Positions 1-64,000 of a stretch of DNA of 64,000 bases are shown piece after piece; within the stretch, counting starts at the first letter, position 1; each line of letters begins with the position of its first letter. The notes under the pieces are model-generated. The model made no database searches and had not been told where the DNA came from. It saw only the letters and a program-made list of their open reading frames with translations. Origin of the DNA: an uncultured Alphaproteobacteria bacterium. Lineage in GTDB: Bacteria > Pseudomonadota > Alphaproteobacteria > Rhizobiales > Aestuariivirgaceae. The stretch is from contig CALMWF010000017.1 in NCBI GenBank assembly GCA_937873445.1, positions 1-64,000 on the forward strand, read 5' to 3'. A program made the translations under genes and the position numbers.

Positions 1-30
1 TCAATGCCATGACGCCCCTGTGCTGTGCTC

Positions 31-155
31 CAGAGCAGCCTGACTTTTGACGGAATCGACAAAAGTCAGAAAGCTGCTCGCCAACCATCAGTCCCAGAGC
101 AGCCTGACTTTTGACGGAACCGACAAAAGCCAGAAAGCTGCTCGCCAACCATCAG
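31..155. repeat. Tandem pair of 61-bp palindromic repeat units (module A)
   Basis: Two 61-bp copies lie at 31-91 and 95-155, separated by 3 bp and differing at only two positions by eye. Each unit has an outer inverted repeat GAGCAGC / GCTGCTC and an inner one CTGACTTTTG / CAAAAGTCAG, so each can fold into a long hairpin. A third copy is at 34060-34106. The form resembles the mosaic intergenic elements (RIME-type) described in rhizobia; that assignment is an inference from layout, not from a sequence match. Confidence 0.85.
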
Positions 156-157
156 AC

Positions 158-195
158 AGAGCGGATGTTCTGATCCAGCAAAACCTGTTCCGCCC
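158..195. repeat. Module B of the mosaic repeat
   Basis: Directly after the two A units lies a second inverted repeat that begins with GAGCGG and ends with CCGCCC, with an imperfect inner palindrome around GATCC. The same module, with a perfect inner palindrome, follows module A at 34122-34158. The A-B order is the same at both loci, so A and B form one composite element here, with A duplicated. Confidence 0.75.
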
Positions 196-210
196 TGACA
201 AAACCCCAAC

Positions 211-237
211 CCGCCCCGGAATGTCATCCCGGGGCGG
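211..237. other. GC-rich hairpin upstream of ubiG
   Basis: A 9-bp perfect stem (CCGCCCCGG with its complement) closes a 9-nt loop. No T-run follows on the plus strand, so it is not a clear terminator. The rest of 238-395 shows no gene; it is the ubiG leader, and no convincing promoter could be picked. Confidence 0.4.
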
Positions 238-395
238 CGCGCCCCCTCATAACGGGCAATGCCGGGGCTGTGAAGCGCTTTTGCGGGCCAAAGCCTTGGA
301 AATATTACCCACGGGGGCTGGATTTACTGTGCCGGTCGCGGGGGCCGTGACAGGGGGTGCGAAAGCCATATAATGGGCGCGAAAGGATGCCCCCC

Positions 396-1193
396 ATGCC
401 GCCCCGCGCCAGAACAGCCGAAGCCCCGCCCCCCGCCCCGGAGGCCCCCCACCGCCCCAGCCTGGATGCGGCGGAGGTCGAGAAGTTTTCGCGCATGGCG
501 GCGGAATGGTGGGACCCCAAGGGCAAGTTCGGCGTTCTCCACGTCTTCAATCCGGTGCGCATTGCCTATATCCGCGAACAGGTGGCAGCCCGCCTGCACC
601 GCGACCCGCTTCTCGACCGGCCCTTCGAGGGGCTGGCTCTGCTGGACATCGGCTGCGGCGGCGGGCTGCTGTCGGAACCCATGGCAAGGGCGGGCTTTGC
701 CGTCACCGGCGTTGACCCCTCGGACAAGAACATCAAGACCGCCTCCGTCCACGCCGATGAGCAGCACCTCGCCATCGCCTACCGCCAGGGCACGGCCGAG
801 GATCTGGCCGCCGAAGGCAAAACCTTCGATGTCATTTTGAATATGGAAGTGATCGAGCATGTGGCCGACCCGGCGGGCTTTGTCAAAACCTGTGCCGCCA
901 TGCTGAAGCCCGGCGGCCTCATGGTCATGGCCACGCTGAACCGCACCCTCAAGGCCTTCGGACTGGCCATCCTCGGGGCGGAATATGTGCTGAACTGGCT
1001 GCCCAGGGGCACCCATCACTGGGAGAAGTTCATCACCCCGGAAGAACTCGATGCCTGGCTTCAGGCCAATGGCTGCGTGGTCAAATCCACCTCCGGCGTC
1101 ACCTTCCACCCCCTCGCCAATGAATGGCGGCGGTCGTCCGACATGAGCGTGAATTACATGCTGGTGGCCCAGAAGGACAAACCGTCGGCCTGA
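396..1193 (+). CDS. ubiG: Ubiquinone biosynthesis O-methyltransferase UbiG
   Basis: Class I SAM-dependent methyltransferase that carries out both O-methylation steps of ubiquinone synthesis at the membrane. The SAM-binding motif LDIGCGGG is at about residues 83-90, and NMEVIEHV at about 149-156. The UbiG-type stretch RGTHHWEKF follows in the C-terminal third. The ATG at 396 is preferred because GAAAGG sits 9 nt upstream; an ATG at 387 abuts that Shine-Dalgarno and a GTG at 357 lacks one. The length of about 265 residues is slightly over the family norm owing to a proline-rich N-terminus. It converges on the DUF1178 gene with 6 bp between stop codons. Confidence 0.95.
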
Positions 1194-1199
1194 GACGGC

Positions 1200-1646
1200 T
1201 CAGTTGCCGTCCTCCGGCAGGCGCGGCAGGGGGTGCACCTCAATGCCCTCCTCGATCAGCGCCTTGGCCTCTGCGCCAGTGGCCTCGCCATAGATGCGGC
1301 GCTGTTCCGTCTCCTTGTAGTGGATGGCCCGCGCCTCCTCGGCAAAGCGTTCGCCCACATAGTCGGCATTGGCCTCGACCTCGCGGCGCAGGTCGCGCAG
1401 CACGGCCAGGGCTTCCTGCACCTTGGGGTCGGCCCCACCCGCCACCATGCCATGGCGCGGCACCTCCGTCCTGCGGTTGTCGCGCACCGGAATGCCCGGC
1501 GCCATGATCTGCTTTTCAACCTTCACCGACGCGCAATGCGGGCATTCCACCAGACCCGCCTTCGCCTGCGCGTCAAAGGACGCGCTGTCGGCAAACCAGC
1601 CGTCAAATTCATGGCCCTGATCACAGCGCAGCGCGTAGTGGATCAC
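1200..1646 (-). CDS. DUF1178 family protein
   Basis: A 148-residue protein with two metal-binding-like pairs: a first segment with RCDQGHEFDGWF and a second with VECPHCAS around residues 35-38. This is the zinc-ribbon-like pattern of the DUF1178 family, whose function is not known. It starts with GTG overlapping the TGA of the upstream nitrilase gene (GTGA), so translation is probably coupled. It is the last gene of the comF-grxC-nitrilase-DUF1178 operon. Confidence 0.85.
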   Translation of the reverse strand: MIHYALRCDQGHEFDGWFADSASFDAQAKAGLVECPHCASVKVEKQIMAPGIPVRDNRRTEVPRHGMVAGGADPKVQEALAVLRDLRREVEANADYVGERFAEEARAIHYKETEQRRIYGEATGAEAKALIEEGIEVHPLPRLPEDGN

Positions 1647-2470
1647 GGCGCCATCCTCAGGCTGAAGGCGCGGCCATGCTGAAGGGCGGGAATGCGCCCC
1701 CGCACCTCGGCCACGGCCGCCACGTCAATGTCGGCGGTGATGACACAGGGCTCTTCGCCCGCCTCGGCCATAACCTCGCCCCAGGGATTGATGATGAGGC
1801 TGTGGCCATAGGTGTGGCGACCATGGCCATGGTCGCCGCCCTGGGCCGCCGCCAGCATGAAGCTTCCCGTCTCAATGGCGCGCGCCCGCAGCAGCACCTG
1901 CCAATGCGCCCGCCCCGTGGGCACGGTGAAGGCCGCCGGGTTGAGCAGCACCTCGGCGCCATTCTTGGCCAGCGCGTTGAACAGGGCCGGAAAGCGCACA
2001 TCATAGCAGATGGCCATGCCGAAGCTGGCCAGCGCCGTCTTCACCACCACCGCTTCCTCACCGGGCCGATAGCTCGCCGATTCACGGTGGCTTTCGCCGG
2101 TCGGCAAATCCACATCAAACAGATGAATCTTGTCATAGCGCGCCAGCACCCGGCCATCCGGCGCAAAGATGAAGCCGCGGTTGACCAGCCGCCCGTCCGG
2201 TCCCTGCAGGGCCAGCGAGCCGATGTGGAGATGGACGTTGAGATCCGCCGCGAGCTGGGCAAAGCCTGCAACCGAAAGATCATGGTCCTCAGGCCTGGCG
2301 GCGGCCTTCACCCGGTCCTTGTCCGGGTCCATCACATTGGTCATCTCCGGGGTGGAAATGAAGGTGGCCCCCGCAGCCCTGGCGGCGCGGATCAGCTCCG
2401 CCGCCTCACGATAATTGCGGGCCATGTCCGGACCCGAACGCAATTGCACAAGGCCCGCCCGGAAGGTCAT
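1643..2470 (-). CDS. Carbon-nitrogen hydrolase (Nit1/omega-amidase type)
   Basis: Nitrilase-superfamily amidase of 275 residues. The catalytic triad can be read: Glu42 in STPEMTN, Lys114 in YDKIHLFD and Cys155 in GMAICYDVRFP. Family members of this kind hydrolyse deaminated glutathione or other small omega-amides; the substrate here is not shown by the sequence. The start overlaps the glutaredoxin stop (ATGA) and the stop overlaps the DUF1178 start. Sitting next to glutaredoxin fits a role in glutathione housekeeping, which is an inference. Confidence 0.92.
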   Translation of the reverse strand: MTFRAGLVQLRSGPDMARNYREAAELIRAARAAGATFISTPEMTNVMDPDKDRVKAAARPEDHDLSVAGFAQLAADLNVHLHIGSLALQGPDGRLVNRGFIFAPDGRVLARYDKIHLFDVDLPTGESHRESASYRPGEEAVVVKTALASFGMAICYDVRFPALFNALAKNGAEVLLNPAAFTVPTGRAHWQVLLRARAIETGSFMLAAAQGGDHGHGRHTYGHSLIINPWGEVMAEAGEEPCVITADIDVAAVAEVRGRIPALQHGRAFSLRMAP

Positions 2471-2727
2471 GACGCCGCCAGCAGCGGATCAAGCCCGCCC
2501 TCACGTTCCAGCGCATGCAGGTCATCGCAGCCGCCCACATGGGTCTCGCCCACGAAGATCTGCGGCACGGTGCGGCGGCCATGGGCGCGCACCATCATCT
2601 TCTGGCGCAGTTCCGGGTCTGCCCCCACATCAATTTCGGTATAGCGCACGCCCTTGCGCTCCAGCAGCGCCTTGGCCGCATGGCAATAGGGGCAGGTGCG
2701 GGTGGTGTAGATGGTCACATCCGTCAT
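2467..2727 (-). CDS. grxC: Glutaredoxin 3
   Basis: Small thiol-disulfide oxidoreductase of 86 residues with the dithiol active site CPYC near the N-terminus, a TVPQIF cis-proline segment and the GGCDDL glutathione-binding turn. It reduces disulfides and mixed disulfides with glutathione in the cytoplasm. The ATG at 2727 is chosen because GAGGAG lies 5 nt upstream; an in-frame GTG at 2733 falls on that Shine-Dalgarno. It begins just after the comF stop and overlaps the nitrilase start by ATGA. Confidence 0.95.
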   Translation of the reverse strand: MTDVTIYTTRTCPYCHAAKALLERKGVRYTEIDVGADPELRQKMMVRAHGRRTVPQIFVGETHVGGCDDLHALEREGGLDPLLAAS

Positions 2728-2729
2728 GG

Positions 2730-3536
2730 TCACTCCTCATCGTCAATATGAGGCCGCCGCGCCGTCACCACAAGGCCGAACACCAACACGTCAACCCGCG
2801 CCGCCCCCGCCCTTTTCAGGGTGCGGGCGCAGGCATTGGCCGTGGCCCCGGTGGTCAGCACGTCGTCCACCAGCACCACCCGCCTGCCCCGGAACGCCTC
2901 GGGGTCAGCAACCGCAAAGGCCCGCGCCACATTGGTCTCGCGTTCCGCCTGGGACAGGCCCACCTGACTGCGGGTGCGCTTCACCCGGCGCAAGGCCAGC
3001 ACCTCAACCGGCCGCCCCGTGGCCTCGCCCAGCCGCTGCGCCAGTACTGCCGACTGATTGAAGCGCCGCCACCACAGCCGCCAGCGGTGCAGCGGCACCG
3101 GCACCAGCACATCGGCCTCGGCCAGAAGCCGCCTGCCCGCCCGCGCCATGGCCCCGGCCATGAAGGGGGCCACTTCCATGCGGTCATGATACTTGAGCGC
3201 GTGAATGAGCGGGCGTGAATGATCGTCAAACACCACCGCCCCGCGCGCCCGGTCCCAGTCCGGCGGGTTCGCCAGCGCCGCCCCGCTCACCGCCCCCTCG
3301 CCCTGGTCGAAGTCGAGCGGCAGGCCCATGACGGCGCACACCGGCTCTTCGATGAAAGTGATCTTCGCCCAGCACTGCGGACAAAGCGCTGCCGTGGCCA
3401 CCACCTCATCCCCGCAGGCAAGACAGCGCGGCGGGGCAACAAGGTCGGCAAGACGGGCAGGCAGGCTCCGGCCCCACACCCTGAGCCGCTGGATCAGTGC
3501 GGTGTTTTCCGCTACCTCATCATCCATGTCCGACAC
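2730..3536 (-). CDS. comF: ComF family phosphoribosyltransferase-like protein
   Basis: ComF-type protein of 268 residues. An N-terminal zinc finger is formed by CLACG and CPQCW, followed by the phosphoribosyltransferase-like core with the PRPP-loop motif VVLVDDVLTTGAT near residue 220. ComF proteins help bring single-stranded DNA into the cell in competent bacteria; their role elsewhere is less clear. GTG at 3536 is preferred as start because GAGGGG lies 7 nt upstream, while the ATG at 3527 has no good site. With that start, the gene overlaps the start of the divergent methyltransferase gene by 11 bp. First gene of a four-gene operon. Confidence 0.9.
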   Translation of the reverse strand: MSDMDDEVAENTALIQRLRVWGRSLPARLADLVAPPRCLACGDEVVATAALCPQCWAKITFIEEPVCAVMGLPLDFDQGEGAVSGAALANPPDWDRARGAVVFDDHSRPLIHALKYHDRMEVAPFMAGAMARAGRRLLAEADVLVPVPLHRWRLWWRRFNQSAVLAQRLGEATGRPVEVLALRRVKRTRSQVGLSQAERETNVARAFAVADPEAFRGRRVVLVDDVLTTGATANACARTLKRAGAARVDVLVFGLVVTARRPHIDDEE

Positions 3537-4365
3537 GCCACGTCCCCTCTTTGACCGGCAACTCTATCGTGCCCGCCAGCAAAGGGCCATGCGGCAGGCC
3601 GACCGGGCGCTCGCTGACCATCTCGCCGCCGAACTGGCCGACCGTCTTTCTCTCATCACCCGCCGCTTTGACCACGCGCTGCTCATCGCCGCCGATGCCA
3701 CGCCCTATGCCGAGGCGGTGGCGGCGTCCGGCAGGGTGGGCACACTCACCCTTGCCGCCCCCCCCGAAAACGACGATCTGGCGCTGCCGCCCGAAGGCTT
3801 CAACGCCATCATCTCCATGGCCGATCTGCACACCGCCAACGATCTGCCCGGGCAACTGATCCAGATGCGCCGCGCCCTCAAGCCCGACGGCATGGCGCTG
3901 ATCGCGCTGTTCGGCGGCGACACTCTTTCCGAATTGCGCCAGAGCTGGATTGCCGCCGACAGCGCCGGGCACGGTGCCGCACCGCGCGTCGCCCCCATGG
4001 TCGAGGTCAGGGCGCTGGGCGGGCTCTTGCAGCGCGCGGGCTTTGCCCTGCCGGTCATTGATGCCGACCGCCAGACGGTGCGCTATGGCGATGCCCTGGC
4101 ACTGATGCGCGAGGTGAAGACGTTCGGCTTTGCCAACCCCCTCAGTGAGCGCGCCCGCTGCCTCACCACGCCTGCCACGCTGGCCCGCGCCGCCCGCCAT
4201 TATCATGAGAATTATGCCGATGCCGACGGCCGCATCCGCGCCACCATGGAAGTGCTCTGGGCCATTGCCTGGGCGCCGGATGAAAGCCAGCCCAAGCCCG
4301 CCCGCCCCGGCAGCGCCACCATGCGCCTGGCCGACGCCCTCAAGGCCAGGGACGTGGGGGACTGA
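3526..4365 (+). CDS. NDUFAF5/BioC-like methyltransferase-fold protein
   Basis: A 279-residue protein that begins with an N-terminal signature FDRQLYRARQQRA, typical of the NDUFAF5 group, followed by a methyltransferase-like fold (MADLHTANDLPGQL, then RRALKPDGMALIALFGG). In mitochondria NDUFAF5 hydroxylates an arginine of a complex I subunit; the bacterial role is unproven. The usual glycine-rich SAM motif I is not evident: the equivalent stretch reads LLIAADATPYAE. The ATG at 3526 keeps the conserved N-terminus but has no obvious Shine-Dalgarno. It abuts mutT at a shared TGATCA. Confidence 0.85.
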   Translation: MSDTPRPLFDRQLYRARQQRAMRQADRALADHLAAELADRLSLITRRFDHALLIAADATPYAEAVAASGRVGTLTLAAPPENDDLALPPEGFNAIISMADLHTANDLPGQLIQMRRALKPDGMALIALFGGDTLSELRQSWIAADSAGHGAAPRVAPMVEVRALGGLLQRAGFALPVIDADRQTVRYGDALALMREVKTFGFANPLSERARCLTTPATLARAARHYHENYADADGRIRATMEVLWAIAWAPDESQPKPARPGSATMRLADALKARDVGD

Positions 4366-4764
4366 TCAGAGCAGGTCCTGCAAATGCGGGATGAGCGGCT
4401 TGTCGGCGGGCGGCATGGGATAATCCCGCAGCCGGGGCGGTGCCACCCATTTGATCTCCTGCCCCTCGGCCCCCGTCACCTGCCCCTTCCAGCGCCGGCA
4501 CACATAGAGCGGCATGAGCAGGTGAAAATCATCATAGGCATGGCTGGCGAAGGTCAGCGGGGCAAGGCAGCTTTCGCTCACGTCAATCGCCAGCTCTTCC
4601 TTGAGTTCGCGCACCAGTGCTGCTTCCGGCCGCTCGCCCGGCTCCACCTTGCCGCCCGGAAATTCCCACAGGCCGCCCAGTTGCTTTCCTTCCGGGCGCT
4701 TTGAAATCAGCACCCGGCCATCGGCGTCAATGAGCGCCACAGCGGCAACCAGCACCAGTTTCAT
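4366..4764 (-). CDS. mutT: Nudix hydrolase, 8-oxo-dGTP diphosphatase MutT
   Basis: A 132-residue Nudix enzyme that removes oxidised dGTP before it can be built into DNA. The Nudix box runs from Gly38 to about residue 60, with Glu44 and the RELKEEL helix carrying the metal-binding glutamates; the glycine near the end of the box is replaced by alanine. Its start overlaps the argJ stop by one base (TGATG), so the two are probably co-transcribed, an order common in related bacteria. Confidence 0.92.
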   Translation of the reverse strand: MKLVLVAAVALIDADGRVLISKRPEGKQLGGLWEFPGGKVEPGERPEAALVRELKEELAIDVSESCLAPLTFASHAYDDFHLLMPLYVCRRWKGQVTGAEGQEIKWVAPPRLRDYPMPPADKPLIPHLQDLL

Positions 4765-6005
4765 CAGCTGCGATAGGATCCGTTGATGTCGATGTAGCCA
4801 TGGGTGAGGTCGCAGGTCCAGACGGTGGCCCGGCCCCTGCCGCCCGTCCCCACATCAACCGCGATTCTGATGTCGCGGCCCTTCATGTGCGGCATGATCT
4901 CCTCTTCCCGGTAGGCTGGATCGCGCATGCCGTTCCGCGCCACCGTCACACCGGCAATCCTGATCTTCAGGCGGTCGCGGTTGGCCTTCTCGCCGGCCTT
5001 TCCCACCGCCATGACAATGCGGCCCCAATTGGCGTCTTCCCCGGCAATGGCGGTTTTCACCAGCGGCGAATTGGCAATGCTCATGCCGATGCGCCGCGCC
5101 GCGGCATCGCTCTCTGCCCCGGTCACCGCAATTTCCACGAATTTTTCCGCGCCCTCGCCGTCCTTCACCACCTGATGGGCAAGGTCGAGGCACAACCCCT
5201 CAAGCGCCTGGGCAAAGGGTCTGAGGCGCGCATCATCGGCCGACTTGAGGCCGGACAGCTTGGCCCCGGACTGGCCGGTGGCAAACAGCAGCACCGTGTC
5301 CGAGGTCGAGGTATCGCCATCCACCGTGATGCAGTTGAAGCTCTTGCCCACCGCACGCGTCAGAAGCTTCTGCAAGATCCTGGCCGGAATCACGGCATCG
5401 GTGAAAATGAACACCAGCATGGTGGCCATGTCGGGGGCAATCATGCCCGAACCCTTGGCAATGGCGTTGATGGTCACCGTCCTGCCCGCCAGCCGCAGCG
5501 TGGCGGTGGCCGCCTTGGGGAAAGTGTCGGTGGTCATGATGGCGCGCGCCGCCTCCGGCCACACCGCGTCATGCGCCCGCTCCATCAGGCCAGGCAGGGC
5601 ATTGATGATGGGGGCGGGGTCCATGGGTTCGCCGATCACCCCGGTCGAGGCCTGGAAGATTTCTGCGCCCTTGCACTTCAGCAGTTTTGCCGCCGCCTGC
5701 GCCACCGCCTTCACCGTGGCCACGCCGCGCTTGCCGGTGAAGGCATTGGAATTGCCGGCATTGATGACACAGGCCCGCGCCGTGCCGCCCTTGAGGCCGC
5801 GGGCACACCACTCAACCGGGGCCGAGCGTGATTTTGAGGTGGTGAAGACACCGGCCACCGTGGTGCCGGGGTCGAGCAGCGCCAGCAGCAGGTCGGTGCG
5901 GTTCCTGTAGCGGATGCCGGCCGCCGTGGCGGCCAGCCTGACACCCTTCACCGGCGGCAGTTCAGGAAAATGAGCGGGGGCAAGGGGTGAAACGGCAGGG
6001 GCCAT
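4764..6005 (-). CDS. argJ: Bifunctional ornithine acetyltransferase / N-acetylglutamate synthase ArgJ
   Basis: Enzyme of about 413 residues that moves the acetyl group from N-acetylornithine to glutamate, closing the acetyl cycle of arginine synthesis. The self-cleavage site KGSGMIAPDMATML is present, with the Thr that becomes the N-terminal nucleophile of the beta chain. The ATG at 6005 is favoured because GGAG lies 6 nt upstream; the ATG at 6011 abuts it. Upstream is the ppiC terminator, downstream and overlapping is mutT. Confidence 0.96.
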   Translation of the reverse strand: MAPAVSPLAPAHFPELPPVKGVRLAATAAGIRYRNRTDLLLALLDPGTTVAGVFTTSKSRSAPVEWCARGLKGGTARACVINAGNSNAFTGKRGVATVKAVAQAAAKLLKCKGAEIFQASTGVIGEPMDPAPIINALPGLMERAHDAVWPEAARAIMTTDTFPKAATATLRLAGRTVTINAIAKGSGMIAPDMATMLVFIFTDAVIPARILQKLLTRAVGKSFNCITVDGDTSTSDTVLLFATGQSGAKLSGLKSADDARLRPFAQALEGLCLDLAHQVVKDGEGAEKFVEIAVTGAESDAAARRIGMSIANSPLVKTAIAGEDANWGRIVMAVGKAGEKANRDRLKIRIAGVTVARNGMRDPAYREEEIMPHMKGRDIRIAVDVGTGGRGRATVWTCDLTHGYIDINGSYRS

Positions 6006-6075
6006 GACCATCTCCGGGACATCTGGTCCCACCCCGATACTTCACCGGCAGCGCCCTGTCACCCAAAACAAAGTC

Positions 6076-6111
6076 ATCCAAAACAAAACGCCGGGCTCAT
6101 CACCCGGCGTT
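6076..6111 (-). terminator. Intrinsic terminator after ppiC
   Basis: A 9-bp stem, AACGCCGGG with its complement at 6087-6095 and 6103-6111, closes a 7-nt loop. On the minus strand it is followed by a T-rich tract (TTTTGTTTTGG). It lies 20 bp after the ppiC stop. Confidence 0.8.
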
Positions 6112-6130
6112 GTTCTGGAAAGTATGAGGC

Positions 6131-7120
6131 CTACTGCTGCGGCGCCTGCAGGTCGCCCTTGCCGGACGTGTCGGCACCGCCATCAGCAGGTGCGGCATCG
6201 GCCGGAACCGCGCCGGTTGCCTTGTCCTCCAGCAGCTTGCGCTGCTTAGCCGCTTCGGCGGCAAATTTCTTCAAGTCCTCATCGAGAATCTCGATCTTGG
6301 CGGTCTTGCGCAGGCCGACCATGATTTCCTGGGCCTTCTTGCGCATCAGCACGTTGCGGATGGCGCCCTTCACCTGATCATAGGGCTGGGCGGCACCCAT
6401 CTTGCGGTCTTCCAGCTTGATGATGTGCCAGCCGAAGTCGGTTTTCACCGGATCGGACACCTCACCCACCTTGAGGGCAAAGGCCGCCTTGGAAAATTCC
6501 GGCACCATTTCCGGGGCCGTGAAATAACCGAGATCACCGCCGAAATCCTTCGACCCGTCGAGGGAATATTTCTTGGCCAGATCCTCAAACTTGCCACCGG
6601 CCTTCAACTGCGCCTCGATGTCCTGGGCCTCCTTTTCCGAGGCCACCAGAATATGGCGGGCCCGCACCCGTTCGGTCTGGGCCACCTTCGCCGCCTCCTG
6701 GTCATAGGCCGCCTTGATTTCGGCCTCGGTGATGGTGGGAGAAATCTTCTGGGCGAAATAGGTGTCGCGCAGCGCCTTGGCCTGATAGAGGGCCAGACGG
6801 CGCTTGTATTCATCGGTATCGGCCACGCCTTCCTTGACCGCCTGCTGGGCCATCAGGTGGCGCTCCACCAGAAATTCCACCACGAAGGGATAGCGCAGCT
6901 TCTTGGGCAGATCCGGCAGCTGGCCGACGATGTCATCCATGGCCATGCGGATTTCCGACACGCGGATTTCATGGCCATTGACGGTTGCCACCACCTTGTC
7001 CTCGGCCGAGCCGGGCACCGGCGGCTTGGGCGGCTCCTGGGCCAGGGCGGCAGCGGTGAGCCCCACGCCCAGCACCCCGGCCAGAGCCACAGTTTTAATC
7101 GTCGTCAGAATGCGCGCCAT
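6131..7120 (-). CDS. Periplasmic parvulin-type peptidyl-prolyl isomerase
   Basis: Secreted chaperone/isomerase of 329 residues. A signal peptide occupies residues 1 to about 24 (ending ALAQ). A SurA-like N-terminal helical region follows, then the parvulin domain at roughly 150-245 with RARHILVAS, GGDLGYF and FGWHIIKLED. Parvulins speed up prolyl bond rotation in proteins crossing the periplasm. The ATG at 7120 is chosen over an upstream in-frame start because it begins the signal peptide and has AGGTG 8 nt upstream. It diverges from secA, so export and periplasmic folding genes share one control region. Confidence 0.92.
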   Translation of the reverse strand: MARILTTIKTVALAGVLGVGLTAAALAQEPPKPPVPGSAEDKVVATVNGHEIRVSEIRMAMDDIVGQLPDLPKKLRYPFVVEFLVERHLMAQQAVKEGVADTDEYKRRLALYQAKALRDTYFAQKISPTITEAEIKAAYDQEAAKVAQTERVRARHILVASEKEAQDIEAQLKAGGKFEDLAKKYSLDGSKDFGGDLGYFTAPEMVPEFSKAAFALKVGEVSDPVKTDFGWHIIKLEDRKMGAAQPYDQVKGAIRNVLMRKKAQEIMVGLRKTAKIEILDEDLKKFAAEAAKQRKLLEDKATGAVPADAAPADGGADTSGKGDLQAPQQ

Positions 7121-7224
7121 GTCATCATCACCTGAAGCTGAACGGTCCCGTTTCCCGGCGGTCAATGGCGGCCAATCAAGGCAACAATAAGCCAGTTCCC
7201 ACGGAAATTCCCATCGTCTTGGTC

Positions 7225-7253
7225 ATTTAAGGGGCTTTTCCGGGCCTCGCAAG
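7225..7253 (-). promoter_or_regulatory. Predicted sigma70 promoter for the ppiC-type gene
   Basis: On the minus strand CTTGCG (7248-7253) and TTAAAT (7225-7230) are 17 bp apart, close to the alphaproteobacterial form. The start point would be about 95 nt before the gene. The remaining part of the 411-bp gap 7121-7531 must hold the secA promoter, but no convincing plus-strand match was found and nothing else is evident. Confidence 0.55.
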
Positions 7254-7531
7254 GCAGCCGGCGGGCCGCCCCACAGGCTGTTTTCGCCTGTTGCGGCAAG
7301 GCCACACATTGAAATGGGGCAATTCTGCCACTATGTCGCGGGCACCAGGGGCTTTTGCCCCACTGGACCCTTCACCCAGAGCATGGGACGCGATCTTCCC
7401 CCGGTTGACCGAAGCTGCCCTGCCGACAACACCCTCCGGCGCAACTTTCCGCGCGCAAGTGATTCCCCTTGCCCGCCCGTTGCGCTAGAACCCGCCCCGA
7501 CACGGAAATTACCCGCCAAGGACCGAATCAC

Positions 7532-10267
<2,736 letters not shown>

Positions 10268-10293
10268 TCGCCCTGTGCCCTGAAGCATGACCT

Positions 10294-10318
10294 GAACCGG
10301 CGGCATCGCCGCCGGTTC
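10294..10318 (+). terminator. GC-rich hairpin downstream of secA
   Basis: An 11-bp perfect stem (GAACCGGCGGC with its complement) closes a 3-nt loop 27 bp after the secA stop. No T-run follows, so it may be a rho-independent terminator of low strength or an mRNA 3' end stabiliser. Confidence 0.5.
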
Positions 10319-10414
10319 ACTGCCGCAACAATTCCCCGCAATGGCCGCAATCCTGTCAGGCGCCCGTCAGTGACGGGCCACTATGCATGGCTCCGTTCAC
10401 AACAGGAGTTGCCA

Positions 10415-10672
10415 ATGCACAAGATCATCATCGCCACCGTCGCCCTCGCAGCCTTTGCCTTGCCCGCCTCGGCCGCATCCATCTGCAAGGATTATCCTGC
10501 CGATCAGTGGATGAACCAGGATGCCATCACCAAGAAGGTGATGGACATGGGCTATGTCATCAAGAAGCTCGGCACCGAAGGCGGCTGCTACGAGGTGAAG
10601 GGCAGCAAGGACGGCAAGCGCGTTGAATCCTATTTCGACCCCGTCTCCGGCGAACTGGTTCTGACCAAGTAA
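10415..10672 (+). CDS. Secreted PepSY-like small protein
   Basis: An 85-residue exported protein. A signal peptide covers about residues 1-20 (ends ASAAS). The mature part has the PepSY_2-like pattern: a Trp, a helix ending DMGY, GGCYEVKG, then a dGkRvesyfDPvSGELV hairpin. Two cysteines (CKDYP and GGCYEV) could form a disulfide. AGGAG lies 6 nt before the ATG. The stop overlaps the ATG of the cytochrome b gene (TAATG), so the two are coupled; related PepSY proteins are often paired with b-type cytochromes. Function unknown. Confidence 0.8.
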   Translation: MHKIIIATVALAAFALPASAASICKDYPADQWMNQDAITKKVMDMGYVIKKLGTEGGCYEVKGSKDGKRVESYFDPVSGELVLTK

Positions 10673-11238
10673 TGGACCGGCTCACCACACTATCCCGGCC
10701 GGGCCGCGCTCAGCGGCCCGCCACCATCCCTGTCTGGGATCTTGGCGTACGCCTGTTTCACTGGGCGCTGGTGGCGGCCATGGCCTATGAATTCCTCTTC
10801 GAGGCCGGAACCCAAACCCACATCATTCTGGGTTATGCCATTCTCGCTCTTCTGGCCTTCCGCATCCTGTGGGGGTTCATCGGCGGGCACCATGCCCGTT
10901 TCCGCCAGTTTGTGCGCGGCCCCGCCACCGTGCTGTCCTATCTCATGGACATCGCCCGGGGCCGCCCGCGCCATTACCACGGCCACAATCCCGCCGGCGG
11001 CGCCATGGTGGTGGCCTTGATCGTCATGGTGGCGGCAACCTCCCTCACCGGCTGGGCCATGATCAGCGATGCCCTGTGGGGGGAGGAATGGATCGAGAAC
11101 CTGCATGAGGGCCTGGCCTGGGCCACGCTGGGCCTCATCGTGCTGCACGTGGCGGGCGTCATTCTCGCCAGTGTCCAGCATCGTGAAAATCTGGTGCATG
11201 CCATGATTACCGGCCAAAAGCCGGCGGGTGGCGAATGA
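10672..11238 (+). CDS. Cytochrome b561 family protein
   Basis: Integral membrane b-type cytochrome of 188 residues with four predicted helices (about 25-45, 50-70, 105-128 and 143-165). Histidines placed for haem binding are in RLFHWAL, in THIILGYAIL and in the last helix (HEGLAWATLGLIVLHVAG). It probably moves electrons across the inner membrane. It is coupled to the preceding secreted PepSY protein through a one-base overlap; the electron partner is not visible. A 276-bp gap without a gene follows. Confidence 0.88.
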   Translation: MDRLTTLSRPGRAQRPATIPVWDLGVRLFHWALVAAMAYEFLFEAGTQTHIILGYAILALLAFRILWGFIGGHHARFRQFVRGPATVLSYLMDIARGRPRHYHGHNPAGGAMVVALIVMVAATSLTGWAMISDALWGEEWIENLHEGLAWATLGLIVLHVAGVILASVQHRENLVHAMITGQKPAGGE

Positions 11239-11514
11239 GCCCACGGGGGGCGGTCAGGCACCGCCCCTTCGCCGCTCCGCCCAGGCCACAGCCTTCATCA
11301 GGCGTGGAGAGGATGCCGCCAAGGCCCGTCCCGCTGCCTGCCTGAGCCGCTTTGGCGCGCCTCCAACCGCTCTGTAAAAAGTGAAATAAATGCTTGATTT
11401 CAGAGCTTTTCAAGAAGCCGGATTATTTCCGCCACTGGGCGCAATTGGCTACAGCCCGTTAAGACATTCACAACACATCAATCCGTAAATTCAGGGCAAG
11501 AGAAATTCTGTCCC

Positions 11515-11709
11515 GTGGAGAGTGTGTTGCTCAAACCCCAACGGATCAGCGCCTATCTCGCTGATGAAACCGGCGCCACGGCCATTGAATATGGCCTGAT
11601 CGCTGCCGGCATTGTTCTGGCCCTGATCAGCACCATGCCACTTCTCACCAACAACATGGGCAACACCTACAACGAAATGCTGACCTACTTTAACGCCGTC
11701 GGCGCCTGA
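11515..11709 (+). CDS. Flp/PilA-type pilin
   Basis: A 64-residue type IVb prepilin. The leader ends in DETG and is followed by ATAIEYGLIAAGIVLALI, the hallmark Flp sequence with Glu5 and Tyr6 after the cut site. Start is uncertain: GTG at 11515 has only a weak upstream site, while TTG at 11527 has GGAG 6 nt upstream and would give a 16-residue leader. No Tad secretion genes lie nearby, so this is an orphan copy. A strong terminator follows. Confidence 0.92.
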   Translation: MESVLLKPQRISAYLADETGATAIEYGLIAAGIVLALISTMPLLTNNMGNTYNEMLTYFNAVGA

Positions 11710-11733
11710 CCGGGCTTTGCCCGCCTCAGCGGC

Positions 11734-11765
11734 AAAGGCAGCCTCCGGGGCTGCCTTTTTGTTTT
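11734..11765 (+). terminator. Intrinsic terminator after the Flp pilin
   Basis: A 10-bp stem AAAGGCAGCC / GGCTGCCTTT (11734-11743 and 11749-11758) is followed by a T-rich run (TTTTGTTTT). It sits between two convergent genes and may also serve accA on the other strand, though the T-run there is only three bases. Confidence 0.85.
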
Positions 11766-11781
11766 GCGGTTACTAAAGCCT

Positions 11782-12735
11782 TTACAGACCGCGCCCGATC
11801 CCGAGGAACTTCTCACGCCTCTGGGTGCGCAGCACATCGGCCGAAACCCCGCGATAGGCCGCCAGCGCCCGGGCAATGGCTTCACCGGCATTGCTGATGG
11901 CGTCGGCCGCGCCGCGGTGTGCGCCCCCCAGCGGTTCGGCAATGATGTCGTCGATGACGCCAAGTTTCTTCAGATCCTGCGCCGTGATTTTCAGGGCGGC
12001 GGCGGCATCCTTGGCGCGGGCGGCATCACGCCACAGAATGGACGCGGCCCCCTCTGGCGAAATGACGCTGTAGATGGCGTGTTCCAGCATCAGCACGGTG
12101 TTGGCGGTGGCAATGGCAATGGCCCCGCCTGACCCCCCCTCGCCGATGATGGTGGCAATGAGCGGCACCCCGAGCCCCAGGCAGCGGTCGGTGGAGCGGG
12201 CAATGGCCTCGGCCTGGCCGCGCTCCTCGGCGTCGAGCCCCGGATAGGCCCCCGCCGTATCCACGAAGCTGAGCACCGGCAGCCCGAATTTCTCAGCCAT
12301 GTCCATGAGGCGCACCGCCTTGCGGTAGCCCTCCGGCCGGGCCATGCCGAAGTTATGCTTGAGGCGGCTTTCCGTGTCGTTGCCGCGCTCCTGGCCGATG
12401 ATCATCACGGCCTCGCCCCGGAAGCGCCCCAGACCGCCGATGATGGCGTGATCCTCGGCAAAGCTGCGGTCGCCGGAGAGGGCCACGAAATCGGTGATCA
12501 GGCCGGAAATGTAATCCACCGCATGCGGCCGGTCGGGGTGGCGGGCCACCTGCGCCTTCTGCCAGGGCGAAAGATCGGCATAGAGATCAGCCAGGCTTTT
12601 GGCCGCCTTCTTCTCCAGCGCCTTCACCTCATCGGCGATGGACACCGTGGCATCGCCCTGGGCCAGCGCACGCAATTCGGCAATCTTGCCTTCCAGCTCC
12701 GCCAGTGGGGCTTCAAAATCCAGAAAGGCGTGCAT
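11782..12735 (-). CDS. accA: Acetyl-CoA carboxylase carboxyltransferase subunit alpha
   Basis: A 317-residue alpha subunit of the carboxyltransferase that makes malonyl-CoA for fatty acid synthesis. Recognised by the N-terminal coiled segment ([17 protein letters not shown]), GRPEGYRK-type motif (here [13 protein letters not shown]), [17 protein letters not shown] and [11 protein letters not shown]. Length is normal. It lies 32 bp downstream of xerD on the same strand, with GAGGAG about 12 nt before the ATG. Confidence 0.97.
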
Positions 12736-12767
12736 TGCGGCTCGGTACTCCTCACTGCGGGGGCCTG

Positions 12768-13745
12768 TTACTGGCCCTTGGGACGGCGCTTGTCAACTTT
12801 TCCGGCGAGCGGATGCAGCGCATCCACCACCGCCCGCAAGCGCCCGGCCTGCACATGGGTATAGATTTGCGTGGTGGCAATGTCGGCATGGCCCAGCATC
12901 TGCTGCACGGCCCGCAAATCGGCGCCATGGGCCAGCAGATTGCTGGCAAAGGCATGGCGCAGCACATGCGGCGAAATCCGCGCCGCCGCAATGCCCGCCC
13001 GCGCCGCCAGCCCCTTCAATTCCAGGGCAAAATGCTGGCGCGTCAGGGTGCCGCCCAGGCCGTGCGAGGGAAAAAGATGGCGCCCCGCCCCCAGCCCGGT
13101 TTCCTTCAGCAGCTTCACATAGGGCGTAATGGCCGCCTGGGCCCGGGCCGCCACCGGAATGAGGCGCTCGCGCCCGCCCTTGCCGCGGATGACCAGAAAG
13201 CCCTGATCCGCCTCCACCGCCCTCAGCGACAGGCCCACCAGTTCCGATACTCTGAGGCCGGTGGCCGCCAGCAGTTCCAGCAGCGCCGAAAGCCGCAGGG
13301 CCCGGAAGGCCGCCTTTCCCGTGGCTTCGGCGGCCTCTGCCGCCGCCTGGGTGAGAAGCCGGTCCACCTCCGCCGCCGTCAGGATTTTGGGCAGGGGACG
13401 GGCCGGTTTCGGCCCCTGCAGAATGGCGGCGGGGTTCTCGGCCACAATGCCTTCGCCATGCAGGAAGCCATGCAGCTGTTTCACCGCCGAAAGCCGCCGT
13501 GCGGTGGTGGTGCGGGCCAGCCCTTCGGCCTCCAGAGCGGCAAGCCAGGCCTGCACATGGCGGGTTTCCACCTGTTTCAGGCCAATGCCCTGACCCTGGA
13601 GAAAGGCGCTGTAGTGGGCGAGATCGGCGCCATAGGCCAGAAGCGAATTGCGGGCAAGGCCGCGCTCGGCACTCATCATCTCCAGGAACCGGTCTATCAG
13701 GCGCTGGTCGCGCCCGGCCGTTTCAGTGCTGCCGGAGCTTTTCAC
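12768..13745 (-). CDS. xerD: Tyrosine recombinase XerD
   Basis: A 325-residue site-specific recombinase that resolves chromosome dimers at dif with XerC. The N-terminal SAM-like DNA-binding domain covers about 15-105. The catalytic domain shows Arg in [36 protein letters not shown] with the nucleophilic Tyr. It starts at GTG with AAGG 9 nt upstream. It overlaps the 3' end of a 47-codon gene by 23 bp. Placement beside aroK-aroB and accA is the usual chromosomal setting, so it is not a phage integrase. Confidence 0.94.
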
Positions 13746-13866
13746 TGGCCAGCGCCTTCACCGTGGGCTGCGGCTCGGGCGGAAAGGACGACAACGCCCA
13801 GCCCGCGCCATAGACCAGACCGGCCAAAATGCCCACCGCCACCAGAAACCGCAAACTGTCCGGCAC
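13723..13866 (-). CDS. Small single-pass membrane protein upstream of xerD
   Basis: A 47-residue frame from GTG at 13866 to TGA at 13723. It has AAGGG 6 nt upstream of the GTG. The protein has one hydrophobic segment (LRFLVAVGILAGLVYGAGWAL, split here as residues 5-25) and a charged tail rich in Pro and Glu. Its stop lies 23 bp inside xerD, which suggests coupling. Small membrane proteins of this shape occur beside xerD in rhizobial genomes, as far as I recall; the function is unknown. Too short for usual size cut-offs. Confidence 0.65.
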   Translation of the reverse strand: MPDSLRFLVAVGILAGLVYGAGWALSSFPPEPQPTVKALASEKLRQH

Positions 13867-13938
13867 GTTCCACCCTTGTCCTGTTCACGGCCAAGGATAG
13901 GCCAAGGCCTCCGGGGGCACAACCGTTTGGCAAGGCCC

Positions 13939-13967
13939 TTGGCGTTTCGGTGTTCAGGGGGTTAAAA
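13939..13967 (+). promoter_or_regulatory. Candidate promoter for aroK-aroB
   Basis: TTGGCG (13939-13944) and TTAAAA (13962-13967) are 17 bp apart, 27 bp before the aroK start. The -10 is only a partial match. Confidence 0.35.
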
Positions 13968-13993
13968 GCAGCGCGACGAAAAAGACCCAGGGC

Positions 13994-14587
13994 ATGGCCA
14001 GAAACCTCACCGCCAAGGACATTGCCGCCATCACGGCAAAGCTCGACAACCACGCCATTGTGCTGGTGGGGCTGATGGGGGCTGGCAAAACCAGTGTCGG
14101 CCGCAGGCTGGCAGAACGCCTCGCCGTGCCCTTTGTCGATGCCGATCACGAAATCGAACAGGCGGCAGGCAAAACCATTGCCGAAATCTTCGCCGACCAT
14201 GGCGAACCCTATTTCCGCGATGGCGAACGCAAGGTCATCTCCCGCCTGCTTGAAGGCGGGCTTCAGGTTCTGGCCACCGGCGGCGGCGCCTTCATGAATG
14301 ACGAGACTCGCGCCAACATCCGCAGCCACGGCCTGTCGGTCTGGCTCCGGGCCGACCTGCCGCTGCTGATGAAGCGCGTGCACAAGCGCTCGAACCGCCC
14401 GCTGCTCAAGACCGACGACCCCGAGACGGTGATGCGTGACCTGATGGCCAGGCGCTATCCCGTCTATGCCGAGGCCAACATCGTCGTCGACAGTCAGGAC
14501 ATTTCCCACGCCCAGATGGTGGAGCGCGTGCTTCGCGCCCTGAAGGACTGGCCCGGCTTTGCCGCTGCCGAAAGCGAGACCCAATGA
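13994..14587 (+). CDS. aroK: Shikimate kinase
   Basis: A 197-residue kinase that phosphorylates shikimate with ATP in the aromatic amino acid pathway. The Walker A motif GLMGAGKTS is near residue 27, followed by the shikimate-binding DADHEIE and the GGGAF loop, and the lid region RSNRPLLK. An N-terminal extension of about 20 residues is common in alphaproteobacteria. Its stop overlaps the aroB start (ATGA), so the two enzymes are coupled. Confidence 0.97.
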
Positions 14588-15705
14588 CCGACACCTGCCT
14601 CACCGTGCCCGTCGAGCTGGGCCGCCGCCGCTATGACATCAGCATCGGTGAAAACCTGCTGGCCCAATCGGGCGCGCTGATCAGCCCCCATGTGAGGCGC
14701 GGCGTCACCGCCATTGTCACCGACGAGAACGTGGCCCGCCACCACCTGGCCACGCTGCAGGCAGCGCTGGCCGCCCACGGCATCCGGGCCGAGGCCATCA
14801 TCCTGCCGCCGGGTGAAAAGACCAAAAGCTATGCTGCCCTGGCTGACCTCTGCGACCGGTTGCTGGCCGTGGGCATCGAACGGTCCGATCCCGTCATCGC
14901 CTTTGGTGGCGGCGTCATCGGCGATCTCACCGGCTTTGCCGCCGCCATCCTCCGGCGCGGGGTGAACTTCATCCAGATTCCCACCACGCTGCTGGCCCAG
15001 GTCGATTCCTCGGTGGGCGGCAAGACCGGCATCAACTCGCCCCACGGCAAAAACCTCATCGGCGCCTTTCACCAGCCGGTGGCGGTCATTGCCGATCTGT
15101 CGCTGCTGCGCACCCTGCCTGCCCGCGAGGTGGCCGCAGGCTATGCCGAAGTGGCGAAATATGGCCTGCTGGGTGATGCCGACTTCTTCACCTGGCTGGA
15201 GGCCCACGGCCCCAGCCTGATGACCTCCAATTCCGGGGGGCTTGCCCATGCGGTGGAAACCTCCTGCCGGGCCAAGGCCAGGATCGTTGCCGCGGACGAA
15301 ACCGAGACCGGTGTGCGCGCCCTTCTCAATCTCGGCCACACCTTTGGCCACGCGCTGGAGGCCGCCACCGCCTATTCCCAGCGCCTGCTGCATGGCGAAG
15401 GGGTGGCCATCGGCATGGTGCAGGCCTTCCGCTTTTCCGAGCGGCTGGGCCATTGCGCCACCGGCACCAGTGACCGCGTGGCCCGCCATCTCGCCGCCAT
15501 GAACCTGCCGGTTCACCCGTCGCAGATTCCGGGCGATCTGCCGCCCGCCGCCGCACTGGTGAAGATCATGCGTCAGGACAAGAAGGCCAGGGGCGGCAAA
15601 CTCACCTTCATTCTCGCCCGCGCCATCGGCGAGGCCTTCATCGCCCATGATGTGCCCGAGGCCGAGGTGGAGGCCTTCCTTGCTGAGGATATGAAGCGCC
15701 CATGA
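14584..15705 (+). CDS. aroB: 3-dehydroquinate synthase
   Basis: NAD- and zinc-dependent enzyme of 373 residues that cyclises DAHP to 3-dehydroquinate. Visible motifs are [10 protein letters not shown], the NAD-binding [13 protein letters not shown], the substrate loop [13 protein letters not shown] and the zinc ligands in [12 protein letters not shown] and [11 protein letters not shown]. It overlaps aroK at its start and the CorC-type gene at its stop, each by ATGA. Confidence 0.97.
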
Positions 15706-16982
15706 CCTTCACCGTCGGACCCGCCATCGTCTTTGTGCTGGTGCTGCTCATCCTGTCGGCGTTTTTCTCCGGCACCGAAACCGGCGTCACCGCCGCCTCG
15801 CGCGCCCGCCTCACCGAACTGGAGCGGCGCGGTTCCTGGCGCGCGGCCATCATCCTCGAACTCACCAAGCGCCGCGAGCGCATGATCGGCGCCATGCTTC
15901 TGGGCAATACGGTAGTGAGCATTCTGGGTTCCGCCGTGGCCACCGCCGCCCTGGTGAAAATCTTCGGCGACCTCGGTGCCGTCATCGCCTCGGTGGTCAT
16001 GACCGTGCTCATCCTCATCTTCGGCGAGGTCATGCCCAAGACCTATGCCGTCACCAATCCGGAAAAGGTCGCCATTACCATGGCACCGCTGCTCAAGGTG
16101 GTGGTGGCGCTGTTCGGCCCCTTCATCATGGCGGTTGAATATGTGGTGCAGGGGCTGTTCCGGCTGTTCGGCGCCGATCTCGCCAATGCCGACAGCGCGC
16201 TATCGGCCCATGACGAGATCCGCGGCGCCATTGACCTGCACCACAAGGAAGGGGCGGTCGTCGCCCATGACCGCAACATGCTGGGCGGCATCCTTGACCT
16301 GCAGGATCTTGAAGTCGCCGATATCATGGTCCACCGCACCAAGATGAACATGGTGGATGCGGCAAGCCCCATGGCCGACATCATCGACACGCTGCTCAAG
16401 ACCGGCAACACCCGCCTGCCGGTGTGGAAGGAGAGCCCGGACAACATCGTCGGCGTGCTCCATGCCAAGAACCTTTTCGCCGCCCTGCAGAAGACCGGCG
16501 GTGATGTAACGAAAATTGTCCTCGACGACATTCTCAGCCCGGCCTGGTTTGTGCCGGACACGCGCCCCCTCACCGACCAGCTCAACGCCTTTCTGCGCCG
16601 CAAGACCCACTTCGCCATCGTGGTTGATGAATATGGCGAGGTGCAGGGCCTCATCACCCTTGAAGACATCATTGAAGAGATCGTGGGTGACATCAAGGAC
16701 GAGCACGATGATGTGGCCAAGAGCGTGCGCAAACAGGCCGACGGCAGCTATGTGGTGGATGGCATGGTGCCGCTGCGCGATCTGAAGCGTGCCTTCGGCT
16801 GGCAATTGCCCGACGACGAGGCCACCACCCTGGCCGGTCTCGTCATCCATGAGGCCCGCCAGATCCCCGACCCCGGTCAGGTCTTCAACTTTCACGGCTT
16901 CCGCTTTGAAATTGTCAGGAAGCGCCGCCAGCAGATCGTCGCCATCAAGGTGACGCCAGCCCGCAGCGAAGCCGGCGAGTGA
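15702..16982 (+). CDS. CNNM/HlyC-CorC family membrane protein
   Basis: A 426-residue inner-membrane protein: an N-terminal DUF21 region with three to four helices (about 5-150), a paired CBS module at about 200-320 (VHRTKMNMVDA, FAIVVDEYGEVQGLITLEDI) and a C-terminal CorC_HlyC domain. Family members are linked to magnesium or cobalt transport and its regulation. It forms the third gene of aroK-aroB-corC, overlapping by ATGA, and meets bolA at TGATCA. The true substrate is not shown. Confidence 0.92.
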   Translation: MTFTVGPAIVFVLVLLILSAFFSGTETGVTAASRARLTELERRGSWRAAIILELTKRRERMIGAMLLGNTVVSILGSAVATAALVKIFGDLGAVIASVVMTVLILIFGEVMPKTYAVTNPEKVAITMAPLLKVVVALFGPFIMAVEYVVQGLFRLFGADLANADSALSAHDEIRGAIDLHHKEGAVVAHDRNMLGGILDLQDLEVADIMVHRTKMNMVDAASPMADIIDTLLKTGNTRLPVWKESPDNIVGVLHAKNLFAALQKTGGDVTKIVLDDILSPAWFVPDTRPLTDQLNAFLRRKTHFAIVVDEYGEVQGLITLEDIIEEIVGDIKDEHDDVAKSVRKQADGSYVVDGMVPLRDLKRAFGWQLPDDEATTLAGLVIHEARQIPDPGQVFNFHGFRFEIVRKRRQQIVAIKVTPARSEAGE

Positions 16983-17252
16983 TCAGTCCGCCTCGGCCTC
17001 GATGGCCAGCGCATGAACCCGCGCCTGCAAATCCGCGGCCAGCACCGCATTGACCATGCGATGCCGCTCGAGCCGCGACTTTCCGGCAAAGGCGGCCGCC
17101 CTGATCTTCACCCGGAAGTGACTTTCGCCGTCGGCATTGGCACCGGCATGGCCATGGTGGCGGTGCGACTCGTCAATCACCTCCAGCAGCGCTGGCGCAA
17201 AGGCCGCCTTCAGTTTTTCTTCCATGCCCCTGCCCACCGGCCCCAGCCCCAT
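16983..17252 (-). CDS. bolA: BolA family protein
   Basis: An 89-residue BolA protein; family members pair with monothiol glutaredoxins in iron-sulfur trafficking. The hallmark LEVIDESHRHHGHAG with the metal-binding histidines and the C-terminal RLERHRMVNAVLA helix are present. Three consecutive ATG codons occur at 17258, 17255 and 17252; the last is chosen because AAGGAG lies 6 nt upstream of it. It diverges from the J-domain gene. Confidence 0.93.
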   Translation of the reverse strand: MGLGPVGRGMEEKLKAAFAPALLEVIDESHRHHGHAGANADGESHFRVKIRAAAFAGKSRLERHRMVNAVLAADLQARVHALAIEAEAD

Positions 17253-17269
17253 CATCATCTCCTTTTGGG

Positions 17270-17298
17270 TTGCGGTTTCAGGCGTGAGCGCCGATAAT
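17270..17298 (+). promoter_or_regulatory. Predicted promoter for the J-domain gene
   Basis: TTGCGG (17270-17275) and GATAAT (17293-17298) are 17 bp apart, placing the start point about 20 nt before the ATG at 17325. Confidence 0.55.
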
Positions 17299-17324
17299 CA
17301 GCACCCCCGCAAATCCAGGCTGTC

Positions 17325-17936
17325 ATGAAACTCGATTCCAAGTATTTCGACAAGATCCGCGTCAAGCCCGTCACCGCCGCCAAGGCCAAGACCGAAGAGG
17401 TGAAACTCTGCGAGTGGCCGGGCTGCGAAAAGCCGGGCCGCCACAAGGCCCCCAAGGGCCGCGGTGCCGAAGGCCAGTACTGGCTTTACTGCACCGAGCA
17501 TGTGCAGGCCTACAACAAGACCTACAACTATTTCGACGGCATGAAGGACGACGAGGTCGCCACCTATCAGAAGGCCGCCCAGACCGGCCACCGCCCCACC
17601 TGGAAACTGGGCGAAAACGCCTTTGCCAAGATGGAAGGCGCCCGCCGCGCCGGAAGGAACGCCGCCAAGGACCATTTCGACCTGTTCGGCGAGGCCAGGA
17701 AGCCCCGGTCGGCCGCCGCCCAGAAACTGGGCCGCAACCTCAGGGCCACCGAAATCAAGGCGCTGAACACCCTGGGCCTTGATGAAAACGCCACCCCGGA
17801 GGACGCCAAGAGCAAATACAAGCTGCTGGTGAAGCGCCTTCACCCCGATGCCAATGGCGGCAGCCGCGCCAATGAGGATACGCTGAAGGCGGTGATCCAC
17901 GCCTATGACACCCTGCGCGCGTCGGGATTTTGTTGA
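17325..17936 (+). CDS. J-domain (DnaJ-like) protein
   Basis: A 203-residue protein with an unusual layout: a cysteine/histidine-containing N-terminal half (CEWPGCEKPGRHKAPKG and YCTEHVQ, which could bind zinc) and a J domain at the very C-terminus (about 140-200) with the HPD motif in KRLHPDANGG. J domains stimulate Hsp70 ATPases. Related proteins sit next to bolA and cobS in Hyphomicrobiales. Partner and client are unknown. Confidence 0.9.
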   Translation: MKLDSKYFDKIRVKPVTAAKAKTEEVKLCEWPGCEKPGRHKAPKGRGAEGQYWLYCTEHVQAYNKTYNYFDGMKDDEVATYQKAAQTGHRPTWKLGENAFAKMEGARRAGRNAAKDHFDLFGEARKPRSAAAQKLGRNLRATEIKALNTLGLDENATPEDAKSKYKLLVKRLHPDANGGSRANEDTLKAVIHAYDTLRASGFC

Positions 17937-17990
17937 GTCCAGACGCCGCCACGCCTTGCCGCCCCCGGACCCAGCCGTTAAACCGAAATC

Positions 17991-19004
17991 ATGAGCCAGC
18001 CGAAAAAGAGTTCCAAAATGTCCGACCGCGAACCGGCCGTCCCCGGCATGCCCGACAAAATGGTGTCGGTTGCGCAGCTGTTCGGCTTCGACAGCAACAT
18101 GCAGGTGCCCGCCTACAGCGCCAGCAGCGAACATGTGCCCGACCTTGACCCGGACTATCTGTTCAACCGCGAGACCACCCTGGCCATTCTCGCGGGCTTT
18201 GCCCACAACCGCCGCGTCATGGTGACGGGCTATCACGGCACCGGCAAATCCACCCACATCGAACAGGTGGCCGCCCGCCTCAACTGGCCCTGCGTGCGTG
18301 TCAACCTCGACAGCCACATCAGCCGCATCGACCTCATCGGCAAGGACGCCATCGTGCTGAAGGACGGCAAGCAGGTCACCGAATTCCGCGAAGGCATTCT
18401 GCCCTGGGCCTATCAGAACAATGTGGCCCTGGTGTTTGACGAATATGACGCGGGCCGCCCCGACGTGATGTTCGTCATCCAGCGCATTCTCGAAAGCTCG
18501 GGCAAGCTCACCCTGCTCGACCAGTCCAAGGTGATCCGCCCCCACCCCGCCTTCCGCCTGTTTGCCACCGCCAACACCATCGGCCTCGGCGACACCACCG
18601 GCCTCTATCACGGCACCCAGCAGATCAATCAGGCCCAGATGGACCGCTGGTCCATCATCTCGGTGCTGAACTACCTCTCCCACAATCATGAGGTTGGCAT
18701 CGTCCTGGCCAAGGCCAAGTCCTACGATACGGAAAAGGGCAGAAAGCAGATTGCCAACATGGTGCGGGTGGCTGATCTCACCCGCAACGCTTTCATGCAG
18801 GGTGACCTTTCCACCGTCATGAGCCCGCGCACCGTCATCACCTGGGCCCAGAACGCCGAAATCTTCGGTGATGTCGGCTTTGCCTTCCGGCTGACCTTCC
18901 TCAACAAGTGCGACGAGCTGGAGCGGCCCATTGTGGCCGAATTCTATCAGCGCTGCTTCGGCGAGGAACTGCCGGAGTCCTCGGCCCACATCGCCGTTGC
19001 CTGA
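17991..19004 (+). CDS. cobS: Cobaltochelatase subunit CobS
   Basis: AAA+ ATPase subunit of the aerobic cobaltochelatase that inserts cobalt into hydrogenobyrinate diamide together with CobT and CobN. Walker A is GYHGTGKST, Walker B VFDEYD, and sensor residues lie in [12 protein letters not shown]. Length of 337 residues is normal. An in-frame ATG at 18018 (MSDREPAV) has an AAAGAG 7 nt upstream and may be the real start. cobT follows after 2 bp. No cobN and no cobalamin riboswitch are seen in this window. Confidence 0.95.
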
Positions 19005-19006
19005 CC

Positions 19007-20887
19007 ATGAGCAGCGGGCCTGAAGACAGGACCGAGCGTTTTCGCCGCGCCCTGTCGCTGGCCATGAAGACCATTGCCGGCGAACCGGAACTGACGGTGA
19101 GCTTCGGCAATGATCCGGCCTCGCTTTCCGGCAAGCGCGTGCGCCTGCCGCAGGTGCCGCTCCATGCCGACATGAAGGCCGTGGCGGTGACGCGCGGCCT
19201 GTCCGACGCCTTCTCGCTGCGCCTCTCCAATCATTCCGACAAGGTGCATGGCCACTATCTGCCGGTGGGCAAGACGGCCCGCGCCGTGTTCGAGGCGGTG
19301 GAGGAGGCGCGCGTTGAATCGCTGGGCGCCATTGCCATGCCCGGCATGGCGCACAATCTTTCCGCCATGCTGGACGACCGCTATCAGCGCCTCACCCTCA
19401 ACCGGCCGCAAAGCCGCAAGGACACGCCGCTGGAAGAAGCGCTTGGCCTCATCGTGCGCGAAAAGCTGACCGGCGAAGCCCCGCCCGCCCCTGTGCGCCC
19501 CTATGTCGATCTGTGGCGCGCCCACATCGAGGCCAAGGCCGCCGGTGAACTGGCCGCGCTTGAAAATGCCATTCACGACCAGGCCGCCTTTGCCCGCCTG
19601 TCACGCGCCATGATTGCCGCCCTCGACATGGCCGATGAACTGGGCGACGACCCCGACACGGGCGACCAGAACGACGACGACGAGGGCACCGACGACGCCG
19701 GCCAGAAGAGCGAACCCGCCCAGGGCGAGGACCAGCAGGACGCCGCCACCTCGGCCGAGGAGGACCAGGAAACGGCGGGCGAGGCCGAAAGTGCTGAAAC
19801 CGAAATGCAGGAAGTGGAAGGCGAGGCCGACGCCGATGCCGATGACGCCGAGGGCGAGGAGGAACCGGCCGGTGAACAGCCCTGGCGGCCGGAGCTGCCC
19901 TTCGGATCCATGTCCAATGACCAGTTCTACAAGGTGTGGAGCAACCGCTTCGACGAGGAGATTGCCGCCGACGACCTGTGCGATGTCGAGGAACTGACCC
20001 GGCTGCGCAACTATCTCGACAAGCAGCTCTCCAGCCTTCAGGGCGTGGTGGCCCGCCTTGCCAACCGCCTGCAGCGCCGCCTCATGGCCAAGCAGAACCG
20101 CTCCTGGGACTTCGACCTTGAGGAGGGCATTCTCGATTCGGCCCGCCTGCCCCGCATCATCATCGATCCCACCGCACCGCTTGCCTTCAAGGTGGAGCAG
20201 GACACCAAGTTTCGCGACACGGTGGTGAGCCTGCTCATTGACAATTCCGGCTCCATGCGTGGCCGGCCCATCACCGTTGCGGCCACCTGTGCCGATATTC
20301 TGGCCCGCACCCTGGAACGCTGCGGCGTCAAGGTGGAAATTCTGGGCTTCACCACCCGCGCCTGGAAGGGCGGCCAATCGCGCGAGGCCTGGCTTCAGGC
20401 TGGCAAGCCCACCAATCCGGGCCGCCTCAACGATCTCCGCCACATCATCTACAAGGCCGCCGACCAGCCGTGGCGGCGGTCCCGCCGCAACCTCGGCCTG
20501 ATGATGCGCGAAGGCCTGCTCAAGGAGAACATCGACGGCGAGGCACTGATCTGGGCCCACAACCGGCTTCTCGCCCGCACCGAGCAGCGCCGCATTCTCA
20601 TGGTCATTTCCGACGGCGCGCCGGTGGATGATTCAACCCTGTCGGTCAATTCCGGCAACTACCTTGAACGTCATCTGCGTCAGGTCATCGCCGACATCGA
20701 GGGCAAGTCGCCCATTGAATTGATCGCCATCGGCATCGGCCATGACGTGACCCGCTACTACCGCCGCGCCGTCACCATCGTCGATGCCGAGGAACTGGGC
20801 GGCGCCATGACCGAGAAGCTGGCGGAACTGTTTGATGACAATGCGGGCGAGGAACGCCCCGCCCCGCGTCTCAAGAAACGCGCCTGA
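19007..20887 (+). CDS. cobT: Cobaltochelatase subunit CobT
   Basis: A 626-residue partner of CobS. It has an N-terminal helical region, a very acidic linker at about 210-290 rich in Asp and Glu, and a C-terminal von Willebrand A domain whose MIDAS motif is IDNSGSMRG at about 410-418. The arrangement matches magnesium chelatase BchD. The ATG at 19007 lies 2 bp after the cobS stop; a longer reading from 18908 would run back into cobS. It meets the acetyltransferase gene at TGATCA. Confidence 0.95.
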
Positions 20888-21544
20888 TCAGGCCTGGTAT
20901 TTTTCCAGAAACGCCTTGGGCGAAAGCGTCTGCATGTCGGCAATGGCGGCGGCCAGCCGGTCATGCTCCCAGTGCCACCAGCCCAGCACCGCAAGCCGTT
21001 CCCGCAGCTTCTTGCCGAAGCGCCATTTGATGCGCCGCGCCGGAACCCCGGCGACAATGGCATAGGGCGCCACATCGCGGGTCACCACCGCCCCGGCGGC
21101 CACCACCGCGCCATGGCCGATGGCCAGCCCCGGCATGATGATGGCGCCATGGCCCACCCACACATCATGGCCCATCACCACCCGCGCCTGCTGCCGCCGC
21201 GCCCGGAACGCCTTGTCGATCTTGGCGTCGAGAAAATATTCATTGGGCCGATAGCTGATCTTGTGCTGGCTCACCCGCTCGACGGGATGGTCCAGCGCAT
21301 TGATCCGGGCATTGGCGGCAATGGCGCAGAACCTGCCGATGTCGCTGTAGATCGCCTCGGCCCCGCGCTCCACATAGGAATAGTCGCCAAGCGTGCACTC
21401 GGCCATCACCACGCGTTCGCCCACCTCGGTAAAGCGCCCCAGCACACAGTCGCGCAACTGCGCCGTGCCGTGCACGCGCGGGGTGCCGTCGCGGGCAGCC
21501 CGCGGCGAATGACGTTTCGGTTCTTTCTGCGGTTCCTGGCTCAT
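20888..21544 (-). CDS. Hexapeptide-repeat acetyltransferase (phosphonate-cluster DapH/GlmU-like type)
   Basis: A 218-residue protein made of left-handed beta-helix hexapeptide repeats (VMAECTLGDYSYVE, IGRFCAIAANARINA, VWVGHGAIIMPGLAIGHG, VVAAGAVVTRDVAPYAIVAG) with a C-terminal helix pair. Its pattern, including HPVERVSQHKISYR and ALGWWHWEHD-like WWHWEHDRL, fits the acetyltransferases found in phosphonate-use clusters, but no phn genes lie here. The acceptor is unknown. The gene starts just past the rpmB terminator. Confidence 0.82.
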   Translation of the reverse strand: MSQEPQKEPKRHSPRAARDGTPRVHGTAQLRDCVLGRFTEVGERVVMAECTLGDYSYVERGAEAIYSDIGRFCAIAANARINALDHPVERVSQHKISYRPNEYFLDAKIDKAFRARRQQARVVMGHDVWVGHGAIIMPGLAIGHGAVVAAGAVVTRDVAPYAIVAGVPARRIKWRFGKKLRERLAVLGWWHWEHDRLAAAIADMQTLSPKAFLEKYQA

Positions 21545-21552
21545 GGCGCCAG

Positions 21553-21589
21553 CCTAACAAAAAAGCCGCCCCCTTCGGAGCGGCTTTTT
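21553..21589 (-). terminator. Intrinsic terminator after rpmB
   Basis: AAAAAGCCGC / GCGGCTTTTT (21560-21569 and 21580-21589) forms a 10-bp stem. On the minus strand it is followed by a T-run and GTTAGG. It lies between rpmB and the acetyltransferase start, 9 bp before the latter, so that gene must be read from within or past this hairpin. Confidence 0.8.
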
Positions 21590-21607
21590 CAAATTCTCTG
21601 ACAGGCC

Positions 21608-21904
21608 TCAGGCCGCCTTCTGGGCCTCAACCTTCTTGGCAATGGCGCGCTTCAGCTTCAGCGCCTTTTCCGACAGCTCGCCATCGCAAGCCTTGAGCAG
21701 GAAGGCGTCCAGACCGCCGCGATGCTCCACCGACTTGAGCGCAATGGAGGAGATGCGGAAGCGATAGGACAGGCCCATGGCTTCGCTCATCAGCGACACA
21801 TTGCACAGGTTCGGCATGAACCGCGTCTTGGTCTTGTTGTTGGCGTGGGAGACATTATTGCCCACCAGCGCACCCTTGCCCGTAAACTCACAACGCCGAG
21901 CCAT
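21608..21904 (-). CDS. rpmB: 50S ribosomal protein L28
   Basis: A 98-residue L28 with the opening [20 protein letters not shown] and an alphaproteobacterial C-terminal extension. Two ATG codons occur in tandem (21907 and 21904); the second gives the standard protein and has GGAG 7 nt upstream. It has its own consensus promoter and terminator, so it is a single-gene unit. Confidence 0.97.
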
Positions 21905-21965
21905 CATCTTACTCCGTCAAATTGGGAAAGCCGGCAGCCCTGGGGCGCCAGCACGGTTGGCGGTT

Positions 21966-21994
21966 CTATAGGCGGCGCGTCCGGCGCGGTCAAG
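21966..21994 (-). promoter_or_regulatory. Strong predicted promoter for rpmB
   Basis: On the minus strand CTTGAC (21989-21994) and CTATAG (21966-21971) are exactly 17 bp apart, an almost perfect alphaproteobacterial housekeeping promoter. The leader would be about 55 nt. Confidence 0.8.
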
Positions 21995-22529
21995 CCACAG
22001 CGGCAAAAATACCAGTGCCATAGGCCCATCCCGCTTTGGCACAGAGTGGTTAACGCCGCCGCCGAAAATCTACACCCGGCGGTCGGCAAAACAACCATAA
22101 CACTGCCCGTCTTGTGGTTTTGGCGGCGGCCCACCACAAGCTATGGCGTGAACAAACCACGAATATCCACACATCAGCGATTCGCTCGCGCTCCGTTCTC
22201 CTTTGGAACGCTTCGTTAACACGGTCGCGCAAAGGCCATTCACTGCGGCAAGCTTCGCTTAACCCATGGCCCCCTGTGGTTAACCGCAGCGGCCGGAAAC
22301 CAGCGGCAACACCCTGCCGCGCCCTGCCGCACTGTGCAGCCCCGTCAGCAAAAGGGCACAAACCCCTTGGAACAATTCATGAATCGCGCCCCATCAGCGA
22401 TTCGGGCCACATTCGTTCACGCTTGAATTCAGAGCTTTCCCAACCGCCCCGAATTGGCACAGACCCCGCCGCCTCGCCTCTTGCGAAGGCGGATGATTTT
22501 TTCCGGCCCGCCCCCTAAATAGGGCCATC
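21995..22529. other. 535-bp gap without a clear gene
   Basis: No frame with support was found between the rpmB promoter and the helicase gene. The stretch is less GC-rich than its surroundings and holds four TTAAC pentamers (near 22050, 22216, 22259 and 22280), one TATCCACA-like site near 22165, and two copies of CATCAGCGATTCG (near 22173 and 22392). Part of it must be the helicase promoter region. No function is assigned. Confidence 0.4.
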
Positions 22530-25500
22530 ATGGCTTCCCGCCCCGCAACCCCCGGCCACGGCGTCACCGCCGTTCTCGGACCCACCAATACCGGCAAGAC
22601 CCATCTGGCGGTGGAGCGCATGTTGGCCCATGGCTCTGGCATGATCGGCCTGCCGCTCCGGCTTCTGGCGCGTGAGATCTATGACCGGGTGCGCCTCAGG
22701 GCCGGTGATGCCGCCACCGCCCTGGTCACCGGCGAGGAAAAGATTGTGCCCGCCCGTCCGCGCTACTGGGTGGCCACCGTCGAGGCCATGCCGCCCGATG
22801 TTTCCGTGCCCTTTCTGGCCATCGATGAAATCCAGCTCGCTGCCGATTTTGAGCGCGGCCACATCTTCACCGACCGGCTGCTGAACCGCCGCGGCACCGA
22901 GGAGACCATGATGCTGGGGGCCGCCACCATGCGCCCCATGCTGGAACGGCTGCTGCCCGGCACCAGTTTCGTGGCGCGTCCGCGCTTTTCGCGCCTCACC
23001 TATGCCGGGCAGAAAAAGTTGACCCGCCTGCCGCGCCGCTCCGCCGTCGTCGCCTTCTCGGGTGACATGGTCTATGCGGTGGCCGAACTGATCCGTCGCC
23101 AGCGCGGCGGCGCAGCCGTGGTCATGGGGGCGCTTTCGCCCCGCACCCGCAATGCCCAGGTGGCCATGTATCAGTCGGGCGAGGTGGACTACATCGTCGC
23201 CACCGACGCCATCGGCATGGGTCTCAACATGGATGTGGACCATGTGGCCTTTGCCTCCACCCGCAAGTTTGACGGTTTCCAGTTCCGAAGCCTCACCCCG
23301 GCCGAACTCGCCCAGGTGGCGGGCCGCGCCGGACGCTACATGAATGACGGCACCTTCGGCGTCACTGGTGAGGCTGACCCTCTTGACCAGGAGGTGATCG
23401 ACCGGCTGGAATCACACGACTTCGATCCTGTCCGCGCCCTGCAATGGCGCAACCGCGATCTTGACTTCCGCTCGCTTGACCTGCTGCGCAAGTCGCTGGG
23501 TGTCCTGCCGCGCCAGGAGGGCCTGACACGGGCCCAGTCCGCCCCCGATGTGCTGGCTCTTGAACAGGTGGTGCGCGACCCCGACACCGCCCGGCTGGTG
23601 GCGGGCGAGAAGGATGTGGCGCTGGCCTGGGAGGTCTGCCAGATCCCCGACTACCGCAACATCTCCGAGGCTGAGCACGGCCATCTCGTCTGCCGGGTCA
23701 TCCAGTTCCTGCACTCCGGCTCCGGCCTCATCCCCGAGGACTGGTTTGCCCGCCAGTTGCGCAGCTGTGAAAACTATGACGGCGACATTGACACGCTGCA
23801 GGCGCGCATTGCCCATGTCCGCAGTTGGACCTATCTTGCCAACCGTGGCACCTGGCTTGAGGCTCCGCTTTACTGGCAGGCCCGCACCCGTGAAATCGAG
23901 GACCGGCTTTCGGATGCCCTGCACGACCGCTTGCGCCAGCGTTTCATTGATCGCCGAACCAGTGTATTGATGCGCCGTCTGGCGCAGAAGGAAGAGTTGA
24001 TGTCGAGTGTCGAGAGTGACGGTTCTGTGGTGGTCGAGGGTGAAGCCCTCGGCCGTGTCGAAGGTCTGACCTTCATGCCCGCACCGGAACTGGCGGGGGA
24101 CAGCGGCAGGCTGGCGCGGCAGGCGGTGGTGCAGGCTGTGGCCCAGGAAATCCAGGCCCGGGCCGGAAGCCTGGCGGCCTCCGCCGATACCGATCTCAAG
24201 CTGTCGCGCGACGGCAAGATCATCTGGCAGCAGGCCGCCGTGGGCGAGGTGCAGCTGGGTGATGGCCTGCTGGCGCTGCGCGCCGAGGTGCTGGCCGATG
24301 ACACGCTCACCGGCCCGGCCCGCGACGAGGTCAGGGCGCGCCTGCAGAAATTCACGGACCGCCATGTCACGGCCCTGCTTGAACCCCTGCAGAAACTGGC
24401 TGAGGGCGAGGGGCTGGAGGGACTCGCGCGCGGCATGGCTTTCCGTCTGGTGGAGGCCCTTGGTGTTCTCGCCCGTGACACGGTGGCCGAGGATGTGAAG
24501 GCCCTGTCCCAGGAGGACCGTGCCGCCTTGCGCAAATATGGCGTCCGTTTTGGCGCCTTCCACATTTTCCTGCCCGCCCTGCTGAAGCCGGCGCCCAGTG
24601 ACCTGCGGCTGCTGCTGTGGTGGCTGGCAGCCAGAAAGCAGGATGCGGCAACCGCTCTGCCGCAGCCGCCGGGCCAGGGCCTCACCTCGGCCCATGTGGA
24701 TGAGACCGCGCCGGAGGGTTTCTACCGCGTGTCCGGCTTCCGCGTCTGCGGGCCGCGCGCCGTGCGCGTGGACATGCTGGAGCGGCTGGCCGACGTCATC
24801 CGCGACCGGGTGTTCTGGCGGCCGCGCATGCCCGAGGAGCAGCGCCCGTCCGGCTCGGTGGAGGGCGGCGGCTTCACCATCGTCGCCGACATGATGTCAC
24901 TGGTCGGCTGTTCGGGTGAGGAGTTTGAAGGCATTTTGAAAAGCCTCGGTTTCCGCGCCCAGACCAAGCGGGTGAAGAAGCCCGCCGCAAAGCCGGACCC
25001 TGTGGCAAGCGAAGCCATGGCCGAAACGGCGCCGCAAGCCGATGCCTCCGGGGGAGACGCTGCGGCTGTTGCCGCTGCCCCGGCTCCGGTGATGGCCGAT
25101 GCACCCGTGGCCGAAACCCCGCCCGAAGCCGTGCTGGAGCCTGTGGATGAACCGGCCGCACCGGCAGCCGAAAATGCCGCTGCCGATGCGGTTGCCGAAA
25201 CCCCCGCCGCAGAACCGGACTTCATTGAAATTCAGGTGTGGTGGCCGAAGGATACCGGCCCCTTCCGGCAGAGGACCGATCGCCCGGGCGAGGGGGGCGG
25301 CCAGAAGCCGCACCACCAGCACCGCCGCCGCCACCACGGCCACCCCGATGCCCCCGGCGCGGCCGCCCCCGGCCAGACCGGTGAGGCCACGGCCGAGCGG
25401 GCCCCGCGCCCGGACCGGCCGCGTGGGCCCGACCGGCCCCGCTTCCAGCGTCCGCCCCGGTCCGAGGGTGAAGACCGGCCCGAGGGCGAACGCAAGCCCC

Positions 25501-25661
25501 ACCGTCATGGCAAGCCCCGGCGCGACGACCGGCGCGACGGCGACCGGGCCCCCCGCGTGATGGAGGCTCATCCGCCGCGTCAGGACCGGAAGGCCGATCC
25601 GCTGTCGCCCTTCGCCGTGCTCGAGGCGCTGAAGGCCCAGATGAGCCGGGACAAGAACTGA
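22530..25661 (+). CDS. Suv3-type DEAD/DEAH RNA helicase
   Basis: A 1043-residue helicase of the SUPV3L1/Suv3 group. Walker A GPTNTGKT is at residues 17-24, the DEIQ box at 99-102, and motif VI is QVAGRAGRY. The helicase core and Suv3 C-terminal domain cover about 1-800. From about 820 the protein is low in complexity: first Ala/Pro/Glu-rich, then Arg/Pro/Gly/His-rich and strongly basic to the end, likely to bind RNA. It begins a helicase-S4-fdxA-carD order common in alphaproteobacteria. ATG at 22530 has only a weak AGGG upstream. Confidence 0.9.
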   Translation: MASRPATPGHGVTAVLGPTNTGKTHLAVERMLAHGSGMIGLPLRLLAREIYDRVRLRAGDAATALVTGEEKIVPARPRYWVATVEAMPPDVSVPFLAIDEIQLAADFERGHIFTDRLLNRRGTEETMMLGAATMRPMLERLLPGTSFVARPRFSRLTYAGQKKLTRLPRRSAVVAFSGDMVYAVAELIRRQRGGAAVVMGALSPRTRNAQVAMYQSGEVDYIVATDAIGMGLNMDVDHVAFASTRKFDGFQFRSLTPAELAQVAGRAGRYMNDGTFGVTGEADPLDQEVIDRLESHDFDPVRALQWRNRDLDFRSLDLLRKSLGVLPRQEGLTRAQSAPDVLALEQVVRDPDTARLVAGEKDVALAWEVCQIPDYRNISEAEHGHLVCRVIQFLHSGSGLIPEDWFARQLRSCENYDGDIDTLQARIAHVRSWTYLANRGTWLEAPLYWQARTREIEDRLSDALHDRLRQRFIDRRTSVLMRRLAQKEELMSSVESDGSVVVEGEALGRVEGLTFMPAPELAGDSGRLARQAVVQAVAQEIQARAGSLAASADTDLKLSRDGKIIWQQAAVGEVQLGDGLLALRAEVLADDTLTGPARDEVRARLQKFTDRHVTALLEPLQKLAEGEGLEGLARGMAFRLVEALGVLARDTVAEDVKALSQEDRAALRKYGVRFGAFHIFLPALLKPAPSDLRLLLWWLAARKQDAATALPQPPGQGLTSAHVDETAPEGFYRVSGFRVCGPRAVRVDMLERLADVIRDRVFWRPRMPEEQRPSGSVEGGGFTIVADMMSLVGCSGEEFEGILKSLGFRAQTKRVKKPAAKPDPVASEAMAETAPQADASGGDAAAVAAAPAPVMADAPVAETPPEAVLEPVDEPAAPAAENAAADAVAETPAAEPDFIEIQVWWPKDTGPFRQRTDRPGEGGGQKPHHQHRRRHHGHPDAPGAAAPGQTGEATAERAPRPDRPRGPDRPRFQRPPRSEGEDRPEGERKPHRHGKPRRDDRRDGDRAPRVMEAHPPRQDRKADPLSPFAVLEALKAQMSRDKN

Positions 25662-25954
25662 GCCAGCGCCTCGACCAATGGCTCATCCACGCCCGCTTCG
25701 TGAAACACCGGAGCCGGGCAACAGCCCTGATCGTGGCGGGCGGGGTGCGGCTCAATCATGCCAGGGTGGAAAAACCCGGCCATGGCGTCAAACCCGGTGA
25801 TATTCTGACCCTCACCTTGCCGGGCGGTCCGCGGGTGGTCAGGGTGGTGGCCGAGGCCCAGCGGCGCGGTCCCGCCGCAGAGGCCCGCCGCCTTTATGAA
25901 GACCTCGCCGGGGGTGAAATCGACCCTTCCGTCCCGCCACAAACATGCATATAA
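25658..25954 (+). CDS. S4-domain RNA-binding protein (Hsp15-like), probable CTG start
   Basis: S4 domain with QRLDQWLIHARFVKHRSRA, VAGGVRLN and KPGHGVKPGD, as in heat-shock protein 15 (YrfH) homologues that bind ribosomal RNA. No ATG, GTG or TTG lies in frame upstream of the start of the S4 domain. The only fitting codon is CTG at 25658, overlapping the helicase TGA as CTGA. The first regular start, GTG at 25700, would remove the N-terminal third of the S4 domain. The exact start is uncertain; the gene as a whole is not. Confidence 0.75.
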   Translation: MSQRLDQWLIHARFVKHRSRATALIVAGGVRLNHARVEKPGHGVKPGDILTLTLPGGPRVVRVVAEAQRRGPAAEARRLYEDLAGGEIDPSVPPQTCI

Positions 25955-25961
25955 TATGCAT
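25945..25961. promoter_or_regulatory. Palindrome containing a perfect -10 box before fdxA
   Basis: ATGCATAT and ATATGCAT flank a single A, a perfect 8-bp inverted repeat. The centre holds TATAAT at 25950-25955, about 65 nt before the fdxA ATG. A matching -35 is weak (CTTCCG about 18 bp upstream). It overlaps the stop codon of the S4 gene. It may be the fdxA promoter with a regulator site laid over it. Confidence 0.45.
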
Positions 25962-26020
25962 CATTGAAAACCTGTGTTCGAGGCGCTAACCCCCGCCTCG
26001 AACGAGAGCCTTTGGACATC

Positions 26021-26359
26021 ATGACCTACATCGTCACCGACAACTGCATTAAGTGCAAATACACCGATTGCGTCGAAGTCTGCCCCGTGGATTGTTTCTA
26101 CGAGGGTGAAAACATGTTGGTGATCCACCCCGACGAGTGCATCGACTGCGGCGTTTGCGAGCCGGAATGCCCCGCCGACGCCATTCGCCCCGACACCGAA
26201 CCGGGCCTGGAAAAGTGGCTTCAGCTCAACACCGAATATGCCCAGAAGTGGCCCAATATCACGGTGAAGAAGGACCACCCGGCTGACGCCAAGGACTATG
26301 ACGGCAAGACCGGCAAGCTCGAGGCCTACTTCTCACCCAAGCCCGGCGAAGGCGACTGA
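26021..26359 (+). CDS. fdxA: 7Fe ferredoxin FdxA
   Basis: A 112-residue ferredoxin with one [3Fe-4S] and one [4Fe-4S] cluster. The cysteines at 9, 17, 21, 40, 43, 46 and 50 fit the Azotobacter-type pattern ([17 protein letters not shown] then [12 protein letters not shown]). It transfers electrons at low potential in the cytoplasm. The ATG at 26021 begins the conserved MTYIVTDNC; a longer upstream reading is not needed. Confidence 0.96.
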
Positions 26360-26703
26360 CCGCGCGCAATTTGCGCTCTAACGCCCCGGTTTCATTAACC
26401 ATTCTTAACACAATAGTCCGTGAGCGGTGGAAAATTGCGCCGTACACGGACATCTCTCTCTTTAAATTTCCTTAAAATCGTGGTAGGGTGCCGCGCATGT
26501 GAAATCACGCGGCTGACACGCATTCCGGGCTTTCGGCTCGGATTTTTTTCGCCCTGACCGGATTTGGCGGCGGGGGCCCACCAGCCCCCCACCCTGAGCC
26601 CCGAGCGGCGGGAATGTGGGAAGTCCCGGAAGAAGCCGGAATGGTCTGGCCGGTTTCGGGGCGTCTGTTACAAGGCTGCGGCAACAGGTGGAAGGCGTAA
26701 ATC
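26360..26703 (+). promoter_or_regulatory. Leader region of carD with terminator-like hairpin
   Basis: No gene is seen in these 344 bp. At 26525-26549 a 6-bp stem CCGGGC / GCTCGG with a 5-nt loop is followed by A and seven T, which has the form of an intrinsic terminator; it could end fdxA transcripts or attenuate carD. Upstream of it are two TTAA-N6-TTAA arrangements at 26395-26408 and 26462-26475, the first reading TTAACCAT. A second GC hairpin lies near 26572-26589. Confidence 0.45.
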
Positions 26704-27606
26704 ATGGCGAAACCGGCCCCGAAGAAGAAAACCCCGGCCAAGAAGGCCCCGGCGAAGAAGGTGAAGCCGGCGCCGAAGAAGTCGGCAAAGCCGGCGCCCA
26801 AGAAGGCCGCGCCGAAAAAGACAGCCAAACCCGCGCCCAAGAAGGTGGCCAAGCCCGCCAAGAAGGCCGCCCCGAAAAAGACCGCCAAGCCCGCGCCCAA
26901 GAAGGTCGTCAAGCCCGCGCCGAAGGCGCCGGTGGTGAAGCCTGCCGCCCCCAAGCCGGCGGTGAAACCGGTTGAGGCAAAGCCCGTGACCCCGGCGGCT
27001 CCCGCCCCGGCAGCGCCGGCCCCCGCTCCGGCCAAGCCCCAGGCCCAGGCCGCACCCAAGAAGCCCACCTTCAAGGTCGGCGAACAGATCGTCTATCCGG
27101 CCCATGGCGTGGGCCGCATCACCAACATCGAGGAGCAGGAAATCGCCGGTGTCCGGCTTGAGCTCTACATCGTCGATTTCGAGAAGGAAAAGCTCCGCCT
27201 CAAGGTGCCGACCAACCGTGCCGAACAGAAGGGCATGCGCCGTCTGGCCGATCGCGCCCTCATCGAACACGCCATGAAGGTGATCCGTGGCCGTGCCCGC
27301 ATCAAGCGCACCATGTGGTCCCGCCGCGCCCAGGAATATGATGCCAAGATCAATTCCGGCGACATCATTGCTGTGGCCGAGGTGGTGCGCGACCTCTATC
27401 GCTCCGACCGCCAGCCGGAACAGTCCTATTCCGAACGCCAGTTGTTCGAGCAGGCGCTGATGCGCTTTGCCCGCGAGCTGGCCGCCGTGCGCAAGGTTGA
27501 TGATGATCAGTGCGTGAAGGAGCTGGAAGACTATCTGGCCAAGAACGCCAAGCGCGGCGCCGCCACCGAAAAGGATGGCGACGACCAGGCCGAAGAAGCG
27601 GCATGA
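26704..27606 (+). CDS. carD: CarD family transcription regulator with long basic tail
   Basis: CarD/CdnL proteins bind RNA polymerase beta and steady the open complex at promoters. The CarD domain begins at about residue 122 (FKVGEQIVYPAHGVGRI) and runs to the C-terminus. Residues 1-120 are a Lys/Pro/Ala-rich tail with repeated KPAPKK units, including an exact 14-residue repeat spaced 20 residues apart. The tail resembles histone H1 or AlgP-like tails. GGAAGG lies about 8 nt before the ATG, which supports the long form. The usual CarD is 160-200 residues; this is 300. Confidence 0.93.
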   Translation: MAKPAPKKKTPAKKAPAKKVKPAPKKSAKPAPKKAAPKKTAKPAPKKVAKPAKKAAPKKTAKPAPKKVVKPAPKAPVVKPAAPKPAVKPVEAKPVTPAAPAPAAPAPAPAKPQAQAAPKKPTFKVGEQIVYPAHGVGRITNIEEQEIAGVRLELYIVDFEKEKLRLKVPTNRAEQKGMRRLADRALIEHAMKVIRGRARIKRTMWSRRAQEYDAKINSGDIIAVAEVVRDLYRSDRQPEQSYSERQLFEQALMRFARELAAVRKVDDDQCVKELEDYLAKNAKRGAATEKDGDDQAEEAA

Positions 27607-27630
27607 GCCGCAACACACTGTCCTGACGAA

Positions 27631-27662
27631 AGGCCCGGCCCCACGCCGGGCCTCTTTTTTTT
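27631..27662 (+). terminator. Intrinsic terminator after carD
   Basis: A 9-bp stem AGGCCCGGC with its complement (27631-27639, 27645-27653) is followed by C and eight T. The T-run lies just upstream of the tRNA promoter. Confidence 0.9.
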
Positions 27663-27693
27663 GCGGCCTCCTGCCGCTATAGCGTGAAACCAC

Positions 27694-27770
27694 GTCCCGG
27701 TAGCTCAGCCGGATAGAGCACAGGTTTCCTAAACCTGGGGTCAGGGGTTCGAATCCCTTCCGGGACGCCA
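27694..27770 (+). tRNA. tRNA-Arg (anticodon CCU)
   Basis: A full cloverleaf can be drawn: acceptor stem GTCCCGG / CCGGGAC, anticodon stem CAGGT / ACCTG with anticodon CCT at 27728-27730, and T-loop GGTTCGAATCC. CCA is encoded. A -10-like CTATAG at 27677-27682 precedes it; the matching -35 would fall on the carD terminator T-run. Confidence 0.97.
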
Positions 27771-27816
27771 TTTCTTCGCGCTTGCCTGGGGCGCGCCCTC
27801 TCACGCATGATGGGTC

Positions 27817-28923
27817 ATGCCCAAAGCGCCGCCCTTCACCGCCCTGATCGACAGTCTGCCCGCCACCGTGCCCTTTGTCGGGCCGGAGGCGCTGACCCGC
27901 CGCACCGGACACGCCGTCAGTGTTCGCATCGGCGCCAATGAAAACGTCTTTGGCCCCTCGCCCAAGGCTATTGCCGCCATGGCCGAGGCGGCTGGCGCGG
28001 CCTGGCAATATGGCGATCCGGAAAATTATGATCTCAAGCAGGCGCTGGCCCGCCATCTCGGCGTGGGGCCAGACAACATTGCCATTGGCGAAGGCATTGA
28101 TGGCCTGTTCGGCTATGCGGTTCGCCTGTTCCTTAACCCCGGCGATACGGTGGCAACCTCGCTCGGCGCCTATCCCACCTTCAGCTATCATGTGGCGGGT
28201 TTTGGCGGCCGACTGGTCAGCACGCCCTATGTCAACGATCATGAAGACCCGCAGAGCCTTGTGGCCTTGGCCCGCGCCGAAGGGGCGCGCCTGCTCTATT
28301 TCGCCAACCCCGACAATCCCATGGCCACATGGTGGGACGCCGCCACGGTTGAGCGGCTCATTGATGAAACGCCCGCCGGCTGCATGCTCATGCTTGATGA
28401 GGCCTATGGCGACTTTGCCCCCGAGGGCACCCTGCCGCCGCTCGACGTGACGCGCGAGCATGTGCTGCGCTTCCGCACCTTCTCCAAGGCCTATGGCCTG
28501 GCCGGCATGCGCGTGGGCTATTGCATCGGCCACCCCCGGATCATTGCCGCCTTCGACAAGATCCGCAATCACTTCGGCATGACCCGCCTGTCCCAGGTGG
28601 CGGCGCTGGCCGCCCTTGCCGATCAGGACTGGCTGGGCCAGGTGAAGCGCAAGGTGGCGCTGGCGCGCCAGCAGATTTATGCCATTGCCAGCGCCAACGG
28701 CCTCACGCCCCTGCCCTCGGCGGCCAATTTCGTGGCGGTGGACAGCGGCCGCGACGGCGCTTACGCCCGCGCCATCGTTGACGGGCTTCTGCAACACGGC
28801 ATCTTCGTGCGCATGCCGGCAGTGGCCCCGCTGTCGCGCTGCGTGCGCATTTCCGCCGGCACCGAGGCCCAGCTCAACCAGTTGGCCCAGGCTCTCCCCC
28901 AGCTTCTGGCAACTCTCAATTGA
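27817..28923 (+). CDS. HisC-like pyridoxal-phosphate aminotransferase
   Basis: A class I/II fold aminotransferase of 368 residues in the histidinol-phosphate aminotransferase group. IGANENVFGPSP near the N-terminus, PDNP, the Asp in LDEAYGDF and the PLP lysine in FRTFSKAYGLAGMRVGY are visible. Such enzymes act on histidinol phosphate or aromatic amino acids. It stands alone, not in a his operon, so the substrate is open; the gene name hisC is not assigned. Confidence 0.9.
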   Translation: MPKAPPFTALIDSLPATVPFVGPEALTRRTGHAVSVRIGANENVFGPSPKAIAAMAEAAGAAWQYGDPENYDLKQALARHLGVGPDNIAIGEGIDGLFGYAVRLFLNPGDTVATSLGAYPTFSYHVAGFGGRLVSTPYVNDHEDPQSLVALARAEGARLLYFANPDNPMATWWDAATVERLIDETPAGCMLMLDEAYGDFAPEGTLPPLDVTREHVLRFRTFSKAYGLAGMRVGYCIGHPRIIAAFDKIRNHFGMTRLSQVAALAALADQDWLGQVKRKVALARQQIYAIASANGLTPLPSAANFVAVDSGRDGAYARAIVDGLLQHGIFVRMPAVAPLSRCVRISAGTEAQLNQLAQALPQLLATLN

Positions 28924-29017
28924 GTGGTCCCAACCGCTAACCTCCTGTTAATCCTGCTCCTCAAACGGCAGTTAAAGCCTTCGTGTTAGGTCAGGCACAA
29001 CGGAGGACCAGCCGAAG

Positions 29018-30982
29018 GTGCCATCCTGGCTTAAAAATACCCTAGCCTTGTTCTCGGTTCCGGCCGGGAAGCCTGATCTCATTGCCGCCCAGATCACTGC
29101 CTTTACCCGGCAATTGCCGCTTCTCTATTTCGTGCTGCTGGCCAACACGCTGTTCGTGGCCGCCACCCACATCCACGTGGCACCGGCCTGGCTTGCTCTC
29201 TATATCCCGGCCCTGCTCACCGTGCTGTGCATCATCCGCATCTGGTCATGGGCGCGCCTTCCGCGCCGGGAGCTTGACCATGAAGCCTCGGTGGCGCGCC
29301 TGCAATCCACCGTACTCATGGTGGCAGGCTTTGGCGCAGCCTTCACTGTCTGGGGTCTCACCCTCTATCCCTATGGCGACGCCTACCAGAAACTCCACGT
29401 CGCCTATTACATGTCCATCACCCTCATTGCCTGCATTCTGTGCCTGATGCATGTGCGCGCCGCTGCCCTGCTGCTCACCATCACTGTGCTTGTTCCCTTT
29501 TCACTGTTTTTTCTGACTCGCGGCGAACCGGTGATGACGGCCATTGCCGCCAATGTGATCATCGTCGGTCTGGCGGTCATGTTTGTGGTGTTCACCCACT
29601 ACCGCGACTTTGCCCGCATGGTGGAACAGCGCACCGAACTGCGCCGCAGACAGGAGGAGGCCGAGCAGCTCAGCCGCGAAAACCTTCGCCTGGCCAACAG
29701 CGACAGCCTGACCGGATTGCCGAACCGTCGCTGCTTTTTCACCTCCATAGCCCATCATCTCAGCGCCGCATCGGCCACGGGCGAAACCATGGCGGTGGGC
29801 CTTGTTGATCTGGATGGCTTCAAGGCGGTCAATGATCTCTATGGCCACACGGTCGGTGACCAGCTTCTCATCGACGCCAGCAAACGCCTGATGGCGCATC
29901 CCGGCTGGAACGCTTCCTTCGCGCGCCTGGGCGGCGACGAATTCGGCGTCATCTTGCGCGGCGCCAGCCATCAGGCCGAAATCGAGAACTTCGGCCGCGA
30001 AATCTGCACCCTGCTGCGCCAGCCCTATCTTCTGCCCAATGTCACCGCCGAAATCTCCGCCTCCATTGGCTTTGCGGCCTATCCCATGGCAGGCGACACG
30101 GTGGAGCGGCTCATCGAAAATGCCGACTATGCCCTGTATCAGGCCAAACAGAAGGCCTCCGGCACGGCGGTTGTGTTCAACACCGACCACGCCCTTGACA
30201 TCAAGAAGCTGAACCAGATCGACCAGCTTCTGCGCAACGCCGATCTTGACCGTGAGATGACGGTTGTCTACCAGCCCATCGTCAATCTGGAATCAGGGCG
30301 CACGGTCTCTGCCGAGGCTCTGGCGCGCTGGCACAGCCCGGTGCTGGGGGACGTTGCCCCCGCGCAATTCATCAAGGCGGCAGAACGTTCCGATCTCATC
30401 AATCGCCTCACTGTTCTGCTCTATCGCAAGGCCCTTGCCGACATGAAGAGCTGGCCCAAATCCGTCGGCCTGTCCTTCAACCTGTCGGCCCGCGACGTGG
30501 CGTCCCAGGACACCATCCTTCACCTTGCAGCCATCACGCTGAAGAGCGGCATTGACCCGCGCCGCATCGAGTTCGAAGTAACGGAAACCGCCGTCATGGC
30601 CGACTTCGATCAGGCCCTTTCGGCCCTGACCCGGCTTCGCTCCATCGGTCTGCGCATCGGCCTCGACGATTTCGGCACCGGCTATTCCAGTCTTGGCTAT
30701 GTCCATCGTCTGCCACTGGACAAGGTCAAGATCGACATTCAGTTCATTTCCGATATTGCCGACAACCGCACGGCCCGCTCCATCGTCAAGAGCGTCATTG
30801 ACCTGGCCCGCAACCTGGGCTTTGCCAGCCTTGCCGAAGGCGTGGAAACCGAAGAGCAGGCGCGCATCATTCACGCCATGGGCTGCGGCTTTGCCCAGGG
30901 CTATTTCTTCGGGCGGCCCATGCCAGGGGCAGATCTCGGGCGGCTGGCGGCAGGCGACAGTCTGAGCATCAACAGCGCCTGA
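29018..30982 (+). CDS. Membrane diguanylate cyclase/phosphodiesterase (GGDEF-EAL)
   Basis: A 654-residue cyclic-di-GMP enzyme. Six hydrophobic segments fill about residues 30-200. The GGDEF domain has an intact RLGGDEFG at about 305-312 with no RxxD inhibitory site before it. The EAL domain has SAEALARW, GLDDFGTGYSSL and EGVETEEQA, so both activities look possible. Start is GTG at 29018 with CGGAGG 11 nt upstream. A CTAA-N7-TTAA site is at 28937-28951, in its upstream region. It converges on the VOC gene. Confidence 0.92.
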   Translation: MPSWLKNTLALFSVPAGKPDLIAAQITAFTRQLPLLYFVLLANTLFVAATHIHVAPAWLALYIPALLTVLCIIRIWSWARLPRRELDHEASVARLQSTVLMVAGFGAAFTVWGLTLYPYGDAYQKLHVAYYMSITLIACILCLMHVRAAALLLTITVLVPFSLFFLTRGEPVMTAIAANVIIVGLAVMFVVFTHYRDFARMVEQRTELRRRQEEAEQLSRENLRLANSDSLTGLPNRRCFFTSIAHHLSAASATGETMAVGLVDLDGFKAVNDLYGHTVGDQLLIDASKRLMAHPGWNASFARLGGDEFGVILRGASHQAEIENFGREICTLLRQPYLLPNVTAEISASIGFAAYPMAGDTVERLIENADYALYQAKQKASGTAVVFNTDHALDIKKLNQIDQLLRNADLDREMTVVYQPIVNLESGRTVSAEALARWHSPVLGDVAPAQFIKAAERSDLINRLTVLLYRKALADMKSWPKSVGLSFNLSARDVASQDTILHLAAITLKSGIDPRRIEFEVTETAVMADFDQALSALTRLRSIGLRIGLDDFGTGYSSLGYVHRLPLDKVKIDIQFISDIADNRTARSIVKSVIDLARNLGFASLAEGVETEEQARIIHAMGCGFAQGYFFGRPMPGADLGRLAAGDSLSINSA

Positions 30983-30997
30983 GCCGGTTCCTCAGGC
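30977..30997. terminator. Hairpin holding both convergent stop codons
   Basis: GCCTGAG / CTCAGGC forms a 7-bp stem with a 7-nt loop. The TGA of the GGDEF-EAL gene lies in one arm and the TGA of the VOC gene, on the other strand, in the other. No T-run follows on either side, so termination strength is doubtful. Confidence 0.45.
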
Positions 30998-31480
30998 CGC
31001 CGCCAGCAAGGCGCGGAGATCAAGCTGGCGCGTCACCATGGCCAGCGACCCGTCTTCCTGGCGTGGCCAGTCCGCCTCCGGCTTGTCCCAGTAGAGTTCC
31101 ACGCCGTTACCATCGGGATCGCGCAGATAGAGGGCTTCCGACACGCCGTGATCGGCCGCCCCCTCCAGCGCCACGCCATGGGCAATGAGCCGTTGCAGCG
31201 CCCGGCCAAGGTCGGCGCGCGTCGGATAGAGTATGGCCGTGTGATAAAGACCGGTGGTGCCGGGTGGCGGCGCCGCTCCGCCCTTGCTCTCCCAGGCATT
31301 GAGACCGATGTGATGGTGATAGCCGCCAGCCGCCACAAAGGCAGCATCCGGCCCATAGCGCTGGGTCAGCGTAAAGCCCAGGACGCCACAATAAAAGGCC
31401 AGCGCGCGCTCCACGTCCGCCACCTTGAGGTGAACGTGGCCAATGCGGGTTCCGGCAGCAAGGGGGGGTAAATCTGACAT
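30992..31480 (-). CDS. VOC family protein (CatE-like dioxygenase)
   Basis: A 162-residue glyoxalase/extradiol-dioxygenase-fold protein. Metal ligands can be placed as His in GHVHLKV, His in GLYHTAIL and Glu in GVELYWD; the LRDPDGNG turn is typical. Single-domain proteins of this kind resemble part of catechol-2,3-dioxygenase CatE. The substrate is unknown. The gene has a strong promoter with an inverted repeat over the expected start point, so it is likely repressed until an inducer is present. Confidence 0.85.
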   Translation of the reverse strand: MSDLPPLAAGTRIGHVHLKVADVERALAFYCGVLGFTLTQRYGPDAAFVAAGGYHHHIGLNAWESKGGAAPPPGTTGLYHTAILYPTRADLGRALQRLIAHGVALEGAADHGVSEALYLRDPDGNGVELYWDKPEADWPRQEDGSLAMVTRQLDLRALLAAA

Positions 31481-31493
31481 GGCATTCCTATCA

Positions 31494-31510
31494 GTAACAC
31501 TGTTTGTTAC
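31494..31510 (-). promoter_or_regulatory. Predicted operator of the VOC gene
   Basis: GTAACA and TGTTAC are separated by 5 bp, forming a perfect 6-bp inverted repeat. It lies directly after the -10 box and covers the expected start point, the usual place for a MarR, TetR or HxlR-type repressor site. No regulator gene of that kind is next to it. Confidence 0.6.
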
Positions 31511-31512
31511 CT

Positions 31513-31541
31513 AATATAGTCCGCCCTGCGCTGCCCGGCAA
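31513..31541 (-). promoter_or_regulatory. Strong predicted promoter of the VOC gene
   Basis: On the minus strand TTGCCG (31536-31541) and TATATT (31513-31518) are 17 bp apart; in the alphaproteobacterial register it reads CTTGCC-N17-CTATAT. Confidence 0.75.
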
Positions 31542-31592
31542 GGGGGTGGGCACCCCCGGCGTGAAAAGCGGTGGACGTGGGCCGGGCCGCCC

Positions 31593-31621
31593 TTGAGCCA
31601 TCCGGTGCTTGCGCCGAATAT
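31593..31621 (+). promoter_or_regulatory. Candidate promoter of upp
   Basis: TTGAGC (31593-31598) and GAATAT (31616-31621) are 17 bp apart, about 30 bp before the upp start. Confidence 0.45.
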
Positions 31622-31651
31622 GGCTCACCCCTTCATCAAAATGAGGCTGCC

Positions 31652-32299
31652 ATGACCCGGCGCGATTTCAAGAACAACCTCACCGTCGTTGACCATCCGC
31701 TGGTGCTGCACAAACTCACCCTGATGCGCGACAAGAACACGCCATCCGCCGTGTTCCGCCAGCTGCTGCGCGAGATCAGCCTGCTCCTGGCCTATGAGGT
31801 GACGCGCGACCTGCCCATGACCACCCAGGCCATTGAAACCCCGGTGGCGCCCATGGAGGCCCCCATTCTCAAGGGCAAGAAACTGGTGATCGTGTCGGTG
31901 CTGCGGGCGGGCAACGGCCTGCTTGAGGGCATGCTCGACCTGCTGCCCTCGGCCCGGGTTGGCCACATCGGCATGTATCGCAACCCGGAAACGCTGCAGC
32001 CGGTGGAATATTACAAGAAGCTGCCCACCGACATTGCCGAACGCACCGTCATTGTTGTCGACCCCATGCTGGCCACCGGCAATTCCGTGGCTGCCGCCAT
32101 TGACCGGATCAAGGAAACCGGCGCCACCGACATCCGCTTTGTCTGCCTGCTCGCCGCGCCCGAAGGGGTGGCCCATGTGCATGCCACCCACCCCGATGTG
32201 CCGGTGTTCACCGCCGCCGTGGACAGCCACCTCAATGACCACGGCTACATTGTGCCGGGGCTGGGCGATGCGGGCGACCGCATGTTTGGCACCAAGTGA
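31652..32299 (+). CDS. upp: Uracil phosphoribosyltransferase
   Basis: A salvage enzyme that makes UMP from uracil and PRPP; 215 residues. The PRPP-binding motif [16 protein letters not shown] and the uracil-binding C-terminus ([17 protein letters not shown]) are present. ATG at 31652 has GAGG 5 nt upstream and begins the conserved region; a longer reading from 31571 is not supported. It stands alone. Confidence 0.96.
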
Positions 32300-32372
32300 C
32301 GGTTACCCTCCGTTAAGCACACGCCACAAAAGCTAAAATTGCAAACATTCCGGCAAGCATTGATCCACTAGC

Positions 32373-33170
32373 GTGGTTCCCGAAACACAGGGAACCCGTG
32401 CCTTGCTTCAGGCTGCCGTCAAACACCCCACCCGCGAGAAGGCCGCAACGGCCCGGCGGGTGCTCTATGCCGAGGATTCGCCGGCTGCGCGCATCGTCAC
32501 CACCGCCCTTCTGGAAAAGCTCGGCTATGTGGTGGATGCCGTGGAGGATGGCGAGGCCGCCCTGGCCCGCGCCCGTGCCGGCTCCTACGATGTCATTCTG
32601 CTCGACATTGAAATGCCGGTGATGGACGGGGTCACCGCCGCCCGCCACATCCGGCAGTTGCCCGGCGCCTGCGGCCATGCGCCCATTCTGGCTCTGTCGG
32701 CCTTCCTGGCCGATTCCACCGAGCACACCCACTGGCGCGATGCCTTTGACTGTGCACTCCCCAAACCGGCCAACCGCAACGAACTGGAAACGGCCCTTAC
32801 CCGCGCGCTTGACCTGCGCCAGCAGCGCGGTGGCCCCGGCGAAGCCCTGCTCCTGCCTCAGGGGGCGGCCGACCCCATGGCCGTTCTCGCCGGTCTGCGC
32901 GAGGCCCTGCCCCAGGGCAGCTGGTCGCGGCTTCTGGCCACGGCGGGCGAGGAAATGCGCCATGCCGTGATGGTCATGGCCGCCTGCGCCGAAGCGGGCG
33001 ACCGGGCCTGCCTTGTCCGCGCTGCCCACAGCCTGGAAGGGCTGGCCCGCAGCTTTGTGGCCGAAGAGGTGTTTGCCCTGGCGCGTGCCGTCCAGGCCGA
33101 AGATACCCCGCTCACACCCTTGCGCCTCTCGCTGCTGTTTGCCGCCATTGCGGTCTGGCAGCAGGGCTAA
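32373..33170 (+). CDS. Response regulator receiver fused to an Hpt domain
   Basis: A 265-residue signalling protein. The receiver domain (about 28-145) has the phospho-acceptor Asp in ILLDIEMPVMDG, an acidic pair in YAEDS and Lys in LPKPANR. The C-terminal part carries an Hpt-like helix with the candidate phosphohistidine in AAHSLEGLARSF. Receiver and Hpt together suggest a relay step that takes phosphate from a kinase encoded elsewhere. Start is unsure: GTG at 32373, or TTG at 32403, which has AGGGAA about 8 nt upstream. Confidence 0.85.
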   Translation: MVPETQGTRALLQAAVKHPTREKAATARRVLYAEDSPAARIVTTALLEKLGYVVDAVEDGEAALARARAGSYDVILLDIEMPVMDGVTAARHIRQLPGACGHAPILALSAFLADSTEHTHWRDAFDCALPKPANRNELETALTRALDLRQQRGGPGEALLLPQGAADPMAVLAGLREALPQGSWSRLLATAGEEMRHAVMVMAACAEAGDRACLVRAAHSLEGLARSFVAEEVFALARAVQAEDTPLTPLRLSLLFAAIAVWQQG

Positions 33171-33217
33171 CGGAAAGGGCGGCCGAAGCCGCCCCGTCAT
33201 CCTGAAATCCTGATCTG

Positions 33218-33364
33218 CTATTTCCCGTCCGGCTGCACCGGCTCGATGGTCAGTTCAAAGGCCTTCAGCATACGCAGCGCCTCATCAAGATCGGGCGACA
33301 GGCGGCGCTGGGCGCGGATCAGAATGGGGGCATCGCTCGCGGCGGCACGCTTGTCGGTTTGCAT
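33218..33364 (-). CDS. Small protein of 48 residues, unknown function
   Basis: A 48-codon frame from ATG at 33364 to TAG at 33218 with AAGGAG about 6 nt upstream of the ATG, a near-ideal ribosome site. The protein is soluble-looking: an Arg/Ala-rich start, then an amphipathic stretch (SPDLDEALRMLKAFEL) and a proline-rich end. It is convergent with the REC-Hpt gene and divergent from cytochrome c'. Upstream is CTAA-N7-CTAACCAT at 33402-33420. I do not recognise the family. Confidence 0.65.
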   Translation of the reverse strand: MQTDKRAAASDAPILIRAQRRLSPDLDEALRMLKAFELTIEPVQPDGK

Positions 33365-33533
33365 GGGGATCTCCTTTGCCGCCCAGCCTAACCGTCCATG
33401 GCTAACATTCCCCTAACCATCAGCGACGGAAGTGCCTGCGCTCACTCGTCCCGGGAGCAAGCTACACCTAATCGTGATGGCTGTTGTGATCTGCCTTTGC
33501 TATGACCGCCTTGCCAATAAGGAGAAACTGCCC

Positions 33534-33998
33534 ATGCCGTCATCGTTTTCCCGCCTTGCCCTGCTTGCCGCTCTCAGCCTGAGCTTTGCCGCCGGTACCG
33601 CTTTGGCCGGTCCCGATGAGGCCATCAAGCTGCGCCAGGAGAACTTCAAGACCATCGGCAAGGCGACCAAGGAAATGGGTGCCATGGCCAAGGGCGAGGC
33701 CACCTTTGATCTCGCCAAGGTCAAGGAACAGCTGGCCATCATTCAGGCCGCCTTCCAGTCCAACAAGGACAACAAGGTGTTTGCCCCCGAAAACCAGACT
33801 GGCACGGTGGAAACCTGGGCCAAGCCGGAAATCTGGACCAATCCCGAGGGCGTGGCAGCCGCCTCGTCAAAGCTCGGAGCGGCCCTCAAGGCCATGGCGG
33901 CGGTGACCGATGAAGCGAGCTTCAAGACCGCCTTCCAGGACATGGGCGGAGCCTGCAAGGGCTGCCACGACGACTTCCGCCGCCCCAAGGATCAGTAA
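33534..33998 (+). CDS. Cytochrome c'
   Basis: Periplasmic c-type cytochrome of 154 residues. A signal peptide covers about 1-25 (ending ALAG). The haem site CKGCH is at 141-145 near the C-terminus, as expected for class II cytochromes, followed by DDFRRP. These proteins form four-helix bundles and bind nitric oxide or carry electrons. AAGGAG lies 9 nt before the ATG. A terminator follows. Confidence 0.93.
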   Translation: MPSSFSRLALLAALSLSFAAGTALAGPDEAIKLRQENFKTIGKATKEMGAMAKGEATFDLAKVKEQLAIIQAAFQSNKDNKVFAPENQTGTVETWAKPEIWTNPEGVAAASSKLGAALKAMAAVTDEASFKTAFQDMGGACKGCHDDFRRPKDQ

Positions 33999-34025
33999 GC
34001 GGCCGACCCCTCAGTCATCATCAGG

Positions 34026-34052
34026 CCCGGTCCCGCAAGGGGCCGGGTTTTT
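34026..34052 (+). terminator. Intrinsic terminator after cytochrome c'
   Basis: CCCGGTCCC pairs with GGGGCCGGG (one G-U pair) around a 4-nt loop and is followed by five T. Confidence 0.85.
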
Positions 34053-34059
34053 CATGCTA

Positions 34060-34158
34060 GAGCAGCCTGACTTTTGACGGTTGCGGCAAAAGACAGAAAG
34101 CTGCTCGCCCACAACAAGTTAGAGCGGACGTTTTGATCCATCAAAACCTATTCCGCTC
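34060..34158. repeat. Second copy of the composite palindromic repeat (A plus B)
   Basis: Module A at 34060-34106 (GAGCAGC / GCTGCTC with inner TGACTTTTG / CAAAAGACA arms) is followed by module B at 34122-34158. Module B has GAGCGG / CCGCTC outer arms and a perfect inner palindrome GTTTTGAT / ATCAAAAC. The element shares its order and much of its sequence with 31-195. Its right end overlaps the 3' end of the alpha/beta hydrolase gene on the minus strand. Confidence 0.85.
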
Positions 34159-34845
34159 GAGCCCATGGTCGGTGAGCCAGCGCCCGATGATGGCCGCCGT
34201 CTCCTGCGGATATTCCAGACTGGGAAAATGGCCGCACTCGGCAATCTCCACATATCGTCCGCGCGCCACCGCCTGTGACAGGCTCAGGCCCTGAGCGGCG
34301 GCGGTGAACTGGTCCTCGCGCCCCCACAGGCACAGAACCGGCATGGCAAGTGAAGCAAGCCTGGGCCACAGATCGCCGCGATGGGCCAGCGCATCCGATT
34401 GCCGTGCCATGCCCTCCGCGCCCATGGCCTGTGCCATGGCAATGAACGCGTCACGCGCGGCGGGCCCCCGCGGCCCCGGCAGATGGGCCACCATGGCCCC
34501 CATTTCCGCCAGCACCTGCTCAAACTCGCCGCCGCGCATGCGCTTCCCCCGCGCCAGCCCCACGGCACGATCGGCGATGGGCCCGGCACTGGCGCCGATG
34601 ACAATAAGACCCCTAACCCGCTCCGGCGCGGCCAGCGCCGTTTCCAGCGCCACCCGGCCACCGAAGCTCGTGCCCATCAGCACGAAGCGATCCGGCGCCG
34701 CCGCCAGCACCTGTGCCACGCAGGCCTCAAGCCGGTCTTCGGTTGCCACCACACTGGCAAGCCTTGCTTGCGGAGCCAGCAGCCCGGCCACCTCGTCATA
34801 CTGCCCGGCACCGCAGCCCAGCGCGGGAATGGCAATGAGTGTCAT
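34141..34845 (-). CDS. Alpha/beta hydrolase
   Basis: A 234-residue alpha/beta hydrolase. The nucleophile elbow is GTSFGG, the acid is probably Asp in WGREDQF, and the base His is in ECGHFPSLE. Substrate unknown. The ATG at 34845 has GGAG 6 nt upstream; that Shine-Dalgarno lies on the earlier ATG at 34857. The last five residues and the stop codon (ERNRF-stop) are encoded by repeat module B, so the original C-terminus may have been replaced. Divergent from the PfkB kinase gene. Confidence 0.85.
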   Translation of the reverse strand: MTLIAIPALGCGAGQYDEVAGLLAPQARLASVVATEDRLEACVAQVLAAAPDRFVLMGTSFGGRVALETALAAPERVRGLIVIGASAGPIADRAVGLARGKRMRGGEFEQVLAEMGAMVAHLPGPRGPAARDAFIAMAQAMGAEGMARQSDALAHRGDLWPRLASLAMPVLCLWGREDQFTAAAQGLSLSQAVARGRYVEIAECGHFPSLEYPQETAAIIGRWLTDHGLERNRF

Positions 34846-34944
34846 GGTATTCTCCATCGACGCATCTTATCCACCGCCGTCACACCGCGCCAGAACTTGT
34901 CATGAACCTGCCGCCGGCAGATAGTGCGGTGAACGGAGATCACC

Positions 34945-35943
34945 ATGCGGTCCGGCATTCACCTCGCAGGCACCGTCATTCTCGACATTGTTCATGTCGT
35001 GGACCTGTGGCCGCGCGAGGAACAGCTTGCCCTCATTGACCACAGCGAATATGGCGCCGGCGGCCCGCCCCATAATGCCGCTGCCGCCTTGCTCAAGCTG
35101 GGCGCGCCCTTTGCCGTCACCTGCCGCGGCGTGGTGGGCGATGATGCCCTTGGCACCATCTTTCTGAACCAGGCCGAGGCCTATGGCCTGGCGCGTGAAA
35201 ATTTTCTGGTCATCCCCCAGGCCATCACCAGCCACACCCATGTCATGACGGTGAAGACCACCGGCAAGCGCACCTTCTTTCATCATGCCGGGGTCAACGC
35301 CCGGCTGACGCCGGACATGCTGGCCCCGACGCCCCAGTCCACTGCCAAGATCTTCTATCTCGGCGCCCCCGGCATTGCCGCCCATCTCGACCACAGCGAT
35401 GGCTGGGCCACGGTGCTGAAGGCGGCCCGCGCCAGCGGTCACCTGACAGCCCTCGAACTTGTCTCACTGCCGCCCGATGATCTGCGCCGCCTGGTTCACC
35501 CGCTCCTTTCCCTCATTGACATTGCCGTGTTCAATGACAGCGAGGCCGAGGCCCTGTCCGGGGTTGCATTATCCGTCAACGGACGATTTGATTTCCCGGC
35601 GGCGCTCGTGGCCTGCCGCGCGCTTCTTGGCCAGGGCGTGGCTCAGCTGGCCGCCGTGCACCATCCGCAGGGTGCGGTGGCGGTGCGGGTGTCGGGCGAA
35701 ACCGCCCAGGCCGCCTCGGTTCATGTGCCGGCGGAGGAGATTGTCGGCACAGTGGGCGCGGGCGATGCCTTCTATGGTGGCATGCTGATGGGCCTGCATG
35801 AGGGTTGGCCGCTGGCGAAATGTCTGGCACTGGCCAATGCGGCAGCAGCGACCTCGCTTGCTTCCGCCACCACCTCTGCTGCCATCCGCCCGTGGCAGGA
35901 GTGTCTGGCCTTCGCCGCCGCGCGTGGCCTGAACCCGCTCTGA
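34945..35943 (+). CDS. PfkB family carbohydrate kinase
   Basis: A ribokinase-fold sugar or nucleoside kinase of 332 residues. The N-terminal substrate loop GAGGPPHNAA and the C-terminal signature TVGAGDAFYGG with the catalytic Asp are present. The substrate cannot be told from the sequence. It is transcribed away from the hydrolase gene and ends 64 bp before the pnp stop on the opposite strand. Confidence 0.92.
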   Translation: MRSGIHLAGTVILDIVHVVDLWPREEQLALIDHSEYGAGGPPHNAAAALLKLGAPFAVTCRGVVGDDALGTIFLNQAEAYGLARENFLVIPQAITSHTHVMTVKTTGKRTFFHHAGVNARLTPDMLAPTPQSTAKIFYLGAPGIAAHLDHSDGWATVLKAARASGHLTALELVSLPPDDLRRLVHPLLSLIDIAVFNDSEAEALSGVALSVNGRFDFPAALVACRALLGQGVAQLAAVHHPQGAVAVRVSGETAQAASVHVPAEEIVGTVGAGDAFYGGMLMGLHEGWPLAKCLALANAAAATSLASATTSAAIRPWQECLAFAAARGLNPL

Positions 35944-35953
35944 AAGAGGTTCA

Positions 35954-35984
35954 TTAAAATAAAACGGGGGGCCAAAGCCCCCCG
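35954..35984 (-). terminator. Intrinsic terminator after pnp
   Basis: CGGGGGGC / GCCCCCCG (35965-35972, 35977-35984) closes a 4-nt loop and is followed on the minus strand by TTTTATTTTAA. Confidence 0.85.
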
Positions 35985-36006
35985 CTGCATACCGTCTGTG
36001 AACGGA

Positions 36007-38175
36007 TTATTCTTCCGTCTGGGCCGTGGCTTCGCCCTCGCCCGAAGCGGCCTCCTCGGCCTGCTTCTTTGACAGGTCTTCACCGGTCTGCTGGTCCACC
36101 TGCTTCATGGACAGGCGCACCTTGCCGCGGTTGTCAAAGCCCAGCAGCTTCACCTTCACCATATCGCCTTCGTTGACCACGTCAGACACCTTGTTGACGC
36201 GCTTGGGCGCCAGTTCCGACACATGCACAAGGCCGTCCTTGGCGCCGAAGAAGTTGACGAAGGCACCGAAGTCCACAACCTTTACCACCTTGCCGTCATA
36301 GATCTCGCCCACCTCCGGTTCGGAGACGATGGACTTGATCCACTTCAGCGCCGCCGTGATGGCCGCACCCGAGGACGAAGCCACCTTCACGGTGCCATCG
36401 TCCTGAATGTCGATCTTGGCGCCGGTCTTTTCCACGATCTCGCGGATCACCTTGCCACCGGTGCCGATCACTTCACGGATCTTGTCGGTGGGAATCTTGA
36501 TCTGCTCGATGCGCGGGGCATGTTCGCCAAGACCGGGGCGCGCCTTCTCCAGCGCTTCCGCCATCTTGCCGAGAATGTGCAGACGCCCGTCCTTGGCCTG
36601 GAACAGGGCGATCTTCATGATCTCCTCGGTGATGCCGGTGATCTTGATGTCCATCTGCAGCGACGTCACACCATCCGATGTGCCCGCCACCTTGAAGTCC
36701 ATGTCGCCGAGGTGGTCCTCGTCACCGAGAATATCGGTGAGGACGGCGAACCGGTCGCCCTCCTTGATGAGGCCCATGGCAATGCCGGCGCAGGGCGCCT
36801 TCAGCGGCACGCCCGCATCCATGAGGGAGAGCGAGGAACCGCACACCGTGGCCATGGACGATGAGCCGTTGGACTCGGTCACCTCGGACACCACGCGCAC
36901 CGTGTAGGGGAACTCCTCCGACGACGGCAGCAGCGGGTGAATGGCCCGCCAGGCCAGCTTGCCGTGGCCGATTTCGCGGCGGCCAGCGCCACCAAGACGG
37001 CCCGTCTCGCCCACCGAATAGGGCGGGAAGTTGTAGTGGAGCATGAAGCGCTCCTTGTAGGTGCCGTCGAGCGAGTCGATATACTGCTCGTCCTCGCCGG
37101 TGCCGAGCGTGGTGACCACCAGCGCCTGGGTTTCACCGCGCGTGAACAGCGCCGACCCGTGGGTGCGCGGCAACACGCTGGCCTCGGCCAGAATGGGCCG
37201 CACCGTCTTGGTGTCGCGGCCGTCAATGCGCTTGCCGGTGTCGAGGATGGCGTTGCGGACAATGTCCTTTTCCAGATGCTTGAAGGCATCGGCCACCGCC
37301 TGCTCGGTCGGCGCCTTGTCGTCGCCGTCCTTGATGAGGGCGGCTTTCACCTTGTCCTTCACCTTGGCCACAGCGTCCTGGCGGTCTTCCTTCTTGGCAA
37401 TGGCATAGGCCTTGCGCAGATCGGATTCGCCCGCCTTCTTCACCGCCTTGTCGAGTGCCGAGCTGTCCTTGGGCTCGAAGGAGCGCGGCTCGCGCGCCGA
37501 CCGTTCGGCAAGGCGGATGATGGCGTCAATCACCGGCTGGAAACCGGCATGGCCGAACATCACCGCACCGAGCATCTTCTCCTCGGTCAGTTCCTTGGCC
37601 TCGGATTCGACCATCAGCACCGCATCCTGGGTGCCCGCGACTACGAGGTCGAGGGTCGATTCCTTCAGCTGCTCCACCGTGGGGTTGAGCACGAATTCAT
37701 CATTGATGACGCCAACGCGGGCAGCGCCCACCGGCCCCATGAAGGGAATGCCGGACAGCGTCAGCGCCGCCGAGGCGGCCACCATGGCCACGATGTCACC
37801 ATCGTTTTCGAGGTCGTAGGACAGCACGGTGGCGATCACCTGTGTGTCGCAGCGGTAGCCGGCCGGAAACAGCGGCCGGATCGGCCGGTCGATGAGACGC
37901 GACACCAGCGTCTCCTTTTCGGTGGGACGGCCTTCGCGCTTGAAATAGCCGCCCGGAATCTTGCCGGCGGCAAAGGTCTTTTCCTGATAGTTGACGGTCA
38001 GCGGGAAGAAGTCGATGCCCGGCTTTTCATCCCGCATGGAGACGGCCGTGGCCAGCACCGTGGTCTCGCCATAGGTGACCAGCACTGCGCCATCGGCCTG
38101 GCGCGCCATGCGCCCCGTTTCCATGCGCAGCGTGCGGCCGCCCCATTCCAGTTCTTCAACGTCGATATTGAACAT
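36007..38175 (-). CDS. pnp: Polyribonucleotide nucleotidyltransferase
   Basis: A 722-residue 3'-to-5' phosphorolytic RNase of the degradosome. Two RNase PH domains, a KH domain ([20 protein letters not shown]) at about 555-615 and an S1 domain ([17 protein letters not shown]) at about 620-690 are in the normal order, ending in a Glu-rich tail. It lies 259 bp downstream of rpsO, the standard order. The leader 38176-38434 holds two GC-rich hairpins (38380-38394 and near 38405-38420) of the kind cut by RNase III in other bacteria. Confidence 0.98.
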
Positions 38176-38434
38176 ATGTCATTCCTTCGGACATGCCCTG
38201 CGCCGCGTCTTGCTCACCAACCCTGCGGCATTCCCTTTGGGCAGAACCACCCGGCCCCATTGCCGGATGAAGTTCGGGAATCCGGGCGGCAAATCGGTGA
38301 TCCGCCCGTTTCATATCGCCCCGCCCATCCGGCATCGGATCGGCACGGGCGCCATCACTGACAGTAACAGACTGACAGCGGGGCCAGCGGCCCCATAACA
38401 GGCGAGGGCGGAAACCCGCCCCCGCACCACGCCG

Positions 38435-38704
38435 TTAGCGGCGGATTTCCAGACGCTTGATCAGCTCCTGATAGCGGGCCTGATCCTTCGCCTTCAGATA
38501 GTCGAGAAGGCCACGGCGCTGCGACACCATCTTGAGCAGGCCGCGGCGCGAGTGGTTGTCCTTCTTGTGGGTCTTGAAGTGCTCGGTCAGCGCATTGATG
38601 CGCGTGGTCAGCACCGCCACCTGCACTTCGGGCGAACCCGTGTCGCCGGACTTGGTGGCATATTCCTTCATGAGCGCAGCCTTGCGCTCGGGGGTAATGG
38701 ACAT
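38435..38704 (-). CDS. rpsO: 30S ribosomal protein S15
   Basis: An 89-residue primary rRNA-binding protein of the small subunit with the signature [22 protein letters not shown] and the C-terminal RLEIRR. It follows truB by 19 bp and precedes pnp. Confidence 0.98.
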
Positions 38705-38723
38705 TCGGTCATCTCCAGACTGG

Positions 38724-39632
38724 TTACAGGTTGAAAAGACGCCGCGGGATCACCCTGCCGCCGTCCATGCTGGCCACACCGAGGGGCTTGCCCTCGCACA
38801 GGATCAGCACAGTGTCGGCGGTTTGGTCGCTCCCCGTCAGCAGAACCTCCTGGCCCTGCCTCAGGCGCTTGCCCTCTTCCCCCATCAGGGCCAGTGCCGG
38901 GATGCCGTCCAGCACGGTCGCGATGGGCACAAGGGCCCTCTCCATGGCGTTATCGCCGGGGGGCTTATGGCTCATTTCCTCCAGCTTTTCCAGCGAAATC
39001 ATATGGTTTTCGGAAAACGCCCCAACCCGGATGCGGCGCAGCGCCGTGACATGGCCAAGGCAGCCCAGCGCCCGGCCCAGGTCGCGGGCCAGCGAGCGCA
39101 CATAGGTGCCCTTGCCGCAGTCCACCTCGAAGCGCGCCTCATCACCCTCCTGGCCCAGCAGGCTGAGCCGGTGAATGATGACCGGGCGCGGCGCCAGCAC
39201 CACCTCCTCACCGGCCCGGGCCAGATCATAGGCCCGCTTGCCCGCCACCTTCATGGCGGAATAGGCGGGGGGAGTCTGGTCAATCCGGCCCACAAAACGT
39301 GGCAGTATCGCCTCGATATCGGAAGGCCTTGGCCGCTGTGCCGAGGTCGCCGTCACCGCGCCTTCAAGGTCGCAGGTGGCGGTTTCAGCGCCCCATTTCA
39401 CCGTGAAGCGATAGGTTTTTTCGCCCTCCATGGCGAAGGGCACGGTCTTGGTGGCCTCCCCCAGGGCGATGGGCAGAAGCCCGGTGGCCAGGGGGTCCAG
39501 CGTGCCGCCATGACCTGCCTTTTCAGCGTTGAACAGCCAGCGGATTTTTCCCACCGCCTGGGTGGAACTGAGGCCCAGCGGCTTGTCGAGGATAAGCCAG
39601 CCATGAACCGGCCGGCGCGGCCTTCTGGCCAT
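38724..39632 (-). CDS. truB: tRNA pseudouridine(55) synthase TruB
   Basis: A 302-residue enzyme that makes pseudouridine 55 in tRNA. The catalytic Asp is in [14 protein letters not shown], with GEKTYRF and [10 protein letters not shown] further on. Its ATG overlaps the rbfA stop (TAATG). Confidence 0.97.
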
Positions 39633-40018
39633 TATGACTCCGGGTCGAGATCGCGCTTCACCTGGGGCGAGCGCAGCAGGTCATCAATCTTGCTGGCATA
39701 ATCCAGCGCCGTATCAATGCGATACCTGATCTCCGGCATGAATTTCATCTCAAGCCTGGGCGCCACCAGTCCGCGGATGAACTTTCTGTTGCGGTTCAGG
39801 GCCGCCAGCGCCTGCTCGTCCTGGCCTGTCACCAGGGAGCGCACAAAGGCGGTGGCAATCTTCAGGTCGGGCGACACCTGCACCTCATGCACCGACGGCA
39901 TCAGCCGGTCGAGATCGGGATCGCCCGTCTCGCCGCGCATGAGAATTTCCGACAGCGCGTGGCGGATCAGTTCTCCCGCCCGCAACTGCCGCTGCGATGG
40001 CGCTTTGCTCTGGCTCAT
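39632..40018 (-). CDS. rbfA: Ribosome-binding factor A
   Basis: A 128-residue KH-fold factor that matures the 16S rRNA 5' end. RAGELIRHALSEIL, VHEVQVSPDLKIATAFV and FMPEIRYRIDTALDYA are typical. It lies 36 bp after infB and overlaps truB by one base. Confidence 0.96.
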   Translation of the reverse strand: MSQSKAPSQRQLRAGELIRHALSEILMRGETGDPDLDRLMPSVHEVQVSPDLKIATAFVRSLVTGQDEQALAALNRNRKFIRGLVAPRLEMKFMPEIRYRIDTALDYASKIDDLLRSPQVKRDLDPES

Positions 40019-40054
40019 GGCTTCATCCTGCCAAACTGTATAGACAACAGGGCA

Positions 40055-42595
40055 TCAGTCCAGCGTGCGCTGGACCTTCTCCACCCGGAAGCATTCGATG
40101 ACGTCGCCCGCCCGCATGTCCTGATAGTTTTCGAAGGCCATGCCGCATTCCTGACCCACCTGCACTTCCTTCACCTCGTCCTTGAAGCGCTTGAGGGTGG
40201 AGAGCGTGCCTTCGTGGATCACCACATGGTCGCGGATGAGGCGCACCTTGGCGCCCCGCTGCACCGAGCCTTCGGTGACCTGACAGCCCGCCACCTTGCC
40301 GACCTTGGTGATGTTGAAGATCTCCAGGATCTTGGCATTGCCCAGGAAGGTTTCGCGCAGTTCCGGCGCCAGCTGGCCCGACATGGCGGATTTGATGTCG
40401 TCCACCAGATCATAGATGATGTTGTAATAGCGGATTTCGATGCCCGCCCGCTCGGCCGCATCGCGCGCCTGACCCGAGGCACGGACGTTGAAGCCGAGAA
40501 TGACCGCCCCCGACGCCGTGGCCAGGCCCACATCGCTCTCGTTGATGCCGCCCACCGCGTAATGCACCACGCGCGAGCGGATTTCCTCGTTGCCGATCTT
40601 TTCCAGCGCCTGCACGATGGCTTCCGCCGAACCCTGCACGTCGGCCTTGACCAGAATGGGGAATTCCTTGCGCCCCGCCTCCGACAGCTGGCTCATCATC
40701 TGTTCCAGCGACGAGCGCACCGTGCCGGTGCCGCGGCTGTCGCGCCGCTTGCGCTCGCGGTAGTCGGTGATCTCGCGGGCGCGGGCTTCATTCTCGACCA
40801 CGTCGAACTGGTCGCCCGCCTCCGGCGCCGAGTTGAGGCCCAGCACCTCCACCGGCACCGAGGGACCGGCTTCCTTGATCTGCTCGCCCTTGTCATTGAT
40901 GAGGGCGCGCACCCGGCCCCAGGCGGAACCGGCCACGAAAATATCACCCAGTTTCAGCGTGCCGCGCTGCACCAGCACCGTGGCCACCGGGCCCCGGCCC
41001 TTGTCAAGCTGGGCTTCCACCACCAGGCCCGAGGCCTCGCGGTCCGGATTGGCCTTGAGGTCCAGCACTTCGGCCTGCAGCAGGATGGTTTCAAGCAGCC
41101 GGTCGAGGTTGGTGCCCTTGATGGCCGAAACCTCCACATCCAGCGTGTCGCCACCCATGGCTTCCACCACAATGTCGTGCTGCAGAAGGTCGGTGCGCAC
41201 CCGCGTCGGATTGGCCGAGGGCTTGTCGATCTTGTTGATGGCCACGATGATGGGCACCCCGGCGGCGCGGGCGTGGCTGATGGATTCCACCGTCTGCGGC
41301 ATGACGCCGTCATCGGCGGCCACCACCAGAATGGCAATGTCGGTCGCCTTGGCGCCGCGGGCGCGCATGGAGGTGAAGGCCTCGTGGCCCGGCGTGTCGA
41401 TGAAGGTGACAAGCCCATTGGGCGTGGCCACCTGATAGGCGCCGATATGCTGGGTGATGCCGCCCGCTTCACCCGCCACCACATTGGTCTTGCGGATGGC
41501 GTCCAGAAGCGAGGTCTTGCCGTGATCGACATGGCCCATGATGGTGACCACCGGCGGCCGCGGCCTGAGCTGTTCGGGGCTGTCGGTATCGGCAGAAAGC
41601 CCCTCCACCACATCCGACTCCGACACGCGCCGGACCTTGTGGCCCAATTCCTCGGCAATGAGCTGGGCGGTGTCGGCGTCGATGGTGTCGTTGATCTTGT
41701 ACATCTCGCCCTGTTTCATCAGGATCTTGATGATATCAACGGCCCGTTCAGCCATGCGGTTGGCCAGTTCCTGAATGGTGATGGCCTCGGGGATGACCAC
41801 ATCCCGCGCCACCTTCTCGGTCGGCATCTGGAAGCCCTGCGCCTGCTTCTTCAGGCGTTCAGTGCGGCGGCGGAAGGCGGCAACCGAGCGTGAGCGCTCG
41901 TCGTCGTCAGCCATGGCGTTGGACAGGGTCAGGCGGCCACGGCGCTTGTCCATGTCGGCCTTGGTGCGGGTGGGGGCAGGCACCTTGACCTCGCGCTTGA
42001 CGGCCCCGGCCGGCGCAGCGCGCAGCGTGCCCTTGGGCCGCTCGTCCTCATCCTCGTCGCGGCCTGTGGTGCCCTTGGGGGTCAGCTTCTTGGCGGCCTC
42101 CTCGGCCTTGCGCTTGCCTTCCTCCTCCACCCGGTGGCGGGCGTCATCATCGGCCTTGCGCCGGGCGGCGGCTTCGCGGTCCTTGCGGTCGCGCTCCTCC
42201 TGCTCGCGGCGGCGCGCCAAATCCTCTTCCTGGCGCTTGCGCTCCTCGGCCTCGCGCACCCGCGCGTCGGCCAGCGCCCGCTCCCGGGCATCCTTTTCGT
42301 CAGCCGTCAGGGTGCGCAGCACCACACCGGGGGTGCGCGGCTGGGCGGGCTTGGCCTCGGCGGGCTTGGGCGCTGACGGCGTCAGCGTCGGCGCCACCTT
42401 GGGCTTGATCTCCACGGCCGGACGGTGATCTTCGCCAAAGCGCTTACGCTTGGTCTCCACCACCACAGTCTTGGACCGGCCATGACCAATATTCTGCTTC
42501 ACCCGCGCCTGATCCAGCGCCGGGCGCTTGATGGTCAGCGTGCCGCCGGAGCGGCCCTGGGCCGACTTGTCATGGCTGTCGTTGCTATCGCTCAT
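40055..42595 (-). CDS. infB: Translation initiation factor IF-2
   Basis: GTPase of 846 residues that places initiator tRNA on the ribosome. The N-terminus is a long charged region of Arg/Glu/Ala heptad-like helix at about 95-190. G motifs [17 protein letters not shown] and NKIDKPS define the GTPase, followed by domains II, III and the fMet-tRNA-binding C2 domain. AGGAAG lies just before the ATG. Part of rimP-nusA-ylxR-infB. Confidence 0.98.
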
Positions 42596-42619
42596 TCTTC
42601 CTACAATCCAAAATCCGCT

Positions 42620-43195
42620 TCACCGGCCATAGGCCTGAAGTTTTCGGGCTTGTTCCAGCAATTTTCCGGCCAATCCGCCCTTGGTGAGGGCAGCATGTAT
42701 CACATTTGCCCGCCCAAAAGCCAAATCCAATTCCGGCCCGGAAAAAAGATTCAATACTGTGGTTTCCGGCCCGGCCAGCCGGTCCAGCTTGCGCTTGCCG
42801 TCATCCGAGGCCTCCGCGGCATGGAGCAGCACCTGAACCGACCCGCGTTTCAGGGCGTCCTCCACCTTCATGAAGCCGGTGACCGCCTCGCCCGCCTTGC
42901 GTGCCAGTGAACAGAGGCCCAGCGCCTGGCGGCGCAGAAGATCCGCCACCTGACCGGCCAGATCGCCGTCAATCTTCGCCTCGGCCCCGAAACCCCGGTT
43001 GAACAGGCGCTTCCTGACCGCTTCGGCCACGGCCCCGGCCTGGGCCGAAACCCACACCCCCCGGCCCGGCAGCCTGCGCGCCACATCCGGCACCACCGCA
43101 CCCGCCGGCGACAGCACGAAGCGGATCAGTTCCCCCTCGTCCTTCACCTGCCGGGTGACAATGCACATGCGGTCGGTCAGCGCGCCGTCCTCCAT
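42620..43195 (-). CDS. ylxR: YlxR family RNA-binding protein (DUF448) with L7Ae-like domain
   Basis: A 191-residue protein in the gap between nusA and infB. The N-terminal YlxR domain shows RMCIVTRQ, RFVLSP and RRLPGRGVWVSA; the C-terminal half (about 95-190) is a ribosomal L7Ae/L30e-like domain (LGLCSLARKAGEAVTGFMKVE). The start is ATG at 43195; a longer reading reaches back into nusA. YlxR is thought to act in transcription or ribosome assembly. Confidence 0.9.
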   Translation of the reverse strand: MEDGALTDRMCIVTRQVKDEGELIRFVLSPAGAVVPDVARRLPGRGVWVSAQAGAVAEAVRKRLFNRGFGAEAKIDGDLAGQVADLLRRQALGLCSLARKAGEAVTGFMKVEDALKRGSVQVLLHAAEASDDGKRKLDRLAGPETTVLNLFSGPELDLAFGRANVIHAALTKGGLAGKLLEQARKLQAYGR

Positions 43196-43208
43196 GCCGT
43201 TATCCGGT

Positions 43209-44801
43209 TCAGGCCTCGGCCTCGGGGGCCGCCTCGGCCGGGGCCGGGGCTTCAATCCAGCCCAGCGCCACACGCGCCTTCATGATCAGCGCCTCGGCTT
43301 CCGCCGCCGCCACATCAAGATCCGAGAACGCACCCCTGTGCTTGGTCACCTCACCGGCCTTGCGCTCGGTCCAGCCGGTCAGATCATCGGTGGCGGCATC
43401 CGCCAGGTCTTCCACCGTCTTGATGCCGGCCTCGCCCAGCGCCACCGCCATGGCGGGCGTCAGCCCCTCCATGCCGGCCAGATCATCGGCAACCCCCAGT
43501 TCCTTGCGGCGGGCTTCCTGCTCCTCGGCCTGACGGTCAAGGAAGGCCTTGGCGCGGTTCTGCAACTCCTCAGCCGTGGCCTCATCAAGGCCCTCAATGG
43601 AGGAAATCTCGTGCGGCTCCACATAGGCCACTTCCTCCACCCGGTCGAAACCTTCCGAAGCCAGAAGCTGGGCCAGCGTCTCGTCCACGTCGAGGGCCTG
43701 CATGAAGTGGGCCGTGCGGGTGGCAAATTCCTTCTGGCGGCGCTCCGATTCCTCGGCCTCGGTCAGAATGTCGATGTCCCAGCCGGTGAGCTGCGAGGCC
43801 AGCCGCACATTCTGGCCGCGCCGGCCGATGGCCAGCGACAGCTGCTCATCCGGCACCACCACCTCGATGCGGCCGGCATCTTCATCCAGCACCACCTTGG
43901 TCACTTCCGCCGGAGCCAGCGCGTTGACCACAAAGCTCGCCACATCCGGCGTATACTGGATGATGTCGATCTTCTCGCCCTGCAATTCATTCACCACCGC
44001 CTGCACGCGGCTGCCGCGCATGCCCACGCAGGCCCCCACGGGGTCGATGGAGGAATCCTTGGAGTGAACAGCAATCTTGGCGCGGCTGCCGGGGTCACGC
44101 GCCACCGACACCACCTCCACCACGCCGTCATAGATTTCCGGCACTTCCTGGCCGAACAGGCGGGCCATGAATTCCGGGTGCGTGCGCGACAGGAAGATCT
44201 GCGGACCCCGCTGCTCGCGGCGCACGTCAAACACATAGGCGCGAATGCGGTCGCCGGGCCGGAAGGTTTCGCGCGGCAGCGTCTCGTCGCGCCGGACAAT
44301 GGCTTCGCCACGGCCCAGATCGACAATGACATTGCCGTATTCCACGCGCTTCACCGCACCGTTGACGATTTCGCCAATGCGGTCCTTGTATTCGTCATAC
44401 ATGCGGTCGCGCTCGGCATCGCGCACCTTCTGCACAATCACCTGCTTGGCGTTCTGCGCGGCAATGCGGCCGAAGTCGATGGGCGGCAGCGGCTCGGCGA
44501 TATAATCGCCCACCGTGGCGGCGGGGTTCTTGCGGTTGGCTTCAGCCAGCGAAATTTCCGTGGCCTCGTTCTCCACCTTTTCCACCACCTGCAACAGCCG
44601 GTTCAGGCGGATTTCGCCGGAGCGCGCGTCAATCTCGGCGCGGATTTCATTTTCCGCGCCATAGCGGGCCTTGGCAGCGCGGGTAATCGCCTCCTCCATG
44701 GCCTGCAGCACGATGGACTTGTCGATCACCTTTTCACGCGCCACCGCGTCGGCAATCTGCAACAGCTCCAGCCGGTTGGCGCTCACTGCGGGTTCAGCCA
44801 T
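43209..44801 (-). CDS. nusA: Transcription termination/antitermination protein NusA
   Basis: A 530-residue RNA polymerase factor. N-terminal domain (about 1-125), S1 domain with [19 protein letters not shown], two KH domains with [14 protein letters not shown] and [14 protein letters not shown], and two C-terminal helix-hairpin-helix repeats. ATG at 44801 begins the conserved [18 protein letters not shown] part and overlaps the rimP stop by 8 bp. Confidence 0.97.
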
Positions 44802-45420
44802 GGGTCTTGTCTCCGGTTTCAGGATCAGGTGTTTCGTCGTTCCAGTCGCTGCCATCGGCAGCGGCAGATTCGCTCTTGGGCAACAGCGCCCGTGCTGCGG
44901 CTATCAGCTCATCGGTGAGGACAAGCCGCGCCTCGGCAATGTCGGCAAAGGGCACACCAATGAGGATCGGCTCCTTGGCGCTCTTGTCGGGATTGTCGAT
45001 GAACACCCGGACCTCGCCCGCGTGAAAGCCCTCAAGCCTGCCCCTGAAGCGCTTGCGGCCGGCCTGGGCCACCGCCATTTCCACCTTGACCTCATGGCCC
45101 GCCCAGCGCTCGAAATCCTCAGGCCGCACCAGCGGCCGGTCAATGCCGGGCGAAGAAACCTCAAGGTGATAGCGGCTCTTGATGATGTCGGCCACGTCCA
45201 GCAGGGGCGACAGGGCCCGCGACACCGCCTCGCAATCATCAATGGAAAAGCTGCCGTTCGGCCTCTCACCCATGATCTGCACGGTGGAACCGGTCACCTT
45301 CACCCGCACCAGCCGATAGCCCATATCGGCCATCACAGGCTCGACCAGCGCCACCACGCGCGCGGCCGGGCCCTGTTCACGGGCCAGTCTGGTTTCGGGC
45401 AATGTGTTGTCTTCTGTCAT
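44794..45420 (-). CDS. rimP: Ribosome maturation factor RimP
   Basis: A 208-residue factor for 30S subunit assembly. The pattern [26 protein letters not shown] and [12 protein letters not shown] is characteristic, with an alphaproteobacterial acidic C-terminal tail. First gene of the nusA-infB operon. Its leader carries a strong promoter followed by a terminator hairpin, so expression of the whole operon may be attenuated. Confidence 0.96.
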
Positions 45421-45435
45421 GTCGTTTCAGGTAAT

Positions 45436-45464
45436 AAAAAAAGCGGGCCCCGGTCGGGACCCAC
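45436..45464 (-). terminator. Terminator hairpin in the rimP leader (possible attenuator)
   Basis: On the minus strand GTGGGTCCC pairs with GGGGCCCGC (two G-U pairs) around a 4-nt loop and is followed by seven T. It lies downstream of the predicted rimP promoter and ends 15 bp before the rimP ATG. It could also stop transcripts coming from trmB. Confidence 0.8.
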
Positions 45465-45509
45465 TCTCATTTTCCCTTGTGGGGCTATGTGAGTGAATTC
45501 GTAAGGCCC

Positions 45510-45538
45510 ATATAGTCCGCCCACGGCCCTTTGGCAAG
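45510..45538 (-). promoter_or_regulatory. Strong predicted promoter of rimP-nusA-infB
   Basis: On the minus strand CTTGCC (45533-45538) and CTATAT (45510-45515) are 17 bp apart. The leader to the rimP ATG would be about 80 nt and includes the terminator hairpin. Confidence 0.75.
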
Positions 45539-45540
45539 GG

Positions 45541-46194
45541 TCAGGGCCGGTGAAAGCGCAAATACCGGCTTGAGCGCCCCTCGCGCCTTGCCTTGGCTTC
45601 ATAGCGGGTCTGCAGCCAGTTTTCGAAGGGTTCAGCACTGTTGGACAGAAGCCGGAACGGGGGGGCTTCCGCCACATGGGCAAGAGTCCAGTCCACATAG
45701 TCGGCAATGTCGCTGGCAAACAGGAAATGCCCGCCCGGTTTCAGCACCCTGGCCATCTGGGCCAGATTGTCGGCGCTGACAAAACGGCGCTTGTTGTGGC
45801 GGGCCTTGGGCCAGGGATCGGGGTAAAGCAGATAGATGCGCTCCAGCGCGTGGTCCGGCAGGGCCGCGAGCAGGTGGCGGGCATCACCGTCATGGATGCG
45901 CACATTGGCAAGTGCACGCGCCTCCACCTCGGCCAAAAGCTTGGCCACGCCGTTGACAAAGGCCTCCGCCCCCAGAAGCGTCACATCGGGGTGAAGGGCT
46001 GCCTGATGGGCCAGATGCTCGCCACCGCCGAAACCGATCTCCAGCCAGCGCGGCTCGGCCGTCCCGGCCAGCGGATCGGCCAGATCGACGCGCAGGCCGG
46101 GCAGCAGCGTTTCGGTCAGCGCCAAATGATGACGGCGCAGGGTTTTGCCCCTGCGCCGCCCGTAAAACTGGAAGCGTGGCGCTTCGCCCGTCAC
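45541..46194 (-). CDS. trmB: tRNA (guanine-N7-)-methyltransferase TrmB
   Basis: A 217-residue SAM-dependent enzyme that makes m7G46 in tRNA. The SAM motif is [12 protein letters not shown] and the catalytic region is [17 protein letters not shown]. It starts at GTG overlapping the metK TGA (GTGA), so it is translated with metK, the enzyme that makes its cofactor. Confidence 0.95.
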
Positions 46195-47381
46195 TTCACC
46201 GCCGCCTTGAGCGCCTTCACAAGATCGGTCTTTTCCCAGGAAAAGCCGCCGTCCTTCTCGGGTTTGCGGCCGAAGTGGCCGTAGGACGAGGTGCGCGCAT
46301 AGATCGGCCGGTTGAGATTGAGGTGCGTGCGGATGCCGCGCGGCGTCAGGTCCATGAGCTTGGCCACGGCCTTTTCCAGCTTGGCCTCGGCCACCTTGCC
46401 GGTGCCGTGGGTGTTCACATAGATGGACAGCGGCCGGGCCACGCCGATGGCATAGGACAATTGGATGGTGCAGCGCTTTGCCAGGCCTGCCGCCACAATG
46501 TTCTTGGCAAGATAGCGCGCCGCATAGGCAGCCGACCGGTCCACCTTGGTCGGGTCCTTGCCGGAAAATGCCCCGCCGCCATGGGGTGCGGCCCCGCCAT
46601 AGGTGTCCACAATGATCTTGCGCCCGGTGAGGCCGCAGTCGCCATCCGGCCCGCCGATGAAGAACTTGCCGGTGGGGTTGACGTGCCACACCGTGTCCTT
46701 GCTGATCCAGCCCTTGGGCAGGGCTTTCTTCACATAGGGCATGACCAGTTTCTTCATGTCGTCCGAGGTCAGCGTCTCATCAAGGTGCTGGTGCGACACC
46801 ACGATCTCGGCGGCCGCCACCGGCTTGCCGTTCTTGTAACGCACCGTCACCTGGGCCTTGGCGTCCGGCCCCAGCACCTTGTCCGTGCCGGAATGGCGCG
46901 CTTCCGACAGCAGTTGCAGAATGCGGTGGGCGTAATAGATGGGCGCCGGCATCAGTTCCGGCGTCTCATCGCAGGCATAACCGAACATGATGCCCTGGTC
47001 GCCCGCCCCTTCGTCCTTCTTGTCGGAAGAGTCCACCCCCTGGGCGATATCCACCGACTGCGAGTGCAGCAGGTTCTGAACCTCCACCGTGCGCCAGTCA
47101 AAGCCCGACTGCTCATAGCCGATGTCCTTGATGGCGGCGCGCGCGGCGTCAACAATGTCGGCATCGGTGATGGACGCGGGGCCGCGCTTTTCACCAGCAA
47201 TGATCACCCGGTTGGTGGTGGCCAGAGTTTCGCAGGCCACCCGCACCAGCGCGGGGTTCATGCCTTCCTCCGCCGCCCGGCGGTAGAACAGATCCACCAC
47301 CTCGTCGGAGATGCGGTCACACACCTTGTCGGGGTGGCCTTCGGAAACGGACTCACTGGTGAAAAGATAGCTGCCGCGCAC
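46191..47381 (-). CDS. metK: S-adenosylmethionine synthetase
   Basis: A 396-residue enzyme that makes SAM from methionine and ATP. Signatures [25 protein letters not shown] and [12 protein letters not shown] are present. The start is GTG at 47381 giving (M)[11 protein letters not shown], with AGGA 8-9 nt upstream; a longer reading to 47477 has no matching family sequence. No SAM riboswitch could be recognised in the 160-bp leader. Confidence 0.97.
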
Positions 47382-47489
47382 GGTTCTGGTCCTGTCTGCA
47401 AGATTGGCTCGGAGGCACCGTATAAAGAATTCCTTATGCGAATGGAAGCGGTGCTTTGCCGCTGCGGATAACGCCACCGGCCCCCTCGG

Positions 47490-47519
47490 CCAAGCAAAAG
47501 GCCGCCCGAAGGCGGCCTT
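47490..47519 (-). terminator. Intrinsic terminator after the XRE regulator
   Basis: AAGGCCGCC / GGCGGCCTT (47498-47506, 47511-47519) with a 4-nt loop is followed on the minus strand by TTTTGCTT. It separates the regulator from metK. Confidence 0.75.
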
Positions 47520-47541
47520 GGATAACCGGGCTGAAAAATGT

Positions 47542-47943
47542 TCAGTCCTTCATGTCCACGATGATGCGTGCCAGCGAGGCAATGAGCTTGCGCTTGGTGG
47601 TGTTGTCGGCATCCCGGAAGGCCTTGGCCAGCTGAATGCCTTCAGGGGTCATCAGGGATGACATGAAATTGTCCTGATCGCCACCCTCGCGCAGGCCACC
47701 CATATCCTCACCACCGGGCAGATCCTCGAAGAAGAACTGCACCGGCACCCCGAGAATTTTCGCGGTGAAGTAGAGGCGGCTGGCGCTGATGCGGTTGGAG
47801 CCCTTTTCGTACTTCTGCACCTGCTGGAATGTGATGCCCAAAAGCTCACCCAGCCGTTCCTGGCTCATGTTGATGATTTGCCGGCGCATGCGAATGCGTG
47901 AGCCGACATGGACGTCAATATAATTAGGGTCTCTCTTAGTCAT
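47542..47943 (-). CDS. XRE-family helix-turn-helix regulator
   Basis: A 133-residue DNA-binding protein. The helix-turn-helix domain covers about 14-70 ([20 protein letters not shown], then [12 protein letters not shown]). The C-terminal half is a helical region of the type conserved in alphaproteobacterial regulators found between lnt and metK. Targets are unknown; the methionine/SAM setting makes metK a candidate. Confidence 0.92.
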
Positions 47944-48087
47944 CTTTCTCAGACCGTCTGCCCCCGATCTGATTGCTATTCATATTGCGCCCAACCCTGC
48001 TCAAACCGGCAGCCCTTCAGCGCCACCGGCGAGGAATAGAGCGTTTTACCTGGCCGCGCAACGGCAATCCGCGCAAAAGGGTAAATG

Positions 48088-49629
48088 TCACAGTGATTTA
48101 CGCACAAACCAGCCGGCCGCGGCCACGGCCAGAACAAGTGCCGTCAGCAGCCCGTCTCCAAAGCGTGCATAGGGTGTGGGGGACAGCGCCTCGGGCAATG
48201 CCACATCAAGATAGGTCTGCTGCTCAAGGGCTGACTGCACCACAATCCGGCCCACCGGATCGATCACCCCGGAAATGCCGGTGTTGGCGGCGCGCACCAG
48301 CGGCAGGCCCTGTTCCACCGCCCGCAGCCGCGCCTGGGCAAAGTGTTGCCAGGGACCGGTGGACCGGCCAAACCAGCCGTCATTGGTGATGTTGACAAGC
48401 CATTGCGGCCTGTCCCCGGCATCCACCAGCCGGTCGGGGAAAATGACCTCGTAGCAGATGAACGGTGCGGCCTTGCCCGCGCCGGGTATGGCGAGGCTCA
48501 CCGGCCCAGGCCCGGCATCAAAACTTTCCGGCACGGTCACCAGCCGCCGGAAACCGAGCGGCCTCAGCACGGCTTCAAAGGGCAGGAACTCGCCACCCGG
48601 CACCAGCCGCCATTTGTCATAATGCGAGACCGGGTGGCCTCTGTCATCGAACACGATGAGGCTGGTGAACACCCTCTCGCCGCCATCGGGCCGCAGCTCG
48701 CGCCGCAGGGCACCGGCGAGCAGCCACTTTCCGCCCGCCAGCACGCCGGCCAGCTCGGCCTGCGCCTGCTCGCTTTCATCAATGAAAAAGGACACCGCCG
48801 ATTCCGGCCAGATGATGTGAGTGACAGCAGAACCATGCGGCGGCGCCGTGCTCAGCATCTTCAGCCGGTCGAAGATGACGCGGGTGTTTTCCGCCCGCCA
48901 CTTGTCATCCTGCGCCACATTGGGCTGCACCAGCCGCAAGGTGACAGCGGGGCGATTGACCGTGGGATGGGCCGCCACGCGCTGTTCGCCCCACATCTCG
49001 GCTGCCAGCAGCAGAGCCAGCAAAGCCCCGCCTGCAAACCGTGCTGCCCCGCCACGCCCCACCAGCAGGGGGCCAAGCGCCCACAGAAGCACCATGAGGG
49101 TGAGCCCGGTCATGCCCATGACAGCGGCAAGCTGCACCACCCCAGCCATGCCGTTTGCGGCAAGCCCTGGTGCGGCCCAGGGAAAGCCCGTGAGAAGATG
49201 GCCGCGCAGCCACTCCGTGACCGCCAGGCTGACCGGCAAGGCCACCACCAGCGGCAGGCCACCGCGCGCCAGCAGCCGCGCCGCCACCGCCCCAAGCCCC
49301 CAGTAGAGCGCCAGAAAACCGGCAAGCCCCGCCACCGCAAAGGGCATCATCCACAGATAGGTTTTGGCATCCACCAGAAAGGCAAAGCCGATCCAGTGCA
49401 GCGCCACCATGAGATAGCCGAAGCCGAACCACCAGCCGCCCCTGAAACTGGCCCGAAGACCCGCCTGCCCCTCAAGCCAGATGAGCAGCACGGGAAAGGC
49501 CAGCGCCCACAGAAACCAGCCATTGACCGGCGGCAGGGAAAGACCCGCCAGCGCCCCCGCCGCCAGCAGCGCGGCCCAGGCCCTGACGCCGCGAAGCGCC
49601 CTCATCCGATTCTGCCACTGAATGAACAC
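48088..49629 (-). CDS. lnt: Apolipoprotein N-acyltransferase
   Basis: Inner-membrane enzyme of 513 residues that adds the third acyl chain to lipoproteins. About eight hydrophobic segments fill residues 10-210, then a nitrilase domain with Glu in IIWPESAVSF, Lys in YDKWRLVPGGEFLPF and Cys in FICYEVIFPD. GTG at 49629 is preferred because GGAGGAG lies 6 nt upstream; the ATG at 49605 has no such site. It diverges from the TerB-like gene. Confidence 0.95.
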   Translation of the reverse strand: MFIQWQNRMRALRGVRAWAALLAAGALAGLSLPPVNGWFLWALAFPVLLIWLEGQAGLRASFRGGWWFGFGYLMVALHWIGFAFLVDAKTYLWMMPFAVAGLAGFLALYWGLGAVAARLLARGGLPLVVALPVSLAVTEWLRGHLLTGFPWAAPGLAANGMAGVVQLAAVMGMTGLTLMVLLWALGPLLVGRGGAARFAGGALLALLLAAEMWGEQRVAAHPTVNRPAVTLRLVQPNVAQDDKWRAENTRVIFDRLKMLSTAPPHGSAVTHIIWPESAVSFFIDESEQAQAELAGVLAGGKWLLAGALRRELRPDGGERVFTSLIVFDDRGHPVSHYDKWRLVPGGEFLPFEAVLRPLGFRRLVTVPESFDAGPGPVSLAIPGAGKAAPFICYEVIFPDRLVDAGDRPQWLVNITNDGWFGRSTGPWQHFAQARLRAVEQGLPLVRAANTGISGVIDPVGRIVVQSALEQQTYLDVALPEALSPTPYARFGDGLLTALVLAVAAAGWFVRKSL

Positions 49630-49788
49630 GCCGCACTCCTCCCCCATCCGCCGCCCAAGATCAAGCCTGCTGCAGAGCCCGCCCGCGCAACCACAAGCCG
49701 CAGCGCCATACACGTCAGTGCTACCTTGAATTTCATCCCAAATCACGCCATGGTCCGTCTCCCTCACCGACCTGCTGGAGATGTTACC

Positions 49789-50286
49789 GTGCCTGACAAT
49801 AAGATGGATGATCAGCAAGCTGCCATCTTTGAAGGCCAGATCGAGGCGCTGATCTCCCGCGCCCTGACGCCCGGCGGTTTTGCCACCCTGTCGGTGGAAC
49901 AGCGCAAATATCTCTTTGCCATGATCCTTGCTGCGGTGGTGCCGGCCGACGGCCTGGTGCGCGATGTCGAGATGAAACATCTGCTCGCCCACCTGGCGGG
50001 ACGCTATCAGATGCAGGCCAGGGCGCTGGAGCGCGCCGCCCATCTGGTGACGAGCCGTCTTGCCTCGTCCGAAACCGCCCACAAGCTGGCCAGCCGCATG
50101 CCCGACCTCCTGTCCATTGACGACCGCTCCAGCATGATTGGCATGCTCTGGGACCTGGCCCTGTGCGACAAGGAATTGCACGCCCAGGAGGAGGAACTGA
50201 TCTACCGCATCGCCGATCAGGCCGGCGTGCCGCGCAAGAAGGTGGCCGAGCTGCAGGCCCGCGCCGCCGCCCGCCTGCGCGCCTGA
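49789..50286 (+). CDS. TerB family protein
   Basis: A 165-residue all-helical protein of the tellurite-resistance TerB group. Acidic metal-site motifs can be read in VPADGLVRDVEMKHL and LCDKELHAQEEELIYRIAD. TerB-like domains bind divalent metals and often act near membranes; no ter operon is present. GTG at 49789 has GGAG 8 nt upstream; the next in-frame ATG is six codons later. Confidence 0.85.
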   Translation: MPDNKMDDQQAAIFEGQIEALISRALTPGGFATLSVEQRKYLFAMILAAVVPADGLVRDVEMKHLLAHLAGRYQMQARALERAAHLVTSRLASSETAHKLASRMPDLLSIDDRSSMIGMLWDLALCDKELHAQEEELIYRIADQAGVPRKKVAELQARAAARLRA

Positions 50287-50401
50287 AGGTCTTTGCTGCA
50301 CTGCGGAATCGGGAAGTTTTGCCCCGCCTGTGAAACCATGCTTAAGTGCCCGGCCAAGCGGCCCTAAGGCCTGCTTGGTATTAAAACACAGGGAGACTTC
50401 C

Positions 50402-52000
50402 ATGAAATTCGTCAAGCTGCTGGGTGCCAGCCTGCTCGTGTCCACGATGCTGGCCGCCGGCGCAGCCAATGCCAAGACCCTCGTTTATTGCTCGGAAGGG
50501 TCGCCGGAAAACTTCACCCCCGCCATGAACACCACCGGCACCAGCCTTGATGCCGCCCGCCCCGTCTACAACAAGCTCGTGCAGTTCGAGCCGGGCACCA
50601 CCACGGTGAAGCCCGCCCTGGCCGAGAGCTATGAAATCTCCGCCGACGGCCTCACCATCACCTTCCACCTGCGCAAGGGTGTGAAGTTCCATTCCGGCGT
50701 CAACGGCTTCACGCCGACCCGCGACCTCACCGCTGAAGACGTGATCTGGTCCTTCAATCGTCAGTGGAAGCCCGATCATCCCTACGCCAAGGTGTCCGGC
50801 GGCGCCTACGACTACTTCAACGACATGGGCATGCCCGACTCGCTCGTCTCCCTTGAAAAGGGCGCGGACGATCTCACCGTCATCATGAAGCTGAAGGAAC
50901 CCAATGCGCCGATCCTGGCCAATCTGGCCATGGACTTCGCCACCATCCACTCGGCTGAATATGCCGACTTTCTGACCAAGAAGGGCACGCCCGAACAGTT
51001 CGACCAGATTCCGGTCGGCACCGGCTCCTTCCAGTTCGTCGACTATCAGAAGGACGCCGTCATCCGCTTCAAGGCCTTTGACGGCTGGGCCGGCAAGCCC
51101 AAGGTGGACGATCTGGTGTTCGCCATCACCCCGGATCCGACCGCGCGCTATGCCAAGATGAAGGCCAATGAATGCCAGGTGATGATCGCGCCGAACCCGG
51201 CCGACCTCGACGCCATGAGCAAGGATGCCGACATCAACCTCATGTCGCAGGCGGGCCTGAACATCGGCTATCTGTCGATGAACACCACCAAGCCGCCCTT
51301 CGACAAGGTGGAAGTGCGCGAGGCCATTGCCATGGCCATCGACCGCGATGCCATCCTGAAGGAGGTCTATCAGGGCGCCGGCCAGAAGGCCAAGAACCCG
51401 ATCCCGCCGACCATCTGGTCCTATGACGACACGACGGTGGACTGGGAATACAACCCCGAGAAGGCCAAGGAACTGCTGAAGAAGAACGGTGTCGAAACCC
51501 TTGAAACCGATCTGTGGTGGATGCCCGTGCAGCGCCCCTACAACCCCAATGCCAAGCGCATGGCGGAAATGATGCAGGCCGATCTGGCCAAGGTCGGCAT
51601 CAACGCCAAGCTCGTGTCCTACGAGTGGGGGGAATACCGCAAGCGCCTGCAGGCGGGTGAGCATCAGCTCGGCCTGCTCGGCTGGACGGGTGACAACGGC
51701 GACCCGGACAACTTCTTCTTCCTGGCCGGCTGCGACAAGGACGGCAAGCCCGCTGGCCAGAACCTGTCCAAGTGGTGCGACGCCACCTTCAACGCCGACA
51801 TGATGAAGGCCCGCTCGCTGACCAACCAGGATGAGCGCGCCGCCATCTACAAGGAGATGCAGAAGATTCACCACGACCAGTTGCCGTGGCTGAACATTGC
51901 CCACTCCACCGTCTTCGAACCGGTGCGCAAGGAAGTCACGGGCTACAAGATCAGCCCGCTTGGCGCCCATGAGTTCCAGGACGTGGACATCAAGGAATAA
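50402..52000 (+). CDS. dppA: Dipeptide/oligopeptide ABC transporter substrate-binding protein
   Basis: Periplasmic binding protein of family 5, 532 residues. Signal peptide about 1-24 (ends ANAK). LVYCSEGSPENFTPAMNTTG at the mature N-terminus, the YEIS-DGLTITFHLRKGVKFH stretch (interrupted here) and AGEHQLGLLGWTGDNGDPDNF are DppA-like. First gene of a complete five-gene importer. A 12-bp hairpin after it separates it from the permease genes, which fits higher expression of the binding protein. Confidence 0.93.
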   Translation: MKFVKLLGASLLVSTMLAAGAANAKTLVYCSEGSPENFTPAMNTTGTSLDAARPVYNKLVQFEPGTTTVKPALAESYEISADGLTITFHLRKGVKFHSGVNGFTPTRDLTAEDVIWSFNRQWKPDHPYAKVSGGAYDYFNDMGMPDSLVSLEKGADDLTVIMKLKEPNAPILANLAMDFATIHSAEYADFLTKKGTPEQFDQIPVGTGSFQFVDYQKDAVIRFKAFDGWAGKPKVDDLVFAITPDPTARYAKMKANECQVMIAPNPADLDAMSKDADINLMSQAGLNIGYLSMNTTKPPFDKVEVREAIAMAIDRDAILKEVYQGAGQKAKNPIPPTIWSYDDTTVDWEYNPEKAKELLKKNGVETLETDLWWMPVQRPYNPNAKRMAEMMQADLAKVGINAKLVSYEWGEYRKRLQAGEHQLGLLGWTGDNGDPDNFFFLAGCDKDGKPAGQNLSKWCDATFNADMMKARSLTNQDERAAIYKEMQKIHHDQLPWLNIAHSTVFEPVRKEVTGYKISPLGAHEFQDVDIKE

Positions 52001-52011
52001 TCATGCAAATG

Positions 52012-52044
52012 AACGGGGCGCAGACCTTCGGGCTGCGCCCCGTT
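52012..52044 (+). terminator. Intercistronic hairpin between dppA and dppB
   Basis: A 12-bp perfect stem AACGGGGCGCAG with its complement closes a 9-nt loop. Only a short TTT follows, so it is more likely a partial terminator or 3' stabiliser than a full stop. Confidence 0.6.
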
Positions 52045-52150
52045 TCACGTCTGTTGTAACCCCGTAACCCGCGACGGCCATGACCCTTCACCCTCGCTGC
52101 AGCCCGCCCGCGGGCAATGGCCGCCCGCTTCCCTTCATGCCGGGTGCGGC

Positions 52151-53164
52151 ATGATCAGGTTTTTCCTCAAGCGCCTGGCGCTCACTCTCCCCACCTTCTT
52201 CGCCCTCATGCTGGTCACCTTCATGATGATCCGCCTGGTGCCGGGCGACCCCATTGAGGTGCGCCGCGGCGAGCGCGGCATTTCGCCGGAACGGCTGGCC
52301 CAGCTCCGCCATGAAATGGGCCTCGACCAGCCGGTGCTGAAACAGTTCTGGGACTATGCCTGGGGCATTCTGCACGGCGACTTCGGCACCTCCATCATTT
52401 CGCGCACGCCCGTGCTCCATGAGTTCTTCACCCTCTTTCCCGCCACGCTGGAACTCACCCTCTGCGCCATGGTGATGGCCACCCTGGTGGGGGTTCCCGC
52501 CGGTGTTTTCGCCGCCGTGCGCCGCGGCAAGATATATGATCAGGCCCTCATGGGTGCGGCCCTCACCGGCTATTCCATGCCCATCTTCTGGTGGGGCCTC
52601 ATTCTCATTCTGGTCATGTCCAATACGCTTCACCTCACGCCCGTTTCGGGCCGGGTGGACCTGATCAAATATTACTACCAGCCGGTCACCGGCTTTGCCC
52701 TCATTGACTCGCTTCTCTCCGGCCAGAAGGGCGCCTTCATGGATGCGGTGCGCCACCTCATCCTGCCCACCATTGTGCTGGGCACCGTGCCGCTGGCCGT
52801 CATTGCCCGCATGACGCGCTCATCCATGCTGGAGGTGCTGGAGGAGGACTATGTCCGCACCGCCCGCGCCAAGGGCCTGGCCAACTGGCGCGTCATCGGC
52901 GTGCACGCGCTGCGCAACGCACTCATTCCGGTCATCACCTCCATCGGTCTTCAGGTTGGCACCTTGCTGGCCGGTGCGGTGCTCACAGAAACCATCTTCT
53001 CCTGGCCCGGCGTGGGCAAATGGCTGATCGAATCCATTTCGCGCCGCGACTACCCGGCCCTGCAGGGTGGCATCATGCTGATTTCGGCAGCCGTCATCGT
53101 CGTCAATCTGCTGGTGGACCTGACCTATGGCCTGATCAATCCGAGGATCCGCCATGGCCACTGA
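52151..53164 (+). CDS. dppB: Dipeptide ABC transporter permease DppB
   Basis: A 337-residue inner-membrane permease with six helices and the EAA-type loop YVRTARAKGLANWRVIGVHALRN (shown in part). The N-terminal MIRFFLKRLALTLPTFFALM is typical of DppB/OppB. The 3' end overlaps dppC by 11 bp. Confidence 0.95.
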   Translation: MIRFFLKRLALTLPTFFALMLVTFMMIRLVPGDPIEVRRGERGISPERLAQLRHEMGLDQPVLKQFWDYAWGILHGDFGTSIISRTPVLHEFFTLFPATLELTLCAMVMATLVGVPAGVFAAVRRGKIYDQALMGAALTGYSMPIFWWGLILILVMSNTLHLTPVSGRVDLIKYYYQPVTGFALIDSLLSGQKGAFMDAVRHLILPTIVLGTVPLAVIARMTRSSMLEVLEEDYVRTARAKGLANWRVIGVHALRNALIPVITSIGLQVGTLLAGAVLTETIFSWPGVGKWLIESISRRDYPALQGGIMLISAAVIVVNLLVDLTYGLINPRIRHGH

Positions 53165-54056
53165 CACCGCCCTTGCCACAAAGCCCATGGCCCCGCCCGG
53201 ACCGTTCCTGTCCTTCTGGCGCAGCTTCCGCGAAAACCGCGGCGCCGTGGTGGGCCTTGCCGTGGTCGTGTCCATCATTCTCATCGCCATTCTGGCGCCG
53301 GTGCTGGCCCCGCATAATCCGCTCGAACAGTTCAAGGGCGCCACCAAGCTGCCGCCCTTCTGGGCCGAGGGGGCCGACCCGCGCTTCTGGCTGGGCACCG
53401 ACGCGGTGGGCCGCGACATGGTTTCGCGCCTCATGTATGGGGCGCGCATCTCGCTGTTCATCGGTCTGTCCGTCATGTCGGTTTCCATGGTGACGGGCAT
53501 CACCATGGGGCTGGCCGCTGCCTGGTTCGGCGGTCTTGTGGATGTCGTCATCATCCGCATCATGGATCTCATCATGGCCATTCCCTCGCTGGTGCTGGCC
53601 ATCCTCATCATCGCCATGATCGGTCCCTCGCTCACCAACACCATCATTGCCGTCACCATCGTCTATCTGCCGCGCTATGTGCGCCTGGTGCGCGCCTCGG
53701 CCCTGGCCGAACTCACCAAGGACTATGTCACCGCCGCCAAGGTGGCGGGGGTGAGGCCCTTCCGCCTCATGGCGGCAACCGTTCTGCCCAACTGTCTGGC
53801 CCCCCTCATCGTGCAGGCCGCTCTGGGCGTGTCGGATGCCATTCTCGAAGCGGCGGGCCTGGGCTTTCTCGGTCTTGGCGCCCAGCCGCCCACGCCGGAA
53901 TGGGGCGCCATGCTGGCCGACACGCGCGACCTCATGCAATCCCATCCCTGGGTCATGGCCTTCCCCGGCCTGGCCATTCTCATCACTGTGCTGGCCATCA
54001 ATCTGATGGGCGACGGCCTGCGCGACGCGCTTGACCCGCGCCTGAAGCGGAGCTGA
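53154..54056 (+). CDS. dppC: Dipeptide ABC transporter permease DppC
   Basis: A 300-residue permease with an N-terminal OppC_N segment (FWRSFRENRGAVVGLAVV) and a C-terminal BPD_transp_1 domain including YVTAAKVAGVRPFRLM. LGTDAVGRDMVSRLMYG is a hallmark of the OppC/DppC group. It forms the channel with DppB. Confidence 0.95.
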   Translation: MATDTALATKPMAPPGPFLSFWRSFRENRGAVVGLAVVVSIILIAILAPVLAPHNPLEQFKGATKLPPFWAEGADPRFWLGTDAVGRDMVSRLMYGARISLFIGLSVMSVSMVTGITMGLAAAWFGGLVDVVIIRIMDLIMAIPSLVLAILIIAMIGPSLTNTIIAVTIVYLPRYVRLVRASALAELTKDYVTAAKVAGVRPFRLMAATVLPNCLAPLIVQAALGVSDAILEAAGLGFLGLGAQPPTPEWGAMLADTRDLMQSHPWVMAFPGLAILITVLAINLMGDGLRDALDPRLKRS

Positions 54057-54059
54057 GCC

Positions 54060-55046
54060 ATGGCGCTGCTCGACATCCACAATCTCACGGTCGAATTTTC
54101 CACCGGCTCCGGCGCCTTCCGTGCCGTCGACGGCGTCTCCTTCACCGTTGACCACCATGAAGTGCTGGCCATCGTGGGCGAGTCGGGTTCCGGCAAATCG
54201 GTGTCCATGCTGGCTCTCATGGGGCTGTTGCCGTGGACGGCCAAGATCACCGCCGACAGGCTGGAGTTTGACGGCAAGAACCTGCTGACCATGGGGCCGA
54301 AGGAGCGCCGCCGGATTGTCGGCAAGGATCTGGCCATGATCTTTCAGGAACCCATGTCGTCGCTCAATCCCTGCTTCACCGTGGGCTATCAGCTCACCGA
54401 GGCTCTGAAGACCCACATGGACATGAGCAAGGCCCAGCGCCGGGCGCGGGCCATCGAGCTTTTGGAACAGGTGGGCATTCCCGGTGCCGAAAGCCGTCTC
54501 ACCTCCTTCCCGCACCAGCTGTCGGGCGGCATGAACCAGCGCGTCATGATCGCCATGGCCATTGCCTGCCATCCCAAGCTGCTCATTGCCGACGAACCCA
54601 CCACCGCCCTTGATGTCACCATTCAGGCCCAGATCCTGGAACTGCTGCTGAAAATCCAGAAGGACACCGGCATGGGCCTGGTGCTCATCACCCATTCCAT
54701 GGGCGTGGTGGCCGAAACCGCCGAGCGCGTATCGGTGCAATATGCCGGCCAGAAAGTGGAGGAGCAGAAGGTGGGCCCGCTCTTTGCCGCGCCGCGCCAT
54801 CCCTATACCGCCGCACTTCTTTCAGCCCTGCCGGAACGCGCCACCATGAAGAAGCTGCCCTCCATTCCGGGCGTTGTGCCGGGCCAGTTTGACCGGCCAC
54901 AGGGCTGCCTGTTCTCGCCGCGCTGCGTCTTCGCCACCGATCTGTGCCGCACCACGCCGCCACCCCTTAAGGAAGGCGCGCTCTGCCACTATCCGCTGCT
55001 GAACGGCCGGCCCCAGGGGCATCCCGGCAAGGAGGCGGCGGCATGA
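54060..55046 (+). CDS. dppD: Dipeptide ABC transporter ATPase DppD
   Basis: A 328-residue ATPase. Walker A GESGSGKS, signature LSGGMNQR, Walker [13 protein letters not shown], and the C-terminal oligopeptide-transporter motif with cysteines in [15 protein letters not shown] that can hold an iron-sulfur cluster. It overlaps dppF by ATGA. Confidence 0.96.
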
Positions 55047-56029
55047 GCCAGGTTCTCTCCGCCCATGACCTTGCCCGCCACTATCAGGTGAGCCGCGGCC
55101 CCTTTGCCGACCCGGCCACGGTGAAGGCGCTGGATGGCGTCAGCTTCACACTGGAAACCGGCAGGACACTGGCCGTTGTCGGTGAATCGGGCTGCGGCAA
55201 GTCCACCCTGGCCCGTCTCGTCACCATGATCGAGCCGCCCACCGCAGGCTCACTTGCCATTGCCGGTGAGGAAATTGTCGGCGCCAGCGCCGCCACCATG
55301 CGGGCGCTCAGGCCGCGCGTGCAGATCGTCTTCCAGAACCCCTATAATTCGCTCAATCCGCGCCAGAAGATTGGCAAGGCGCTGGAGGAGCCGCTGCTGG
55401 TCAACACCACACTGCCCGCCGCCGCGCGCACCGAAAAGGCCCGCGCCATGATGGCCGCGGTGGGCCTGCGCCCCGAGCATTACGACCGCTACCCGCACAT
55501 GTTTTCCGGCGGCCAGCGCCAGCGCATCGCCATTGCCCGTGCCCTCATGCTCGACCCGCAGATTCTGGTGCTGGATGAACCGGTCTCGGCGCTTGATATT
55601 TCCATTCAGGCCCAGGTTCTGAACCTGCTTGCCGATCTTCAGCATCAGCACAATCTCGCCTATCTGTTCATCAGCCACGATCTGTCGGTGGTGCGCCATA
55701 TCGCCGATGAGGTGATGGTCATGTATCTGGGCCGCACGGTGGAGAAGGCACCGCGCGATGTGCTGTTCAATGCCCCCCAGCACCCCTATACCCAGGCGCT
55801 GCTGTCGGCCACGCCGCGCCCCGACCCGGAGAAAAAGCGCCAGCGCATCGTCCTGAAGGGCGAACTGCCCTCGCCGCTCAACCCGCCGTCCGGCTGCACC
55901 TTTCATCCGCGCTGCCCCCTCGCCTTTGACACCTGCCGGGTGCTGAGTCCCTCCCTGCTGTCCCATGCCGGGGCGCAGGTTTCCTGCCATGCGGTGAACC
56001 CGCCTGACGTGGCCGGTTCAGCGGCCTGA
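55043..56029 (+). CDS. dppF: Dipeptide ABC transporter ATPase DppF
   Basis: A 328-residue second ATPase. Walker [10 protein letters not shown], signature FSGGQRQR, Walker [13 protein letters not shown] and the C-terminal [15 protein letters not shown] motif. It pairs with DppD to drive uptake. Confidence 0.96.
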
Positions 56030-56033
56030 GGCC

Positions 56034-56729
56034 ATGGCGCGGGCCGTCATCTTCGATTGTGACGGCGTGCTGCTGGAACTGACCCGGCCCGAGGAGGAGG
56101 TGTTCTTCCAGGCCTTTGCGCCGCTCCTTGATGCCACCGGCCTGTCGCGCGACTGGAACAGCTACCGCATCCGCAATGACGAGGACATTGTGGCGGAAAT
56201 CCTCGCCCGCCATGGCCTTCCGGCCTCTGACGCCCCGGCCTTCAAGGCCCGCTATCTGGCACTGCTGAACCAGGCTTTGGCCACAGGCCGGGTGAAAAGC
56301 CTGATTGTGCCCCATGTCCGCAGCCTGCTGACGGCTTTGACGCCCCGCGCCCGGCTGGGCCTTGCCACCGCCAATTTTCTCCCCGCCGCCCGCCTCAGGC
56401 TGGAGCGGGCAAGGCTGTGGCAGGCCGTTTCCTCCCTGGCCTTCGGAGCCGAGGGCGGCGGCAGCAAAACCGTCATACTCGCCCGCGCTTTGGCTGCTTC
56501 CGGCCTTGACCCGGCCCAGGTCGTTTATGTCGGCGACAATGTGACAGATGTCATGGCCGCCCGGTGCCTCGGCATCCCCTTCCTTGGCTTCAGCCGCAGC
56601 GCCCTACGCCGCCGGACCCTGCTGGCGGCGGGAGCAGCCTCCATCACCAACAATCACCTTGAAACCCTGCGGCTCATCACCGCCCATTTGGCTGGGGAAG
56701 CGCCCTTGCGTCCCCCAAGCCGCCTCTGA
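56034..56729 (+). CDS. HAD-superfamily hydrolase
   Basis: A 231-residue phosphatase-like protein starting 4 bp after dppF. The nucleophile motif is IFDCDGVLLE at residues 6-15 and the acidic motif IV is VVYVGDNVTDVMAA. The small cap domain lies between. It is probably co-transcribed with the transporter, which hints at a role linked to the imported compound, but the substrate is unknown. Confidence 0.85.
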   Translation: MARAVIFDCDGVLLELTRPEEEVFFQAFAPLLDATGLSRDWNSYRIRNDEDIVAEILARHGLPASDAPAFKARYLALLNQALATGRVKSLIVPHVRSLLTALTPRARLGLATANFLPAARLRLERARLWQAVSSLAFGAEGGGSKTVILARALAASGLDPAQVVYVGDNVTDVMAARCLGIPFLGFSRSALRRRTLLAAGAASITNNHLETLRLITAHLAGEAPLRPPSRL

Positions 56730-56770
56730 CATACTCCTGCGAAATTCAAAGAATATTGCGGGAGAACGCC

Positions 56771-59700
56771 ATGTCCGGGCCAAACCAGTTTGCCTTGCTG
56801 AAGACGGAGCGTTTTCTGCCGCTCTTCATCAGCCAGGCCATCGGCGCCTTTAATGACAATGCCTTTCGCTTTGCCCTGGCCCTGCTGCTGATTTCCGGCG
56901 CCACCGGCACCACCACCCAAACCGCAGGTCTTGCCAACACCATCGCCGGCGGCCTGTTGATGCTGCCCTTCTTTCTGTTCTCGGCGCTGGCGGGCCAGCT
57001 CTCCGACAAATATGACAAGGCGCTCATTGCCCGCCGCACCCGCTTCTTTGAAATCTTCGCCGTCGCCATTGCCGCCTTCTCGCTGTTCACCAACCAGCTC
57101 TGGCTCCAGTTGCTCTCGGTCTTTCTCATGGGCACGGTGTCGGCCTTCTTCGGCCCCATCAAATATTCCATCCTGCCGCAGCATCTGGAAAAGCAGGAAC
57201 TGCTCGGCGGCAACGGCATGATCGAAATGGCCACCTTCGTGGCCATTCTCCTCGGCACGCTGTTCGGCTCCATGGCCATTCTGCATGCCCAGGGCCGCTG
57301 GGGCGTCACCATTGTCATGGTGGGTCTGGCCATCATCGGCTGGCTGGCCGCCCGGCAAATTCCAGCCGCCCCCCCGGCCCAGCCCGATCTGGTGGTGAAC
57401 CGCAATTTCCTGTCCGAAACCGGCCGCGTCATTTCCCAGGTGAGAAAAAGCCGCGACGTGTTTCAATCCATTCTCGGCATCTCCGGCTTCTGGGTCATCG
57501 GTTCCATCTTCCTCACCCAGATGCCGCTGTTCACCAAGGCCGACCTGCACGCCGTGGAAAGCGTCACCACCCTGGGCTTCATCACCTTCACCGTCGGCAT
57601 TGCCGTGGGCTCGCTCATCTGCAACTGGCTGCTCAACGGTGAGGTGTCGGTCAAATATGCGCCACCCTCGGCGGTGCTCACCACGCTCTTCATCATCGAT
57701 CTGTTTTTCACCGCGGGCCGCGCCGGCAGGCTCGGCACAGCGGAGGCACCAACCACCCTTGCCAGTTTCCTGTCCAGCTTCTCCGGCTGGCATGTGCTGG
57801 TTGATCTTTTCCTCATTGCGGTGTTCGGCGGCATTTTCGTGGTGCCGCTGTTTGCCCTGATTCAAAGCCGCACCCCGCAATCGCGCCGGGCCCGCGTCAT
57901 CGGTGTCAACAACATCATCAACGCTGCCGCCATGACCGCCGCTGCCTTGCTCAGCGCGCTGCTTCTGAAAATGGGGCTGTCGGCGCGCGGTCTGTTTCTC
58001 ATCACCGGTCTCGCCTCGGCCATCGGCGCGGTCTACATCATCCGGCTGCTGCCCCATGAATCCATCGCTGCCGTCACCCGCAACATTCTGAGCTTCCTCT
58101 ATGATGTGGAGGTGAAGGGGCTGGAGAACTATGAAGCCGCCGGCCGCCGCGCCGTCATCATCGCCAATCATACGGCGCTGGTGGATGGTCCGCTGCTCTC
58201 GGCTTTTCTGCCGGAACGCGCCACCTTTGCCATCAACACACTGATGGCAGACAAGTGGTGGGCCAAGCCTGCCTTTGCCCTCTATGACATCGCCCCCATT
58301 GACCCCGGCAACCCGCTGGCTCTGCGCGGGCTGGTGGACGCCCTCAAGGCCAACAAGAAGGTGGTGATCTTTCCCGAGGGCCGCCTCACCGTCACCGGCG
58401 CCCTGATGAAGGTTTATGAAGGCCCGGCGGCCGTGGCCCAGATGGCCAATGCCAAGATCCTTCCCGTCCGCATCGACGGTGCCCAATATTCACAAACCTC
58501 GCGCCTGCGCGGCAAATTGCGCCTGCGCTGGTTCCCCAAGATCACCCTCACCTTCCTGCCGCCCATCAAGTTTGCAGCCCCGCCCGAACTCAAGGGCTCT
58601 GCCCTGCGCGAATACCAGGCCAACAAGCTCTATGACGTCATGGCCGACATGGTGTTCCGCACCTCCAAGATCGATCAGACCCTGTTCGACAGTCTCATCG
58701 ACGCCGCCCATGTCCATGGCCGCCGCCGCAAGATCGCCGAGGACATTCAGCGCAAGCCCGTTTCCTACAACCGCCTCATCATGGGCAGCTTCATTCTGGG
58801 CCGCCGCATTGCCCAGCTTACCCCCGGCCAGAAAACCGTGGGCGTGCTGCTGCCCAACTCGCTGGGTGCGCTGCTCACCTTCTTCGGCCTGCACGCCATG
58901 GGCCGCATTCCCGCCATGCTCAACTATTCCACCGGGGCGGTGAACATGTCGGTGGCCTGCACCACCGCCGAAGTGTCCAGCATTGTCACCTCGCGCCGCT
59001 TCATAGAACTCGGTGAACTGCAGGAGACCCTGGCGCTCCTCGAAAAGACCAACCGCATCATCTATCTCGAGGATGTACGCGATGGCCTGAAGCTGGGCGA
59101 CAAGCTGTTCGGCCTGTGGGCCAAGAGCTTCCCGCACTGGGCGTTGCGCCACTCCGGCGCCAGCCAGGACCCCAACGCGCCCGCCGCCATTCTCTTCACC
59201 TCAGGCTCGGAAGGCCTGCCCAAGGGCGTGGCCCTGTCGCACCGCAACTTCCAGGCCAACCGGCTTCAGGCCACGGCCCGGGTGGCTGTGAGCGAAGAGG
59301 ACGTGATGTTCAACTGTCTGCCCATGTTCCACGCCTTCGGGCTGCTGGGCGGAACGCTGCTGCCGATCCTGTCCGGCATCTACACCTTCTTCTATCCCTC
59401 GCCGCTGCATTACAAGATCGTGCCCGAGCTGTGTTACGACATCAACGCCACGCTGCTGTTCGGCACCGATACCTTCCTCAACGGCTATGCCAAGAATGCC
59501 CACCCCTATGATTTCTTCAACATGCGCATTGTGCTGGCCGGGGCCGAACGCCTGAAGGCCGAGACGCGCAATCTGTGGATGGAAAAATTTGGCGTGCGCA
59601 TTCTCGAAGCCTATGGCGTCACCGAATGTTCACCGGCTCTGTCCACCAACACGCCCATGCATTATCGCAGCGGCACGGTGGGCCGCTTCCTCGATCAGGT

Positions 59701-60208
59701 GGAATACCGGCTGGAACCGGTGGAAGGCATCGCCGAGGGCGGCCGGCTCTTTGTGCGCGGTCCCACGGTCATGCTGGGCTATATCCGCGCCGACAATCCC
59801 GGTGCCATCGAGCCGCCCCAGGACGGCTGGCACGACACCGGTGACGTGGTGAAGGTGGACGACCAGGGCTTCATCACCATTCTGGGCCGCGTCAAGCGCT
59901 TCGCCAAAGTGGCGGGCGAGATGATTTCGCTCACAGCGGTGGAAACCGCCATGGGCAAGCTTCTCCCCGATTTTTCCCATGCCGTGGTGTCTGTGCCCGA
60001 CCCCAAGAAGGGTGAACAGCTTGTGCTCTTCACCACCATGGAGAAACTTGAGCGCAAGGCCCTGCTCGAAGGGCTGCGTGGCGAGGGCCTGTCGGAACTT
60101 GCCATTCCGCGCACCATCAAGTGGCTGCAGGACATTCCGCTGCTCGGTTCTGGCAAGACCAATTATGTGGAACTGGGGCGGCTGGCCCGGGAATTGGTGG
60201 AAAGCTGA
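56771..60208 (+). CDS. Trifunctional lysophospholipid transporter / acyltransferase / acyl-ACP synthetase (Aas-type)
   Basis: A 1145-residue fusion. Residues about 1-420 are a major-facilitator transporter (LplT-like, opening FLPLFISQAIGAFNDNAF). About 440-640 is a PlsC acyltransferase with the HX4D motif HTALVD near 466 and FPEGRLTVTG. About 680-1140 is an AMP-binding acyl-ACP synthetase with FTSGSEGLPKGVALSHRN near 805 and GWHDTGDVVKVD. Together they re-acylate lysophospholipids taken across the inner membrane. GGGAG lies 6 nt before the ATG at 56771. Confidence 0.93.
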   Translation: MSGPNQFALLKTERFLPLFISQAIGAFNDNAFRFALALLLISGATGTTTQTAGLANTIAGGLLMLPFFLFSALAGQLSDKYDKALIARRTRFFEIFAVAIAAFSLFTNQLWLQLLSVFLMGTVSAFFGPIKYSILPQHLEKQELLGGNGMIEMATFVAILLGTLFGSMAILHAQGRWGVTIVMVGLAIIGWLAARQIPAAPPAQPDLVVNRNFLSETGRVISQVRKSRDVFQSILGISGFWVIGSIFLTQMPLFTKADLHAVESVTTLGFITFTVGIAVGSLICNWLLNGEVSVKYAPPSAVLTTLFIIDLFFTAGRAGRLGTAEAPTTLASFLSSFSGWHVLVDLFLIAVFGGIFVVPLFALIQSRTPQSRRARVIGVNNIINAAAMTAAALLSALLLKMGLSARGLFLITGLASAIGAVYIIRLLPHESIAAVTRNILSFLYDVEVKGLENYEAAGRRAVIIANHTALVDGPLLSAFLPERATFAINTLMADKWWAKPAFALYDIAPIDPGNPLALRGLVDALKANKKVVIFPEGRLTVTGALMKVYEGPAAVAQMANAKILPVRIDGAQYSQTSRLRGKLRLRWFPKITLTFLPPIKFAAPPELKGSALREYQANKLYDVMADMVFRTSKIDQTLFDSLIDAAHVHGRRRKIAEDIQRKPVSYNRLIMGSFILGRRIAQLTPGQKTVGVLLPNSLGALLTFFGLHAMGRIPAMLNYSTGAVNMSVACTTAEVSSIVTSRRFIELGELQETLALLEKTNRIIYLEDVRDGLKLGDKLFGLWAKSFPHWALRHSGASQDPNAPAAILFTSGSEGLPKGVALSHRNFQANRLQATARVAVSEEDVMFNCLPMFHAFGLLGGTLLPILSGIYTFFYPSPLHYKIVPELCYDINATLLFGTDTFLNGYAKNAHPYDFFNMRIVLAGAERLKAETRNLWMEKFGVRILEAYGVTECSPALSTNTPMHYRSGTVGRFLDQVEYRLEPVEGIAEGGRLFVRGPTVMLGYIRADNPGAIEPPQDGWHDTGDVVKVDDQGFITILGRVKRFAKVAGEMISLTAVETAMGKLLPDFSHAVVSVPDPKKGEQLVLFTTMEKLERKALLEGLRGEGLSELAIPRTIKWLQDIPLLGSGKTNYVELGRLARELVES

Positions 60209-60254
60209 CCCCTCGACGGCGCATCAGCGCTTTGGCAATCTGAACGAAACTGAC

Positions 60255-60282
60255 AGCGGGGCGGGAAGCCCCGCTCTGATTT
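60255..60282 (+). terminator. Hairpin between the acyltransferase and aminotransferase genes
   Basis: AGCGGGGC / GCCCCGCT forms an 8-bp stem with a 5-nt loop followed by CTGATTTTGG. The T-run is short and the following Shine-Dalgarno is close, so it may only partly stop transcription. Confidence 0.45.
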
Positions 60283-60293
60283 TGGAGCAAACC

Positions 60294-61469
60294 ATGCGTA
60301 TGGCGCGGATCGCCGACCGGCTGGCCAGCCTCGGTGCTGAAAAATGGCAGGTTCACTTTGAGGGCCGCCGCCGGGCTGCCGCCGGCGAAAAGGTGATTTT
60401 TCTGTCGATCGGCGAACCCGATGCGCCGCCGCCCGCCGCCATCCTCGATGTCGCCGAAAAGGCCATGCGGAGCGGACGTTACCGCTATGCCCCCGGCCAG
60501 GGCGAGGCCAATGTGCTGGAGGCGCTGGCCCGCCGCTACAGCAAGGACACCGGCCGCAGCCTCTCTCCCGCCCAGTTTCTCTACCTGCCCGGCACCCAGA
60601 CGGCGCTTTATGTCGCCGCCACCACCCTGCTTGATGAGGGCGACGAGATTCTCCTGCCCGATCCCTATTACGCCACCTATGAGGGCGTGGTGGCGGCACC
60701 AGGTGCCGTGGCCGTGCCGGTGCCGCTTGACCCCGATCGTGGCTTTCACCCCCATGTGGCCGACTTTGAGCGCGCCATCACACCGCGCACCCGGGCCATC
60801 CTCATCAACTCGCCCGGCAACCCCACGGGGGCCGTCTATACGGCAGCCGAAGTGGCCGCCATTGGCGCCATGGCCCGCAAGCACGACCTGTGGATCATTT
60901 CGGATGAGGTCTATGCCACGCTGACCCATGGCAACCGGCCCTTTGTCTCGCCCTTCCACGACCCCGCCCTGGAAGAGCGCACCGTGGTGGTGTCCTCGCT
61001 CTCCAAGTCCCACAATATGCCCGGTTTCCGCTGCGGCTGGATTGCCGCCAGCGCCGCATTTGTCAGCCGCGCCGTGGCCATCACTGAAACCATGCTGTTC
61101 GGCTCGCAGGCCTTTCTGGAGGATGCCGCAGCCTTCGCCCTCGACCATCACTTCCCCGAACTGGATGCGGTCAAGGAAACCTATCAGCGCCGGGCCCGCA
61201 CCCTGGTGGAAGGGCTTTCCGCCTCCCCCCGGGTTTCTGCCCATCTGCCGGAGGGCGGCATGTTCGTCATGGTGGATGTGCGCAAAACCGGCCTGACGGG
61301 CCAGAACTTTGCGGCGGGTCTTCTGGCCACCGAAGGCGTGGTGACCATGCCGGGCGAAAGCTTCGGTGCCGGGGGTGCGGGCCACCTGCGCGTGGCGCTG
61401 ACCGTGGGTGAAGACCAGATGGGCGAGGCCGCCCGGCGCATCTGCCGCTACGCCAACAGCCTCGCCTGA
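60294..61469 (+). CDS. Class I/II pyridoxal-phosphate aminotransferase
   Basis: A 391-residue aminotransferase. SIGEPDAPPP, NSPGNPTGAVY, SDEVYATLTH and the PLP lysine in SSLSKSHNMPGFRCGW are present. It belongs to the aspartate aminotransferase-like group; the substrate is not shown. ATG at 60294 has GGAG 6 nt upstream. The gntR gene follows 50 bp later on the same strand. Confidence 0.92.
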   Translation: MRMARIADRLASLGAEKWQVHFEGRRRAAAGEKVIFLSIGEPDAPPPAAILDVAEKAMRSGRYRYAPGQGEANVLEALARRYSKDTGRSLSPAQFLYLPGTQTALYVAATTLLDEGDEILLPDPYYATYEGVVAAPGAVAVPVPLDPDRGFHPHVADFERAITPRTRAILINSPGNPTGAVYTAAEVAAIGAMARKHDLWIISDEVYATLTHGNRPFVSPFHDPALEERTVVVSSLSKSHNMPGFRCGWIAASAAFVSRAVAITETMLFGSQAFLEDAAAFALDHHFPELDAVKETYQRRARTLVEGLSASPRVSAHLPEGGMFVMVDVRKTGLTGQNFAAGLLATEGVVTMPGESFGAGGAGHLRVALTVGEDQMGEAARRICRYANSLA

Positions 61470-61470
61470 C

Positions 61471-61499
61471 CTTGCGGCGCATGGCACCACTGCCTATCC
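61471..61499 (+). promoter_or_regulatory. Predicted promoter of gntR
   Basis: CTTGCG (61471-61476) and CTATCC (61494-61499) are 17 bp apart. The -35 starts 2 bp after the aminotransferase stop codon. Confidence 0.5.
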
Positions 61500-61512
61500 T
61501 GTATAGACAGGA
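61497..61512 (+). promoter_or_regulatory. Predicted self-regulatory operator of the GntR/HutC regulator
   Basis: TCCTGT and ACAGGA flank ATAG, a perfect 6-bp inverted repeat. The core GTATAGAC fits the GT-N-TA-N-AC pattern of HutC-type GntR regulators. It overlaps the -10 and the Shine-Dalgarno of the gene, which fits autorepression. Confidence 0.65.
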
Positions 61513-61519
61513 GTGCGCC

Positions 61520-62218
61520 ATGGCCGAACCCCACTATGCCCGTCTGAAAACCCATATCCGTGACCGCATTGCCGAAGGCGCCCTGAAGCCTGGTGACCGG
61601 GTGCCCTCGGAACATGAGCTGGTGGCGCTATTCTCTGTTTCGCGCATGACCGCCAACCGGGCGCTGAAGGAATTGGCCGCGGAAGGGCTGGTGGTGCGGC
61701 GTTCCGGCTCCGGCAGCTTCGTCGCCGAGGCCGCCCTCTCCCCCGCGCCACCCGCCCCACCCATTGATCTCATCGACATGGAGGCGGTGGTGCGCGGCCA
61801 CGGCCACCGCTACAGCCGCAGGATAGAGCACAGCCGCAGCCTCATGGCCTCGCCGGTGCTGATGGATGCCTTCGGGCTGGGGGCCTCCCAACCGCTCAAC
61901 CATCTCGTCCTGCTGCATGAGGAACAGGGCCAGCCCGTGCAACTGGAAAGCCGCTACCTGAACCCCGCCCTGCTCACCGGCCAGACGGCGGCTGAGCCTC
62001 CCTCTCTCCGTCAGCTTTCGGATGGGGCCGATGCGGTGGAGAATACGCTGGAGGCCTGCCACCCCGATGATCTGGCACGGCGGCTGTTGCGGGTGGGGCC
62101 GCATGAACCGTGCCTACGGCTGGAACGCCGCCTGCTGCGGGGGGGCGAGGTTTTCGCCATTGTCACCCTGACCACGCCCGCCGCCCGCCACGCCCTGTTC
62201 TGGCGCAGCAAAAAATAA
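61520..62218 (+). CDS. GntR family regulator, HutC subfamily
   Basis: A 232-residue regulator. The winged helix (about 1-68) has the signature LKPGDRVPSEHELVALFSVS and SRMTANRALKELAAEGLV; the UTRA ligand-binding domain follows (about 90-230). AGGAG lies 6 nt before the ATG at 61520. It may control itself, the aminotransferase or the convergent polyamine-type transporter; histidine-use genes are not present here. Confidence 0.93.
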   Translation: MAEPHYARLKTHIRDRIAEGALKPGDRVPSEHELVALFSVSRMTANRALKELAAEGLVVRRSGSGSFVAEAALSPAPPAPPIDLIDMEAVVRGHGHRYSRRIEHSRSLMASPVLMDAFGLGASQPLNHLVLLHEEQGQPVQLESRYLNPALLTGQTAAEPPSLRQLSDGADAVENTLEACHPDDLARRLLRVGPHEPCLRLERRLLRGGEVFAIVTLTTPAARHALFWRSKK

Positions 62219-62242
62219 CCCCGGCAGCAAATGCCGCCGGGG
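62207..62242 (-). terminator. Terminator after the polyamine-binding protein gene
   Basis: CCCCGGCAGC pairs with GCCGCCGGGG with one mismatch around AAAT. On the minus strand it is followed by GGTTATTTTTTG-like T-rich sequence, which overlaps the 3' end of gntR. Confidence 0.75.
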
Positions 62243-62262
62243 CCATGACAGTGAGGCAAGCC

Positions 62263-63291
62263 TTACTTCATCAGCTCGGTCCAGATCTTGGTGTAGATCT
62301 CCACCGCTTCCGGCGGGCAGGCGGTGGCAAACTCGCCATGCGGCTGCGACTCGGCCGGCACATTGAGCTCCGGCGCGTCCTTCATGTCGGCCGGCATGAA
62401 CTTGTCCGATCCGGCAATGCCGTTGGCATAGCGGGCAAAGGCCGAAAGCCCCGCCGCATTTTCCGGGTCCATGACAAAGTTCATGAACAGCTTGGCGTTC
62501 TCCGCATTCTTGGCGTCCTTCAGGATGGACAGGTTATCCATCCAGTAGGTGAAGCCCTCCTTGGGGTAGCCATATTTGATATCCGGATTCTGCAGGCGCT
62601 GGCGCAGCGCCGAGCCGTTCCAGTCGGAGGTGGCGAGATAGTCACCCTTCACCATCTTCTCGATGGTGGAATATTCCATGGCCACCCAGTTGGGCTTGGC
62701 GGCCACCAGCGTGTCGCGCGCCTTCTTCAGGATTTCCTTGTCCATGGAACAATGCTTGCCGCCATTGTATTTGATGGCCGCGTCGATCACGTCGTTCATC
62801 TCCGGCACGACATTGACCTTGCCCTTCAGCTCATCCGGCGTGTTGAAGATGATGCCCCAGGTGTTGATGTCGCCCTTGTATTTGTCGGTGCGCACCGAAA
62901 CGCCCACCGTGCCCCACTGCCACGGCACCGAATAGTGGCGGCCCGGGTCATAATCAACATTGACCCACTGCGGATCGACATTCTTGAAATTCTCCATCTG
63001 GTCGGGGCGCGCCTCCAGCAGCAGGCCTTCCTTGATCCAGATGGGCATGAAATTGCCCGACGGCACCACCATGTCGAAACCATGGCCGCCAGCGCGCACC
63101 TTGGCCAGCGCCGTGTCGTTCGAGTCATAGTCGGTGACGGTGACCTTGACCTTGTACTTCTCCTCGAACTTCTTCACCACATCCGGGCTGGTGTAATTGC
63201 CCCAGTTGTAGATGTTCAGCTCACCTTCGGCATGGGCCACGCCCGCCAGCATGGTGCAGCCCGCCGCCGCCAACAGAAACCGTTTCATCAT
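62263..63291 (-). CDS. Polyamine-type ABC transporter substrate-binding protein (PotD/PotF-like)
   Basis: Periplasmic binding protein of 342 residues. Signal peptide about 1-21 (ends AHAEG). LNIYNWGNYTSPDVVKKFEE, GFDMVVPSGNFM and PWQWGTVGVSVRTDKY are typical of spermidine/putrescine binding proteins. Whether the ligand is a polyamine cannot be confirmed from sequence. AGGAGG lies just before the ATG. The permease gene precedes it on the same strand. Confidence 0.9.
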   Translation of the reverse strand: MMKRFLLAAAGCTMLAGVAHAEGELNIYNWGNYTSPDVVKKFEEKYKVKVTVTDYDSNDTALAKVRAGGHGFDMVVPSGNFMPIWIKEGLLLEARPDQMENFKNVDPQWVNVDYDPGRHYSVPWQWGTVGVSVRTDKYKGDINTWGIIFNTPDELKGKVNVVPEMNDVIDAAIKYNGGKHCSMDKEILKKARDTLVAAKPNWVAMEYSTIEKMVKGDYLATSDWNGSALRQRLQNPDIKYGYPKEGFTYWMDNLSILKDAKNAENAKLFMNFVMDPENAAGLSAFARYANGIAGSDKFMPADMKDAPELNVPAESQPHGEFATACPPEAVEIYTKIWTELMK

Positions 63292-63316
63292 GTCTTCCTC
63301 CTTGCTTCCTCTTGGT

Positions 63317-64000
63317 TCAGGTCTTCTTCCGGTTGATGAAGAAGAACACCGTCACGATAACCACGGAGAGAAGCAGAAACACCGTGGAAATCGCATTCAT
63401 CTCGGGCGTCACCGCCCGCTTCAATTGTCCCAGCATATAGGTGGGCAGCGTTTCCTGGCCCGCCGATTTGACGAATTCGGTGATCACCACGTCATCGAGT
63501 GAAATGACGAAGGCCAGCATCATTCCCGCCAGAATGCCGGGCCACAGCAGCGGCAGGGTGACGCGCCGGAAGGTGGCCCAGGGCGTGGCGTAGAGATCGG
63601 CCGCCGCCCGCTCCAGCGTCAGGTCCATGTTTTCAAGCCGCGCCCGAATGGGCAGATAGGCAAAGGGAATGCAGAAGCCCGTGTGCGCTGCCATGAGATA
63701 GCCAAGCCCGGTATAGCCCGTCCACATTTTCACCCGCGAAAACACAATGAGCAGCGCCACCGCGGTGACAATTTCCGGCACCATCAGCGGCTGGTTGATG
63801 AAGGCATATTTGAAGGTGAGGCCGGGATAGGGGTCGGTGCGCGTGGTGGCCAGTGCCGCCATGGTGGCAACAATGGTCGAGACAAGGGCCGCCACCGTGG
63901 CAATGATGAAGGAATGCCAGGCCGCCTCCTGCACCCGCTCATTGGCCATGGCCTCCTGAAACCAGCGCAGCGAAAAGCCTTCCCACACCGCCACCGAAAT
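63317..64000 (-). CDS. Polyamine-type ABC transporter permease (PotC-like), 5' end cut by window
   Basis: Inner-membrane permease with five to six helices visible and the EAA-type loop ERAAADLYATPWATFRRVTLP. The frame is open to the window edge, and the usual first helix and N-terminus of PotC lie outside, so this is partial. A GTG at 63994 is inside the conserved VAVWEGFS segment and is not the true start. The remaining transporter genes should lie upstream. Confidence 0.9.
   Translation of the reverse strand: MSVAVWEGFSLRWFQEAMANERVQEAAWHSFIIATVAALVSTIVATMAALATTRTDPYPGLTFKYAFINQPLMVPEIVTAVALLIVFSRVKMWTGYTGLGYLMAAHTGFCIPFAYLPIRARLENMDLTLERAAADLYATPWATFRRVTLPLLWPGILAGMMLAFVISLDDVVITEFVKSAGQETLPTYMLGQLKRAVTPEMNAISTVFLLLSVVIVTVFFFINRKKT

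Follow-up and report, generated by a model that had tools for sequence, protein, structure and literature searches.

Intergenic palindromic repeats of an uncultured alphaproteobacterium have ends resembling those of IS630-family insertion sequences

The described systems closest to the repeat analyzed here are the CcrM-associated intergenic repeats (CIRs) of Caulobacter (Chen and Shapiro 2003, as presented in the review PMC2229807). In what it says of them, this review holds that their movement needs more information and leaves open the role of their CcrM sites. In Brucella, passages of PMC2266754, PMC2267715 and PMC10800456 describe the repeats Bru-RS1 and Bru-RS2 as the preferred insertion place of an insertion sequence (IS) that targets YTAR. 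RUP of Streptococcus pneumoniae is a 107-bp repeat for which mobilization by an IS630 transposase at TA has been proposed (PMC2229807). Members of the IS630 family itself are known to insert at TA and to duplicate this dinucleotide (PMC2170065), and a preference for CTAG is named in a title cited by the same paper.

The repeat that we describe, from an uncultured member of the Alphaproteobacteria, shares with CIRs a size near 110 bp, a build of two long inverted-repeat arms with a linker between them, TA termini, a strictly intergenic location and occurrence in Alphaproteobacteria (PMC2229807). CIRs have a GANTC at or in one terminal loop, and part of the copies studied here have it as well. 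It differs from them in that the species under study keeps the loop GANTC in only 3 of its 27 copies and in that its first hairpin, A, is doubled; the likening to CIR1-4 is by description. With Bru-RS1 and Bru-RS2, which are palindromic intergenic repeats of 103-106 bp (PMC2266754, PMC2267715, PMC10800456), the likeness is one of size and place rather than of sequence, and the IS family that uses the repeats as a hot spot differs. The likeness to RUP extends to length and to the proposed mover, whereas the repeat described here consists of two hairpins with a methylation site at a fixed distance from the end and belongs to a different phylum. IS630-family ISs such as ISRel6, annotated in NC_004041.2, resemble the repeat in their YTAGAGC ends, in the GANTC at positions 24-28 of the left end and in their TA flanks, but such an IS is about 1.05 kb long and carries a transposase gene, and hairpins of this kind were not seen at its ends.

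The window, by which we mean the whole stretch of 64,000 nucleotides analyzed, starts at base 1 of contig C17 and hosts two copies of the repeat, both on the forward strand. Composite element 1 (30..198), with the order A-A-B, is flanked by an aspartokinase-like gene and a methyltransferase gene, which we take to be LysC and UbiG or UbiG-like, respectively. It lies 30 bp from the contig end, and its upstream neighbor, the aspartokinase-like gene (AA_kinase + ACT), is found on contig C36. The left terminal CCA (30..32) is a degenerate YTA end, as comparison with 12 near-identical loci of the congener G009 indicates. Hairpin A1 (32..79) has the form GAGCAGC...GCTGCTC, with the inner stem CTGACTTTTG/CAAAAGTCAG, and holds in its loop a GAATC (53..57), which is a GANTC (CcrM) site; counted from the element end it occupies positions 24-28, as it does in IS630 left ends. 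The second copy, A2 (96..143), has GAACC in its loop and has lost the GANTC; it is followed by a linker (144..158) and by a decayed hairpin B (159..195; GAGCGG...CCGCCC). Element 2 (34057..34161), with the order A-B, lies between the end of a cytochrome c' gene on the forward strand and an alpha/beta-hydrolase gene on the reverse strand, which converge on it. Its hairpin A (34059..34106) has the loop GGTTGCGG, without GANTC, and its hairpin B (34122..34158; GAGCGG...CCGCTC) is intact.

This layout confirms what the initial annotation had read from the letters, namely two near-identical 61-bp hairpin units followed by a different hairpin, and the same A-B pair again 34 kb away. The first A unit begins at 32 and the second at 96, a spacing of 64 bp, and the two are identical at 58 of 61 positions, while the A-B pair at 34059-34156 shares 85% identity with 96-193. 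The 19-base A core has three matches in the window at three or fewer mismatches, against a mean of 0.00 in 100 shuffles. When folded as DNA, A1 (z = -6.9) and element 2 (z = -6.8) are more stable than all of 200 shuffles, and A2 together with the decayed B (z = -3.3) is equaled by one of 200. No T-run was seen by eye in the sequence after the hairpins. In the window the Rfam gathering score was reached by a tRNA alone, which leaves the repeat without a known structured-RNA match.

The doubled A may have arisen by local duplication of A together with the linker. Contigs C36 (locus L017) and C17 overlap by 55 bases (window 1-55) and diverge at the first difference between A1 and A2. Such a split is the expected behavior of an assembler if single-A reads coexist with A-A reads, and the A copy number at element 1 possibly varies between coexisting sequences.

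Copies of the repeat are not confined to the window. The host genome (2.58 Mb, 98% complete) has 26 blastn places (E ≤ 0.01) and 31 covariance-model matches (E ≤ 0.001, not deduplicated), and relatives were positive as well; here and below, match counts are not deduplicated between strands and E-values are approximate. The number of scored candidates per genome was capped (at 150, 105 or 13), which makes the high counts minimum values. The sister species G014, whose methyltransferase is 91% identical to that of the window, has at least 110 matches with model R1 (E ≤ 0.001) and at least 100 with model R2 (E ≤ 1e-5), some of them in tandem arrays of whole elements with a period of about 101-103 bp. 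Of 37 genomes of the genus, 13 gave matches, the host and G014 included; the other congeners are G009 (16 matches), G020 (11), G003 and G015 (8 each), G019 (6), G002 (4) and five with one each. In a sample of 289 genomes of the class, matches were found in four, namely the host, G132 (13), G299 (10) and G241 (1). G030, from another family of the order, has two matches to the model. A scan of genome contigs with the A-core pattern, from which near records were possibly omitted, returned four matches in other phyla that we took as chance. A second G014 subfamily (CTAGAGCAACCGGCGGTCAGTTGGA...), present at L217, L218, L219 and L223, resembles the subfamily of the burst of copies in G009.

Plasmid searches with the elements of G014, G132 and G019 gave no matches, and that with the G299 element gave five Rhizobium records, each covering half of the query. 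On a Rhizobium laguerreae plasmid (L306), an intergenic copy between kdpB and kdpC has a CTAG end, GAATC at 24-28 and GCTCTA; in a copy from R. leguminosarum (L305) the GANTC is lost. The RIME of Rhizobium, attributed to Osteras in 1995, is, to go by its title, reportedly an intergenic mosaic, and we liken our repeat and these two Rhizobium copies to it by that title rather than by sequence.

To characterize the repeat we analyzed 27 copies of the host species, 58 of G014, ten of G132, nine of G299, 15 of other congeners and the 12 G009 loci. The element is 105 or 107 model positions long and consists of two inverted-repeat arms and a linker. Three stretches vary little, namely CTAGA(G/T)C at one end, GGANTC in the loop and GCTCTA at the right end. 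Across species the sequence of the stems varies and their pairing is kept. In 53 G014 copies, 90.6% of cells are paired and 11 of 35 pairs have changed on both sides. The covariation score of these copies was reached by none of 500 shuffles, and the slid control is biased toward this result, as the structure was drawn from the same sequences.

The view that modules are reused in a fixed order, with one of them doubled, stands in part. The A-A-B order recurs at C16:72427-72591 and partly at C40:52198-52351, and A occurs without B at two loci (L011, L013). A strict regular expression found no lone B in 458 kb, except at C8:211498, where the interior is not B-like; degenerate lone Bs may escape this search. 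Free reshuffling of modules as the main process is not supported, and we set it aside: most copies have A at one end and B at the other of a single element of about 105 bp. The broader proposal of a mobile, intergenic, modular palindromic element is borne out by the genome-wide copies, by occupancy that differs between sister species, by the covarying stems and by the intergenic placement.

The placement was measured against gene calls from a home-made, uncurated codon-usage script trained on 30 long open reading frames of the window. In the 458-kb sample of the host genome, 93% is coding. With four bases trimmed at each end, the 27 host copies and the 58 G014 copies reach at most 17 bp into predicted genes; seven copies among the two sets overlap predicted coding sequence, by 1-17 bp. 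Convergent genes flank 15 of 25 host copies, after two copies at contig edges were dropped, as compared to 69 of 406 gene pairs. The excess is weaker in G014 (14 of 46, with arrays collapsed and eight edge cases dropped; P-value = 0.03 against the gene-pair baseline of the host genome). In 12 of the 27 host copies and 16 of the 58 in G014, the terminal bases of the element include a neighboring stop codon. The tetranucleotide CTAG is rare, with 72 occurrences in the 458 kb, 41 of which are outside predicted genes.

On the evidence of sequence, the ends of the element match those of alphaproteobacterial IS630-family insertion sequences, a relation that is newly recognized here. Among 12 genomes, PF13358 (DDE_3, IS630) was found in five and PF13340 in seven, the host being in neither group. 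Searches of the host genome with DDE_3 and DUF4096 gave no match, so no mobilizer was seen there. Presence of IS630 and of the repeat do not track each other, as IS630 occurs in four of nine repeat-bearing and one of three repeat-free genomes. Autonomous IS630 copies with like ends are nevertheless present in the lineage, although not in the host genome. In the congeners G013 and G020, both ends read YTAGAGC(G/A), the flanks are TA and the left end has GAATC at 24-28. In G014 the left end, CTAGAGCCTGCTGTTTTTTGACGGAATC, is identical to CTAGAGCAACCTGACTTTTGACGGAATC of the G014 repeat at 23 of 28 positions (hand count), and it adjoins a repeat element. For the G009 IS630 copy no matching ends were recognized.

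We extended the comparison to plasmids by taking 28 of 1,088 matching IS630 records, 20 from Alphaproteobacteria and eight others. The left end could be located in 19 of the 20 alphaproteobacterial copies (it was not found in L285), and in 17 of these 19 it has GANTC at 24-28; the two without it are from Methylobacterium (L294) and Sphingopyxis (L295). Sixteen of the 17 were placed by script and one (L279) was re-anchored by hand, and L290 is nearly a duplicate of L277. GANTC at 24-28 is absent from all 18 resolved right ends and from the eight other IS630s, several ends of which are uncertain. We built one matrix from 15 left ends that all carry GANTC, omitting L290, L294, L295 and one end that failed the re-finding rule; it placed the window termini 30, 34132 (reverse strand) and 94 at ranks 1-3 of 127,942 and the other two at 10 and 11. 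A matrix of 14 right ends placed the five termini at ranks 1, 2, 3, 4 and 6 of 127,942, with the intact hairpin B of element 2 first and the decayed hairpin B of element 1 sixth. After permutation of the matrix columns, no terminus entered the top three in any of 300 trials, for left and right ends alike. With columns 8-30 alone, the best terminus ranked 9 (left) and 5 (right) and the others fell between 27 and 2,524. The loss of rank without the first seven columns indicates that the TAGAGC end carries much of the signal, and the similarity between repeat and IS630 past the terminal seven bases is modest.

Comparison of the two sister species shows that occupancy has changed. Seven G014 elements (L073, L104, L105, L113, L125, L143, L144) have empty counterparts in the host, and at least two loci (L010/L118 and L022/L130) are filled in both species. 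The orthologous interval of element 1 in G014 has no model match, and its surroundings are too diverged for the junction to be seen. YTAR is present at three of the seven empty sites (CTAA at L073, TTAG at L113, CTAG at L104/L008), and the remaining four (L105, L125, L143, L144) have no clear YTAR. TA occurs on both sides of the element at one of the seven, L104, beside an 11-bp indel, and when sites were pooled to test for target-site duplication, no offset stood out. The clearest set of target sites comes from G009, where near-identical copies lie at 12 unrelated loci (13 contig stretches, two of which represent the same locus). At all 12, Y precedes and R follows the TA positions, and TA itself is intact on the left at ten and on the right at 12, mostly as judged by eye. 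In G014, an IS present at ten loci (L216-L225) stops at its right end one base before CTAG in all ten, and seven of these CTAGs form the end of palindromic elements. The C-terminal reading of this IS is like that of IS481 transposases. Repeats thus serve it as a hot spot in the way that Bru-RS serves IS711, but the IS family is another one.

The GANTC is a regular part of the repeat end in the relatives and is mostly lost in the host species. It lies at exactly 24-28 in 12 of 12 G009 loci, 8 of 10 G132 copies, 7 of 9 G299 copies, 29 of 58 G014 copies and 7 of 15 copies of other congeners, and no other GANTC offset exceeds two in these five sets. In the host it is kept in 3 of 27 copies, A1 of the window being one of them. 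The loop GGTTGCGG, which has no GANTC, is shared by eight of the 27 host copies and suggests spread without the site. The RAMA domain, which is part of CcrM, has a match in all 41 genomes searched, the host included. The G014 element at L144 (C114:2687-2792) directly follows a ccrM-like gene with a RAMA match at 2371-2670; its host counterpart is empty.

We consider it probable (roughly 0.78), from the sequence comparisons above, that the repeat is a non-autonomous MITE of the CIR/Bru-RS type built from two IS630-family (Tc1/mariner) ends; we class it by architecture with the CIR-type repeats and by its ends with the IS630-derived MITEs. Support comes from the IS630-like ends, the YTAR-like sites of the recent burst, the intergenic and convergent bias, the covarying stems and the differences in occupancy between sister species. 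Each IS630 end would have become a hairpin, A resembling the left end and B the other, with a short linker joining them, although which IS end corresponds to which hairpin is our inference. An IS630 transposase acting in trans would move the element by cut-and-paste, excising it, inserting it at YTAR and duplicating TA. YTAR contains a stop codon whichever strand is read (TAR/YTA), and the first base of the element after the TA is G, so that insertion at a gene end would restore a TAG stop. Stop restoration combined with selection can explain why copies are intergenic and often lie exactly at stop codons. The copies of the host species are probably fossil.

The same palindromes could be read as elements of the REP/BIME type, mobilized by a RAYT (Y1 HUH) transposase acting on single-stranded hairpins. 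Hairpins do stand at both ends of the element, and Y1_Tnp is found in five of eight tested repeat-bearing congeners (G002, G003, G009, G015, G020) and in none of six repeat-free ones. At one Y1_Tnp match of G002 (L213), the distance to an element is about 640 bp. However, this is the only one of six Y1 loci with an element nearby, and Y1_Tnp was not found in the host, in G132, in G299 or in G014, which has the most copies of any genome. A script saw no strong palindrome beside Y1_Tnp genes, which is a weak control given that it also missed the element at L213. Mobilization by RAYT is therefore a poor fit and, in our judgment, very improbable. The palindromes might instead be retained for a cellular role, as bidirectional 3' ends, as mRNA-stabilizing hairpins or as chromosome sites regulated by CcrM. 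Such a role would agree with the convergent bias (15 of 25) and the covariation of the stems, and at L143 the other species has, by eye, a GC-rich inverted repeat in place of the element. The differing occupancy of sister species, the burst of near-identical copies and the lack of a visible T-run speak against it. As for CcrM, 79% of G014 copies retain the A and 75% the T of its site, below the 90% reached by most stem and linker columns, and 24 of the 27 host copies are without the site. We regard retention for a cellular role as unlikely.

A different mover is conceivable as well. A transposase of the IS5/IS427 type (IS711-like) likewise targets YTAR: IS711 duplicates the TA in YTAR and prefers Bru-RS, according to passages of PMC2266754, and the DUF4096 IS of G009 has the ends CTAGGGCGTGTTGAC. 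The IS630 ends, however, match the repeat over TAGAGC and over a GANTC at fixed distance. Our comparison of IS ends covered IS630, and among the YTAR-targeting families DUF4096 entered it by the one example printed here. On these grounds we think an origin from this second family improbable, and we retain the IS630-derived MITE as the best explanation.

With an IS630 origin, the GANTC of the left end might act as a methylation switch, with methylation by CcrM blocking the transposase and the hemimethylation that follows replication permitting it to act. CIR-type repeats would then have inherited the site, and their CcrM sites would mark transposon control rather than regulation of host genes. 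The control of IS10 by Dam is a known parallel (PMC10073500). We put this forward tentatively and consider it rather doubtful. Among the papers listed in a survey of the literature, with subscription journals mostly outside it, none was noticed that connects IS630 with either CIR-type repeats or CcrM sites.

The end shared with IS630 would give CIR-type repeats a concrete mover, a YTAR target rule and an explanation of the CcrM site as belonging to a transposon end. Whether CcrM couples transposition to the cell cycle thereby becomes testable. The placement of copies at gene ends may have its reason in the stop codon that YTAR contains in either direction. Together, these data suggest a spreading route for a puzzling class of bacterial repeats and an origin for a frequent DNA-methylation site.
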